This document shows, piece after piece, positions 1-48,159 of a stretch of DNA of 48,159 nt. Source of the stretch: Longimicrobiales bacterium (GTDB lineage Bacteria > Gemmatimonadota > Gemmatimonadetes > Longimicrobiales > RSA9); assembly GCA_035461765.1 (NCBI GenBank), contig DATHUY010000157.1, positions 1-48,159 of the forward strand, given 5' to 3'. A model generated the notes under the pieces. The model saw nothing but the letters and a program-made list of their open reading frames with translations, ran no database searches and was not told where the DNA came from. Position 1 is the stretch's first letter; each line of letters starts with the position of its first letter. The translations under genes were made by a program, and so were the position numbers.

Positions 1-51
1 CGTGCCCACGTTCACGTGCGGCTTGGTCCGCTCAAACTTCGCCTTGGCCAT
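1..51 (-). CDS. tuf: Elongation factor Tu, N-terminal fragment cut by the window edge
   Basis: Only the first 17 codons lie in the window; they read MAKAKFERTKPHVNVGT, the near-invariant start of bacterial EF-Tu, the GTPase that carries aminoacyl-tRNA to the ribosome. The ATG is at 51-49, with a purine-rich AAGGGGAA just upstream. The GTP-binding motifs are outside the window. The gene runs off the left edge, so nothing can be said about its integrity or downstream neighbours. Confidence 0.93.
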   Translation of the reverse strand, partial: MAKAKFERTKPHVNVGT

Positions 52-459
52 GATTCCCCTTGTGGTGTTCACCCGGTACGCGCGACGCCCTGCGCCGCAT
101 GCTCATGACGACGCCACGCGCCGTCGGTGCGTTCGTGCTGAAGCGAATCAGCGGAACGCCGTGGTCGCCCACGGTATGCTGGATGGTCGGCGGCCGAGGC
201 GGGCGGAGCCCGTCTGGCCAGGGAGGGGGCAGACGAACGAACGCGCGAAACCCGGTCGGGTCGCGCGTCCTGCGCTGCACTGGTTACGTCTCAGCCCGCC
301 TCGCCTGTGCCGACCCCGGTGGTAAACGCACGGCAGGCTGCCGCAATGGAAATGCTCCCACCGGAGATATAGCGTCCCTGCAATTCACCGCCGGGACAGA
401 CACGTAGAATATCGGGGAAACGCGGGTTCGTCAAGTGGGGCTGGGGGGACGGCTGACGG
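52..459. other. Non-coding stretch between tuf and the PA14 lipoprotein gene
   Basis: No frame here has both a plausible ribosome site and protein-like composition. Open frames on both strands are arginine- and proline-rich GC shadows. The tuf leader and promoter must lie here on the minus strand, but I cannot name a convincing -35/-10 pair. No RNA gene was recognised. Confidence 0.6.
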
Positions 460-491
460 CTGAGCCGCCGGCTCGGAGGCCGGCGGCTCAG
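460..491 (-). terminator. Strong hairpin downstream of the PA14 lipoprotein gene
   Basis: A perfect 13-bp inverted repeat (460-472 with 479-491) and a 6-nt loop start 8 nt past the stop codon of the minus-strand gene. No T-run follows, so termination by this hairpin alone is uncertain, but the position is right. Confidence 0.6.
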
Positions 492-499
492 CGCGCGGA

Positions 500-1489
500 T
501 CAGCTCGGACTGAGCGCCGAGGTGGGAATGATCTGCCTCTCGATGCTGCCCGTGTTCTGCCAGAACAGCTGCGCCGACGTCGCACCGGTGGCGTGGAACC
601 ACTCGATACGGATCGGTACCGGACCCGCCTGGCTCGCCCAGTAGGACGCGCACCGTTCCGTCTCGGGACCTGCAGCCCAATCCTCGAAGAACAGGAAATT
701 GTTGATGAAGAGACGCTTGCCGTTGTCTGTCCTCAGGCAGAACGTGTAGAAGCCTGTCTCTGTAATCACGACCGACCCGGACCACCGTGCCATGACGTGG
801 TCGCTCCGGCCCAGGGCGAGCACGTCGCCGTCGCCCACCGGATCGCTGAAATTGACGACGGGGTCGAGTCGCTCGAGCAGCGGCGTCGCCAGCGCGAAAT
901 CAGGCGTCGTGGCACTCCAGTCATAATACTGAGCCAGGAGCCCCGTGGCCGGCGCAGGCGTCTCCCGCTCTTCCATGCGGAACGCGATCGGCAGCGTTCC
1001 GTTGAACTCGCGCGCTGCCTCCGCGCCATACTCACGGATGCGGCGCGCCTTCGTGATGCTCGCGCCGCCACGGGTGAGTGCAACGTCGATATAGGCCTGC
1101 GTAACGCCGTTCTCGAGCACGAAGATGCGATAGAGCCCCTGGGCCTCATCGGCCGCCTTCCAGTTCACGCTGTAGTGCTCGTCCAGGAGACTCACGCGCA
1201 CCACGCGGGCCTCCGTCTCGCCCTCGTCGAGCACCATGTCGAACACGGCTGCCGGTGCTGTGCACGGCGTCGACGCTGCACCCGCACACACCACGACGAC
1301 CGGGTTGCGCCCCGGATCGAACGTCCCCGCGTAGCTGGGCTCGAGCAGCGGCGGCAGGAAGTACACACCCTCCGCGTCACCCTGCCACATGCTCAGGCTG
1401 AACTGGTCGACGTACTCGTAGCCGAGCGGCTCTTCCGCACAGCCCGCAAGCACGAATGCGAACACGGCAAATCGAAGCACATTCTTCAT
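500..1489 (-). CDS. Lipoprotein with a C-terminal PA14 domain
   Basis: This 329-residue protein starts at the ATG at 1489-1487, preceded by a good GGGAGG site 5 nt away. Residues 1-17 form a lipoprotein signal ending in LAGC, so Cys17 should be lipidated and the protein anchored in an envelope membrane. Residues about 20-175 match nothing I recognise. Residues about 183-325 look like a PA14 beta-barrel domain: a GLLAQYY opening, a WSGSV strand, GFYTF, then RLFINN and IRIEWFHA. PA14 domains usually bind carbohydrate or sit in surface adhesins and glycosidases, and no catalytic domain accompanies this one. The gene stands alone between two non-coding stretches. The PA14 call is fairly sure; ligand and role are unknown. 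Confidence 0.85.
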   Translation of the reverse strand: MKNVLRFAVFAFVLAGCAEEPLGYEYVDQFSLSMWQGDAEGVYFLPPLLEPSYAGTFDPGRNPVVVVCAGAASTPCTAPAAVFDMVLDEGETEARVVRVSLLDEHYSVNWKAADEAQGLYRIFVLENGVTQAYIDVALTRGGASITKARRIREYGAEAAREFNGTLPIAFRMEERETPAPATGLLAQYYDWSATTPDFALATPLLERLDPVVNFSDPVGDGDVLALGRSDHVMARWSGSVVITETGFYTFCLRTDNGKRLFINNFLFFEDWAAGPETERCASYWASQAGPVPIRIEWFHATGATSAQLFWQNTGSIERQIIPTSALSPS

Positions 1490-1958
1490 TGTTCCTCCCG
1501 GCATCGGGGATCGGACCGCTGGAGGCGACATCGCCTGCTTTGACGCTTTTGAGCGTGGCCGTGAAACGGGCAACTCATATGCCCCGGAAGTGTCCGGAAT
1601 CCGGACTGATGGCACGCCCCGATGTGGAAATCCGCGCATTCTTGTGGTGTGGAATGAGATCGGACTGAGGGGGAATGACCGGTGTCGGGTCGCCGGTGAA
1701 TTGTACACGATCCAAGCGGCCGAAGTCCTGCCACTCCGGCGGGCATTTTCCGCGAAAAGGGTGCGCAAAGTGAAAAAGTCTTGGCAGAAAGCGGCATCGG
1801 CGGAGCAGCCGCCCCGCCGGGAGGACGCGCGCCCGGGCTCGGAATCCGGGGGTCGGGTCCCGATTCCGGTACCCGTTCACGATGCCGCTCCCGTTCCCGT
1901 GTTCGTATGGAGGCACGCGTTCTGCTTCAAGCGAGGTCGACTGAAACAGGAGGACGAT
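1490..1958. promoter_or_regulatory. Divergent intergenic region with inverted repeats
   Basis: This 469-bp gap separates the minus-strand PA14 lipoprotein from the plus-strand DUF2188 gene, so it must hold both promoters. Two inverted repeats stand out. One is an odd palindrome at 1592-1606 (GTCCGGA, one base, TCCGGAC). The other is a wider repeat at 1840-1868 with arms CGGAATC and GATTCCG. A plus-strand frame stays open from 1590 into the DUF2188 gene, but its residues look random and it lacks a ribosome site. Confidence 0.5.
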
Positions 1959-2198
1959 ATGGCAAGCAACAGGACGGTCTATCACGTGGTGCCGAACGCG
2001 GATCAGTCCCAGTGGCTGGTGACGCAGGAGAACAATGACAGCTTCCGGCAGGAGTTCCGCACGAAGGAGGAGGCGGAGCAGGCGGCGAAGGAACGCGCGC
2101 GCGGCGAGGAGCCGTCGCAGGTGAAGGTGCACCGGCTGGATGGCAACATGGAGTACGAAAGCACATATGGCGACGATCCGTCGCGCTCGCCGGGGTGA
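1959..2198 (+). CDS. DUF2188 family small protein
   Basis: This is a 79-residue soluble protein. The ATG at 1959 has an AGGAGG site 5 nt upstream, which settles the start against the longer open frame. The layout fits DUF2188: an N-terminal YHVVPN strand, a central FRTKEEAEQAAKERA helix, then KVHRLDG and a closing YESTYGDDP. The family has no established function; members are small, charged and often encoded as single genes. A canonical terminator follows at 2247-2275, so it is probably monocistronic. Confidence 0.83.
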   Translation: MASNRTVYHVVPNADQSQWLVTQENNDSFRQEFRTKEEAEQAAKERARGEEPSQVKVHRLDGNMEYESTYGDDPSRSPG

Positions 2199-2246
2199 CG
2201 AGGGGTCGGACGGTTGACCACAGGGGAAGCGTGGAATGAGAAGGAA

Positions 2247-2275
2247 CCCCGCCAGCTGCGCTGGCGGGGTTTTTT
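2247..2275 (+). terminator. Intrinsic terminator of the DUF2188 gene
   Basis: A perfect 9-bp GC stem (2247-2255 with 2261-2269) and a 5-nt loop are followed directly by six T residues. This is a textbook plus-strand rho-independent terminator. Confidence 0.95.
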
Positions 2276-2326
2276 CAATCCCGCGCACTGGCCGTGCATG
2301 GGAGTGGTGGCCAGAATCAGGTGCCA

Positions 2327-3148
2327 ATGAACGGCGGATTCTCCCATTACGAGGGCGAGAGGTGTGGATTGCGTAACCTGACAAAGCAGCTGTGGCGCAT
2401 CTTTCGGCACCCTCAGCCTTACAGGACCACCATTGCGCAGCGCCTGTGGAGACGAAGGCATCCTGAGCCGAAGTATCCGTACTACGAGTACTGCGTGCGT
2501 GAGGGAGCGCGTCTCGCGAAGGCTTTGGGCCACGCCGGAGCCACCGTGGTCGAATTCGGTGTTGCCGGCGGCAATGGACTCGTCGCGCTCGAAGGTTATG
2601 CAGAAAGAGTGGAGCAGGACCTCGACATCACGATCGATGTTGCCGGCTTCGATTCGGGTGCGGGCATGCCGGCGCCGAGGGATTACCGGGATATGCCCTA
2701 CAAGTGGGGCGCCGGCTACTACCCGATGGACGAGGAAGCACTGAGACGGCGTGGGAAGCGCGCGGAGCTGGTGCTTGGGCCGGTGGAGCAGACGACGGCG
2801 GAGTTCGCGTCGAGGTGCCGGTTCCCGATAGCGGCCGTCATGATGGACCTGGACTACTATTCGTCGACTATCGAGGCGCTCCGACTTTTCGATCTGGCTC
2901 CGGCGCTGCCGCGCGTTCCCATCTACTTCGATGATCTGTGGCTGGCGACCCCGTTCACGGGAGAATGGGCAGCCATCGCACATTTCAACGAGACTCATCC
3001 ATCAGGAAAGATCACGCAGACGTGGGCGCTCGCCCATGCGACGGACTGGTCAGTCCGCATCTTCGAGCTTCACGACTTCGAGCATCCGGATTACTCGCGC
3101 CGGCTGACGACCCTGGAAGAGCACGGTCAGCTGCCGCTGACGATGTGA
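2327..3148 (+). CDS. Class I methyltransferase-like protein, substrate unknown
   Basis: The protein has about 273 residues from the ATG at 2327. An in-frame TTG at 2369 has the better ribosome site (GAGAGGTG) and may be the true start; an ATG at 2294 has none. The stretch VVEFGVAGGNGL is a glycine-rich loop of the kind that binds S-adenosylmethionine. Later MMDLDYYSST and VPIYFDDLW resemble the strands and acidic residues of the methyltransferase fold. No substrate domain is recognisable. Terminators flank the gene on both sides, so it is a single-gene unit. The fold call is moderate and the function unknown. Confidence 0.62.
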   Translation: MNGGFSHYEGERCGLRNLTKQLWRIFRHPQPYRTTIAQRLWRRRHPEPKYPYYEYCVREGARLAKALGHAGATVVEFGVAGGNGLVALEGYAERVEQDLDITIDVAGFDSGAGMPAPRDYRDMPYKWGAGYYPMDEEALRRRGKRAELVLGPVEQTTAEFASRCRFPIAAVMMDLDYYSSTIEALRLFDLAPALPRVPIYFDDLWLATPFTGEWAAIAHFNETHPSGKITQTWALAHATDWSVRIFELHDFEHPDYSRRLTTLEEHGQLPLTM

Positions 3149-3164
3149 AGCGTGCACCCGCCAC

Positions 3165-3203
3165 GATAGAACCCCCGCCAGCACTGCTGGCGGGGGCTCT
3201 ATC
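3165..3203. terminator. Bidirectional terminator between methyltransferase-like gene and tRNA-Gly
   Basis: An 18-bp stem (3165-3182 with 3186-3203) has a 3-nt loop. On the plus strand it has one A/C mismatch; on the minus strand that position becomes a G-U pair, so the stem is complete. It sits between a plus gene and a minus tRNA gene and can serve both. Confidence 0.8.
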
Positions 3204-3212
3204 GTACGTCAG

Positions 3213-3286
3213 AGCGGGCGATGGGATTCGAACCCACGACATTCAGCTTGGAAGGCTGACGCTCTAGCCAACTGAGCTACGCCCGC
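3213..3286 (-). tRNA. tRNA-Gly (anticodon TCC)
   Basis: The minus strand folds into a full 74-nt cloverleaf: 7-bp acceptor GCGGGCG/CGCCCGC, D arm GCTC/GAGC, anticodon stem TCAGC/GCTGA with loop CTTCCAA, and T arm with TTCGAAT. The anticodon TCC is at 3252-3250 and reads GGA. The discriminator is T and CCA is not encoded. Confidence 0.97.
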
Positions 3287-3435
3287 AAATGTTCTGGCTG
3301 TGCTGGTACGACATCCGGCTCACCGGCAGGTCACCCGGCCCGATGCGCATGCAATCCAGTTGTGCAGCACGGCCCGGCGCCGCAATGTCGCTGAATTCCC
3401 CGGATCAATCAAGCCGTACGACCTGAGAGGCGACG

Positions 3436-3462
3436 GGACGGCGGGCTTTCGCCTCGCCGTCC
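3436..3462 (-). terminator. Hairpin with GAAA tetraloop downstream of the cupin gene
   Basis: On the minus strand GGACGGCG pairs with CGCCGTCC, continued by GGC/GCC around a GAAA tetraloop, with one bulged A. It starts 13 nt after the cupin stop codon. No T-run follows. Confidence 0.55.
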
Positions 3463-3474
3463 TCCTGCCGACAG

Positions 3475-3852
3475 CTAATGATGTTCTGCCAGCGTCGCGT
3501 CCTCCCTGGTGTGGTGGACGGTCCCGTCCGCGTGCGCGGGCGGACCGTAGAGAGTGTAGAGCCGCAGCGGCTGGTCCTTGGAAGTATTCAGGATATTGTG
3601 CTCGACGCCTGCCGGGATCACGACAATGCTGCCATCCTGCAGCGGCGTTTCCTCGCCGCTCAGTCGTGCGAGGCCGGTCCCGGCCTCGATGCGGATGAAC
3701 TGGTCGTGTCCTTCGTGAGTCTCCTGCCCGATGTCCTCGCCAGGCTTCAGCGTCATCAGCACGAGTTGCATGTTCGGCCCCGTAAACAGGACGCGGCGGA
3801 AGTCCTCGTTGGCGAGGGTGTCTCGCTCGATGTTCGTGATGTAGCCACTCAT
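3475..3852 (-). CDS. Cupin-domain protein
   Basis: A 125-residue single-domain cupin with start ATG 3852-3850 behind a GAGGAGAG site. The second cupin motif is exact (G74, P80, G82, H85, N89). The first contains H46 and H49 within GQETHEGHDQF. These histidines normally hold a divalent metal. Small cupins like this range from mannose-6-phosphate-isomerase-like enzymes to metal or small-molecule binders, and the sequence does not say which. It lies 98 nt downstream of the LuxR-type regulator gene on the same strand and may be co-transcribed with it. Confidence 0.88.
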   Translation of the reverse strand: MSGYITNIERDTLANEDFRRVLFTGPNMQLVLMTLKPGEDIGQETHEGHDQFIRIEAGTGLARLSGEETPLQDGSIVVIPAGVEHNILNTSKDQPLRLYTLYGPPAHADGTVHHTREDATLAEHH

Positions 3853-3950
3853 GAATGCTCTCCTCGGGTACGGTCACGCTTTTTTTCTGCAATAGCGGGA
3901 CCGCCGCCGCGAAGCGCAGCCCTGAGTCCGTGGCCGGGAGTGGGGGTGGC

Positions 3951-4490
3951 TCAAGTCGGCGGCTGGCGGTCGTGCTGCGGCAGCATCAGGTCCTCGAGGA
4001 AGTAGGCGGCCAGCTCGTTGCGGTTTCCGAGCCCGGCCTTCTTGTAGACTGCGGCAGCGTGCTGTCGGGCGGTGCGTTCACTCCGGCCGGTAGCCTGAGC
4101 GACGTGTTTGTGGCTGTAGCCTTTGAGCAGCAGGAGCGCGACCTCCCGTTCGGCGGGAGTCAGCTGCCAGTCACTGAACTGTGCGTCAATCGCCGCGCCC
4201 AGACCCTCCAGCGCCTTGCGCGCGCTGTCCTGCCACGCATCGCGCTCAGCGCGGCGTAGCTCGAGCCGTTCCAACAGCTCGTGACGCGACTGCTCCGCGC
4301 GCCACCAGCCGAGCCACAGGGCGACGGCCAGGAGCGCCGCGCCGCTTATCATGAGCAGCTCGAAGATCACGTGGAATGACAACCACGTGTCAGGCTGATC
4401 GAGCACCAGGTCCACCGTACCGCCGATAATGATGGCGGCGAGTGCGATGGCCAGTATCAGTTGCATGCGGGGCGGGGTGTCAACCTCCAT
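3951..4490 (-). CDS. Membrane-anchored LuxR-type HTH regulator
   Basis: The protein has 179 residues, with a GGAG site 7 nt before the ATG. Two transmembrane helices (about 9-30 and 40-63) are followed by a charged, probably coiled segment (64-103) and a LuxR/GerE helix-turn-helix (about 108-165) with the typical LTPAEREVALLLLKGYSHKHVA and SERTARQHAAAVYKKAG pattern. There is no receiver or autoinducer domain, so the signal is probably sensed at or in the membrane. The downstream cupin and the divergent DUF2231 gene are the nearest possible targets. Confidence 0.85.
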   Translation of the reverse strand: MEVDTPPRMQLILAIALAAIIIGGTVDLVLDQPDTWLSFHVIFELLMISGAALLAVALWLGWWRAEQSRHELLERLELRRAERDAWQDSARKALEGLGAAIDAQFSDWQLTPAEREVALLLLKGYSHKHVAQATGRSERTARQHAAAVYKKAGLGNRNELAAYFLEDLMLPQHDRQPPT

Positions 4491-4611
4491 CGTGTGACTC
4501 CGTCATTTGTCGCACAGGGCGCCGTGAGCGGGTTTATGCGTCATCTGTCTGATTCCGGCGGGTCGCCCTGACCGACGAGATTCCGGGGAACCCATGGAGG
4601 AGGATAGCCAT

Positions 4612-5121
4612 ATGTTGCCAGAACCGCTTCACCCGGTCGTCGTTCACTTCCCGATCGTGCTCGTTGTGCTGCTGCCGCTGTTCGCGCTGGGCGCACTGTG
4701 GGCGATCCGGCGCGGTGTCGCGCCGCTGCGGGCGTGGGCCATTCCCGTCGCAGTTGCCGCCGGACTCGCCGCCAGCTCCTTCGTCGCCGTGCAGACGGGT
4801 GATTCAGAGGAGGACCGGGTCGAGCGCGTCGTACCGGAGAACGCGCTGCACGAGCACGAGGAGGCCGGCGAGCGGTTCCTCGTGCTCAGTGGTGTGCTGC
4901 TGCTCGTTTCAGGTGTCGGACTGGCGGGTGGGACGCTCGGGCGCGCGGCCCGGCTGCTGACGACTGCCGGCTCCATTGCACTGATCGCCGCCGGCGTCCA
5001 GGTGGGAGCGGCCGGCGGCGATCTGGTATACCGTCACAACGCGGGCAGTGCCTACACCTCGGCCGGTGCCCAGGCGGAGGCGGGTACTCCGGAGCGTACC
5101 ACGCACGACTCCGACGACTGA
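4612..5121 (+). CDS. DUF2231 family integral membrane protein
   Basis: A 169-residue protein with four predicted transmembrane helices. The opening LPEPLHPVVVHFPIVL with its two histidines is the hallmark of DUF2231 proteins, which may bind heme or metal; this is not settled for the family. The ATG at 4612 is chosen over one at 4594 because the GGAGGAGG site lies between them at proper spacing. After helix 2 an acidic loop (EEDRVERVVPENALHEHEEAGE) separates the helical pairs. The last 70 nt overlap the convergent gene at 5052. Confidence 0.82.
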   Translation: MLPEPLHPVVVHFPIVLVVLLPLFALGALWAIRRGVAPLRAWAIPVAVAAGLAASSFVAVQTGDSEEDRVERVVPENALHEHEEAGERFLVLSGVLLLVSGVGLAGGTLGRAARLLTTAGSIALIAAGVQVGAAGGDLVYRHNAGSAYTSAGAQAEAGTPERTTHDSDD

Positions 5122-6545
5122 ACGCCGAGCAGATAATCGATGACGTCGTCGGCCTTGTACGCGTCCCGGTCACCGAGGAAGTTCTGCATGCGCATCAGAT
5201 CGTCACCGCTGGTGAGCAGCGCACGCTCTGCCTCGCCGCCGCGTACCTGCGCGTGGCCGATGTTGGCCATGAGGCCGTTGCAGAGACATTTGCGGCCTGC
5301 GGTCTCACCGGCGTCGCCTTCCTTCTTGAGGAAGGTGTCTACCGGCTCCGCCGCGCAGCGGTAGCCGATGCGGCCATCCTCGCGGCGGTAGGCGTTGCGG
5401 AGATAGCCGAGGTCGCAGACACGCTCGCGCTTCTCGTACTGATCGGCCTCGGAGTTGGTGCCCTCCAGGCCGACCACCTTGAACGGGAACCCGGTCGGTG
5501 AAGCCCTCGCGTCGGTGACCACATCCGTGACACCGGCGCGCACCTGACCGATCACCTGACGCTTGATGTCCGACGCGATGCCGCTCTCATCGGTGTAGGC
5601 GAAGAGCGTTCCGACCTGGATTCCGGCAGCACCCGCGTCGAGCGCTGCCTGCAGTCCCTCCGGCGAGCCGGTGCCACCGGCGAGCCAGAACGGGAGGCCC
5701 AGGTCGCGCATGACACCGAGGTCGACGATGTCGCGGTCGCCGTAGATCGGCTCGCCGCGGTCATTGATGACGGTGCCTCCGCGTGGCGGCGCGTTGTGTC
5801 CCCCGGCGGTCGGCCCCTCCACGACGAAGCCGTCAATGCGGCCGGTCGCCTTGCGCGCGAGAACCGTCGCGAGCGAATGCGCAGCGACCACGGGCAGGAA
5901 GCGCGGCCTGTACAGCTCGGGCGCTTTGCCATCCCAGTGTCTGGCGGGATCGAAGGCGAGGCTTTCGCTCTCGCCGCGCTGCTGACCTTCCACGTCGAAC
6001 TTCATGGATGCGGCGCGGCCCTCGGCGAAAGCGTCGAGGGCGGCGGGGATCTCACGAGGGATACCTGCGCCCATGATGACGTAATCGACGCTGGCGAGCA
6101 TGGCGCCGTAGAGCGTCGCGAGATTGGGCATCTGGACCTTCGTCAGGAGATTGACGCCCACGAGGCCATCGTGCCCCTCCTTGGCGAGGAACACCTCGAC
6201 GAAGCTGGCCAGCATTGTGACCTGTTCACGCGCCTGCGTGACGACCTGCCGCCACATCGGCAGCAGTTTGTACGAAGCATTGTCCTCGCGCCCCTCGGGA
6301 AGGAAATAGGCCTTGAGGGCCGCGGCGCTCACCGCCGGCATCGGGAAATGCTCCATCGCGCGACGCACGTGTCCGCCGATGTCCCCGTCCTGGAGGCGAC
6401 GTACGAACAGTGAATCGATCGCGGTACCGGAGACAACGCCGAGCTGACCGCGCTGCGCAACCGCGCGCGCGAGGGACCAGCTCGACACTCCGATGCCCAT
6501 GCCCCCCTGAATGATGGAGGGCGTGGCGTAAGCAAGTGAACTCAT
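5052..6545 (-). CDS. Nitronate monooxygenase (2-nitropropane dioxygenase)-like flavoprotein with Cys-containing C-terminal extension
   Basis: The 497-residue protein is related to FMN-dependent nitronate monooxygenases, TIM-barrel enzymes that oxidise nitronates. Family-like features are the N-terminal IIQGGMGIGVS, VEGPTAGGHN (residues near 250) and the phosphate-binding LAGGTGSPEG and GIQVGTLFAY. It is over 100 residues longer than typical members. The extra C-terminal part has Cys at 377, 397, 420 and 422 (the last two in RKCLCNGL), which could bind a metal or Fe-S cluster. The start ATG overlaps the stop of the upstream gene (ATGA), so it is third in an operon behind a cytochrome b/ferredoxin fusion. 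That context suggests redox work rather than simple nitronate detoxification. The substrate is unknown. Confidence 0.8.
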   Translation of the reverse strand: MSSLAYATPSIIQGGMGIGVSSWSLARAVAQRGQLGVVSGTAIDSLFVRRLQDGDIGGHVRRAMEHFPMPAVSAAALKAYFLPEGREDNASYKLLPMWRQVVTQAREQVTMLASFVEVFLAKEGHDGLVGVNLLTKVQMPNLATLYGAMLASVDYVIMGAGIPREIPAALDAFAEGRAASMKFDVEGQQRGESESLAFDPARHWDGKAPELYRPRFLPVVAAHSLATVLARKATGRIDGFVVEGPTAGGHNAPPRGGTVINDRGEPIYGDRDIVDLGVMRDLGLPFWLAGGTGSPEGLQAALDAGAAGIQVGTLFAYTDESGIASDIKRQVIGQVRAGVTDVVTDARASPTGFPFKVVGLEGTNSEADQYEKRERVCDLGYLRNAYRREDGRIGYRCAAEPVDTFLKKEGDAGETAGRKCLCNGLMANIGHAQVRGGEAERALLTSGDDLMRMQNFLGDRDAYKADDVIDYLLGVQSSESCVVRSGVPASAWAPAEV

Positions 6546-7129
6546 TCAGTCATGCCTTTCGTCGCTTGAATCGAACGCCGGACGATAAAAGTACCCCGCT
6601 CCCGCTCGAGTGTCACCAGTGCGACCTCGCCGGGGGCGATCCACAGCACTGAATCGAACACGAGCGGGACAGCTGTCCCGTTCTCCCGCAAGCCTTCCTC
6701 CGGCGTGAAGCCTATCCGCACATGATGTGCCCCAGGCTCCAGGGGCAGCTCCCGGAGCACGAAAAGGGGGCGGTCGCGCCGGGCGCCGCCCTGCAGAATC
6801 CGGGTGGTATCGGCGTTCTGCGAGTCCACCTGCACCACGAGCTCCCAGGCTGCGCTGTGGCTCTCACACACCTCAGGCGTGCGCATGTGGACGGGCAGCG
6901 CATCGAGCTCGGCCTGTGTCCGCACGCGGCACGTTTCGGTATCAGGGGCCCGCATCCGCCAGGAGAGCCGGAGCAGACCATCTTCGGCGCCCGGCGGCTG
7001 GTAGGGTGCACGCGCCAGCCAGCCAACCGCCAGTGTCATCAGGATTGTGACAAGGCCGGGTGCCAGCCACCGGGCCGCCCGCGACCGCATCCCGCCTGCG
7101 ACCCTGACCGGATGATCTTCTCGAGTCAT
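6542..7129 (-). CDS. Membrane-anchored protein of unknown function
   Basis: A 195-residue protein with one N-terminal transmembrane helix (about 22-39) and a soluble domain outside the cytoplasm by the positive-inside rule. I recognise no family. The soluble part is beta-rich: LLRLSWRMRAP, a Cys pair (CRVRTQ...VCESH), a ligand-free strand WELVVQVD, then LPLEPGAHHVRIGFTP, like a carbohydrate-binding or Ig-type sandwich. The ATG at 7129 overlaps the stop of the fusion gene (ATGA), and its own stop overlaps the start of the flavoprotein gene. It is the middle gene of a translationally coupled triplet, so it probably belongs to the same complex. Confidence 0.7.
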   Translation of the reverse strand: MTREDHPVRVAGGMRSRAARWLAPGLVTILMTLAVGWLARAPYQPPGAEDGLLRLSWRMRAPDTETCRVRTQAELDALPVHMRTPEVCESHSAAWELVVQVDSQNADTTRILQGGARRDRPLFVLRELPLEPGAHHVRIGFTPEEGLRENGTAVPLVFDSVLWIAPGEVALVTLERERGTFIVRRSIQATKGMTE

Positions 7130-8673
7130 GTCAGATCTCCCGTGGATGCGGCGTGGACGTTCCGGCAAAGCTCGACGACGTCGACCTGGTCAGCGTCGGC
7201 GGCAAGCGCCTCGATCTCCGCGGCAAAGGCGAGCACGGACTCGTGCAGCCTGACGCCTTCGCCGAGCGTCGCCTGCACCAGCCGCACCCGGCTGCGATCG
7301 ACACGCGGCTTGAGATCGGCGCTGCGGCCGTGGAACAGGCGCGCCTCCGTCCACGTGACGCCCTCGCGCGTGCGGCCATCGTGTTCCGGGCACCCGGCGA
7401 CCAGCACGCCGCCGGCTCCACCGCGCAGAAGGATCTCCACGGTGGACGAGTGCATCGCGCCGATGCACGGGACATCGAAATAGAGGGCACCCGACCGTTG
7501 CGCCTCGGTGCGCGCGGCGCTCCAGCTGCAACCGACGATCACGACGTCCGTCGCTGACGGCTGACGCTCCGCGAGAAACGCGCGTGCTTCCGCGAGCTGG
7601 TCACGCGCCGTGACGCCGAGAGCGCCAATGGCCATGGGAGGGCACGACCCGATACAGATACCGCAGCTCGTGCACAAGTCGGTCGTGACACGGGCGACCT
7701 GCCCTGCCCTGCCGTCGCTGCGCGTCACCATCCGGATCGCGTCGTACGGACAGTCGTGGACGCATTGCTCGCAGCCCGTGCACGTGCGTTCGTTCACCAC
7801 CGCCGGTGCGGGGAGCGCGCTGACACGCGGGCGCGTGAGCCACGGTATGGCAATCGACGCGGTCATGAGCACTCCGCCCAGCACCCACACGCCCCACGCC
7901 GGCAGCCGCTGTGTGACCGGCAGCCAGAATCCGAAGAACCAGTCCGTCGGCACGTTCTGCGGCAGGCGGAGCAGGTCGGCCGCGGGGGCCATCGGCAGCG
8001 GCCATGCGATGGCCAGCAGGGTGAGCGCGGCAATGGTCCCCCAGAGCACCGGCCGCGACGGCAGCAGGACGGGACGGGCCACGCGGGCGATGTGAACCCA
8101 CACGAGAACGCCGACACCGATCGGCAGCGCAATGTGGGCGAACAGGTTGAGGAAGAAGAACGCGCTCGGCACTTCAGTCTCGCCGACGAACGATCGACCG
8201 ATCGGCTCGCTGAACAGCGGCAGTGCGTCGAGCCAGCGCGCACCTTCCGCAGCAAGCACCTGCGCATGGACATCCCAGACGAGCACGTACCCTGTCCAGC
8301 CGGATGCCAGGACGACGAACAGCAGCACCACTCCGCTGATCCACGCCAGCGCCCGCGGGCCCCACGTGCGGCGCTGCGCATACATCCGGAATGCATGCAC
8401 CAGCGCCGCCACAACAGCCACATCGGATGCGAATCGGTGCAGGCCGCGCAGCCAGCGGCCCGTCCACACCTGGCCATTGATACGCTCCACCGACGCGTAC
8501 GGCGCGCCGACGCGGTAGTAGATCAGCAGATAGACGCCCGTCACCACAAGCACCAGGAGCATCGCGACCGCGATGGCGCCGCTGTGATAGAGCGGGTTGT
8601 AGCGGGACGTGAATGCCCGGTTCATCCAGGCATCCAGTCGCGAAATGAATCGGTAGCTCGTGCGGGGTCGCAT
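7126..8673 (-). CDS. Cytochrome b - 2x[4Fe-4S] ferredoxin - MvhD-like fusion protein
   Basis: This 515-residue protein joins three redox modules. Residues about 10-280 resemble the N-terminal cytochrome b/b6 domain: membrane helices with two His pairs spaced for bis-heme binding (H79/H93 and H180/H194) and a W-W-G-F quinol-site-like region near 245-250. Residues 295-345 hold two CxxCxxCxxxCP clusters (C298, C301, C304, C308; C334, C337, C340, C344). Residues 375-510 resemble the delta subunit of F420-non-reducing hydrogenase (MvhD/FlpD), with C382, C403 and C428. The MvhD part normally passes electrons to or from heterodisulfide-reductase-like flavoproteins. The fusion could move electrons between a cytoplasmic donor and the quinone pool. 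ATG 8673 is chosen because it precedes the first cytochrome b residues and has a GGCGAGG site. It heads a minus operon, divergent from the heme-copper operon. Confidence 0.85.
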   Translation of the reverse strand: MRPRTSYRFISRLDAWMNRAFTSRYNPLYHSGAIAVAMLLVLVVTGVYLLIYYRVGAPYASVERINGQVWTGRWLRGLHRFASDVAVVAALVHAFRMYAQRRTWGPRALAWISGVVLLFVVLASGWTGYVLVWDVHAQVLAAEGARWLDALPLFSEPIGRSFVGETEVPSAFFFLNLFAHIALPIGVGVLVWVHIARVARPVLLPSRPVLWGTIAALTLLAIAWPLPMAPAADLLRLPQNVPTDWFFGFWLPVTQRLPAWGVWVLGGVLMTASIAIPWLTRPRVSALPAPAVVNERTCTGCEQCVHDCPYDAIRMVTRSDGRAGQVARVTTDLCTSCGICIGSCPPMAIGALGVTARDQLAEARAFLAERQPSATDVVIVGCSWSAARTEAQRSGALYFDVPCIGAMHSSTVEILLRGGAGGVLVAGCPEHDGRTREGVTWTEARLFHGRSADLKPRVDRSRVRLVQATLGEGVRLHESVLAFAAEIEALAADADQVDVVELCRNVHAASTGDLT

Positions 8674-8726
8674 CCTCGCCTGGGGTCGAATGTGGCTGCC
8701 GCGCGATCCGTCGCGACCGGAACACC

Positions 8727-8739
8727 CAGGCTTAGCCTG
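8727..8739. promoter_or_regulatory. Palindrome CAGGCT-T-AGCCTG
   Basis: A perfect 6+1+6 odd palindrome 54 bp upstream of the cytochrome b fusion start, a plausible operator for that minus operon. The binding protein is unknown. Confidence 0.4.
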
Positions 8740-8748
8740 TGCCCTCCT

Positions 8749-8764
8749 GTGGCAGCATTGCCAC
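8749..8764. promoter_or_regulatory. Palindrome GTGGCA-N4-TGCCAC
   Basis: A perfect 6-bp inverted repeat with a 4-nt spacer in the middle of the divergent region. Its 16-bp size suits a dimeric helix-turn-helix regulator. Confidence 0.45.
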
Positions 8765-8804
8765 CAGACTAGCGGCCGACACCCGCACGAGTTGTCGGGA
8801 AATT

Positions 8805-8821
8805 CCTGATAAAGGATCAGG
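8805..8821. promoter_or_regulatory. Palindrome CCTGAT-N5-ATCAGG, candidate operator of the heme-copper operon
   Basis: A perfect 6-bp inverted repeat with 5-nt spacer, centred about 110 bp before the first plus-strand start. The TGAT/ATCA halves resemble CRP/FNR/NnrR sites (TTGAT-N4-ATCAA), but the spacer is one base longer than usual. An NO- or oxygen-responsive FNR-type activator is possible. Confidence 0.45.
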
Positions 8822-8922
8822 ACTTCGACTATGGCCGTGAGTTCAGCCGGGCATATCCTCATATCAACATGGTCTAATCCCCTTTTCGACGCACCCACCT
8901 CCTCCGTCCACGGAGAGTACCG

Positions 8923-9099
8923 ATGAGCAGTGACGTGACGAAGCGAACCGAACCGGATCCACAGGAGATACCGCTCGGCCAGCGCCTGTACGACAACTGG
9001 CTGCTGCTGATGATCGCGGGGATCGTGATCATGGCCGTGATCTACACCGGGTGGGGCCTGTGGGAAGTCTCCAGCATGCCGGTAGCGGAGCTGCCATGA
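8923..9099 (+). CDS. 58-residue single-helix membrane protein, probable small subunit of the heme-copper complex
   Basis: This short gene (ATG 8923, GGAGAG site upstream) encodes MSSDVTKRTEPDPQEIPLGQ and then one transmembrane helix (residues about 26-46). Its stop overlaps the start of the CuA subunit gene (ATGA), so it is the first gene of the operon. In ba3-type (B-family) oxidases a one-helix subunit IIa is encoded just ahead of subunit II. Position, size and topology here match that role, though no sequence motif proves it. It is easily missed by annotation with a 60-residue cutoff. Confidence 0.72.
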   Translation: MSSDVTKRTEPDPQEIPLGQRLYDNWLLLMIAGIVIMAVIYTGWGLWEVSSMPVAELP

Positions 9100-9710
9100 C
9101 GATACCGGAGAACACGGAGCGCGCCCCGATGAACACGGGGCTGGTCGCGCCGAAGGGGCGCTGGTGGGTTCCGGCGCACAAGTCCGAGAAGGTCTGGTTC
9201 GGGCTGGCGTTCGCGTGGTGCATGGTGCTGTTCGCGATGATGCCACTCTGGCACTGGAAGGGCGGACAGAATGCGTCGGGCATCCGCAGCAAGGTGGAGC
9301 CGGCAGCGTTCGAAGCGCGGGTAAATCAGTTCGTCGCGGATTATCAGGTGGGGACGATGAACGGTTTTCCGGTGGTGGAGCCGCCACCGGGCAGTGACAT
9401 CTACATGATCGGGCGGATGTGGAGCTGGTACCCGATTCTGAAGCTGCGCAAGGGTGCGGAGTACACGCTGCACCTCTCATCGAAGGATGTGAATCACGGA
9501 TTTTCACTCTACCCGGTCAACATCAACTTCCAGATCGTTCCCGGCTACGACTACGGTCTGAAGATCGTGCCGACGGAGGCAGGCGACTTCGGCGTGATCT
9601 GCAACGAGTTCTGCGGTGTGGGCCATCACCTGATGCTGGGCAAGGTACTCGTGACGAATGAGGATGGAACGATGCCCGGCGAAGCCGTGCAGGCCATGGA
9701 GGCGAACTGA
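9096..9710 (+). CDS. Heme-copper complex subunit II with intact CuA site (NorS / COX2-like)
   Basis: The 204-residue protein has one N-terminal transmembrane helix (about 33-53) and a periplasmic cupredoxin domain. All CuA ligands are present: H134 in NHGFS, then C169, E171, C173, H177 and M180 in CNEFCGVGHHLM. It should take electrons from cytochrome c or a cupredoxin and hand them to the heme-copper subunit encoded next. The single helix is as in B-family oxidases. The start at 9096 overlaps the small gene before it (ATGA) and the stop overlaps the subunit I start (TGATG), showing tight coupling. Whether it serves an oxygen or NO reductase depends on subunit I. Confidence 0.92.
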   Translation: MTIPENTERAPMNTGLVAPKGRWWVPAHKSEKVWFGLAFAWCMVLFAMMPLWHWKGGQNASGIRSKVEPAAFEARVNQFVADYQVGTMNGFPVVEPPPGSDIYMIGRMWSWYPILKLRKGAEYTLHLSSKDVNHGFSLYPVNINFQIVPGYDYGLKIVPTEAGDFGVICNEFCGVGHHLMLGKVLVTNEDGTMPGEAVQAMEAN

Positions 9711-11467
9711 TGGCGACCGTAATCGACAGGCCGGAGCCGGCCGCGGGTGCAACGGCACACGTGTTCCGCACTTGTGAGGTCACTGGGCTGAAGCTGCACC
9801 GTCCCGCGGAGCAGCTGATCAGAGCAAACGCGGTCGCCGCGACGGTGGCGCTGCTGATCGGCGGCATCAGCGCGATCCTGATCCTGCTCACGCGCTGGCA
9901 GGCCGTGCATCTGCTCGAGCCGACGATGTTCTACCGTGTGCTGACGGCGCATGGCCTCACCATGCTGATCTTCTTCATCATCTTCTTCGAGATGGCCGTG
10001 CTGTACTTCGCGGCGGGGCCGCTGCTGAACAGCCGGATCGCGGCGCCGAAGCTCGGGTGGTTCAACTTCGGGCTGATGACGGTGGGGGCGACGCTGTGCG
10101 AGTGGATGATCTGGACGGGCAAGGCGGACGTGCTGATGACGTCGTACATACCGCTGCGCGCCGACCCGCTCTACTACCTGGGTATCATCTTCTTCGCAGT
10201 CGGTGCGCTGCTGGTCTGCTTCCAGTTCTTTGCCACGCTCGTCATCGCGAAGCGAGAGAAGACCTACGAAGGGTCACTGCCCCTGATCACGTTCGGCGCG
10301 GTGGCCGCGGCCATCATTGCGGTAATCACGCTGCTGCACGGAGCCGCGACGTACATCCCGACGTTCCTGTGGTCGATCGGGCTCATGAGTGTGGATCCGC
10401 AGGTCTACCGCATGCTGTGGTGGGCGCTCGGACACTCGTCGCAGCAGATCAACGTTGCGGCGATGGTCGCGATCTGGTACCTGCTCGGCGCGTTCACGGT
10501 CGGTGCCGTGGTGCTGAACGAGAAGATCAGCCGCACCGCGTTCGTGCTCTACATCCTGTTCATCTCGATGGCGTCCGCGCACCACCTGCTGGTGGACCCC
10601 GGCTTCAGCTCGTCGTGGAAAGTGGTGAACACGAGCTACTTCATGTACATGGCGGTGCTCGCGAGCATGCTGCACGGCTTCACGGTGCCGGCGGGGGTGG
10701 AGATCGGCCAGCGCCTGCGCGGCGCGAGTCAGGGCCTGTTCGGATGGGTGAAGCGCGCGCCGTGGGGTGACCCGGGCTTCAGCTCGCTCGTGCTGTCCGT
10801 GGTCGTCTTCGGTTTCGTCGGCGGCATCACCGGTGTCACGATCGGTACCGAGCAGATCAACATCGTGGTCCACAACACGCTGCGCGTTCCCGGCCACTTC
10901 CACGCGACAGTCGTAAGCGGTACAGCGATGGCCTTCATGGGCCTGACCTATTATCTGATTCCGCTGATCTTCCGGAAGAAGGTCGCTTTCTGGCGGCTGG
11001 CGCAGGTGCAGCCGTATCTGTTCGCCGGCGGCATGCTGATCTTCTCGATCTTCATGTCGTTCTCCGGCGGGTTCGGTGTTCCGCGCCGACACTGGGACAT
11101 CACGTTCACGGGCGCGCCATTCGAGCAGGCGTTCCACCCCGCGGTCGATGCACTGATGGGGATCATGGCGCTCGGCGGTCTGATCGCTGCGGTCGGCGGC
11201 GGGCTCTACATCCTCATCACGGTGTGGTCGGTGTTCTTCGGCGAGCCGTTCACCGAGGCGGACCGTGTGCCCGGCGCGAAGGGTCTGCCGCAGGGGATCA
11301 CGCGGCCGCCGCGGGCCGTGACCGTGGCGGATGAAGCGAACCTGCCCACCGGGCGGCTGGGGCAGGCACCGGGCACAATGATCCTCGTGCTCGTATTCCT
11401 CGCCGCGTTCGCAACGTACTACTTCGCAAACTGGAAGCTGCTGTCCTTCGTGTGGAAGATCGGCTGA
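9710..11467 (+). CDS. Heme-copper subunit I of the B-family type lacking the active-site tyrosine; probable sNOR-type NO reductase (NorY-like)
   Basis: The 585-residue polytopic protein keeps every metal ligand: H81 and H398 for the low-spin heme, H396 for the high-spin heme, and H242, H291 and H292 for CuB. VVHNTLRVPGHFH and the HH..VDPGF segment are close to ba3-type (B-family) oxidases. The residue four after the first CuB histidine, a cross-linked Tyr in oxygen reductases (GHPxVY), is Gln246 here (GHSSQQIN). Loss of this Tyr is the hallmark of NO reductases. The order subunit II, subunit I, Sco matches norS-norY-senC of ammonia oxidisers (sNOR). The surrounding genes (DUF542, NnrS-like proteins, an Fe-S regulator) also point to NO. 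An atypical oxidase is the alternative. ctaA and ctaB nearby suggest an a-type heme. Confidence 0.85.
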   Translation: MATVIDRPEPAAGATAHVFRTCEVTGLKLHRPAEQLIRANAVAATVALLIGGISAILILLTRWQAVHLLEPTMFYRVLTAHGLTMLIFFIIFFEMAVLYFAAGPLLNSRIAAPKLGWFNFGLMTVGATLCEWMIWTGKADVLMTSYIPLRADPLYYLGIIFFAVGALLVCFQFFATLVIAKREKTYEGSLPLITFGAVAAAIIAVITLLHGAATYIPTFLWSIGLMSVDPQVYRMLWWALGHSSQQINVAAMVAIWYLLGAFTVGAVVLNEKISRTAFVLYILFISMASAHHLLVDPGFSSSWKVVNTSYFMYMAVLASMLHGFTVPAGVEIGQRLRGASQGLFGWVKRAPWGDPGFSSLVLSVVVFGFVGGITGVTIGTEQINIVVHNTLRVPGHFHATVVSGTAMAFMGLTYYLIPLIFRKKVAFWRLAQVQPYLFAGGMLIFSIFMSFSGGFGVPRRHWDITFTGAPFEQAFHPAVDALMGIMALGGLIAAVGGGLYILITVWSVFFGEPFTEADRVPGAKGLPQGITRPPRAVTVADEANLPTGRLGQAPGTMILVLVFLAAFATYYFANWKLLSFVWKIG

Positions 11468-12369
11468 TGCAGCATATCCCTGAGCCGGCCAGAGAGGCGC
11501 GAGTCGTACTGCTGGGACTCATCGCGTTATTCGTCATCACCAGTGCCTGGTGGGCGCTGGCGTTCTGGCCGGTTCAGGACGGACCCCAATGGCTGGAACG
11601 CACGCGCTACGTGTGCTTCGGCGTGACGGAGAGCGGACTGCCGAATGCGGGTGGCTGGATCGGTCTCACGGCCGGCCCGCTCGGCATGCTCGTGATCCTG
11701 CTGACGGGATGGTGGTCGGGCGTGCCGCAGCTGCTCGAGCGGGCGCGCACGTCACGAGCGGTTTCCGCCACACTGATCATGCTCGCACTCGGCTGCATGG
11801 TCCTGGTCATGGGCGCCGCGGCGCGCGTTCAGCAGGCACGCGTGGCGTCCTACATACCGGAGCCCGGGACTGATATACCGCCGTCCACGTACCCGCGGCT
11901 CGATCGCACTGCGCCGGCACTCGAGCTGCTCGCGCATGACGGCGTCGTGCGCAACCTGCCCGAGCTCCGTGGTGCGCCCGTTCTGGTGACGTTCGCGTAT
12001 GCCCATTGCGAGACGGTGTGCCCGCTCGTCGTGAAGCACGTGCTGACGGCGCAGGAGACGCTGCGCACAGGGGGCACGCCGGCGCGCGTGCTGATCGTCA
12101 CGCTGGATCCGTGGCGTGATACTCCGTCGCGGCTGCCGTCGATGGCGACGACGTGGGGACTGCCGCCCGAGGACGCGTGGGTACTCGGCGGTGCGGTGCC
12201 GGACGTGGAAGCGGCGCTCGACGCGTGGGATGTCCCGCGTACGCGCGACCTGGTGACGGGCGAGGTCACGCATCCGTCGCTGGTGTATGTGATCGATCAG
12301 GACGGCAGGATCGCGTACGCGACGACGGGCGGATCGGCAGCCATCGTGAGCCTGGTGGAGCGGCTCTGA
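11467..12369 (+). CDS. Sco1/SenC-type copper chaperone with an N-terminal three-helix membrane part
   Basis: Of the 300 residues, the C-terminal half (about 140-300) is a thioredoxin-fold Sco domain with the copper ligands C181 and C185 (HCETVCPL) and H269 (VTHPSLVY). It should load copper into the CuA site of subunit II. The N-terminal part has three transmembrane helices (about 12-34, 64-83, 98-118) instead of the usual one, so it may also act as an extra membrane subunit. The start ATG 11467 overlaps the subunit I stop (TGATG), and the stop overlaps ctaB in the same way. The position is that of senC in norSY-senC clusters. Confidence 0.9.
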   Translation: MQHIPEPAREARVVLLGLIALFVITSAWWALAFWPVQDGPQWLERTRYVCFGVTESGLPNAGGWIGLTAGPLGMLVILLTGWWSGVPQLLERARTSRAVSATLIMLALGCMVLVMGAAARVQQARVASYIPEPGTDIPPSTYPRLDRTAPALELLAHDGVVRNLPELRGAPVLVTFAYAHCETVCPLVVKHVLTAQETLRTGGTPARVLIVTLDPWRDTPSRLPSMATTWGLPPEDAWVLGGAVPDVEAALDAWDVPRTRDLVTGEVTHPSLVYVIDQDGRIAYATTGGSAAIVSLVERL

Positions 12370-13238
12370 TGCGGACGCAGGTGCTGAGCGGCTACTACGA
12401 GCTGACGAAGCCAGGCATCACGCTGTTCATCGGCACGAGTGCGGCGGCCGGGTTCATCACGGCCGGTGGCGGCTGGAGCCAGCCGCTGCGCTTCGCCATC
12501 GCACTCCTCGCTACCATGACGATGTCGGGCGGTGCCGCGGCCTTGAATCATGTGGCGGAGCGTGCAGGCGATGCCCGCATGCGGAGGACGGCGGGACGGC
12601 CGATTCCGTCCGGGCTCATCAGTGCGCGCAGGGCGGCCGTATTCGGCTGGGGCCTGAGTGCCGCCGGCCTCGCGACGTCACTCGCGCTCCTGCCGTGGGC
12701 CGCGACGTTGTTCCTGGTACTGAGCCACATCAGCTACGTCTATCTCTACACACCGCTCAAGCGCAGGACCGCGTTCTGCACGCTCGCGGGCGCGATCCCC
12801 GGCGCGCTGCCGGTGCTGGCCGGCTGGACAGCCGCGGGCGTGCCGATCGATGCGGCCGCACTCGCCCTGACCGGTGTCCTGTTCATGTGGCAGATCCCGC
12901 ACTTCCTCGCCATCGGCTGCATGGGCCGCGAGGATTACGAGCGCGCAGGGTGTGTGCTTCTGAACATCGTGGAACCGACCGGCCGTTCGAGTGCGCGCGT
13001 GTCATTCGCGTATGCCATTGCCATGCTCGTGTGCGTCATAATGCTGGGGCTCACCGCTCAGACCGGCGCCCTGTACGCATCGATCGCGGTGACCACGGGG
13101 GCGGCGTACGCACTGTATGCGTGGCGGTTCGTCCGCGAGCCGGGGCGCGGCCCGGCGCGGCGCCTCTTCTTCAGCTCACTGCTGGTTCTGCCACTGGTCC
13201 TCGGCGCCCTCGTCACGGATCTGCTCATTACGTTCTGA
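12369..13238 (+). CDS. ctaB: Protoheme IX farnesyltransferase (heme O synthase)
   Basis: This is a 289-residue UbiA-family prenyltransferase with many transmembrane helices. It attaches a farnesyl chain to heme b, giving heme O. The conserved aspartate-rich loop appears as NHVAERAGDARMRRT followed by GRPIPSG, and the second loop as YTPLKRRTAFCTLAGAIPGALP. It is the last gene of the five-gene plus operon, coupled by TGATG, and faces the CopD-like gene. With ctaA in the neighbouring operon, the locus can supply heme A or O for the complex encoded upstream. Confidence 0.93.
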   Translation: MRTQVLSGYYELTKPGITLFIGTSAAAGFITAGGGWSQPLRFAIALLATMTMSGGAAALNHVAERAGDARMRRTAGRPIPSGLISARRAAVFGWGLSAAGLATSLALLPWAATLFLVLSHISYVYLYTPLKRRTAFCTLAGAIPGALPVLAGWTAAGVPIDAAALALTGVLFMWQIPHFLAIGCMGREDYERAGCVLLNIVEPTGRSSARVSFAYAIAMLVCVIMLGLTAQTGALYASIAVTTGAAYALYAWRFVREPGRGPARRLFFSSLLVLPLVLGALVTDLLITF

Positions 13239-13243
13239 ACCGC

Positions 13244-13309
13244 TCAGCCGCCACGGGCCAGGCGCAGGTCAGAGATCAGGACAATCGATCAGCCGCCGCG
13301 GGCCAGGCG
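13244..13309. repeat. Short direct repeat of the CopD-like gene's 3' end
   Basis: A 21-bp sequence at 13289-13309, encoding the last residues RLARGG and the stop of the minus-strand gene, recurs at 13244-13264 with one mismatch. The two copies are 45 bp apart in the narrow space between convergent genes. Confidence 0.75.
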
Positions 13310-13783
13310 TACGGCAGCGATAACCACGACAATGCCGAGGACCGCGCTGAGCCGCGCGAGGAGTGCCGCACGCTTCCTCGTGGCCAGCGCTTCCGGCGTG
13401 CCGGGAGCAACGCGCGACGCGGCGGGACCAACGCTGAAGTCGTGAATGGCCTGCACGATCAGCATGGCCGTCACGGCGCCGAGCTTCCAGGCGAGTGAGC
13501 GGCCGTAGCGCGTACTCCAGTATTCACCGCTGCCGAGCACGTCGAGTGACAGCATGCCGCGGAACCACAGGTTGAGGGTCCCGGTGATCAGCAGGATGAC
13601 AATGGCCATCCAGCCGACGAGGCGGAACTGTTCGCCGAGCCGGCGGAACAGCAGCGCGCGCAGCTCGGGCGGTTCGACGGAGCGCAGTACGGGCGCGCCG
13701 ACGACTGCGAGGAAGAACATGCCGCCCAGCCAGAGCAGGGCGGCGAAGACGTGCACCGTCACGTTGATGAAGTAGAATGACAC
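13289..13783 (-). CDS. CopD-like integral membrane protein
   Basis: A 164-residue protein with four predicted helices. The first, NVTVHVFAALLWLGGMFFLAVV, carries the His and WLGG pattern common to CopD/copper-resistance D and related putative copper or heme membrane proteins. It is shorter than full CopD. The start is a GTG 2 nt after the radical SAM gene's stop, so it is the last gene of the ctaA operon. A role in copper or heme handling for the heme-copper complex is inferred from context only. Confidence 0.72.
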   Translation of the reverse strand: MSFYFINVTVHVFAALLWLGGMFFLAVVGAPVLRSVEPPELRALLFRRLGEQFRLVGWMAIVILLITGTLNLWFRGMLSLDVLGSGEYWSTRYGRSLAWKLGAVTAMLIVQAIHDFSVGPAASRVAPGTPEALATRKRAALLARLSAVLGIVVVIAAVRLARGG

Positions 13784-13785
13784 GC

Positions 13786-15030
13786 TCAGGGCTCCGCGGC
13801 GGCGATGTGCATGGTCGGCAGGGTACGATGGAGGACGTTACGGCGCGCGAAATATTCCTCGACGGGTTCCGCTTCGCCGGCGTCGACCATGCGCTGCCAC
13901 CGGACAGGCACATGCGCGCAGAAGGGCTCGGACTCCATGTAATCGCCCGTTGCGGCATAGGCGCGGGCACGGCTTCCGCCGCACACATCGCGATACTCGC
14001 AGACGCCACACTTTCCCTTGAGACGGCTGCGGTCGCGCAGCTCGCGGAACAGCGGCGATTTCCGGTATACCTCCACGATGTCATCACGGCGGACGTTGCC
14101 CGCGGCGAGCGGCAGAAAGCCCGACGGGTAGATGGCGCCGACATGGCTGACGAACACGAAGCCGTCGCCATCGTTCACACCTTTCGCGCGCCCGACACCG
14201 TCGGCCAGTGAGAAGCCTACTCCGGCGGTGAGCGGGACGGGAGCGCCCGTCCGATCGCCCGCACGGCGCTCTGCGACCTGGCGCTGCAGGATCACCCGGC
14301 GGTATTGCGGTCCGGCCGTGCTCTTGATGTCGAACGGTGCGGTCTGCGACAGGTCGTACATCCGATGAAACACACTCTCGAACTGTTCGGCGCTGGCGAC
14401 GTCGTCCGCCTTTGCCCGGCCGGTGGGCACCAGAAAGAAGACGCTCCACAGCGTGATGCCGAGCCGTACCATCAGCGCGCACAGTGCATCGAAGTCGTCG
14501 AGGTTGTGCATGCTGACGGTGGTGTTCACCTGTGTCGTGAGGCCGATCTCACGCGCGACTTCCAGCATGCGAATGGTCCACGCGAACGAGCCGTCCACGC
14601 CGCGGAACGCGTCGTGGATCGCCGCGCTCGATCCGTCCAGGCTCACCGCCAGGCGTGAAAGACCGGCAGCCTTCAGGCTGCGCAGCACCGGCTCGGTCAT
14701 GAGCGGCGTGCCGGACGGAGTCATGGCCATGCGCAGACCGATTGATGCGCCGTACTCGACGAGCTCGACCACATCCGGGCGCTTCAGGGGGTCACCCCCG
14801 GTGAGCACGAAGAGCGGCCGGCCGAAGCGGCGCACATCGTCCATGAGACGCCTGCCCTGCGCCGTCGAGAGCTCGAGCGGGTTGCGGGTCGTGACCGCCT
14901 CGGCGCGACAGTGCTTGCAGGCGAGGTCGCACGCGCGCGTGAGTTCCCAGATAACGAGGAACGGCGCCTGCTCGAAGTCCACCTCCGCCAGGTCCGGCCG
15001 TCCGGGCCGTGGTGCGGCTGACTGAATCAT
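13786..15030 (-). CDS. Radical SAM/SPASM protein, NirJ/AhbD-like
   Basis: The 414-residue protein has a radical SAM cluster motif CDLACKHC (C34, C38, C41), LTGGDPLKRPD as the SAM-binding GGE-like motif, and a C-terminal SPASM auxiliary-cluster region with C341, C344, C350 and C371. The layout fits the family that includes NirJ (heme d1 synthesis), AhbC/AhbD (siroheme-based heme synthesis) and the TIGR04053-type proteins. The start overlaps the ctaA stop (ATGA), so the enzyme is made together with heme A synthase. A heme-tailoring or peptide-maturation job for the NO/heme-copper cluster is a reasonable guess. The substrate cannot be read from the sequence. Confidence 0.85.
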   Translation of the reverse strand: MIQSAAPRPGRPDLAEVDFEQAPFLVIWELTRACDLACKHCRAEAVTTRNPLELSTAQGRRLMDDVRRFGRPLFVLTGGDPLKRPDVVELVEYGASIGLRMAMTPSGTPLMTEPVLRSLKAAGLSRLAVSLDGSSAAIHDAFRGVDGSFAWTIRMLEVAREIGLTTQVNTTVSMHNLDDFDALCALMVRLGITLWSVFFLVPTGRAKADDVASAEQFESVFHRMYDLSQTAPFDIKSTAGPQYRRVILQRQVAERRAGDRTGAPVPLTAGVGFSLADGVGRAKGVNDGDGFVFVSHVGAIYPSGFLPLAAGNVRRDDIVEVYRKSPLFRELRDRSRLKGKCGVCEYRDVCGGSRARAYAATGDYMESEPFCAHVPVRWQRMVDAGEAEPVEEYFARRNVLHRTLPTMHIAAAEP

Positions 15031-16133
15031 GCGGTTCTTCCGGATGCGGTCATGTTGCGCACGTGATGGAGCCACCACAGCCACGCGCCGAAGATCACCA
15101 GCGCCATGGCCTGATGGATGACGCCGAGGCTCACCGGCACCAGTTGTACGAGGGTCAGGATGCCGAGCGCGTACTGCGTGGAGATCAGGGTCAGCAGGAC
15201 GACGCCGAGCCGTCGCGACGTCGCGTCCGTGTCGGTGCGGAAGACCCGCGCAACGAATGCGGCCACGATGACCAGCAGCAGCGTGCCGACCACGCGATGG
15301 GTCCACTGCACCGCCGACGGGTTCTCGACGAAGTTGCGCGTGATCGGATCGAGCCTGAGCAGATCCGCCGGGACGAGCCGCCCGCCCATCAGGGGGAACG
15401 TCGGGTAGAACTTGCCGGCGCGCAGGCCGGCCACGAACGCGCCCCACACGATCTGCATGGCGAGCACTGCGCCCAGCAGGGCGAGTCCGCCTGACAGCAT
15501 GCGATGGACGGACGCGTCGACGGCCGTGCGCACGCGCTCGATGCGCAGGTCACGCGCCAGCCAGAGCGCATAGCCGAATATGATGAACGCGAGGCTCAGG
15601 TGTGCGGCGAGACGGTAGTGACTGACGCTCGGCCGGTCGACCAGGCCGCTCATCACCATGAACCAGCCCATCACACCCTGCATGGCGCCCAGGGCGAAGA
15701 GCGCGAGCGCACGAACCGTCAGCGCGCGATTGAAGTAGCCGCGCGCCCAGAACCACAGGAACGGAACCAGAAACACGAATCCGATCAGCCGCGCGAGCAG
15801 ACGATGCAGGTATTCCCAGAAGAAAATGAACTTGAACTCGGCGAGCGACATGCCCGTGCGCCAGTCATAGTCCGGAAAATGCTTGTAGGCATCGAAGGCC
15901 GCCTGCCACTGCGCATCCGTCAGCGGCGGTATCACGCCGAAGAGCGGATCCCAGCTCACGATCGACAGTCCGGACAATGTCAGCCGCGTGATGCCCCCGA
16001 CAACCAGCACGGCGGACGTGAGTGCGGCTATGCTCCAGAGCCAGACCCGGACGGGACGACGGCGCTCCTCCGGAATCCGCAGTCGCCAGTCCGTGAGCCC
16101 GGAAGCAGCGGGGATGGCCGAGATGGTGGTCAT
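15027..16133 (-). CDS. ctaA: Heme A synthase, COX15/type 2
   Basis: A 368-residue protein with eight predicted helices. It converts heme O to heme A by oxidising a methyl group. Four conserved His are present in two symmetrical halves: H110 (WEYLHRLLAR), H178 (RLAAHLS), H279 (QWTHRVVG) and H340 (GVIHQAMA). There is no Cys pair in the first loop, as in the alphaproteobacterial/mitochondrial type. The ATG 16133 lies 10 nt after the cupin stop, and the stop overlaps the radical SAM start. Its place in the NO/heme-copper cluster suggests the local complex uses heme A. Confidence 0.93.
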   Translation of the reverse strand: MTTISAIPAASGLTDWRLRIPEERRRPVRVWLWSIAALTSAVLVVGGITRLTLSGLSIVSWDPLFGVIPPLTDAQWQAAFDAYKHFPDYDWRTGMSLAEFKFIFFWEYLHRLLARLIGFVFLVPFLWFWARGYFNRALTVRALALFALGAMQGVMGWFMVMSGLVDRPSVSHYRLAAHLSLAFIIFGYALWLARDLRIERVRTAVDASVHRMLSGGLALLGAVLAMQIVWGAFVAGLRAGKFYPTFPLMGGRLVPADLLRLDPITRNFVENPSAVQWTHRVVGTLLLVIVAAFVARVFRTDTDATSRRLGVVLLTLISTQYALGILTLVQLVPVSLGVIHQAMALVIFGAWLWWLHHVRNMTASGRTA

Positions 16134-16143
16134 GGATAGTTCG

Positions 16144-16452
16144 TCAGGCGGGTCGCGGTGTGATGATCGCGACGAAGCGGAGCGATTCCGTGCCCGCATC
16201 GATCGCATGCGTCTCGTTCGGCTCGAACACGGCGATCTGTCCGGCCTCCAGTCGCGAAGCGGACTCCTTACCCCGGAACACGCCCGAGCCCTCGGTCACG
16301 TGAATCGTAACGGTGGAGGTGCTGCGATGCTCGGCTACGCGCTGTCCGGGCAGCAGGTGAAAGCCGACGACCCGCGCGTCGGCGCTGTCGTACAGCACCG
16401 CACTCGCAGGGCGATCCGCGCGCGTGGCCGGCCCGTCCGTCAGCACGGTCAT
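16144..16452 (-). CDS. Small cupin-domain protein
   Basis: A 102-residue cupin: GFHLLPGQRVAEHRSTSTVTIHVTEGSG is the first motif and GQIAVFEPNETHAID the second. The metal-ligand set is partial, with H42, H51 and H82 the candidates. The ATG overlaps the DUF542 gene's stop (ATGA). Small cupins recur beside NO-response genes; here a second one lies in the opposite arm at 21843. The role is unknown and may be to sense or store a metal or small ligand. Confidence 0.8.
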   Translation of the reverse strand: MTVLTDGPATRADRPASAVLYDSADARVVGFHLLPGQRVAEHRSTSTVTIHVTEGSGVFRGKESASRLEAGQIAVFEPNETHAIDAGTESLRFVAIITPRPA

Positions 16453-16652
16453 GCCGCCTGCCCGATCACCTGCATCAGCTCGTTCTCGAGCGCTACGAGA
16501 TCCGCACCATCGCGCTCGGCCGCCTCGGCCACGGGCGCCGCACCGCCGCAGCACGCGTCGATGCCATGGCGATTGAAGATCGCGACAGTCCCCGGATAGC
16601 GGCGAATGGCTTCGTTCACGGTCAACTGCATCACTTCAGCTGCGTCAATCAT
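16449..16652 (-). CDS. DUF542 (ScdA/RIC N-terminal domain) protein
   Basis: The 67 residues match the N-terminal domain of the RIC/YtfE/ScdA di-iron proteins, which repair Fe-S clusters after NO damage. The signature is RHGIDACCGG with the vicinal Cys pair. The hemerythrin-like di-iron half is absent, so this is the stand-alone domain. ATG 16652 is preferred because GGAG lies 6 nt upstream; ATGs at 16667 and 16676 are possible. It is second in the minus operon and coupled to the cupin. The family link to NO stress is established; its exact chemistry as a lone domain is not. Confidence 0.87.
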   Translation of the reverse strand: MIDAAEVMQLTVNEAIRRYPGTVAIFNRHGIDACCGGAAPVAEAAERDGADLVALENELMQVIGQAA

Positions 16653-16752
16653 CCTGTGCTCCGTCATGTGATCCATACGATGGTGGTTTGCAGGTGCATC
16701 ATCCAGTATTGCGGTTCAGTACCCGTATCCTCTGGCGCGCGGACGACCCCCA

Positions 16753-17193
16753 TCAGGCCATGGGCCTGGTGTGCAGGACCGGCCGGCCGCGCGGCGTACG
16801 CACGGGCGCCAGCGTCTGCCACAGATTGCCGATGAAAAGGAACGCACCGGTCGCGCTCGCCACGGCACCGATGCCGAGTGCGACAGTACCCGCGTCCCAC
16901 GCCGTCGGCCGCAGCAGCCAGCCGCCCACCAGGCTCGCCAGACCCAGGTTCGCCACCCACAGATGCACGATCGCCACTCGCCTGCTGCGCAGCGGCGTTC
17001 CCGTGAAGCGCGGGATCACGTGATACGCGACGCCGAAGATCATCATGCTGACGAAGCCGAGCAGGTTCGCGTGCACGTGGGCCGGCCGGTACAGAATGGC
17101 CTGCGGCGAGAGCGCCATCCACAGCCCGAGCAGCACACCGCCTCCGAGCCACAGCAGACTCGACCGAATGAAGTTCCTGACGAACGGTTCCAT
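16753..17193 (-). CDS. Short NnrS/COX1-like four-helix membrane protein
   Basis: A 146-residue protein with four predicted helices. The stretch RPAHVHANLLGFVSMMIFGVAYHVIPRF has the closely spaced histidines and Gly/Pro pattern seen in NnrS and in truncated cbb3-subunit-I-like proteins, which may bind heme or copper. It is clearly related to the protein at 22236 (shared FI, GLW/GGW, HxHA, GFV and IFGVA, PR). ATG 17193 has GGAAGG upstream; an ATG at 17232 has no site. It is the first gene of the minus arm, divergent from the SufR-like regulator gene. Function unknown; heme-copper relation is by pattern only. Confidence 0.7.
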   Translation of the reverse strand: MEPFVRNFIRSSLLWLGGGVLLGLWMALSPQAILYRPAHVHANLLGFVSMMIFGVAYHVIPRFTGTPLRSRRVAIVHLWVANLGLASLVGGWLLRPTAWDAGTVALGIGAVASATGAFLFIGNLWQTLAPVRTPRGRPVLHTRPMA

Positions 17194-17417
17194 GGTCCTT
17201 CCCCGGGGAGGCCCTGATCGATTGTTCTGCATCAGGCCGCGTATTTACGACCTGAAGGTATGAAATAGGGCGACAGGCGGCCGTCGGGCGGCGGAGGATT
17301 CTGTTGTGGTGGAATAGGGCGGCATCCTGTCAGGAAATCCCCCACATGGATTAACAAGAATTTCTTCTTGACAATAGGCGCGCGGCCCGCGAAACTGTGG
17401 CCAACATGAGAGGACGC
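17194..17417. promoter_or_regulatory. Divergent control region of the two NO/heme arms
   Basis: These 224 bp lie between the minus ctaA arm and the plus SufR-like arm. They hold a palindrome at 17325-17335 (TCCTG, T, CAGGA) and the larger operator at 17355-17370. The sequence TGTCAGGAAATCCC at 17328-17341 resembles TGTCGGGAAATTCC at 8793-8806 in the other divergent region, which suggests a shared regulator. Confidence 0.5.
17355..17370. promoter_or_regulatory. Palindrome CAAGAA-N4-TTCTTG, candidate operator of the SufR-like regulator
   Basis: A perfect 6-bp inverted repeat with a 4-nt spacer. Its right arm overlaps a consensus -35 (TTGACA, 17368-17373) reading toward the regulator gene, and a weak -10 (GAAACT) follows at 17 nt. 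Binding here would block RNA polymerase, so autorepression is likely. Confidence 0.55.
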
Positions 17418-18116
17418 ATGGAGCGAGAGGATTCAGCGAAGCAGGCGGCCGTCAGGGCCGATGAGGCAGACCGGCGGGGTGAAGCGGTGAGCGCGCCCGG
17501 GCTGAGCGTCAGCCGGCGCATGCTGTTGAACACGCTGAAGCGCGAGGGTAGCGCCACGATCCCGTTACTGGCCGACGGGGCGGGTCTGAACGTGGAGACC
17601 GTGCGTCACCACCTGGAGGCGCTGGCCGGCCAGGGGCTGGTGGAGCGACAGGGTACGCGGCGGTCGGGGCCGGGGCGGCCGGAAGTCGTCTACGGTCTGA
17701 CGGATGACGCGGAGGCGCTCTTCCCCCGGCGGGAGGGTGAGATTCTGCGTGGCCTGGTGGAGCATCTCCTGGCGCGCGGCCACGAGGGCCTGCTGAAGGA
17801 GTTTTTCGACGCATACATCGATGAGCGGCGGGAGACGGCCCTCGCGCGCGTATCGCATCTGGAGGGGGCAGCGCGTGCGGCAGAAGCGGCGCGCATCCTG
17901 TCGGAGCTCGGGTTCATGGCGCTGGCGCCGGAAGGTGCGGAGAGCGCGGAGCTGCGTCTTTGTCATTGTCCGCTGCGGGATGTGGTGGAGGTTACGCGCA
18001 TCCCCTGCCGTGCGGAGCTCGGCTTCATCCGCGAGCTGATGGGCGAGGGTCTGACGCGGCTGAGCTACATCCCCGCGGGTGATGATTCGTGTACGTACCG
18101 GCGCGGAGCGGCGTGA
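17418..18116 (+). CDS. SufR-like Fe-S winged-helix regulator
   Basis: The 232-residue protein has an N-terminal ArsR-type winged helix (about 33-95; TIPLLADGAGLNVETVRHHLEAL) and a C-terminal region with C184, C197 and C225. The spacings of 13 and 28 are the same as I recall for the cluster ligands of the cyanobacterial SufR repressor. C182 is an extra Cys. It probably holds a [4Fe-4S] or [2Fe-2S] cluster and senses NO, oxygen or cluster damage. The ATG at 17418 has an AGAGGA site; an ATG at 17406 and a GTG at 17397 are less likely. It heads the nine-gene plus arm and is coupled to the next gene (TGATG). A paralogue is at 25816. Confidence 0.84.
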   Translation: MEREDSAKQAAVRADEADRRGEAVSAPGLSVSRRMLLNTLKREGSATIPLLADGAGLNVETVRHHLEALAGQGLVERQGTRRSGPGRPEVVYGLTDDAEALFPRREGEILRGLVEHLLARGHEGLLKEFFDAYIDERRETALARVSHLEGAARAAEAARILSELGFMALAPEGAESAELRLCHCPLRDVVEVTRIPCRAELGFIRELMGEGLTRLSYIPAGDDSCTYRRGAA

Positions 18117-19465
18117 TGGCAACGGCGGTTGGAATGGTTGCGGGCGGGAGCACACCGATACCGGCGGGTCGGGTCGGCGCGGTCGTCGCCGCCGGCGGGA
18201 CCGCGCGCGCCGCCGTCCCGGGCAGTGCGGCGGCGAACGCGCCGCCGTTCATCCTGCCCGGTGAACATTTCAGTGCAGCGCTGGCGTTCCTGCTGATTGG
18301 TGTAGCGGGCGTAGTCGTGATCTCGGGCGACCTGTCGGCGGGGGCGTACCTGTCGCCGCGGGTGGCTGGCGTCACGCACCTGTTCACACTGGGCTGGATC
18401 ACGACATCGATCATGGGAGCGTTGTACCAGTTCCTGCCGGTGGCGCTGGGTCATCCGATCCGTTCGGTGCGACTCGCCCACGTGACTTTTGCGTTGTACG
18501 TGCCGGGACTCGCCGCGTTCGTCACCGGTCTCGTGCTGATGAAGTCCGTGGTAATGCTGGCGGGCGCGGCGACATTCGGCACGGGCATCCTGCTGTTCGC
18601 GGGTAACCTGGCCGCGACGCTGCACGTCGCGAAGCGACGCGACGTCACGTGGTGGGCGCTCGCGTGCGCTGCCTTCTTTCTCGTCATCACTCTGATTCTC
18701 GGGCTTGCACTCGCCGGCAACCTGCGGTGGGGATACCTGGGTGCGGGTCGGGTGTCGGCGCTGGGCGTGCACCTGCACGTGGCGCTCGCCGGGTGGGTGC
18801 TGCTCGTGATGATCGGTGTGGGTCACCGGCTGCTGCCGATGTTCCTGCTCAGTCACGGCGCCACCGACCGATTCGCAAAGGGTGCGGTAGCGTTGATCGC
18901 GGGCGGAGCCGGCGTGCTGGCATTCCTGCATCACGCGCCGCGCCTGGTGAGCTACTGGCTGCCGGCGGTACTGATCGCGGCAGGCTGCATCTCGTTCCTG
19001 CTTCAGGCCCGTGCATTCTATGCGCGACGTCACCGGCCGGTGCTGGATCCCGGAATGCGCCTGGCGGCAGCAGCGCTCTCCATCCTCGCGGGGGCAGTGG
19101 CGCTCGCAGCGCCGGTAATTCTGTCTCAGGCGACCGCACGCACCGCCACGGCCTACGTGCTCGCGATCCTGCTCGGCATCAGCCTCTTCGTCGCAGCGCA
19201 CTACTACAAGATCGTGCCGTTCCTCGTGTGGTATCACCGGTTCGGACCGGTTGCCGGCAAACAGAAAGTGCCACGCGTGAGCGAGTTGTATTCGGCGCGC
19301 CTTGCGACGGCGGCTGTCGTAGCGCTGGTGGCCGGTGCGGCCGGCATGATCATCTCCGTGGCGACGGGCCATGCGGCAGTTGCGCGAGCGGCGGCGCTGG
19401 TGCTGGCCGGTGGTGTCGCCATCGAGGCCGGTCAGATGGTGAAGCTATGGAGGACACGACCATGA
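18116..19465 (+). CDS. NnrS/COX1-like polytopic membrane protein
   Basis: The 449-residue protein has about 12 predicted helices after a 45-residue Ala/Gly-rich N-terminus. Membrane histidines recur in heme-copper-like contexts: H88 (VTHLFTLGW), H219 and H221 ([11 protein letters not shown]), H237 ([10 protein letters not shown]), H362 and H374 ([15 protein letters not shown]). This resembles NnrS, a heme- and copper-containing protein made under NO stress, and more distantly COX1, but it is not a textbook NnrS. Start ATG 18116 overlaps the regulator stop (TGATG) and has GGAG upstream. The co-transcribed Fe-S and NO-stress genes support an NO-related role. Confidence 0.68.
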
Positions 19466-19785
19466 GCGAACCGAACGAAGCGGGCGCGGCAGCAGCAGAA
19501 GACAGCGTCACCGAATCCGCTGTGACGGAGGCCCTGAGCACCGTCATCGATCCCGAGATCGGGCTCGACATCATGACACTGGGCCTCGTGTACGACGTGA
19601 ACATCTGCGACAGCGCAGTCACGGTGACGTACACGCTGACAACGCCCGGATGTCCGATGGAGGGTCATATCACCAATGCGATCCTCGCCGCCGTGGGAGC
19701 GGTGCCGGGTGTGGGCGCGGTGCACCCGCACCTGGTGTGGGATCCGAAGTGGAGTCCGGAGATGATCCGGGAGGGTGCATGGTGA
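19462..19785 (+). CDS. DUF59 (MIP18/PaaD-like) Fe-S assembly protein
   Basis: A 107-residue protein of the DUF59 family, which includes SufT and PaaD and helps mature Fe-S proteins. The core is [19 protein letters not shown] plus [11 protein letters not shown] with the conserved Cys. A 20-residue Glu/Ala-rich N-terminus precedes it. ATG 19462 overlaps the previous stop (ATGA) and has GGAGG upstream. In this operon it probably helps build or repair clusters under NO stress. Confidence 0.92.
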
Positions 19786-20615
19786 TCGCCCGGACGGATC
19801 GCGTGTCGACGGTCATCGGCCGCGATGAATCGCTCATCGATGTTTTCGCTTCGCTGTCGCCGGCGTTCGAGCGACTGCGATCGCCGGGTATGCGGAAGGT
19901 CATGGCGCGCCTGGTAACGGTAGAGCAGGCTGCGCGCATGGCCGGAGTCGATGCGGACGAACTGGTATCGAGGCTGAACGGACATGAGGCAGCGAGAGAT
20001 GTGGCTGCCAACACTATGACGGAGGCGGATAACGTGGCGGCGATGGACACGGGATCGAAGCCGGCTGCGCTGGCGGCAATCGACAATGAGCGGATCGTAG
20101 TGCTCGATGTACGCGACGAGCTGCGCGCGGGTCGGGAACCATTCAGTCTGATCATGGGGGCACTGCGCAGCGTGCCCGAAGGCGGTGCGCTGGTCATACG
20201 GGCGATCTTCGAGCCGGTACCGCTGTATGCGGTGATGAAGCGGCAGGGCCTGGAGCACTGGACCGAAGAGCTGGCCGCCGATGACTGGCGCGTTTCGTTC
20301 TTTCCTCCGACGGCTGAAGAGGCTGCGCAGGAGAAGGGATCCCCGGGTTCGACAACGCCGGGTTCGGTCGATGACGCGGCGGATCCGGAAGGCGACGTCA
20401 TCGTGCTGGATGTTCGCGGCATGGAGCCGCCGGAACCGATGATGCGCACGCTCGCGGCGCTCGAGGAGCTGCCTGTCGGTGCCACACTGCTGCAGATCAA
20501 CGTTCGCGTGCCGCAGTTCCTTCTGCCCATGCTGGAGGAGCGCGGCTTCACGTATCACGTGCGGGAGCAGGAGCAGGACCTCGTGCGTGTCTTCATCCGT
20601 CACGGCAACCAATAG
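19779..20615 (+). CDS. DUF1858 - DUF2249 - DUF2249 three-domain protein
   Basis: The 278 residues divide into an N-terminal DUF1858-type helical domain (about 18-70, DESLIDVF...[11 protein letters not shown]) and two DUF2249 repeats (about 104-178 and 207-275), each opening with VLDVR. DUF2249 domains commonly accompany denitrification and hemerythrin genes, but their function is not known. Both repeats here have lost the DHDP motif found in the two single-domain proteins downstream, so they have diverged. The start may be ATG 19779 or the overlapping GTG 19782; both overlap the DUF59 gene's end and share a GGGAGGG site. Confidence 0.85.
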
Positions 20616-20626
20616 AGGAGAATATC

Positions 20627-20866
20627 ATGAGCGATGCACAGCGAATCCTGGACGTACGTGTCATCCCGCCGCGTGAGAAGCACCCGGCGATCTTCCATAC
20701 GTTCACCGCGCTGTCGCCCGGTGAGGCGTTCGTGCTTGTGAACGATCACGACCCGAAGCCGCTGCGTTACCAGTTCGAGCACCAGCACGCCGGTCAGTTC
20801 GGCTGGGAGTATCTGGAACAGGGACCGTCCGTGTGGCGCGTACAGATCTCGAGGACGGCGGCCTGA
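20627..20866 (+). CDS. DUF2249 protein (first stand-alone copy)
   Basis: A 79-residue single DUF2249 domain: LDVRVIPPREKHPAIFHTF, LVNDHDPKPLRYQFE, WEYLEQGPSVWRVQISR. This is a canonical member with the DHDP motif and the WRV ending. The ATG follows an AGAGGAG site. The stop overlaps the next start (TGATG). The family is small, soluble and linked by neighbourhood to NO and nitrite metabolism; no reaction is known. Confidence 0.92.
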   Translation: MSDAQRILDVRVIPPREKHPAIFHTFTALSPGEAFVLVNDHDPKPLRYQFEHQHAGQFGWEYLEQGPSVWRVQISRTAA

Positions 20867-21579
20867 TGAAACTCGGGCTGAGCTCCGCGGCCGCACCGGA
20901 GTCAGGCGCGGAGGACCTCGTGACCGCCTGCGCCGCACGAGGGCTCACCGCGCTCGAGCTTCGTGCCGGCGATGGCCACGGCGTCGAAGCCGGCGATGAG
21001 GCCCGCATTGCGGACCTGCTGGCGCTGGCGGCCGGAGCGAATGTCGACATCGCCGGCTATCGTGCGGCCGACTCGCGCGATGCTGCGTCACTGGCGCGGC
21101 TGTCGAAGGCGCTCTGCACGGCGATCATCGTCGCGGACGAGTGCGATACCGCGGAGCGTATCCATCGGGCGCGACGAATCGTCGACGCGGGTGGACGGGC
21201 ACTCGTCGCTGCATCAGGCGCACCGCGTGCCTGGCATTCCGCGCTGACCGCGTCCGGCCTCGACTACGCGTGGGAGGTGGATGCAGCCAGCGGCGATGTC
21301 TCGGATGCCGCTGAAACGGTGCTGCGGCAACCAGGCCTGCGATACATCCGGTTCGTCGGTGGCGGGCCCGAGTCGTCGCTTCAGGAAGGGCGCGGTATTG
21401 GCGCATTGATGGGCGGTCTCGCCCTGGCTGCGTACGATGGCCCGGTGATACTTGCCCCGAGCTCGACGCGCTATCGCGTAGCATGGGAGACGTGGCTTGG
21501 GCGGCGGGGCGGCTGGGGCTGCGGCAGCAAGTCGTCCGCCCCGGAGCTGGTTCACCTGCCCGTGCGGACAGCAACCTGA
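20866..21579 (+). CDS. TIM-barrel-like protein, xylose-isomerase-type fold suspected
   Basis: The 237-residue soluble protein begins MKLGLSSAAAPESGAEDLVTAC and ALELRAGDGHGV, the opening strand-helix-strand of sugar-phosphate-isomerase/xylose-isomerase-like TIM barrels. Regularly spaced strands follow (VDIAGYRA, TAIIVADEC, ALVAASG, YAWEVDAASGD, YIRFVGGGPESS). The usual metal-binding Glu/His set is not obvious, so it may be a non-catalytic or altered member. It ends with a Gly/Trp/Cys-rich tail (GRRGGWGCGSKSS). It is coupled to the DUF2249 genes on both sides. I do not know a function. Confidence 0.6.
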   Translation: MKLGLSSAAAPESGAEDLVTACAARGLTALELRAGDGHGVEAGDEARIADLLALAAGANVDIAGYRAADSRDAASLARLSKALCTAIIVADECDTAERIHRARRIVDAGGRALVAASGAPRAWHSALTASGLDYAWEVDAASGDVSDAAETVLRQPGLRYIRFVGGGPESSLQEGRGIGALMGGLALAAYDGPVILAPSSTRYRVAWETWLGRRGGWGCGSKSSAPELVHLPVRTAT

Positions 21580-21588
21580 GGAGTGACA

Positions 21589-21843
21589 ATGAACACGCAG
21601 ATCCATCTGGACGTGCGACCGGTCGAGCCGAAGGACCGCTTCGAGACGATAATGGGTGCGTATGAGTCGCTGGGCATCGGCGACGCCATGGAGCTGGTCG
21701 TGGATCACGATCCTGAATGCATGTACTACACGCTGCTCGCGACGCGCGGCGAGGACGCGTTCTCGTTCGAGTACCTGGAGAAGGGACCCGAGCGGTGGCG
21801 CGTCATCGTGGGCCGACGCACGGCAGCGCCGGAGATGCTCTGA
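21589..21843 (+). CDS. DUF2249 protein (second stand-alone copy)
   Basis: An 84-residue DUF2249 domain: LDVRPVEPKDRFETIMGAYESL, LVVDHDPECMYYTLLATRG, FEYLEKGPERWRVIVGRR. It retains DHDP, here followed by Cys. The ATG at 21589 has TGAGGAG upstream. Its stop overlaps the cupin start (TGATG). It pairs with the copy at 20627 around the TIM-barrel-like gene, so the two may form a heterodimer or act on the same partner. Confidence 0.9.
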   Translation: MNTQIHLDVRPVEPKDRFETIMGAYESLGIGDAMELVVDHDPECMYYTLLATRGEDAFSFEYLEKGPERWRVIVGRRTAAPEML

Positions 21844-22232
21844 TGCCTTCCATTCAGCGTCCGCTCTCCGGCGATGTGATGGTGTTCCGTCTCGAACAGG
21901 AACGTGAGCGTACAGCGGACGCCGAGACGCTGAAGAAGCACGGTCGCTGCGCGCGTACGCTGCTGAAGGATGGGCCGCTCCGCGTCACGCTCGTCGTGCT
22001 GGGGGCGGGCGGACGGCTGGCGGAGCACAGTGCGGACGGTCCGATCACCGTGCAGCCGCTCGATGGCGTGATCCGTTTCACGGCGAAGGGTGACACGACC
22101 GAGGTCCGGCAGGGCGAGCTGCTCGCTGCAGGTGCCGGCGTGCCGCACCTGGTGACTTCCGAGGCGGGCGCCTCATTCCTGCTGACGGTCGCACAGCCCG
22201 GTATGCCGGCCAGTGCTCAGGGACACGAGTAG
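21843..22232 (+). CDS. Cupin-fold protein
   Basis: A 129-residue protein with a cupin barrel: LVVLGAGGRLAEHSADGPITVQPLDGVIRF is the first motif and GELLAAGAGVPHLVTSE the second. Only a few of the metal-binding His remain (H37 lies outside the barrel). Such cupins recur beside DUF2249 genes. The start is coupled to DUF2249 (TGATG), and a GTG-initiated gene follows after 3 nt. The partner cupin in the opposite arm is at 16144. Confidence 0.8.
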   Translation: MPSIQRPLSGDVMVFRLEQERERTADAETLKKHGRCARTLLKDGPLRVTLVVLGAGGRLAEHSADGPITVQPLDGVIRFTAKGDTTEVRQGELLAAGAGVPHLVTSEAGASFLLTVAQPGMPASAQGHE

Positions 22233-22235
22233 CCG

Positions 22236-22691
22236 GTGTATACGCTCGTTCGCCGCTTCATCAAGACAGGAGTCCTGTTCCTCTTTTCCGGACTGACACT
22301 CGGCGGGTGGCTGCTCGTGCGCCGGGAGCTGTTCGACATCTGGCCGCACCCCCACCTCGTGTCCGCTCACGCTCACGCCGTACTCGTGGGCTTCGTAATG
22401 TTTCTGATCTTCGGAGTGGCTCTGTGGCTGTTTCCGCGCGCACCGAAGGACGACGAGCGGTATTCACCCGGGCGTATCGAGGCCGCGTACTGGATTCTCG
22501 CGCTGTCGACAGGATCTCGCTTCATCGCCGAAGCGGCACGCGCATGGTCCGAGGCATCGTTCCTGCCGTGGGTCGTCGTGCTCGGCGGCCTGGGCCAGAT
22601 CGCGGGCGCCGCGCTCTACTTCTGGGCGATGTGGACGCGTATCCGTCCCGTCGGCAGTCACCTGAGGGAAGCGCAGGGCGAGCGATTCTGA
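22236..22691 (+). CDS. Second short NnrS/COX1-like membrane protein
   Basis: A 151-residue protein with four predicted helices, starting at a GTG 3 nt after the cupin stop. HPHLVSAHAHAVLVGFVMFLIFGVALWLFPR has a run of His matching the corresponding segment of the 16753 protein, so the two are paralogues, one at the head of the minus arm and one at the tail of the plus arm. The His-rich helix suggests heme or metal binding; no function is known. Confidence 0.7.
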   Translation: MYTLVRRFIKTGVLFLFSGLTLGGWLLVRRELFDIWPHPHLVSAHAHAVLVGFVMFLIFGVALWLFPRAPKDDERYSPGRIEAAYWILALSTGSRFIAEAARAWSEASFLPWVVVLGGLGQIAGAALYFWAMWTRIRPVGSHLREAQGERF

Positions 22692-22811
22692 GACTGCGAC
22701 AGCCAACACGCGCATGACGGCACCGGGTCATGGGCAGCAGGCGCGAGTCGGATTCATGATGCCGAACCGCAAGCGGCGACAATGCTGTGACAGGAAGAGG
22801 AGAATGACGGT

Positions 22812-23360
22812 ATGAGCGAGGCGTGGCTCGAAGGACCGCTCGAAGGATTCCCCACCCTGCTCATGCCGGTGGCGCATTCGCTCGTGCAGGCGAAGCGAGA
22901 CGTGCGTGCGGCAGCGGCAGGGCTGACGGACAGCGAGCTATGGCAGCGGCCCGGCGGCGCGGCGTCGATCGGCTTTCACCTGGTTCACATCGCCGGAAGC
23001 GCAGACCGGCTGTTCACCTATGCCCGGGGCAAGGCGCTCAGCGATGAACAACTCGCTGCGCTGGCCGGTGAGCGGAGCCCGGAGGACAGCGGTGCATCCG
23101 CCCGGGACCTGATCGATTGCGTGGACCGCACCCTCGACCGGGTGCTGGACGGAGTGAAGCACACGAGTGAGGACGAATTGACAGCAGTGCGGTACGTGGG
23201 CCGCGGGCGCGTGCCCAGCACGCTCATCGGTCTGCTGTTCCACATCGCCGAGCATACACAGCGGCACACCGGTCAGGTCATCACGACCGCCCGGATCTTG
23301 AGGGGCGGAGGAATCCAGCCGCACGCGCGCATCGAGCCGGCACGTGATGACCCTCGTTAA
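22812..23360 (+). CDS. DinB-family protein
   Basis: The 182-residue protein has the four-helix DinB layout. H56 (GFHLVHIAGS) and H144/H148 (LLFHIAEHTQRHTGQ) form the usual three-His metal site. Members include bacillithiol/mycothiol-dependent transferases and many uncharacterised stress proteins. It starts 120 bp after the plus arm with its own AGAGGAG site, so it may be a separate unit or the last gene of that operon. It converges on the FolD-like gene. Confidence 0.85.
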   Translation: MSEAWLEGPLEGFPTLLMPVAHSLVQAKRDVRAAAAGLTDSELWQRPGGAASIGFHLVHIAGSADRLFTYARGKALSDEQLAALAGERSPEDSGASARDLIDCVDRTLDRVLDGVKHTSEDELTAVRYVGRGRVPSTLIGLLFHIAEHTQRHTGQVITTARILRGGGIQPHARIEPARDDPR

Positions 23361-23397
23361 CTGAAGCTGCCGGCTGTGTCGCCTGCCGCCGGCGATG

Positions 23398-24246
23398 TCA
23401 GGACCCGGCGGTCTCCGCGAACAGGACGACCCGCTCGAGCAGTGCGGAAATGGTCATTGGCCCGATCCCGCCGGGCACGGGGCAGAGGGCGGCGAGGTGA
23501 TCGATTCCGCCGGAGAGGTCGATGTCGCCGCAACCTCCGGGATTGAAGTAACCGACGTCGATCGCGACCGCGCCGGGCGCGATGTTCGTTGACGACACGA
23601 GCCCCGGCATCGCAGCCGAAACGACCACCAGCTCCGCCGCTCGGACGTGCTCGTCGAGGTCCGGTGCTGCGGGGTCGACCAGATCTCTCATGTCCGCACC
23701 GCGGCGCGCAAACGCCGCGTGCAGCATCCGTGAGAACGGATGGTCATCTGCAACCACTATCCCGCGCCGCCCCTCGATCGAGACGTCGTATTCCTCGAGC
23801 AACAGGAGCGCGGCCGATACGGTGACGGGCGGCAGATCCTCCGTTCCGTTCGTGTATCGCGCCGTGCGCACCGGCGTCATGATGTCCACGTCCAGCTCGA
23901 CGGGCACCACGTCGGCCAGTGCATCACCGTCGATCGTGTCGGGAAATGGAAACTGGAGGAAGATACCGTCGAACGGACGCGCAGCCATGAGCCTGCGCAG
24001 GCGGACGATTGCATCGCCAGTCTGCGCGCGCGGCGCAACGATGAGGGGCGTGAGATCCACGCCGGCCTCGACACCCATGCGCTGTTTGCGACTCACGTGC
24101 CGCGCATGTCCCTGCTCGTCGCCGAACGCCACGAGGATGAACGAGGGAGCGTAGCCCCGCCTGGCGCGGACCGCGGCCGCACGCTCGGCGATCATGCGTT
24201 GGCGGCGGCGGGCGAGGCCCGCACCATCGAGAATCAATGCAGCCAT
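23398..24246 (-). CDS. Divergent FolD-like methylenetetrahydrofolate dehydrogenase/cyclohydrolase
   Basis: The 282-residue protein follows the FolD plan: GIFLQFPFP, DVD, and PVPGGIGPMT near the end. Key sites are altered. The YxxxK tyrosine is His50, while Lys54 is kept. The PCTP motif is PVTV. The NADP-binding GxSxxxGxP is ADDHPFSRM. Lys54 and the folate-site residues could still support cyclohydrolase-like chemistry, but dinucleotide binding is doubtful. It may have a changed substrate or role. It is 25 nt downstream of the SMR gene on the same strand. It is not a safe substitute for a normal folD. Confidence 0.82.
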   Translation of the reverse strand: MAALILDGAGLARRRQRMIAERAAAVRARRGYAPSFILVAFGDEQGHARHVSRKQRMGVEAGVDLTPLIVAPRAQTGDAIVRLRRLMAARPFDGIFLQFPFPDTIDGDALADVVPVELDVDIMTPVRTARYTNGTEDLPPVTVSAALLLLEEYDVSIEGRRGIVVADDHPFSRMLHAAFARRGADMRDLVDPAAPDLDEHVRAAELVVVSAAMPGLVSSTNIAPGAVAIDVGYFNPGGCGDIDLSGGIDHLAALCPVPGGIGPMTISALLERVVLFAETAGS

Positions 24247-24271
24247 CGAGACCGTGGCGCCAGGACTGACA

Positions 24272-24592
24272 TCAGCGGCCGGCGGTGAGCTTCAGGCCGG
24301 CAATGCCAATGACGATCAGCGCGATGCAGAACAGCCGTGCGGCCGTGGCAGGTTCGCGGAACAGCACGATTCCCAGCACCGCCGTACCCACCGTGCCTAT
24401 CCCCGTCCACACGGCGTACGCCGTCCCTAGAGGCAGGGTCCGCACGGCGAGACCGAGCAGGCCCATGCTGACGATGATGGCACCGGCCGTCGCAATCGAT
24501 GGCCCCATGCGAGTGAAGCCGTCCGTGTATTTGAGACCGACGGCCCACGCTATCTCGAAGAGACCTGCAGCGATCAGGATAAACCACGCCAT
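24272..24592 (-). CDS. Small multidrug resistance (SMR) exporter, SugE/Gdx type
   Basis: A 106-residue protein with four helices. The opening [19 protein letters not shown], with the essential membrane Glu, is the SugE/Gdx signature; this subtype exports guanidinium and some quaternary ammonium compounds with proton exchange. [14 protein letters not shown] is the second signature. A minus-strand hairpin with an ACGA loop lies just upstream at 24610-24623. It probably forms an antiparallel homodimer, since no paired SMR gene is present. Confidence 0.9.
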
Positions 24593-24609
24593 GTTGCTTC
24601 AGCGGAGAG

Positions 24610-24657
24610 CGGGGTCGTCCCCGTGACTGGGAGCCGGAATGAGAGGGTCTCTCATTC
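24610..24657 (-). promoter_or_regulatory. Leader of the SMR gene with two hairpins, one with an ACGA loop
   Basis: On the transcribed minus strand, GAATGAGAG/CTCTCATTC (24657-24637) forms a 9-bp hairpin, followed by CGGGG-ACGA-CCCCG (24623-24610). Guanidine-II (mini-ykkC) riboswitches consist of two hairpins with ACGR loops ahead of such exporters. Only the second loop fits here. Confidence 0.3.
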
Positions 24658-24709
24658 GCAGGATGACGCGCAACCTACGGACGGCGGCATGCGGGGGCAA
24701 CGCCGCCAC

Positions 24710-25075
24710 TCAGTGAACTTCGATCCATCCCACCATCGACGGATGGATGGTACACACATACTCACCGGGACGATCGACGACATGTGTCCAGCGCGCACGC
24801 GCGGCGATCGACCCCGAGTCCCATCCGCCATCCCCGGCTGTCGCCGTGTGCGGAACCGCATCGCGGTTCACCCATACGATCGTGTCACCGATCGCAACGC
24901 GCAGCGTGTCCGGCGCGAACAGGAAGTGCGTGATATCCACCACATGCCGGGCCGGCCGGCGCTCCGCCCTGCATCCCGACTGCACCAGCACTGCCCACAC
25001 CGCCACCAGCACCAGCGGCCGCAGCCGGTGCGACGGACCGCGGTCTCCCCTCGCGTACCGACGCACCGGCGACAT
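24710..25075 (-). CDS. Cupredoxin (type I copper protein), probably envelope-anchored
   Basis: A 121-residue protein: a hydrophobic N-terminal segment (about 20-34) ends in SGC (Cys35), followed by a plastocyanin-like domain. Copper ligands are H76 (VPHTATA), C108, H111 and M114 (CTIHPSM). It would carry single electrons outside the cytoplasm. The lipobox is imperfect (Gln at -3), so lipid anchoring is likely but unproven. The start lies 1 nt after the DUF4142 stop, so both are made together. Confidence 0.88.
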   Translation of the reverse strand: MSPVRRYARGDRGPSHRLRPLVLVAVWAVLVQSGCRAERRPARHVVDITHFLFAPDTLRVAIGDTIVWVNRDAVPHTATAGDGGWDSGSIAARARWTHVVDRPGEYVCTIHPSMVGWIEVH

Positions 25076-25076
25076 G

Positions 25077-25667
25077 TCACCGCCCCAGCGACTGCTGCAG
25101 CGATTCCGCGTGCCGCAGATGTGCCTCGAACGCCGGCCGCACTCCTGTCAGCGTCTCCTTCAGCTCCGCATTCGTCGCATTCGGAACGAGCAGGTTATCC
25201 AGCGCGTCCAGCACCGTACGATGGTACGCCACCTCGTTGGCGATGTACGAACGGTCGAACTCCGCGTCCGGCGCATTCAGCAGCAGCGCGCGCGTTTCAG
25301 CCGCCGACGCCTCGAGTGACCGACTCACATCGTTCGGCCGCGGCGTCACCTCCAGGCGCCCGACCAGCTCACCCGCGCTCTGGTTCACGGCCGTGTGATC
25401 CCGGATCATCGTTTCCGCAAACTCCCGCACCCGCTCATCCGTCGCGCGCTCTCGCGCGATCTCGCCAAACCCCACGTCTATGGCGTTGGCCGCCACGACG
25501 ATCGCGGCGATCTCCGCATCGCTCAGCGTCGCAGCCGCCGGTGCCGGCGTCTCCGCCACTTCCGCCGCGTCTCCAGGCTGCACATCCGCATCGGGCGTGC
25601 TGCAGCTCGTTCCGGCGAAGAGCATCAGAGCCGCCGCGATCGCACCCGTCTTCCCTGCCCTCGTCAT
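25077..25667 (-). CDS. DUF4142 lipoprotein
   Basis: The 196-residue protein has a signal peptide ending FAGTSC, then an Ala/Pro linker and a helical DUF4142 domain (about 50-190) with EFAETMIRDHTAVN and EVAYHRTVLDALDNLLVP. This ferritin-like family includes secreted proteins of unknown function. His90s and the HRTVL histidine could be ligands. The ATG at 25667 has GAGG 6 nt upstream; a GTG at 25679 is also open. The promoter at 25720-25748 drives it, with the cupredoxin downstream. Confidence 0.86.
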   Translation of the reverse strand: MTRAGKTGAIAAALMLFAGTSCSTPDADVQPGDAAEVAETPAPAAATLSDAEIAAIVVAANAIDVGFGEIARERATDERVREFAETMIRDHTAVNQSAGELVGRLEVTPRPNDVSRSLEASAAETRALLLNAPDAEFDRSYIANEVAYHRTVLDALDNLLVPNATNAELKETLTGVRPAFEAHLRHAESLQQSLGR

Positions 25668-25719
25668 TGTCCGCCTCACCGTTGGAGTTTCGGGCCGCCG
25701 CAGAGGCGGCCGTGAGCTG

Positions 25720-25748
25720 ATCCTACGGACGTTTGATTAGTTAGTCAA
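25720..25748 (-). promoter_or_regulatory. Promoter of the DUF4142-cupredoxin unit
   Basis: On the minus strand TTGACT (25748-25743) and TAGGAT (25725-25720) are 17 bp apart, close to sigma-70 consensus. The -35 overlaps the CAAG-N6-CTTG repeat, so a repressor bound there would block it. Confidence 0.65.
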
Positions 25749-25759
25749 GTATTATCTTG
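25746..25759. promoter_or_regulatory. Inverted repeat CAAG-N6-CTTG, candidate operator of the second SufR-like regulator
   Basis: The repeat lies between the regulator gene and the divergent DUF4142 gene and overlaps the latter's -35. Its CAAG/CTTG arms resemble those at 17355-17370, in front of the other SufR-like gene. Confidence 0.45.
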
Positions 25760-25815
25760 AGATACTGGTCGAATGGCGGCGGACCACGCTATCTTGGTGC
25801 CTGGAGGTGACCGGA

Positions 25816-26448
25816 ATGGAGCGATCGGACTGGCGGGACAGGATCCTGGAGAGCACGCGCGGCCGAGTGCTGTCGCTGCTGCGGCGGTCGGCGCGGACGG
25901 CGGGCGACCTTGCGGCCGAGCTGGGTGTGACGCCGAACGCGGTGCGACTGCACCTGTCTGCGCTGGAGCGAGACGGCCTCGTGGAGGAGCACGGCCGGCG
26001 CAGGGAGTGGACGGGGAAGCCAGCGGTGCTGTACCGCACGACGGTGGAGGCAGAGGCGCTATACCCGAAGGCGTACGGCCTGGTGCTGGGGGAGCTGCTG
26101 GGGGTGCTCGAAGACCGGCATGATGCGACGTCGATGGAGATGCTGCTGCGGGAGGCCGGTGCGCGCCTGGGTGTTGCGGCGGGTGGAGGGGGCGCGGACC
26201 TGCGACAGCGCGCGGAGCATGCGGCGGCCGTGCTGACGGGGCTGGGCGGCCTGGCGGAGGTTCACGAGGCTGGGGCGGACCTGCTGATCCAGGGGTTCAG
26301 CTGTCCACTGGCGAGCCTCACGATCGAGCATCCGCTCGCGTGCCGTCTGGCGGAATCGCTGGTCACGGAGATCGTTGGTGCCCGGGCGAGGGAATGTTGC
26401 GATCGTGGTGAACGACCGCGCTGCGCGTTCCGGATTGCGGCGGCGTGA
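25816..26448 (+). CDS. Second SufR-like Fe-S winged-helix regulator
   Basis: A 210-residue paralogue of the 17418 protein. The N-terminal winged helix (about 10-75) includes TAGDLAAELGVTPNAVRLHLSALERDGLV, and the C-terminal region has C163 and C176 (spacing 13) with C194, C195 and C203 as possible further ligands. The spacing to the last Cys is 27 rather than 28. The ATG at 25816 has GGAGGTGA 8 nt upstream; a GTG at 25807 sits on the site itself. It is divergent from the DUF4142-cupredoxin unit, which is its likely target. Confidence 0.82.
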   Translation: MERSDWRDRILESTRGRVLSLLRRSARTAGDLAAELGVTPNAVRLHLSALERDGLVEEHGRRREWTGKPAVLYRTTVEAEALYPKAYGLVLGELLGVLEDRHDATSMEMLLREAGARLGVAAGGGGADLRQRAEHAAAVLTGLGGLAEVHEAGADLLIQGFSCPLASLTIEHPLACRLAESLVTEIVGARARECCDRGERPRCAFRIAAA

Positions 26449-26553
26449 GCAGTACTGTGTCTGGACGCCGATCGGCGGGAGGGGCACCCTTGATCGCTTG
26501 ACGGCCGCGCGGCAGATTCCGCGGACACCCCACTCCCATTCCAGGAGCCGCTG

Positions 26554-27021
26554 ATGGCACTCGGCAAGGAATTCAAGGAATTCGCAGTCAAGGGCAACGT
26601 AGTGGACATGGCCGTCGGTATCATCATCGGCGGCGCGTTCGGTACGATCGTGAAGTCGCTCGTTGATGATGTGCTCATGCCGCCGGTGGGTCTGCTCCTC
26701 GGCGGCGTTGACTTCAAGGACCTGTTCACGGTGCTGCGGGCGGGTGAACCCGGGCCGCCGTATGTGACCATTGCCGACGCGCAGGCGGCGGGGGCGGTGA
26801 CATTGAACTACGGTCAGTTCATCAACAACGTCATCGCGTTCCTGATCGTCGCATTCGCGGTGTTCCTGCTCGTGAAGGCCATCAACAAGCTGCGTCGCGA
26901 GGAGCAGGTGGCGCCGAAGTCGCCGACGGACAAGTCCTGTCCGTTCTGCGCAACGACGATCCCGATCCAGGCGACGCGCTGCCCGAACTGCACGTCGGCG
27001 CTCGAGGCTGTCGCCGCCTGA
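26554..27021 (+). CDS. mscL: Large-conductance mechanosensitive channel with C-terminal zinc ribbon
   Basis: The 155-residue protein has the full MscL core: [42 protein letters not shown], and the second helix [25 protein letters not shown]. It opens on membrane stretch to release solutes during osmotic downshock. After the cytoplasmic helix, a short linker leads to a CPFC...CPNC zinc ribbon (C129, C132, C143, C146), in place of the usual end of the helical bundle. It appears to be a single-gene unit. Confidence 0.95.
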
Positions 27022-27027
27022 GCCGGA

Positions 27028-27085
27028 TCATTCGGCCGCGTGCCCCGTCGCCGGTGACGAGCCGGTGTATCGCGCGGCCGAATGA
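27028..27085. terminator. Long-armed hairpin downstream of mscL
   Basis: Perfect 13-bp arms TCATTCGGCCGCG (27028-27040) and CGCGGCCGAATGA (27073-27085) enclose 32 nt. It begins 6 nt after the mscL stop. No T-run follows. The next 200 bp hold only a partial repeat of GCCGGTGRCGAGCCGG (near 27050 and 27091). Confidence 0.45.
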
Positions 27086-27294
27086 CACTGCCGGTGGCGA
27101 GCCGGCGGTTCTCGTCCGGCCCCTGACGGGGCGGCGGCACTTCCCCCTCATGCCCAGACCTACCGTCCCAGCGGACGGAATGGTCACGCCCCCCGGTGGC
27201 CCATGGAGCAGATCGTGCAGGTCGTTGCCGCCACAGCGGAGGGCAGTACATTGCCCGGCCGGCACGACATTCGACCCATGGGAGCTACCGAGGG

Positions 27295-29280
27295 ATGGAA
27301 CCATCAGCGAGCGTGAAGAACCCTGGCACACAGACGAGCCCCGGCCGCAGACAGGCGAGCCGGTCCCGGCGCGAAAAGGTACCCGTCGTCATCGTCGAGC
27401 AGCACGACGACTTCGCGCGCATCATCGCGCAGCGTGTCGCGGAGATCATCCGTGAAAAGACAGCTGGCGGGGAGACGCCCGTGCTGGGGCTCGCGACCGG
27501 GAGCACGCCGATCGAGGTGTATCGCGAACTGATCCGGATGCATCGCGAGGAAGGCCTGGACTTCTCGAACGTGGTGACGTTCAACCTCGATGAATACTAC
27601 CCCATGGAGCCGGACAGCATTCACAGCTTCCGCCGATTCATGGACGAGAACCTGTTCGCCGGCATCAACATCGATCCTGCGAACATCAACTTCCCGCGCG
27701 GCAACGTGCCGCGCGACGAAGTGGAGGAGGAATGCGCGCAGTACGAGGAGTCGATTCGCGACGCCGGCGGCATCGACCTGCAGATTCTCGGTATCGGCAA
27801 GACCGGCCACGTCGGCTTCAACGAGCCGGGCTCGGGTTTTGAGAGCCGGACGAGAGTGATTGCCCTCGACACGCTGACGCGCCGCGACGCTGCGCCGGAC
27901 TTCTTCGGTGAGGAGAACGTACCGATCGAGGCGATCACGATGGGTGTCGCGACGATCCTGGACGCGAAGGAGATCGCGCTGCTCGCGACGGGCGAGCACA
28001 AGGCGGCGATCATCAAGCGTGCGGTCGAGGGGCCCATCTCGCCGGATGTCGCAGCGACCTACCTGCAGGAGCATCCGCACGCCACGTTCTATCTCGATGA
28101 AGCGGCCGCGGCTGAGTTGACGCGCGTGAAGACGCCGTGGGTAGTCGGCGAGGTGAACTGGACGCGCGACCTCGAGATCCGCGCACTCATCTGGCTGAGC
28201 GAGGTCACGGGCAAGTCGGTGCTGAAGCTCGACGCGCTCGATTATCGTGAGCACCATCTCAGCTCACTGCTCGCGCGCTATGGCACGCCCGGCCCGTTGA
28301 ACGGCGAGGTATTCAACGCCCTGCTCTCCAAGATCCGCGGCAAGAGCCGCCTCCCGTCGCGCAAGCGTGTCATCGTGTTCAGCCCGCATCCCGATGACGA
28401 CGTCATCTCGATGGGCGGCATACTGAACAAGCTGCACCAGAACCAGAACGACATCATCGTCGCGTATCAGACCTCGGGCAATATTGCGGTCTTCGATCAC
28501 GAGGTGCGGCGCTATCTGGATTTTCTGCGGCGGTTCGGCCGCGACTTCGACGTGGACGGCTCGCCGGCGGGTCAGCTCGTCGAGGAGACGGAGCAGTGGA
28601 TGCGCTCGCGGCAGCCGGGCGAAGTCGACACGCCGGCAGTGCAGAAGGTGAAGAAGTCGATCCGCGAGGCGGAAGCCGTGTCGGGCATCGAAACATTCGG
28701 CATGAAACGGGAACAGGCGCGTTTCCTCAACCTGCCCTTCTATCAGACGGGCAAGGTCAGGAAGGACCCGATCGGGCCGGCCGACGTGAAGATCACGCTG
28801 GACCTGCTGGAAGAGCATCGCCCGGAGTATGTGTTCGTGGCGGGCGACCTTTCGGATCCGCACGGTACGCATCGCATGTGTCTGCAGGCGGTGCATCAGG
28901 CGCTCGGGCAGTACAGTGGGGAGCAGCCCGAGGTATGGTACTATCGCGGCGCGTGGCAGGAATGGTCGATCGCGGAAGCCGACGTACTGGTGCCCATGTC
29001 CGAGGATGAGCTGCGCATGAAGATCCTCGCCATCTTCAAGCATCAGAGCCAGAAGGACCGCGCACCGTTCCCCGGCCACGACGACCGCGAGTTCTGGCAG
29101 CGGGTGGAGGAGCGCAACCGCTCGACAGCGGGCTGGCTCGACCGCCTCGGGCTGCCGGAGTACTTCGCGATGGAGAGCTACGTCGTACGGAAGGGTGGCG
29201 AGCCACTCGCGCACCGCACGCTATCCACCGCGGAGCTGGCGGCTCCGCCGCGGCGTCGCGAGACCGACCGGGACGGCTGA
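27295..29280 (+). CDS. nagB: Glucosamine-6-phosphate deaminase fused to a PIG-L/LmbE domain (long NagB)
   Basis: A 661-residue protein in two halves. The NagB half (about 30-330) has LGLATGSTP, VVTFNLDEYYPM with D99, and LGIGKTGHVGFNEPGS; this would turn glucosamine-6-phosphate into fructose-6-phosphate and ammonia. The residue before GH is Thr170 where E. coli NagB has Asp141, as I recall also for long Bacteroidetes NagB. The second half (about 355-640) is a PIG-L/LmbE-type deacetylase domain with HPDD (H365) and DPHGTH (H523, H526), a zinc site that could act on N-acetylated sugars. The ATG at 27295 is used; upstream in-frame codons lack a site. A strong terminator follows at 29314. Confidence 0.92.
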   Translation: MEPSASVKNPGTQTSPGRRQASRSRREKVPVVIVEQHDDFARIIAQRVAEIIREKTAGGETPVLGLATGSTPIEVYRELIRMHREEGLDFSNVVTFNLDEYYPMEPDSIHSFRRFMDENLFAGINIDPANINFPRGNVPRDEVEEECAQYEESIRDAGGIDLQILGIGKTGHVGFNEPGSGFESRTRVIALDTLTRRDAAPDFFGEENVPIEAITMGVATILDAKEIALLATGEHKAAIIKRAVEGPISPDVAATYLQEHPHATFYLDEAAAAELTRVKTPWVVGEVNWTRDLEIRALIWLSEVTGKSVLKLDALDYREHHLSSLLARYGTPGPLNGEVFNALLSKIRGKSRLPSRKRVIVFSPHPDDDVISMGGILNKLHQNQNDIIVAYQTSGNIAVFDHEVRRYLDFLRRFGRDFDVDGSPAGQLVEETEQWMRSRQPGEVDTPAVQKVKKSIREAEAVSGIETFGMKREQARFLNLPFYQTGKVRKDPIGPADVKITLDLLEEHRPEYVFVAGDLSDPHGTHRMCLQAVHQALGQYSGEQPEVWYYRGAWQEWSIAEADVLVPMSEDELRMKILAIFKHQSQKDRAPFPGHDDREFWQRVEERNRSTAGWLDRLGLPEYFAMESYVVRKGGEPLAHRTLSTAELAAPPRRRETDRDG

Positions 29281-29313
29281 GAATCGGGTTTCTTCCGGAC
29301 CGGCTGGCACCAG

Positions 29314-29345
29314 GCGCCGTGTTCCCCCGGGAACGCGGCGCTTTT
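29314..29345 (+). terminator. Intrinsic terminator of nagB
   Basis: A 13-bp stem (29314-29326 with 29329-29341, one G-U pair) has a 2-nt apical gap, so its top pairs open, and is followed by TTTT. Confidence 0.88.
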
Positions 29346-29414
29346 CGTTTCGTTGTCTGCTTCTTGCAGCATCCCCAAACGCCAGCACTGCGAACAGAGC
29401 CTGGAGGCAGCACG

Positions 29415-29852
29415 ATGAACAGAGGAGAGACACTCGTACTCGGAATGGTACTCGGCGCCGGCCTGACATATCTGCTGGACCCGGATCGTGGCACACGCCG
29501 GCGGGCGCTCGTGCGCGACCAGCTCGCGCATGCAGGACACGAGCTGGAGGAGACGGCGCGCTCGAGTGCGCGCCATGCCCGCAACAAGGCGCGCGGTCTG
29601 GCGCACGAAGCAAAGGCCGGTCTGCTGGAGCGGGAAGTTGACGATCGCGTCCTGGAAGAGCGCGTGCGCAGCGAGCTGGGTCGTGGTCTGTCCAACGCGG
29701 CGCTGCTCGACGTGGCAGCGGACCACGGCCGCGTCATCCTGTCGGGCGTGGTGGCGGCGGACGAGATCCAGCACGTGGTCCGGACCGCGCGGTCTGTACG
29801 CGGCGTGGAGTCCGTCGACAACCGTCTGGATGTTCAGACGCACTCGGAGTAG
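29415..29852 (+). CDS. BON-domain protein with YtxH-like N-terminus
   Basis: A 145-residue protein. The first 30 residues (LVLGMVLGAGLTYLLDPDRGTRRR) form a membrane-inserting segment of the YtxH-like type, followed by a long charged helix. Residues about 78-140 are a BON domain (LEERVRSELGRGLSN, GRVILSGVVAADEIQHVVRTARSVRGVESVDNRL), which binds phospholipid surfaces. The role is probably envelope stress or membrane stability. The ATG follows GGAGGCAGCACG. It ends 2 nt before the convergent tRNA-Thr. Confidence 0.88.
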   Translation: MNRGETLVLGMVLGAGLTYLLDPDRGTRRRALVRDQLAHAGHELEETARSSARHARNKARGLAHEAKAGLLEREVDDRVLEERVRSELGRGLSNAALLDVAADHGRVILSGVVAADEIQHVVRTARSVRGVESVDNRLDVQTHSE

Positions 29853-29854
29853 GA

Positions 29855-29927
29855 AGCTCGCGGTCGGACTCGAACCGACGACCTGCTGATTACAAATCAG
29901 CTGCTCTACCAGCTGAGCTACGCGAGC
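29855..29927 (-). tRNA. tRNA-Thr (anticodon TGT)
   Basis: The minus strand folds as a 73-nt cloverleaf: acceptor GCTCGCG/CGCGAGC, D arm GCTC/GAGC, anticodon stem GCTGA/TCAGC with loop TTTGTAA, T arm GTCGG TTCGAGT CCGAC, discriminator T. TGT reads ACA. No CCA is encoded. Confidence 0.97.
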
Positions 29928-30338
29928 GAAACATATGCGCCTGTGTGGACGGCGCCGGCAGAATCTCGCGATACCCGACCGGGCGCGTCAAGGTCGGGCC
30001 ACAGGCACGGAAATCTCAACTCCATGGTGCCGCGGACGGCGCGGTCGCCTGCGCGGTTTCCTGGCCGGCGCCGCAGAACCGTATCACTGACAGCAGTTTA
30101 GAGCGGAGCAACGGGAAGGCTGCCCGGGTGGAGCGTCGCAGGATGAGTGTTGCGGCGGCGCCGACCCCGTCGCAGTGGACCGACAGCAGCGAGACCGTCC
30201 CCTTTGGAGCCGTACCCGCAGATCCGGCAGGAACCGGAGCCTTCCCTGACCGGGGTGCCCGGCGGCGGCGACGTCAGGCTGCTGCGAAACGTTGGCCGAG
30301 CGTTTCGTAGCGACTGGCGTGCGCCGCCGCCGGCCAGG
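29928..30338. other. Non-coding stretch between tRNA-Thr and cysS
   Basis: These 411 bp contain no convincing gene. A 7-bp inverted repeat (CCCGACC/GGTCGGG, 29974-29998) lies near the tRNA and another at 30285-30307 near cysS. No tRNA-like or riboswitch-like structure was recognised, and open frames here have random-looking Arg/Pro-rich composition. Confidence 0.55.
30285..30307 (-). terminator. Hairpin downstream of cysS
   Basis: Arms CGAAACG (30285-30291) and CGTTTCG (30301-30307) enclose 9 nt and lie about 30 nt beyond the cysS stop. No clear T-run follows. Confidence 0.45.
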
Positions 30339-31793
30339 TCAGATCTTCTTCCAGCGCGCCCCCTGTGGCGTATCCTCCACCACGATGCCTTTCGCCGCGA
30401 GCTCATCGCGGATGCGGTCGGACTCGGCGAAGTCGCGCCTGCGACGCGCTTCCTGGCGTTGAGCGACGAGCGACTCCACCCACAGCGCGATGTCCTCGGC
30501 TACGTCCGCGCGCTCTGCGCGAGCGATCTCCAGGATGCCGAGGACGCGGTCCATACGCGCGAGCGCTGCGCGAGCGGCATCCATTGCAGACCGGGCGGTC
30601 GGCACATCACGATCCAGCTCCGCATTGCACTCCCGCACGAAGTTGAATACGACAGCGAGCGCGTTGGGTGTGTTGAGATCGTCATCCATGGCCGACTCGA
30701 AATCGCGCAGCGCGTTATCGGATATCTCGTGCAATCGCGACAGCGGTGCATCGGCTGCGGCAGGCATGTCGGTCAGACGCTGATCGAAATCGAGCAGGCG
30801 CTGTATGGCGGTGCGCGCGGTATCGAGGCCGTCGAACGCGAAGTTCAGCTCCTTGCGGTACTGGGCACTGATCAGGAGATAGCGGATCGCGGAAGCGGTA
30901 TGGCCCCTGTCGAGGAGCTGCCCGATCGTGAAGTCGTTGCCCTTAGACTTCGACATCTTCTCGCCGTTGACGAGCAGGTGCTTCACGTGCAGCCAGTAGC
31001 GCACGAACGTCTCGCCGGTCGCACCCTCCGACTGCGCAATCTCATCCTCGTGATGCGGAAAGATGAGGTCTTCGCCGCCGGTATGGATATCGAACGTGGT
31101 GCCGAGTGCGGCCATGCTCATGGCGGAGCACTCGATATGCCAGCCGGGGCGGCCCTGCCCCCAGGGTGTGTCCCACGCGGCGCCGACGTCGCGATCAACG
31201 TCCTTCACGCTCTTCCACAACGCAAAATCGCGGGCGTCCGCTTTCTCGTACTCATCGGCATCGATGCCGCCCGCGCGTGTCGCGAGACCGGCGCCTGCGC
31301 GAATCGTCTGCGCCTCTATCCGGGCGAGTCTGCCGTACTGCGGAAAGGATGAGATGTCGAAATAGACCGACCCGTCGGCAGCGCGGTAGGCGTGGCCGCG
31401 CTCGACCAGGCGTTCAATGATGTCCACCATATCCGCGATGTGCTGAGTGGCACGCGGATACGCGTCCGCGGGCATCACGGCGAGTGTGCTGAGGTCGGCA
31501 AAGAAGGCATCGATCATCGGACCGGTTACGGCGCCGATCGCGACTCCCTTCCCCGCCGCTTCGTTGATGATCTTGTCCTCGACGTCGGTCAGGTTCATGA
31601 CGAACGTGACGTCGAACCCCTTCCATTCGAGATACCGGTGCAGAACGTCGTTGAAGACGAACGTTCTGAAATTGCCGATGTGCGGAGGCCGGTAGACCGT
31701 CGGGCCGCAGGCATAGACGCCGACGCGCGGCGGCGCGAGCGGCGTGAACTCCTCGAGCCGGCGTGTCAACGTGTTGTGGAGGCGGAGCGGCAT
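30339..31793 (-). CDS. cysS: Cysteinyl-tRNA synthetase
   Basis: The 484-residue enzyme is of normal length and charges tRNA-Cys with cysteine. The HIGH motif is HIGNFRTFVFND, and KMSKSKGN is the KMSKS loop. The zinc site is made by Cys28 (YACGPTVY), the Cys of GWHIECSAM and the His pair in FPHHEDEIAQSEG. A C-terminal anticodon-recognition region ends VVEDTPQGARWKKI. The ATG at 31793 follows GAGAGCAGAC. It is 8 nt downstream of the MscS-like gene. Confidence 0.97.
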   Translation of the reverse strand: MPLRLHNTLTRRLEEFTPLAPPRVGVYACGPTVYRPPHIGNFRTFVFNDVLHRYLEWKGFDVTFVMNLTDVEDKIINEAAGKGVAIGAVTGPMIDAFFADLSTLAVMPADAYPRATQHIADMVDIIERLVERGHAYRAADGSVYFDISSFPQYGRLARIEAQTIRAGAGLATRAGGIDADEYEKADARDFALWKSVKDVDRDVGAAWDTPWGQGRPGWHIECSAMSMAALGTTFDIHTGGEDLIFPHHEDEIAQSEGATGETFVRYWLHVKHLLVNGEKMSKSKGNDFTIGQLLDRGHTASAIRYLLISAQYRKELNFAFDGLDTARTAIQRLLDFDQRLTDMPAAADAPLSRLHEISDNALRDFESAMDDDLNTPNALAVVFNFVRECNAELDRDVPTARSAMDAARAALARMDRVLGILEIARAERADVAEDIALWVESLVAQRQEARRRRDFAESDRIRDELAAKGIVVEDTPQGARWKKI

Positions 31794-31801
31794 GTCTGCT
31801 C

Positions 31802-32719
31802 TCAGGTGAGGTCGCTGTCGACAGCGGCCGGCAGCGCCGGCATCTGGCCGTCGCCCCAGTACATGGTCGTGTGCGGGAACGGTATCTCGATACCTTCGTG
31901 ATCGAAACGCTTCTTGATGCGGCGGCGCAGCTCGCGCGCGACATCCCACTGTTTGAGCGGCAGGGTCTTGGCACTCACCCTGATCACGACGGCGGAATCG
32001 CCCAGACTCTCGACGCCCGGCACCAGCGGCTCCTCGAGGAGCAGGGCGCCCCATTCCGGGTCGGCGTGGAACTCCCGGACCAGATCACGCAGCACGTCCA
32101 TCACGCGGTCGACGTCCTCCCTGTACGCGACACCGATGTTCAGCACCGCCCTCGACCATGACTTGGTGAGGTTGCTGACGCGCGTGATCTCGCCGTTCGG
32201 GATGATGTGGACGACGCCTTCGACATCGCGCAGGACCGTAGTGCGGAGCGTAATCTTCTCGACGGCGCCCGATACGTCGGACACCCGCACGACATCGCCA
32301 ATGCCGAACTGGCCTTCCATGAGCATGAACGTGCCGCTGATGATGTCCTTCACGAGCGACTGCGCGCCGAAGGAGATCGCGAGGCCGAGGATGCCGAATG
32401 AGGCGAGGATGGGTGCGATGTTGTCGAGGAGGATGTCGAGAATCGTGAGTGTAACGACAATGAATATGGCGACGAGCGCCACGTTGTCGAGCAGACTGGC
32501 GAGCGTCTGTGCGCGCTGCTCACGCAGGCGGCGCACGAGAGGATCCTCCTCCTCGATCTCGCGGCGGAGCAGCCGTCGAATGAGTATGGTGATGATGCGG
32601 TAGGCGACCAACGCGATGACAACGACGATCGCGATCTTGAGGATCGTCTCCCACTGAAGCGCTTCACGCCAGTCGAAACGTGGAGGCGTCTGTACAGCCG
32701 AGTCCGCCAGCTGGATCAT
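31802..32719 (-). CDS. MscS-family mechanosensitive channel
   Basis: A 305-residue protein: three helices (about 21-42, 84-108, 113-135), the last being the pore-lining helix with ASFGILGLAISFGAQSLVKDIISG, then a cytoplasmic beta domain (VRVSDVSGAVEKITLRTTVLRD, PNGEITRVSN). It opens under membrane tension. The ATG overlaps the stop of the next upstream gene (ATGA). Confidence 0.95.
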   Translation of the reverse strand: MIQLADSAVQTPPRFDWREALQWETILKIAIVVVIALVAYRIITILIRRLLRREIEEEDPLVRRLREQRAQTLASLLDNVALVAIFIVVTLTILDILLDNIAPILASFGILGLAISFGAQSLVKDIISGTFMLMEGQFGIGDVVRVSDVSGAVEKITLRTTVLRDVEGVVHIIPNGEITRVSNLTKSWSRAVLNIGVAYREDVDRVMDVLRDLVREFHADPEWGALLLEEPLVPGVESLGDSAVVIRVSAKTLPLKQWDVARELRRRIKKRFDHEGIEIPFPHTTMYWGDGQMPALPAAVDSDLT

Positions 32720-33153
32720 CGCATCAGGCGAATCTCGGTGATGCGCCACGCATCGCCCTCACGGACGAATGCGACGAAGAGAGTGGCCTGCTCGGGGATT
32801 GTCGTGCCGCGCGCACGGGTCGTCCAGGTGATTTCGCCGAACGCGCGCGCTGGATCACCGCCGACCGTGCGGCTCACCTTCGGCGTGGCCGAGATGCTCT
32901 CCCGGTCATCGAAGACGCGACGCAGCACGGCGGCCGCCTGGCGGGCGCCGAGCGGGCCGACAGTGCTGCCATCCACATCGAGCGAAATGCCGCCGTCCGC
33001 AGCGAGACGGGATAGCGCTGTGGCATCACCCTTGTGCCAGGCGGAGGTCACGCGCTGAAGCGCCGGCCGGAGGTCCTGGGCGAGGACGGGCCGTGCGGCA
33101 AGCACGCCAAAGGCCAGGGCGAGCAGGAGCGCGCGCTGCCACGAACGCGGCAT
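32716..33153 (-). CDS. Secreted NTF2-like / DUF4783-type small protein
   Basis: A 145-residue protein with a signal peptide (1-25, cleavage after VLAQ likely). The mature part, with AWHKGDATALSRLAADGG and DAWRITEIRLMR, has the helix-strand pattern of NTF2-like folds and resembles DUF4783 proteins. No catalytic residues are apparent. The start overlaps the pyrF stop (TGATG), its stop overlaps the MscS start. An envelope role is inferred from the signal peptide. Confidence 0.75.
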   Translation of the reverse strand: MPRSWQRALLLALAFGVLAARPVLAQDLRPALQRVTSAWHKGDATALSRLAADGGISLDVDGSTVGPLGARQAAAVLRRVFDDRESISATPKVSRTVGGDPARAFGEITWTTRARGTTIPEQATLFVAFVREGDAWRITEIRLMR

Positions 33154-33860
33154 CACGGCGTCACCTGGGGAGCGGCATCCAGTTCGGCGCGGATGGCGCG
33201 CACCACACTCAGCGGGTCGGCTGCGGTCAGGACCGGGCGGCCGATGACGAGGTAATCGGAACCCGCGCGAGCGGCTTCGGCCGGCGTGGCGGTGCGCACC
33301 TGGTCGCCCAGGCCATCGCCGGTCGGACGTATGCCGGGGGTGACGACGATGAGCCCCGCACCGTGGCGGCGCTTCAGCGACTCGACCTCGAGCGGCGAAG
33401 TGACAACGCCATGGAGGCCGGCATCGACGGCCAGGTTAGTGAGGCGTGCGACCTCGTCGCGTACGGAGATGATCTCCTTGTTCCACACCTGCTCCACGTC
33501 CACGGCCGTGAACGACGTCAGGATGGTCACACCGAGCAGACGCGGGCCGTCATCGCCGACCACATCGCGCGCCGCGCGCATCATGGCCTCGCCGCCCGAC
33601 GCGTGGAGCGTGATCAGGTCGACATCCAGTTGCGCGGCCGATTCCACGGCGTTGGCGACGGTGCTCGGGATATCGTGGTACTTGAGATCCAGAAAGACAC
33701 GGCGGCCGCGGTCGCGCAGTCCGGCGATGAAATCCGGACCGGCGCGCGTGAAGAGCGGCGAGCCGACCTTATAGAAGCCCACGCTGTCGCCCAGGCGATC
33801 GACGAGGTCGAAGGCCTGTTCGGCGGAGGGCAGATCGAGTGCGACGATGATCTCTGACAT
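33153..33860 (-). CDS. pyrF: Orotidine 5'-phosphate decarboxylase
   Basis: The 235-residue enzyme is of type 1 size and makes UMP from OMP. IIVALDLPSAEQA opens the barrel. FLDLKYHDIPSTV holds the catalytic Asp-Lys-Asp set, and VVTPGIRPTGDGLGDQVR is the phosphate loop. It follows pyrD after 14 nt, so two pyrimidine steps are co-transcribed. Confidence 0.97.
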   Translation of the reverse strand: MSEIIVALDLPSAEQAFDLVDRLGDSVGFYKVGSPLFTRAGPDFIAGLRDRGRRVFLDLKYHDIPSTVANAVESAAQLDVDLITLHASGGEAMMRAARDVVGDDGPRLLGVTILTSFTAVDVEQVWNKEIISVRDEVARLTNLAVDAGLHGVVTSPLEVESLKRRHGAGLIVVTPGIRPTGDGLGDQVRTATPAEAARAGSDYLVIGRPVLTAADPLSVVRAIRAELDAAPQVTP

Positions 33861-33874
33861 AATTTGCGCGGCCG

Positions 33875-34792
33875 CTATGCGAGCAGGCCGCTTCCCACGA
33901 GCTCCGTTACGCTGCCAATCCCATGGGCGGTACCCCACCCTGTCAGGCTACTCAGTACACGCTCTGCGGCGCGAGGGTCCGCAAAACTGGCGGTCCCTAT
34001 CTGCACGAGATTGGCGCCAGCGAGCAGATACTGTACTGCGTCCTCGCCGGTTCGGATACCGCCCACGCCGATGAGGGGCACCGCCACGCGCTGGCGGGCA
34101 CGCGCGACGGCATGGATCCCGATCGGAAGCAGCGCCGGCCCGCTCACACCACCGCTGCCCGCGCCGAGCACCGGACGGCGCGTTTCCGTGTCGATAAGCA
34201 GCCCGGGCATGGTGTTGACGAGCGTGAGCGCGTCGGCCCCCTCCGCCACGCAGATCTCCGCCATACGCCCGACATCCGGCACGTTGGGCGCGAGCTTGAC
34301 GGACATGGGTCGCTTCGTCGCGCGCCGGGCCGCGGCCACCGCCTCGGCGAGCAGATCCTCACGCGTGGCGATGATTGCGCCGCCCTCCTTCACGTTCGGG
34401 CACGACACATTGAGCTCGTAGGCGTGAAACCCGGCGGCGTCATCCAGGAACCGTATTATCTCGCCGTACTCGGCGGCGGAACGACCGGCGATGTTGATGA
34501 GCACGCGCGCCCGCGCGAGCCTGTGCGCGAGCCAGGGCAACTTATCGTTCCTGACGACGGCGGGACCGGGATTGGCGAGACCGACGGAGTTGATCATGCC
34601 TGCGGCGAACTCCGCGACGCGCGGCGCGGGATTCCCCGGTCGCACGTCGGCGGTCACCGCCTTGATGACCAGGCCGCCGAGCTGATCGATATCGAGGAAC
34701 CCGTCGAGCTCCGCGCCGTAGCCGCACGTGCCGCTGGCCAGGAGCACCGGGTTCTGGAAATCGATGCCGAAGAGGGTCTGCGCCAGTTTCAT
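33875..34792 (-). CDS. pyrD: Dihydroorotate dehydrogenase, class 1B type
   Basis: The 305-residue FMN enzyme oxidises dihydroorotate to orotate. NSVGLANPG and ELNVSCPNVKEGG (Cys as the base) fit class 1B catalytic subunits, which normally work with the Fe-S/FAD subunit PyrK to pass electrons to NAD. No pyrK is in the window. GGIRTGEDAVQYLLAGANLVQIGTA is the FMN phosphate site. The start is 1 nt after the TPR lipoprotein stop. Confidence 0.95.
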   Translation of the reverse strand: MKLAQTLFGIDFQNPVLLASGTCGYGAELDGFLDIDQLGGLVIKAVTADVRPGNPAPRVAEFAAGMINSVGLANPGPAVVRNDKLPWLAHRLARARVLINIAGRSAAEYGEIIRFLDDAAGFHAYELNVSCPNVKEGGAIIATREDLLAEAVAAARRATKRPMSVKLAPNVPDVGRMAEICVAEGADALTLVNTMPGLLIDTETRRPVLGAGSGGVSGPALLPIGIHAVARARQRVAVPLIGVGGIRTGEDAVQYLLAGANLVQIGTASFADPRAAERVLSSLTGWGTAHGIGSVTELVGSGLLA

Positions 34793-34793
34793 G

Positions 34794-36536
34794 TCAGCGC
34801 CGCACGAGGTCGGATGCCACGAGGGTGCGCGACATGACGGTGTGCCGGGATGCGGCTTCGTGCCTGTGCCGTGCTGGAGCGCGCGGAGTGACGGCCGCCC
34901 GCGGCTGTTGCGTGGTGTCCGGCCGCGCCGTCGTGTCGCGACGGAGCGGCCGCGGGTCGCCGGCGCCCGTGGTGTCGCGCAGCAGCACGGTGTCGGCGCC
35001 GAGCACGAACCGGACGCGGGCAGTGTCTCCACGCAGGCATGCGGTACGTGTGCTGTCCGCTCGTATACCCGATACGCTGAGCGAGTCGATCAGCACGCCG
35101 CAGGCGATGCGCACGCTGTCGTTGCGCGCTGCCATGCGCGTGCTGTCGAGCACCGTCAGCGCGCGGCCGACCACGGCGTCGCGCCGGATCGCGTCCGCGA
35201 GCGCCTCCGCGCGCAGGCCGCTGATGCCGAATGCGAGACGTTCCTCCGCACGGTCTATGTCCGCGGCGGCATAGGTGCCGCCGCGAGCGGCGCTGACATA
35301 GGCATTGTCGCGGAGCGCCTCGAGAGCGGCCGCGGTCTCCGCGGTCGGTCCGATCTGGTGCGCGGCGAGTGCCGCCTTCCCCGCCCAGACACTGACGGAC
35401 TGGGTTGTGGCGAACTCGAGGAAGATGGCACGCGCCAGACGAGGTGCAGCCAGCTCATCGCGCAGCAGCTCCGCCGCGGCGAAAAGCGAGAGGGAGGCGG
35501 CAGGATCCCGCCCGTTGACCAGCAGGATCTGCGCGGCACGGACGCGCCGCATCAGGTCGAGCGCGGCGCGGTCATCGTACGCAGGCAGCAGCACGGCACG
35601 GATGTCCTCCAGCTCGTCGACCCGCTCGGCGTGGGCGAGGCGGATTTGCGCGGCCAGCAGGCGCGCGCGGCTGCCGACACCGAGATTGACCGCGTTCCCG
35701 ACCTGCATGGCAAGCTCGAGCGCGTCATCGGGACGCCCAGCCTGCACGGCGAGCGACGCGCGTGTCAGGCGGAGCGCGTCACGCATGTCGGGCGGCCAGT
35801 CGGCGTCCGCGAGCGGGGCCGATCCATTGAAGGCGATGGTCGCGGACCAGTCGGAGCCGATGGCCCGCAGCAGCGAGTCGATCGCGGCCACGCCGCCGGC
35901 GTCAGGCGTGGTGTGCGCCAGGTGCTGCATGAACTCGACGGCGCGCGCAGAATCACGGTGCTGCCGTGCATGCCGCACCCCCTCCAGCGCGGCATCATAT
36001 GCGATGTGGCGGTTCGTCATTGCCGCGCCGAGGTCCGACCACCCGGCATCAGTCCGTCCCGCATGGAACGCGGCGCGAGCCCGCCAGAGCCGCGTGAAAG
36101 CGCCGTCATCGGTGCGGGCGGCCAGCGCTGCAGCCGCGGTGTCCAGATGCGCAACGGCCTGTTCAGCGCTGTCGAGCGCAACCAGTGCTGCACCGAGGTA
36201 GGCGTGCGCAACGGGTCGCATCGCGTCGTCCCGCGACTGTGCGAGGAGTCGCTGCATGGCACCCGCCGCCAGCTCGTACTCGCCGAGGGCGAACCGCGCG
36301 CGGCCGAGGAGCAGGAGAGCGTCATCGGCCCAGCGCCCGTCGGGATACTTGCGGTAGCTCACGGCCGCACGATCGATCGCCGAGCGATACTCGCGCAGAG
36401 CCGTGGCGCGATCACCGCTGCGGCTCGCACGCTCCGCGGTCGCGAAGCTGCGGTTCGCATTGTACAGCGAGTTGAAATAGCCGCAGCCGCCGATCAGCAG
36501 CAGCCCGGCGAGCAGAACCGCGCGCCCATGCGTCAC
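34794..36536 (-). CDS. Large TPR-rich lipoprotein
   Basis: A 580-residue protein with a GTG start overlapping the amidase stop (GTGA). The N-terminus [18 protein letters not shown] is a lipoprotein signal with Cys18 as the anchor. Ala-rich helical repeats of TPR type follow to about residue 450 (for example ATALREYRSAIDRAAVSYRKYPDGRWADDALLLLGRARFALGEYELAAGAM). The C-terminal 80 residues are Arg/Thr/Pro-rich and probably disordered. TPR lipoproteins usually scaffold outer-membrane or cell-wall machines; the neighbouring AmiC-like gene suggests a cell-wall role. Confidence 0.83.
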   Translation of the reverse strand: MTHGRAVLLAGLLLIGGCGYFNSLYNANRSFATAERASRSGDRATALREYRSAIDRAAVSYRKYPDGRWADDALLLLGRARFALGEYELAAGAMQRLLAQSRDDAMRPVAHAYLGAALVALDSAEQAVAHLDTAAAALAARTDDGAFTRLWRARAAFHAGRTDAGWSDLGAAMTNRHIAYDAALEGVRHARQHRDSARAVEFMQHLAHTTPDAGGVAAIDSLLRAIGSDWSATIAFNGSAPLADADWPPDMRDALRLTRASLAVQAGRPDDALELAMQVGNAVNLGVGSRARLLAAQIRLAHAERVDELEDIRAVLLPAYDDRAALDLMRRVRAAQILLVNGRDPAASLSLFAAAELLRDELAAPRLARAIFLEFATTQSVSVWAGKAALAAHQIGPTAETAAALEALRDNAYVSAARGGTYAAADIDRAEERLAFGISGLRAEALADAIRRDAVVGRALTVLDSTRMAARNDSVRIACGVLIDSLSVSGIRADSTRTACLRGDTARVRFVLGADTVLLRDTTGAGDPRPLRRDTTARPDTTQQPRAAVTPRAPARHRHEAASRHTVMSRTLVASDLVRR

Positions 36537-37825
36537 TGACCGGGCTCCCACAGGTGCTCGTTGCGGGCAAAGAACTCGTCCACACTGTCCGCAATGCCCC
36601 AAGCCAGCTTCTGCTGGAAGGACTGTGTGCCGAGCAGGCGGGCATCATCACGATTCGACAGGAAGCCCGTCTCGATGAGCACCGCGGGCATGACCGTGCC
36701 GACGAGAACGACGAATCCGGCGCGCTTCACACCGCGGTTCGGGCCGGGATGGAAGTCGGCCATCCTCTGCTGGACCACAGAGGCGAGGTCATGCGACGCG
36801 CGCATCAGGAAGTCGCTGCGCAGTGTGCTCAGGATCTGGTCCAGACCAGCATCGGGCGCCGAGGGACCGTGCTCGTCGAAACGTGTGGACTCGTTCTCCA
36901 TCTCCGCGACCCGGCGTTCGTCGGCCGTCCGCGCATCCGAGAGAAAGAACGTCTCGAAGCCCCGCGCCGAGGCGGGCGGCGCCGAGTTCGCGTGTATGGA
37001 CAGGAACACCGCGACCGGACGGTCGCCCTTCCATTCGTTGGCGAGTTTCGGCCTGTCATACAGGGATATGTATTCGTCGGTGGTCCGGGTCAGGTGCACC
37101 TCGTAACCGCGCTCTTCCAGTACGGCCGCGAGCCGCTGCGACACCAGCAGCGTCACATCCTTTTCCCGCAGCCCGTTCGTTCCGATCTTGCCCGGGTCGC
37201 GGCCGCCATGACCCGGATCGATGACCACCACGCGGGGCGAGCGCGCGCGCGAGGCGGCCGGTTCGTCGCGCCGTGCCGCAGGTTTCTCGCGCGCCGGCGC
37301 GGCTCGGCTGCGTTCCGTTGCGGACGGAGCCGCACTGGCGACCGTGCTGATGGACCCGCCCACAGTCAGCAGGACGCCGCCGCGGTACTGGAACCGGTCC
37401 GGGAACGTCACCGGCAGCCACTGGATGAAGAACTGCTCGGGCAGCCAGATCGCACCATCCCGTTCGTGCGTCGCGAACGCGAGCTGATGCACGGTCGTGC
37501 CCGCGCGGAAGAACGGCGACGTGTTCCAGAAACGAAGCGTATCGGCGCCCATCACTGCGAGCGTGCCGGACGGCCCCGCCGAGACGCGGAATCCGAGCGA
37601 CTCGAGGGATGCGGCCGGGAACGCAGTTGTGCCGTCGACCTCGACCCCGCGGATCACTTCGCCCGCCACACCGATGCGGAGAAAGGGCTGCTGTGCGGCC
37701 GCGTCCGGCGGGGCGGCGAGCGCGGTCGCCGCCGCAAACATCAGCACGGCGCCCGTGAGGTGCCTGCGCGGCCCGCGGGCCGCACGGCACCTGGTGGCGG
37801 CGCGGCCTGGCAGGCGCTCAGCCAC
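36533..37825 (-). CDS. N-acetylmuramoyl-L-alanine amidase, AmiC-like
   Basis: A 430-residue protein: signal peptide (about 1-45), a beta-rich N-terminal region with a copper-amine-oxidase-N-like look ([22 protein letters not shown]), and a C-terminal Amidase_3 domain (about 205-425). Zinc ligands lie in [12 protein letters not shown] and SIHANS, with the catalytic Glu in [11 protein letters not shown]. It cuts peptide stems off murein at division. The GTG start overlaps the smpB stop (GTGGCTGA). Confidence 0.93.
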
Positions 37826-38267
37826 GGCGGATCGCCCGCTGCATCTCGCGTTCGGCATCGCGCTTCTTGAGATCCTCGCGCTTGTCGAATCGCTTCTTGC
37901 CGCGACCGAGCGCCAGGGCAACCTTGACATATCCATCCTTCAGATACAGCTCCAGCGGAACCAGCGTGAATCCCTCCTGCTGCGTCGCACCGATGAGCTT
38001 GCGGATCTCGCGGCGGTTCAGCAGCAGCTTCCTGGGTCGTGTGGAATCGACGTTCCAGAGACTGGCAGGGCCGTACGGGCTGATGTGCATGTCATACAGG
38101 AACGCCTCATTGCCGTCGACCCGCGCGAAGGACTCGGCCAGGCTGACCTTGCCGGCACGAATGCTCTTGACCTCCGGTCCGACCAGTACGATACCCGCCT
38201 CGAAGGTGTCGATGATGTGATACTCGTGGAGGGCCTTCTTGTTGCGCGCGACGGTCTTCTTCGACAT
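37818..38267 (-). CDS. smpB: SsrA-binding protein
   Basis: A 149-residue tmRNA partner in ribosome rescue. The usual landmarks are present: [47 protein letters not shown], and the basic tail [25 protein letters not shown]. No tmRNA gene was seen in the window. It is the first gene of the smpB-amidase-TPR-pyrD-pyrF run. Confidence 0.97.
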
Positions 38268-38320
38268 GGCCGAAAGCTAATAGCGGGAACGGGATGGGGA
38301 CAGGTATGGACGGCCGGCGC

Positions 38321-39259
38321 TCAGCCGAGGCGTTCCTTCTGGCGGCGTCGGATCCGCTGGAGGGACGCGACCTGCCCGACCTCGCCGCCCAGGATGAACG
38401 CGAGCGCCATGTAGTACACGTAGATCACGACGATCGCGATGAAGCCGAGCGCACCATATGTCGACGCGTAGTTGGCGTTGCGGAAATAGAACGCGAATCC
38501 GGTCTTCATCAGCTCGAACAGCACCGCCGTGAACGTCGCGGAGATGAGCGCGGTACGCCAGTGAATCCGGCGCGCGGGCAGGTAGCGATAGATGAGGACG
38601 AACATGAACCAGATCGTGAGGAACGCGAGCGCCTGCCCGATGAGGCTCTGGAGCAGAGAGCCACGCTGATCACCGATGTGGAGGAAGGCGATGCCGGCCT
38701 CCGTGACCTGCCCGAGACCGAGTGTGATCGTGATGTTTATGGCGAGCAGGGTACCGGCGACGAAGACCATCTGGAGATCGAAGAACTTGCCGGCAATGAT
38801 GCCGCGGTCCTGCTGGATGTCGAAGATCTCGCGCAGCGCCGTCCGCAGTGTGCCGACGAGGCGCGTGGCCAGCCAGGCGAAGATGATCGTACCGATTGTG
38901 AACAGGCCGGTGGACTTGGCAATGATCTCGTTGAGATTCGTGTTCATGTACTCGGCGAACGCGCTGCTGACCGGGGGCAGAACCTGGAGCAGATACTCGA
39001 CGACTGGCTTGGCGGGGCTGACGCCTTCCTGCGCCTGGAGGAAGAAGCCGGCAACACCGACAGCGGCCAGCGCGAGCGGCACGATGGCGACGAGCACGTT
39101 GAACGCGATCGCGCCGCCCATGAAGAAGATCTGGTCCTGCTCCGCCTTCTTGTAGACACGGCGGAGGAAATCACCGGATGCGGCACGTGCGCGAACCGGC
39201 TTCGACCGCTCAGGCGCGGAATTGCGCGGCGGTGGCTCGGTAACGCCGACTTCACTCAC
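38321..39259 (-). CDS. YihY/BrkB-family membrane protein
   Basis: About 312 residues from the GTG at 39259; a TTG at 39310 would add 17 residues and overlap the YtxH gene, and neither has a good ribosome site. Six predicted helices with FMGGAIAFNVLVAIVPLALAAVGV, FSxx-type loops and YGALGFIAIVVIYVYYMALAFILGGEV match YihY/BrkB proteins, often misnamed ribonuclease BN. Transport function is suspected for the family but not proven. Confidence 0.88.
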   Translation of the reverse strand: MSEVGVTEPPPRNSAPERSKPVRARAASGDFLRRVYKKAEQDQIFFMGGAIAFNVLVAIVPLALAAVGVAGFFLQAQEGVSPAKPVVEYLLQVLPPVSSAFAEYMNTNLNEIIAKSTGLFTIGTIIFAWLATRLVGTLRTALREIFDIQQDRGIIAGKFFDLQMVFVAGTLLAINITITLGLGQVTEAGIAFLHIGDQRGSLLQSLIGQALAFLTIWFMFVLIYRYLPARRIHWRTALISATFTAVLFELMKTGFAFYFRNANYASTYGALGFIAIVVIYVYYMALAFILGGEVGQVASLQRIRRRQKERLG

Positions 39260-39281
39260 GGCGGTTCGGGGCTGCCGCTCC

Positions 39282-39755
39282 TCAGGCGTCGAACTCGGAC
39301 TCCGGTCCAACCACCGGCGGAGCCGCGTCGACCGGGCTCTCGATAATGCCGCTCCGTCGTGTCGATCCTGAACCGCCCTGCCGCGCCGCGTCGATGCCGC
39401 CGCGCACGCCGGCGCGGACTTCCTGGACCCGCGTCTCCATCTCCCGACGTGTCTCGCGCGCCGCGCGACGGCCGGCTTCGAATGCGTCGCGCGCGGCTTC
39501 GACCCGACCCTCGACCTCGCCGCGCACGCCGCCGATCGTTTCGTTCACGGTGTCGGTCACGCCGCGCACCGCATCCTCGGCCCGGTCGCGGATGCGCAAC
39601 GCGCCCGCGCGGATCTCGTCGCGCGTCTCGCGACCGGAACGCGGTGCGAGCAGCAGCGCGGCGCCGGCGCCGAGCAGGGCGCCGAGGACCAGCGAGCCGA
39701 ATCCACCGGAACGGCGCTCAATGACGATGTAGGGCAGATCGTCGTGGTCGGCCAT
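39282..39755 (-). CDS. YtxH-domain protein
   Basis: A 157-residue protein with one N-terminal helix (GFGSLVLGALLGAGAALLLAPRSGRETRDEI) of the YtxH type, then a long alanine/arginine/glutamate helix with apolipophorin-like heptads (RDRAEDAVRGVTDTVNETIGG). It is probably a membrane-bound stress protein. The ATG follows GGAGACGAC. It lies upstream of the YihY gene on the same strand. Confidence 0.85.
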   Translation of the reverse strand: MADHDDLPYIVIERRSGGFGSLVLGALLGAGAALLLAPRSGRETRDEIRAGALRIRDRAEDAVRGVTDTVNETIGGVRGEVEGRVEAARDAFEAGRRAARETRREMETRVQEVRAGVRGGIDAARQGGSGSTRRSGIIESPVDAAPPVVGPESEFDA

Positions 39756-39814
39756 GTCGTCTCCTCATGCAAAGGCAGCCATGCGGCCACCGTGTGATCG
39801 GGGCGTGGACGCGG

Positions 39815-41176
39815 TCAACCGGCCGCGACCGTCTCCGTCATGAACTTCTGCAGCTTTTCCTTCAGCAATTTCTGGGTCACACCGAGAATGCGCGCCGTCT
39901 TCCGGTGGTCGCCGGAGGTGAATGCGAACGTCTTCAGCATGAGCTGACGCTCCGTGTCCTCGAGCGACGTACCGATCGGGATGTGGACCTCCTGCTCATT
40001 GAACCCCATGTGGCGGGGGATGAGGTCGGCGACCTGGATCGTGTCCGTCCTGGCCAGAATGACCGCGCGCTCGATCGAGTTCTTGAGCTCGCGGACATTG
40101 CCCGGCCAGCGGTACGTCTCGATGTACTCGATCGCGCCATCGCTGAACCCGGCGATCTCCTTCTCCTGCTCCTTCGAGAACCGCCGCAGGAACTCCTCTG
40201 CAAGGAGCCGCACATCGCCCTCACGGTCGCGCAGCGGCGGGAGGTAAACCGGTATCACCGCCAGGCGATGGTACAGGTCATCGCGCAGTTTGCCGTCGCG
40301 CAGCGCCTCTTCGATGTTCTTGTTCGTCGCGGCCACGACGCGGATGTCGACCTGCACTTCCTTCTTCCCGCCCAGCCGCCGGAACGCGCGCTGCTCCAGT
40401 GCGCGCAGGAACTTCACCTGGATGTCCGGCTCCATCTCGGCGACCTCGTCGAGGAACAGCGTGCCGCCGTCCGCCTGCTCGAACGCGCCCGGCTTCTCGT
40501 TGATGGCGCCCGTGAACGCACCCTTCTCGTGGCCGAACAGCTCGTTCTCGAGGATCTCGCGCGGGAAGGCGCCGCAGTTCAGCGCAACGAACGGACCCTT
40601 CGCGCGCGTGGACTTGTTGTGCAGCGCTCGTGCAACCAGCTCCTTGCCCGTGCCGCTCTCGCCCACGATCAGCACGCTTGCGCTGGACGGCGCGACCGCC
40701 TCGATGATGTTGTAGATCCGGACCATCACCTCGGACTGGCCGAACATGTCGCCGTACTTGCTCAGGCTTTCGAGCCGCTTCTGCAGCTCACGGTTCGCCG
40801 TCTTCACCTGATACTTGTCGAGCGCCTTCGGGATCAGTGCCTTGAGGCGCTCGACATCGAGCGGCTTCGTCAGGTAGTCGTACGCGCCGTGCCGCATCGC
40901 CTCCACGGCGCTCGCGACCGTGCCCTTGCCGGTGATGATGATGATCTCGCTCTCGATGCCGGACTCGCGCATCTGCGCGAACAGCTCGAGGCCGTCCATC
41001 TTCGGCATCTTGAGGTCGGCGAGTACGAGGCCGAACTCGTCTGCGGAGACTTTTTCCCACGCCTTCCGGCCGTCCGTCGCCGTATCGACGTCGTAGCCTT
41101 CCTCCGTGAGCAGCATCTGCAGGCCTTCGGCAATGTGCCGCTCATCGTCTGCGATGAGAACCTTAGGCAAACCCAT
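39815..41176 (-). CDS. NtrC-family sigma-54-dependent response regulator
   Basis: A 453-residue protein with three domains. The receiver (1-125) has D10, D11, phospho-site D54 and K104. The AAA+ domain (about 145-380) has Walker A GESGTGKE (172-179), the sigma-54 contact loop GAFTGA (219-224) and Walker B GTLFLDE. The Fis-type helix-turn-helix (about 415-450) carries RKTARILGVTQKLLKEKL. All activator parts are intact, so it should open sigma-54 promoters. The ATG has no strong Shine-Dalgarno; the 99 bp upstream are AT-rich and may contain its own promoter. The histidine-kinase-like gene lies just upstream. Confidence 0.95.
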   Translation of the reverse strand: MGLPKVLIADDERHIAEGLQMLLTEEGYDVDTATDGRKAWEKVSADEFGLVLADLKMPKMDGLELFAQMRESGIESEIIIITGKGTVASAVEAMRHGAYDYLTKPLDVERLKALIPKALDKYQVKTANRELQKRLESLSKYGDMFGQSEVMVRIYNIIEAVAPSSASVLIVGESGTGKELVARALHNKSTRAKGPFVALNCGAFPREILENELFGHEKGAFTGAINEKPGAFEQADGGTLFLDEVAEMEPDIQVKFLRALEQRAFRRLGGKKEVQVDIRVVAATNKNIEEALRDGKLRDDLYHRLAVIPVYLPPLRDREGDVRLLAEEFLRRFSKEQEKEIAGFSDGAIEYIETYRWPGNVRELKNSIERAVILARTDTIQVADLIPRHMGFNEQEVHIPIGTSLEDTERQLMLKTFAFTSGDHRKTARILGVTQKLLKEKLQKFMTETVAAG

Positions 41177-41275
41177 ATATTATTGTCTTTTCTATGTTTG
41201 TGCCGGGGCCGTCCCCGCGGCCGCATGTCCAGTTTACCCCGCCGCCCGAGCCAGGGTCAAGCCGACGCGCTCCCG

Positions 41276-41950
41276 TCAGCCGTTGCGGACCCACGGCAGA
41301 CGTATGCTGACGCCGTCAGCCTGCGGTTCCAGCACGGCTCCCGAGGAATCGAGCAGGGCGGCGGCGACAGCCAGGGATCGTTCGAATTCGGCGTCCGCAG
41401 GCTTCGGCCGGGGCGATTCCGGGTCACGTACCGCGGCGATCTCCACCTTGAGGTCGGCGCCATCGTTCGCGCAGGACACGCGCAAGGTGCCGCCGTTCTC
41501 TCCCAACCGCTCATGGACGGCGGTGAGGAGGTTCAGCATGGCGAACTTGAACATGTCGCGACGCAGCGGAACAAAGACGGCCGGGTCGCATTCGATGCTC
41601 AGGGTGTTGCGGGCCAGTCGGGCGCGCGCCTCGATGAGCGGCATGAGCTCATCGAAGACCTGATCCAGGGCGAAGCTGTCCGCCTCCTCGCGTTCCGGAC
41701 GCAGCAGCTGCAGGAGGCGGTCGATCATGAGGTGCAGACGCCGGGCCTCGTGCTCGATGACGGAAGCGCGGTCCAGCGCACCGTCCGCATCGCTGCGGGC
41801 GACCCGAACCTTGAGCACCTCGAGGTTGATGATGATCGAGTTCAGCGGGTTCTTGATCTCATGGGCCAGGTCATCGGCCAGACGACTCACGAGATCGAAG
41901 CGATTGGCCCGGAACTGCTCTTCGTTGACCGGCTTCAGCTCTGAATCCAC
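41276..41950 (-). CDS. Histidine-kinase-like protein with a degenerate ATPase domain
   Basis: The 224 residues include a HisKA dimerisation and phosphotransfer part with H30 in LAHEIKNPLNSIIINLEVL, then an HATPase-like region with an N-box remnant FKFAMLNLLTAV. The ATP-binding G1 (DxGxG) and G2 glycine boxes are missing; that space reads VEIAAVRDPESPRPKPADAEF. There is no sensor or membrane part. It may therefore act as a phosphotransfer protein, or bind ATP poorly. It has a GTG start with AGGG upstream. It precedes the NtrC-type regulator and is its likely partner. Confidence 0.85.
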   Translation of the reverse strand: MDSELKPVNEEQFRANRFDLVSRLADDLAHEIKNPLNSIIINLEVLKVRVARSDADGALDRASVIEHEARRLHLMIDRLLQLLRPEREEADSFALDQVFDELMPLIEARARLARNTLSIECDPAVFVPLRRDMFKFAMLNLLTAVHERLGENGGTLRVSCANDGADLKVEIAAVRDPESPRPKPADAEFERSLAVAAALLDSSGAVLEPQADGVSIRLPWVRNG

Positions 41951-42015
41951 AATGATCCCTGTTCACACGTGCTACGCGAACCCATGCTGAGCATGCAGGA
42001 AGCATTCCCCGCCCG

Positions 42016-42849
42016 TCACACCGGATCGAGGGCGCATTCCCGTGCGACCACCGCCTGATATGCGTCGCGAAGCTCACGGGCGGTGCCGCCGGCGGCAGGC
42101 AGCGACCTGCCGTCCAGCTCCAGGAACGGAACGACGCCGACGGAAGTCATCGTGGCGAAGATCTCGTCCGCGTGGTCGAGCTCGGAGCGATCGAAGAGGC
42201 CCTCGCGCACGCGCAGCCCCAGTCCGGGCGCCAGCTGAAGCAGCGTGGTGCGCGTGATCCCGGCCAGCACCCCTGCTTCGAGCGCCGGCGTGCAAAGCGT
42301 CGTGCCGCGGCGCCAGAAGACGTTCCAGGTGGGACCCTCGCACACGTGCGCGTGATCGGTCAGCAGCAGTGCGTCGTCGACGCCGGCATCCGCAGCCTCG
42401 TGCCGGGCGAGGAGCGCGTACGTCCGCCCGACGGCCTTGATCTGCGCAGGGATGGAGGCCGTCGACGGGCGCCGCGTGCGCGCTGTGATGATGCGCCAGC
42501 CGGCACGCGTGGCTTCGGCACGTGCGGTGTCGGGCGGCCGTGCAGTGATCAGCAGCACGGGGTCGCGCACGCCGCGCGTGAGCGTCATGCGGATGTTCGC
42601 GTCGCGCAGCGCATTGGCGTCCACCACAGCGCGCACCCTGCGGTCGACCTCATCGGCAGCCGGCGCGGCAATGCGCAGCGCGGCCGCACTCGCGCCGAAG
42701 CGGTCCAGGTGGTCGCGCAGCCGGAAGAACCCGCCTTTGTGCAGGAGCGCGGTCTCGAACACGGCGTCGCCGAAGAGAAAGCCGCGATCGTGAATCGAAA
42801 TCGCGGCCCTCTCCTCCGGCACCAGCGCGCCATCGACGGATACGATCAT
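42016..42849 (-). CDS. Class IV aminotransferase (branched-chain / 4-amino-4-deoxychorismate lyase family)
   Basis: A 277-residue PLP enzyme. ISIHDRGFLFGDAVFETALLHKG opens the fold. QIKAVGRTYALLARHEA provides the PLP lysine. DDALLLTDHAHVCEGPTWNVFW is the usual catalytic-face segment, followed by GVLAGITR. Sequence alone does not separate branched-chain transaminase, D-amino acid transaminase and ADC lyase. The ATG overlaps the pgi stop (ATGA). Confidence 0.92.
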   Translation of the reverse strand: MIVSVDGALVPEERAAISIHDRGFLFGDAVFETALLHKGGFFRLRDHLDRFGASAAALRIAAPAADEVDRRVRAVVDANALRDANIRMTLTRGVRDPVLLITARPPDTARAEATRAGWRIITARTRRPSTASIPAQIKAVGRTYALLARHEAADAGVDDALLLTDHAHVCEGPTWNVFWRRGTTLCTPALEAGVLAGITRTTLLQLAPGLGLRVREGLFDRSELDHADEIFATMTSVGVVPFLELDGRSLPAAGGTARELRDAYQAVVARECALDPV

Positions 42850-44240
42850 TTCAGCACGCGCTGCGAGTCGCCTTCCTCCAGACGGTGCGACTCGAATCCG
42901 GCGCGGCCCATGAGCCCGTAGGTCAGCTGTTTGCCCAGCTCGACACCGGGTTGATCCAGCGGATCCACGTCATACAGCACGCCCGCGTAGACTGTGGCAA
43001 CCTGCAGCATCATGAGCAGCTGGCCGAGCGCGTGCGCATCGATGCGCGGCAGCTCGATCGTCATGTTCATGCGGCCGCGGCCCGCGAGCGCCGCCGCGGT
43101 CGCCTGTCGTTCTGCGTCCAGCAGCTCGCCGAGCGTACGCCCTCCGAGGTAGGACAGCTCCGGCACATCCCCGTACACGTCCGGGATCGCGACGTCGAGC
43201 GCGGTATCGCGCACGGTCAGGAACGTGACGGTCTTGTCGAACGGTCCTTCGATGTAGAGCTGGACCTGGGAGTGCTGATCCGTAGCGCCGAGGGCCTTCA
43301 CCGGAGTCGGTCCGCGGAACACCTCCGCCCCGCCCAGATCGTGCTGCTTGCCGAGCGACTCCGCCCACAACTGGCGGAACCAGTCGGCAATCGAGTACAG
43401 CCGGTCGGTGTAGGCCATCATTACATGAATGGGCGCGGCGCGTTCCGTGTGTGCGAGATACTGCAGCGCCGCGAACATGCCGGCGGGATTTGCCAGCAGA
43501 TCGCCGGTACGGCAGCGCTCGTCCATGTCGGCGGCGCCGGCGAGCAGCGCTTCGATGTCGATGCCTGCCAGCGCGGCCGGCAGGAGCCCGACTGCGGAGA
43601 GCACGCTGAACCGTCCGCCCACGTCGGGCGGGACGGGCAGTGTGGCAATGCCCTCTTCATCAGCGATACGGCGGAGTACACCGCGTTCGGGATCGGTCGT
43701 GAAGATGAGATGACTGCGGTAGTGATCGTCGTCGAGGGCAGCGCGCAGCCGCTCGCGCACGATCATGAACTGCGCCATCGTCTCGGCCGTCGTGCCCGAC
43801 TTGCTGATGACGTTGTAGAGCGTGGTGCGCGGATCGAGGCGGTCGAGGAGCGGTCCGATCGTGGACGGATCCACGTTGTCGAGAATGTACAGGTGCGGGA
43901 AGTACTCGCGCGCGTCATCGTCGAGCTCGTTCCAGTGCGGCTTGAGCAGTGCGTTCTGCAGCGCGATCGTACCGAGCGCTGATCCGCCGATCCCGAGCAC
44001 AACGATGGTGTCGTACGCCTGCCCGAGCCCGTCGGCAAAGCTGCGGATCTGCTCGACGATCTTCTTCTCGTACGGGAGCGCGAAGAAGCCGAGCTGTCCA
44101 GCACTGCGCCGGCGCTCGACGTCGGCGTGTGCATCGCGGAACCGTACCGCCATGCGGTCGAGCTGTTCCTCACCGATACCGCGCCCGCCGGTCGCCGGCG
44201 CGAGCATGCGGCCGTAATCGAGGCTGATCCTGTCGCTCAT
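42846..44240 (-). CDS. pgi: Glucose-6-phosphate isomerase
   Basis: The 464-residue SIS-domain enzyme interconverts glucose-6-phosphate and fructose-6-phosphate. VLGIGGSALGTIALQNAL and NVISKSGTTAETMAQF are the two sugar-phosphate loops; LGATDQHSQVQLYIEGP carries the catalytic His region, and LDQPGVELGKQLTYGLMG closes the active site. Length fits the shorter bacterial type. It is in the same operon as the PhnP-like and pyk genes. Confidence 0.96.
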   Translation of the reverse strand: MSDRISLDYGRMLAPATGGRGIGEEQLDRMAVRFRDAHADVERRRSAGQLGFFALPYEKKIVEQIRSFADGLGQAYDTIVVLGIGGSALGTIALQNALLKPHWNELDDDAREYFPHLYILDNVDPSTIGPLLDRLDPRTTLYNVISKSGTTAETMAQFMIVRERLRAALDDDHYRSHLIFTTDPERGVLRRIADEEGIATLPVPPDVGGRFSVLSAVGLLPAALAGIDIEALLAGAADMDERCRTGDLLANPAGMFAALQYLAHTERAAPIHVMMAYTDRLYSIADWFRQLWAESLGKQHDLGGAEVFRGPTPVKALGATDQHSQVQLYIEGPFDKTVTFLTVRDTALDVAIPDVYGDVPELSYLGGRTLGELLDAERQATAAALAGRGRMNMTIELPRIDAHALGQLLMMLQVATVYAGVLYDVDPLDQPGVELGKQLTYGLMGRAGFESHRLEEGDSQRVLK

Positions 44241-44250
44241 CGTAATCCAT

Positions 44251-45039
44251 TCATTCGGGTATGTCGACGACGAGGCCGTCCCACGCGGGCTCGACGCCGC
44301 GCGGCAGCGTACCCGCGAGAGTCTCGTGCCGCAGACGGTGCGTCATATGGATGAGGAACGTACGCTCCGCGCCGATCTCGTGCGCTGCCGCCACTGCTTC
44401 CTCCACGTTGAAGTGCGTCGGATGCGGATTCCCCGCCCAGAGGGCGTTCAGCACGAGGACGCGTACGCCCGCCAGCGCCGCCCGGGCCGCGGGCGGGATC
44501 ACCTTCGCGTCGGTGATGTAGCCGAGCGGGCCGGTGCGGAAACCGAACACGCTGGTATCGCCGTGCGGCACACGCAGCGGGGTCATGTCGAATCCCGCGA
44601 CGCTCACCGGGCCGTCCGGATCGAACGCGTGCATCCGGATCTCGGGCTTGGTGGTCCCGACGGGCGGGCGGTAGTCGTCATCGAAGATGTATCGGAACTT
44701 TGTACGCAGCGAGGTCGCGGTGACCGGATCGGCATACGCGGGAAGGCTCTGTCTGAGCCGTGCGGAGAAGACGCGCAGGTCGTCGATGCCGTGCGTGTGA
44801 TCGGCGTGGTCGTGCGTGAACCAGACTGCGTCGATGCGTGACACACCCGCACGGAGCAGCTGCAGCCGCAGCTCGGGCGGCGTGTCGATGAGGATCCTGC
44901 GCGTACCATCGTCGCTCTCGAGCAGCGCGGCGTGCCGCGTGCGCCGGTCGCGCGGGTCGGCGGACGTGCAGACTTCGCACCCGCAGCCGATCACCGGGAC
45001 ACCGAAGGATGTTCCGGTCCCCAGGAAGCGCAGCCTCAA
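44251..45039 (-). CDS. Metallo-beta-lactamase-fold hydrolase, PhnP-like
   Basis: A 262-residue protein starting at a TTG that overlaps the pyk stop (TTGA), behind GAGGAG. LRFLGTGTSFGVPVIGCGCEVC opens the fold, with a Cys group (about 18-25) similar to the structural zinc site of the cyclic phosphodiesterase PhnP. FTHDHADHTHGID is the binuclear metal motif. YITDAKVIPP and HMTHRL hold the later ligands. A phosphodiesterase of PhnP type is likely; no phosphonate genes are nearby. Confidence 0.9.
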   Translation of the reverse strand: MRLRFLGTGTSFGVPVIGCGCEVCTSADPRDRRTRHAALLESDDGTRRILIDTPPELRLQLLRAGVSRIDAVWFTHDHADHTHGIDDLRVFSARLRQSLPAYADPVTATSLRTKFRYIFDDDYRPPVGTTKPEIRMHAFDPDGPVSVAGFDMTPLRVPHGDTSVFGFRTGPLGYITDAKVIPPAARAALAGVRVLVLNALWAGNPHPTHFNVEEAVAAAHEIGAERTFLIHMTHRLRHETLAGTLPRGVEPAWDGLVVDIPE

Positions 45040-46448
45040 AGCTCCTCGATCCTCAGCATGTTCGTGGTGCCACGCACGTGGAACGGGATGCCGGCCGTGA
45101 CGACGACACGCTGGCCGGGTTTGGCTATGCGCCGGCTCAGCAGATGTTCGCGTGCGGTCGCGAGCATGTTCTCGTAGCTGACCTCCGTCGTGCACATGAC
45201 CGGCTCGACGCCCCAGACGAGCGCCAGCTGTCGCCATGTCCTGGCCTGGTCGGTCACGCCGAGGATGGGTACCGGCGGGCGGTAGCTCGACACCAGACGG
45301 GTGGTACCGCCCGTCGTGGTGAACGTGACGACGGCCGGCGCACCGAGCAGCCGCACTGCTTCCACGGTAGCGGCTGCAATCGCATGCTCGGTCGGCGTCG
45401 CGCCGAGGCGCAGCCGGTGCAGCATAGGCACATCGTACTTAGGCCCTTCCTCGAAGGCGCTCGTGCGCTCGATCTCACCGGCGATCCGGACCATGGCCTC
45501 GACGGCGAGGAAGGGATACTTCCCCGCCGCCGTTTCGCCCGACAGCATGACGGCGTCCGTACCATCGAACAGCGCGTTCGCGACGTCGCTCGCCTCCGCG
45601 CGCGTCGGCCGTGGATTCTCCATCATGGACTCCAGCATCTGCGTCGCCGTGATAACGGGTCGGCCGTGCAGGTTCGCGAGCTGGATGATGCGCTTCTGCG
45701 CGATCGGCACCTGCTCGAACGGGAGTTCCACACCGAGGTCGCCGCGCGCGACCATGACCGCATCCGTGAGCGCCAGGATCGGCTCGATGTTCTCGAGTGC
45801 CGTGTCCTTCTCGATTTTCGCCACGATCAGCGTGTGGTTCGGGAGTCGCTCGCGCAGCCGCCGCAGGTCATCGGGTGCCTGAACGAACGAGAGTCCTATG
45901 TAGTCGACGTCCTGCGAGAGTGCGAAGTCGAGGTCCTCAATGTCCTTCTCGGTGAGAGCGGGGGCGCTCACGCGCACGCCCGGCAGGTTCATCCCCTTGT
46001 GATCCTTGAGCAGGCCGCCGCGCATCACGCGGCAGACGACGCGCTGGTGCTTCACTTCCAGCACGCGCAGCTCCATGAGGCCGTCGTCGAGCAGCACGCG
46101 ATTGCCGGGCTGGACGTCATCGGCCAGTGCCGGATACGTCGTCGGAATCTCGTCACCGCGGACGATCTCCTCCGGCGCGAGCACTACGGTGGTGTGCTCT
46201 TTCAGCTCGATGGGCGAGGGCAGCGACCCGATCCGGATCTTCGGGCCCGCGAGGTCGGCGAGCACGGCCATCGGCTTGCCGGTCGACAACGACGCGTCGC
46301 GCACGTACCTGATCACGCGGCCGTGAGCCTCATGCGTGCCGTGCGCGAAGTTCAGACGTATGACATCCACGCCCAGCTCCGCGAGCGCGTGCACCTTGTC
46401 GAGATCGGATGTGGCCGGTCCTATGGTCGCTACGATTTTCGTTCGCAA
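45036..46448 (-). CDS. pyk: Pyruvate kinase
   Basis: The 470-residue enzyme makes pyruvate and ATP from phosphoenolpyruvate and ADP. RTKIVATIGPAT opens it; RLNFAHGTHEAH is the active-site loop (Ala where Ser is more common). VAKIEKDTALENI carries the catalytic Lys and MVARGDLGVELPFE the metal-binding acidic residues; ATQMLESM follows. The C-terminal domain has GGTTRLVSSYRPPVPILGVT. The first codon is TTG. It is the last glycolytic step, adjacent to pgi in the same run. Confidence 0.96.
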   Translation of the reverse strand: MRTKIVATIGPATSDLDKVHALAELGVDVIRLNFAHGTHEAHGRVIRYVRDASLSTGKPMAVLADLAGPKIRIGSLPSPIELKEHTTVVLAPEEIVRGDEIPTTYPALADDVQPGNRVLLDDGLMELRVLEVKHQRVVCRVMRGGLLKDHKGMNLPGVRVSAPALTEKDIEDLDFALSQDVDYIGLSFVQAPDDLRRLRERLPNHTLIVAKIEKDTALENIEPILALTDAVMVARGDLGVELPFEQVPIAQKRIIQLANLHGRPVITATQMLESMMENPRPTRAEASDVANALFDGTDAVMLSGETAAGKYPFLAVEAMVRIAGEIERTSAFEEGPKYDVPMLHRLRLGATPTEHAIAAATVEAVRLLGAPAVVTFTTTGGTTRLVSSYRPPVPILGVTDQARTWRQLALVWGVEPVMCTTEVSYENMLATAREHLLSRRIAKPGQRVVVTAGIPFHVRGTTNMLRIEEL

Positions 46449-46463
46449 TTCAAATCCCCGGGT

Positions 46464-48095
46464 TCAGCATTCATGCACGAGCACACCGGCGACGACGGTC
46501 GCGGTGCAGCGCATGTCCATGATCATGTCCAGATCCGCGCACGGGTCGTGGTCCCATGCGGCGAAATCGGCCAGCGCACCGGCTGCGAGCGAGCCGGCGG
46601 GTGCGGCGAGCCCTGCGGCGCGGGCCGGTCCGATGGTGTATGCGCGGAGCGCGTCCATCGGCGCGATTCGTTCGGAGGGGTACCACCCGGCGCTCGGAGC
46701 GCCGCTCGTGTCCTGCCGTTTCACGGCGGCAGCGAGTCCGCGTCGTGGGTCGACCGGTTCCACAGGCACATCGGACCCGAAGGCGAGGATCGTGCCGCAG
46801 CGGAGGAGCGAACCGAATGCGTACGTGCCGCGCGCACGGCGTTCGCCCCAGTGGCGGTCGGCGATGGACCAGTCCGTCATCAGGTGCGCAGGCTGCATGG
46901 AGCAGATGATGCCTGCTGCGACCGCGTCCCCGAGCCTCTCGACCGGGCAGCACTGCAGGTGCTCGATGCGATGCGGCATGGCGCTCACGCGCACAGCGGG
47001 ATCGCCGAGCACATCCAGCGCCAGGCTGACTGCCGCGTCGCCGATCGCATGAACTGTCGACGCGATGCCGTGGCTCGACGCGCGCCGCACGATGTGTGCG
47101 AACTCGTCCGGCTCCATCGTCCGCATGCCGCAGCCTGAGCTGCCCTCATACGGCTCGCGCATCCATGCCGTGCGCGAACCGAGTGCGCCATCCAGGAACA
47201 TCTTCACGGCACCGGTGCGGATCCACTCGTCGCCGGCGCCGCTGCGCGCACCGGCTGAGATCGCTGCATCGAGCTGATCGAGCGCCATGTGCTGCAGGAT
47301 GCGAAGACGCAGCCCGTCACGGTCACGAAGCGAGGTCAGCACGTGCAGCGGGTCGGGCTCGATGAGATGGATGCCGGGGAAGGAATGAATGCCCGTGATA
47401 CCCAGCGCATGCAGCTCCGTCTGCGCATAGCGCACCGCAGCCACGGCATCCGCGAGGCCGGGCGGCTCTATGCGGTCCGTCACCAGGCGACCGGCCCACT
47501 CCAGAAGCAGCCCCGTCGCCTCGCCGTGCTCATCCCGTACGATCGTGCCGCCCTCGGGGTGCGGCGTGCCCCGATCGATGCCGGTCACGCGCAGCGCCGC
47601 GCTGTTGACCCACAGCGCGTGCATGTCGTGGCTCTGGAGGGCGACCGGACGGTCGGGGAAATGCTCATCGAGCAGTGACCGGTGCGGCGCCGTGTCCCAG
47701 AGGTGCGGATTCCAGCCGCGACCGCGGACCCAGGGCCCGGTGCCGGTCGCGGATCGGGAGCCGCGGGCGGCCGCAGGATTTCCCTGAGCGGTCGCCACCT
47801 GCAGCGCGGCGTCGGCAGGGCTGCGGGCGGCGGACAGATCCGCCTCGCGGCGCGCGAATGCCCACTCCGTCAGGTGTGCATGTGCGTCGGTGAGACCGGG
47901 CGTGATCGTCGAGCCGCGCAGGTCAAGCGTTCGGGCGCCGGCAGCAGCTGCATGCAGCTCATCGAATGCACCCGCTGCGGCGATACGGCCGCCTCGGATG
48001 AGGAGGGCGTCCACCGTGCCGGCGGCGGCGCAGGTGTGTATGCGATCGGCCACGACGAGCAGGTCGTGCCCGTGCTCCAGCGCTGCAACGCTCAT
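46464..48095 (-). CDS. YtcJ-like amidohydrolase
   Basis: A 543-residue amidohydrolase-superfamily protein. DAHAHLTEW is the N-terminal metal motif, GAVKMFLDGALGSRTA holds the Lys, HAIGDAAVSLALDVL and HRIEHLQ provide later His ligands, and LAFGSDVPVEPVDPRRG holds the catalytic Asp. The layout matches the YtcJ/N-substituted-formamide-deformylase group; the real substrate is unknown. It is 15 nt upstream of pyk. The last 64 bp of the window after it contain nothing recognisable. Confidence 0.93.
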   Translation of the reverse strand: MSVAALEHGHDLLVVADRIHTCAAAGTVDALLIRGGRIAAAGAFDELHAAAAGARTLDLRGSTITPGLTDAHAHLTEWAFARREADLSAARSPADAALQVATAQGNPAAARGSRSATGTGPWVRGRGWNPHLWDTAPHRSLLDEHFPDRPVALQSHDMHALWVNSAALRVTGIDRGTPHPEGGTIVRDEHGEATGLLLEWAGRLVTDRIEPPGLADAVAAVRYAQTELHALGITGIHSFPGIHLIEPDPLHVLTSLRDRDGLRLRILQHMALDQLDAAISAGARSGAGDEWIRTGAVKMFLDGALGSRTAWMREPYEGSSGCGMRTMEPDEFAHIVRRASSHGIASTVHAIGDAAVSLALDVLGDPAVRVSAMPHRIEHLQCCPVERLGDAVAAGIICSMQPAHLMTDWSIADRHWGERRARGTYAFGSLLRCGTILAFGSDVPVEPVDPRRGLAAAVKRQDTSGAPSAGWYPSERIAPMDALRAYTIGPARAAGLAAPAGSLAAGALADFAAWDHDPCADLDMIMDMRCTATVVAGVLVHEC

Positions 48096-48159
48096 TGTTG
48101 ACGTGGAGAGGATAGTCGGCGATTCTGTGGCGACATCCTAGGGGCGGGCGGCGTCGGAC

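Follow-up and report, generated by a model that had tools for sequence, protein, structure and literature searches.

The window analysed here (the whole stretch of 48,159 nucleotides from a Longimicrobiales bacterium) contains a gene for a B-family heme-copper subunit I with glutamine at the site of the oxidase tyrosine. The question raised by this locus is whether the encoded enzyme would reduce O2 or NO and, in the latter case, to which family of NO reductases it belongs. From the diagnostic residue, a tree and the gene surroundings, the locus very probably specifies a nitric oxide reductase of the eNOR family (2 NO + 2 e− + 2 H+ → N2O + H2O). The features of the locus are collated in Table 1.

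Table 1. Predicted features of the eNOR locus, with positions in the window.
Feature	Position	Strand	Basis or remark
208-aa protein, N-terminal hydrophobic stretch, conserved C..(P-x-HMR)..C motif	6542..7168	-	adjoins the fusion
Diheme cytochrome b - two [4Fe-4S] - FlpD/MvhD-like fusion, proposed eNOR partner	7126..8673	-	domain matches, co-occurrence
58-aa protein, apparently single-TM, equivalent to the small subunit of ba3/qCuANOR operons	8923..9099	+	conserved position
Subunit II, cupredoxin, full CuA ligand set H134, C169, E171, C173, H177, M180	9096..9710	+	COX2 Pfam and CoxB NCBIfam matches
Probable eNOR subunit I, catalytic, B-family heme-copper	9710..11467	+	585 aa; ORF intact
SCO1/SenC copper chaperone with N-terminal hydrophobic extension	11467..12369	+	Pfam PF02630, E 5.8e-20
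CtaB/CyoE heme o synthase	12369..13238	+	TIGR01473, 226.6 bits, exceeds cut-off
TIGR04053 radical SAM/SPASM protein (AhbD/NirJ relatives)	13786..15030	-	475.8 bits, cut-off 395
CtaA/COX15 heme A synthase	15027..16208	-	Pfam PF02628, E 1.5e-101
DUF542/ScdA_N protein (domain of RIC/YtfE repair proteins)	16449..16676	-	PF04405, E 2.3e-14

Subunit I and its active-site residues

A phmmer search gave the chains of the Thermus thermophilus ba3 oxidase as the best solved relatives of subunit I, at an E-value of about 1e-44. The alignment spans residues 72-502 of subunit I and places the Tyr of GHPIVY opposite Gln246, which lies within GHSSQQIN, four residues past the CuB ligand His242; the ba3 oxygen reductases carry their cross-linkable Tyr at this position. 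The two proteins share all metal ligands (H81, H242, H291, H292, H388, H396 and H398 for the low-spin heme, the high-spin heme and CuB, with His242/291/292 at CuB) and the fold: the AlphaFold model of subunit I (mean pLDDT 79) returned ba3 structures as its best fold matches, the T. thermophilus enzyme with E 8.8e-20. The exchanges with respect to the latter are Tyr237 to Gln246, Val236 to Gln245, Trp239 to Asn248 and, in the K-channel, Thr312 to His322 (T. thermophilus residue first).

Conservation was examined across 111 Gln-type and 20 Tyr-type B-family subunit I sequences in one alignment. The metal-ligating His residues are near-invariant among the 111 homologues, whereas the site itself separates the two sets: Q245, Q246 and N248 (GHxxQQxN) occur in 111/111 of the close homologues, in which Y281 and H322 are likewise fixed, and Tyr stands at the position of Gln246 in 20/20 of the other sequences. 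Because of this distribution, Gln246 is regarded as a residue conserved across many phyla and neither as a chance substitution nor as an error. The alignment thereby bears out the first-pass annotation in its claim that Gln replaces the oxidase Tyr with all heme/CuB His residues retained. The same residues were found in 32 members gathered by genome search and plasmid tblastn without a sequence-pattern filter, just one of which departs from them, at the last ligand. This exception is a Thermus plasmid locus (L009), otherwise a conserved eNOR, in which the last His of VPGHFH is changed to Lys (GHFKGT), with an expected effect on a heme ligand. In three loci (L059, L061, L065), what looked like a second ORF for subunit I was rejected as a frameshift reading of one gene.

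Probable assignment to the eNOR family

According to a published table of the residues at the Tyr site (PMC8756737, Table A4), this position is occupied by Tyr in oxygen reductases, by Glu in cNOR/qNOR, by Asn in sNOR and CuANOR/bNOR, by Gln in eNOR and by Asp in gNOR. Given this table, Gln246 therefore points to eNOR. Like known eNORs, the locus combines a B-family subunit I carrying this Gln with a CuA subunit II gene directly upstream, which is an eNOR feature, and with SCO in the operon, as in the ba3-a1 enzymes; it differs from them in its host, a member of the Gemmatimonadota, and in the divergent cytochrome b/FeS/FlpD neighbour described below. The Glu/FeB centre of cNOR/qNOR is not present in subunit I, as judged from GHSSQQIN and the B-family alignment.

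A tree was calculated by a quick search of 50 rows, which held no sNOR, bNOR or gNOR sequences and neither the R. marinus eNOR nor the SURF MAG 42 sequences. The Gln sequences fell on one side of a single branch (SH-aLRT 99), with all included Tyr enzymes, among them the host's own ba3 oxidase, outside. A position inside the ba3 oxidases, which the first-pass annotation had named as contrary to its reading, was thus not what the tree gave. The window protein groups with sequences from Thermus, Thermomicrobium and Proteobacteria, which are taxa of the published eNOR tree, the comparison being made at the level of taxa and not of eNOR reference accessions. Diagnostic residue, clade and taxa together make its eNOR membership very probable.

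NO reductase or oxygen reductase

Retained O2 reduction, alone or alongside NO reduction, with a different Tyr substituting for the missing one, is considered unlikely. Tyr281 in helix VII, invariant in the Gln set and replaced by Phe or Leu in most of the Tyr-type enzymes, might take this role, but it lies ten residues before the first His of the HH pair, and residue 285, six before that His and by its spacing what we take to be the C-family tyrosine position, is not Tyr in the window protein. An O2-reducing enzyme would agree with the metal centre, predicted to be copper and not iron, and with the suspicion of some authors that O2 is a substrate of the related sNOR; the host, however, has separate ba3 (Tyr) and cbb3 oxidases. 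Moreover, eNOR is counted among the biochemically characterised NORs (PMC11388526), and NO reduction with cytochrome c has been reported for the ba3-a1 form (PMC8879329). Classification of the window subunit I as NO-reductase type rather than O2 reductase is well supported, and the protein is very probably an addition to the known eNOR family with its reported NO-reductase activity.

Less probable still is an sNOR (NorY) as in the ammonia oxidisers, with their norS-norY-senC order. The locus shares B-family ancestry, a CuA subunit and SCO in the cluster with sNOR and CuANOR (bNOR), and the order CuA subunit, subunit I, SCO agrees; this order, read as an sNOR sign by the first-pass annotation, proved not to be diagnostic, as a ba3-type operon of a Methylobacterium plasmid, with Tyr at the site, has it too (small subunit, II, I, SCO, assembly protein). 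The site residue separates the enzymes: Asn in sNOR and CuANOR, the B. azotoformans qCuANOR included (PMC3475470), and Gln in 111/111 members of the clade of the window protein. No Asn-type enzyme was found by a W-GHxxxNFW motif search of 395 Gemmatimonadota genomes, and where Asn-type references were sought by plasmid tblastn, with an Asn probe and in five further plasmid loci, all site residues read were Tyr. Of the label "candidate sNOR-type NO reductase", the NO-reductase part was upheld by the Gln site and the clade; the sNOR part was rejected on the residue rule (Asn versus Gln) together with the non-diagnostic gene order. A degenerate, inactive oxidase is scarcely credible: one survey did term the alphaproteobacterial ba3-a1 enzymes degenerate B-family oxidases awaiting characterisation, but it predates the activity report, all metal ligands are kept, the frame is intact across many phyla, and the operon with its CuA, SCO and heme synthesis genes is conserved.

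For the eNOR thus preferred, CuA would be the entry point of electrons, which the low-spin heme would relay to the heme/CuB site for the coupling of two NO; loss of the Tyr should make normal four-electron O2 reduction impossible. A single proton channel of the K-like kind is expected of an eNOR, and protons may be carried by a K-channel-like path, in which S319, T325 and Y257 are kept and the Thr312 and Tyr244 positions are taken by H322 and V253, substitutions that are fixed or nearly so in the Gln set.

Denitrification genes of the host and occurrence of eNOR

The host genome (99.3% complete) encodes NirK above cut-off, a NosZ of the Sec-dependent type (915 bits) and, at a separate gene, a cNOR NorB (L004, matching 4xyd/3o0r). 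Since a cNOR is also present, eNOR is not the sole NO reductase of the host. The predicted reaction is common to both, whereas NorB has a Glu-based iron centre and no CuA.

The eNOR of Hemp and Gennis is the ba3-a1 enzyme of Alphaproteobacteria and is also known from Thermus, Rhodothermus, Anaerolineales and Halobacteria. Gln-type homologues were found here in Thermus and Thermomicrobium plasmids, in Defluviimonas and in many proteobacterial MAGs. Among the sampled Gemmatimonadota, eNOR occurs in 81 of 395 genomes, or about one fifth, and in 43 of 138 genera, and standard annotation masks it as an oxidase. For this phylum, 13% of the genomes with denitrification genes have been reported to carry nir and nosZ without nor. 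With eNOR being both frequent and masked, inferences on Gemmatimonadota as source or sink of N2O may therefore need checking.

The cytochrome b/FeS/FlpD neighbour

Just upstream of the eNOR operon, on the opposite strand, lies a gene for a b6-like diheme cytochrome b fused to two [4Fe-4S] clusters and an FlpD domain; its likely start is the ATG at 8673, although the mechanical ORF extends to 9507. The protein has its cytochrome b fold and four heme-ligating His in common with cytochrome b6/bc1, from which it differs in the fused cluster and FlpD domains. In the structure model (pLDDT 89.5) the membrane part matches the bc1/b6f cytochrome b. All of 91 aligned sequences have the four heme His, and the eight cluster Cys are almost invariant among them; 82 keep the fourth Cys of the FlpD domain, which is Gly in the window's copy. 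A fused heme c is unsupported by a CxxCH scan, the sole matches of which (L081, L099, L110, L114) fall inside a ferredoxin motif. The accompanying HMR-motif protein is joined to the fusion in several loci.

Whole-protein matching placed the fusion close to eNOR in 56 of 61 large loci, and a stricter gene-order table showed its FlpD part in 55 of 67 loci; the two genes are divergent in Gemmatimonadota and co-directional elsewhere. Within this phylum, 77 of the 86 genomes having either gene have both, four having eNOR only and five the fusion only (raw counts, kinship ignored), and in 73 of the 77 the two genes are no more than 3 kb apart. Eight of the nine exceptions were inspected (G146 was left out): in G252 and G325 the eNOR subunits are in fact present at a contig end, G203, G169 and G201 are short contigs or fragments, and G339, G227 and G140 look real. 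In G140, the fusion, the HMR-motif protein and CtaA lie at about 5.9-9.0 kb of a 240-kb contig (C2, L181) with no eNOR nearby.

Of the 67 loci, 15 have a cytochrome b with an Fer2-FAD-NAD(P)H tail (FNR form) near eNOR; these are all proteobacterial, and just two of them (L090, L093) lack the FlpD form. A clean FlpD-to-FNR domain swap was rejected in view of the 13 loci with both, so that the variants are better termed two co-occurring forms.

The fusion and its membrane-anchored partner could, with less certainty than the steps proposed for eNOR itself, constitute a dedicated module for electron supply to eNOR or for assembly of its metal centres. As a tentative proposal, which we hold to be rather doubtful, eNOR would usually be paired with a dedicated transmembrane electron conduit, in which the cytochrome b with 2[4Fe-4S]-FlpD or [2Fe-2S]-FAD-NAD(P)H on its cytosolic side hands on electrons from a cytoplasmic donor to eNOR, with no involvement of complex III or soluble cytochrome c. 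These genes would also be compatible with a copper/heme reductase that serves in eNOR assembly. To judge from the FAD-NAD(P)H form, the cytosolic side may take its electrons from a soluble donor, with which electron input and assembly both agree. No further PF00033 cytochrome b was found in the host genome, and the ActD protein of alternative complex III is present. If the cytochrome b/FeS neighbour does feed eNOR, NO respiration in these bacteria would have a distinct electron input; to our knowledge, nothing comparable exists for any other NOR. No description of the cytochrome b module as an eNOR partner was found in the literature searched, the founding eNOR paper lying outside that search, and a Chloroflexi protein with similar domains is listed in passing in one paper. 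The partner may already have been described somewhere; this conserved neighbour of eNOR has apparently been little discussed.

Operon and surrounding genes

The gene order small TM subunit, CuA subunit II, subunit I, SCO was confirmed, and CtaB follows. The small-subunit gene was found in 73 of 83 loci on the same strand as subunit I, about 1.5 kb upstream of it when measured from centre to centre, and the CuA motif of subunit II is kept in 106 homologues. CtaB is also encoded in most proteobacterial eNOR operons, and CtaA lies near eNOR in 14 of 61 large loci. The eNOR of a Thermus plasmid lies beside genes for DUF542, TIGR04053, Rrf2 and multicopper oxidase proteins, the first two of which are common to the window.

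Further along the window, two proteins of ~155 aa (16753-17232, minus strand; 22236-22691, plus strand) gave partial matches to the COX1 profile, below its cut-off, and two DUF2249 proteins, one with an additional DUF1858 domain, are encoded at 19650-20866 (plus strand). Sixteen of 67 loci also encode, close to eNOR, a second heme-copper-like protein some 460-500 aa long (L055, L069, L074, L078, L083, L087, L088, L090, L091, L093, L094, L104, L108, L111, L113 and L116). It has a GGHVLQF motif and keeps PAHYHGS, apparently without the CuB HH pair in the copies read; the copy of L087 gave no NCBIfam match.
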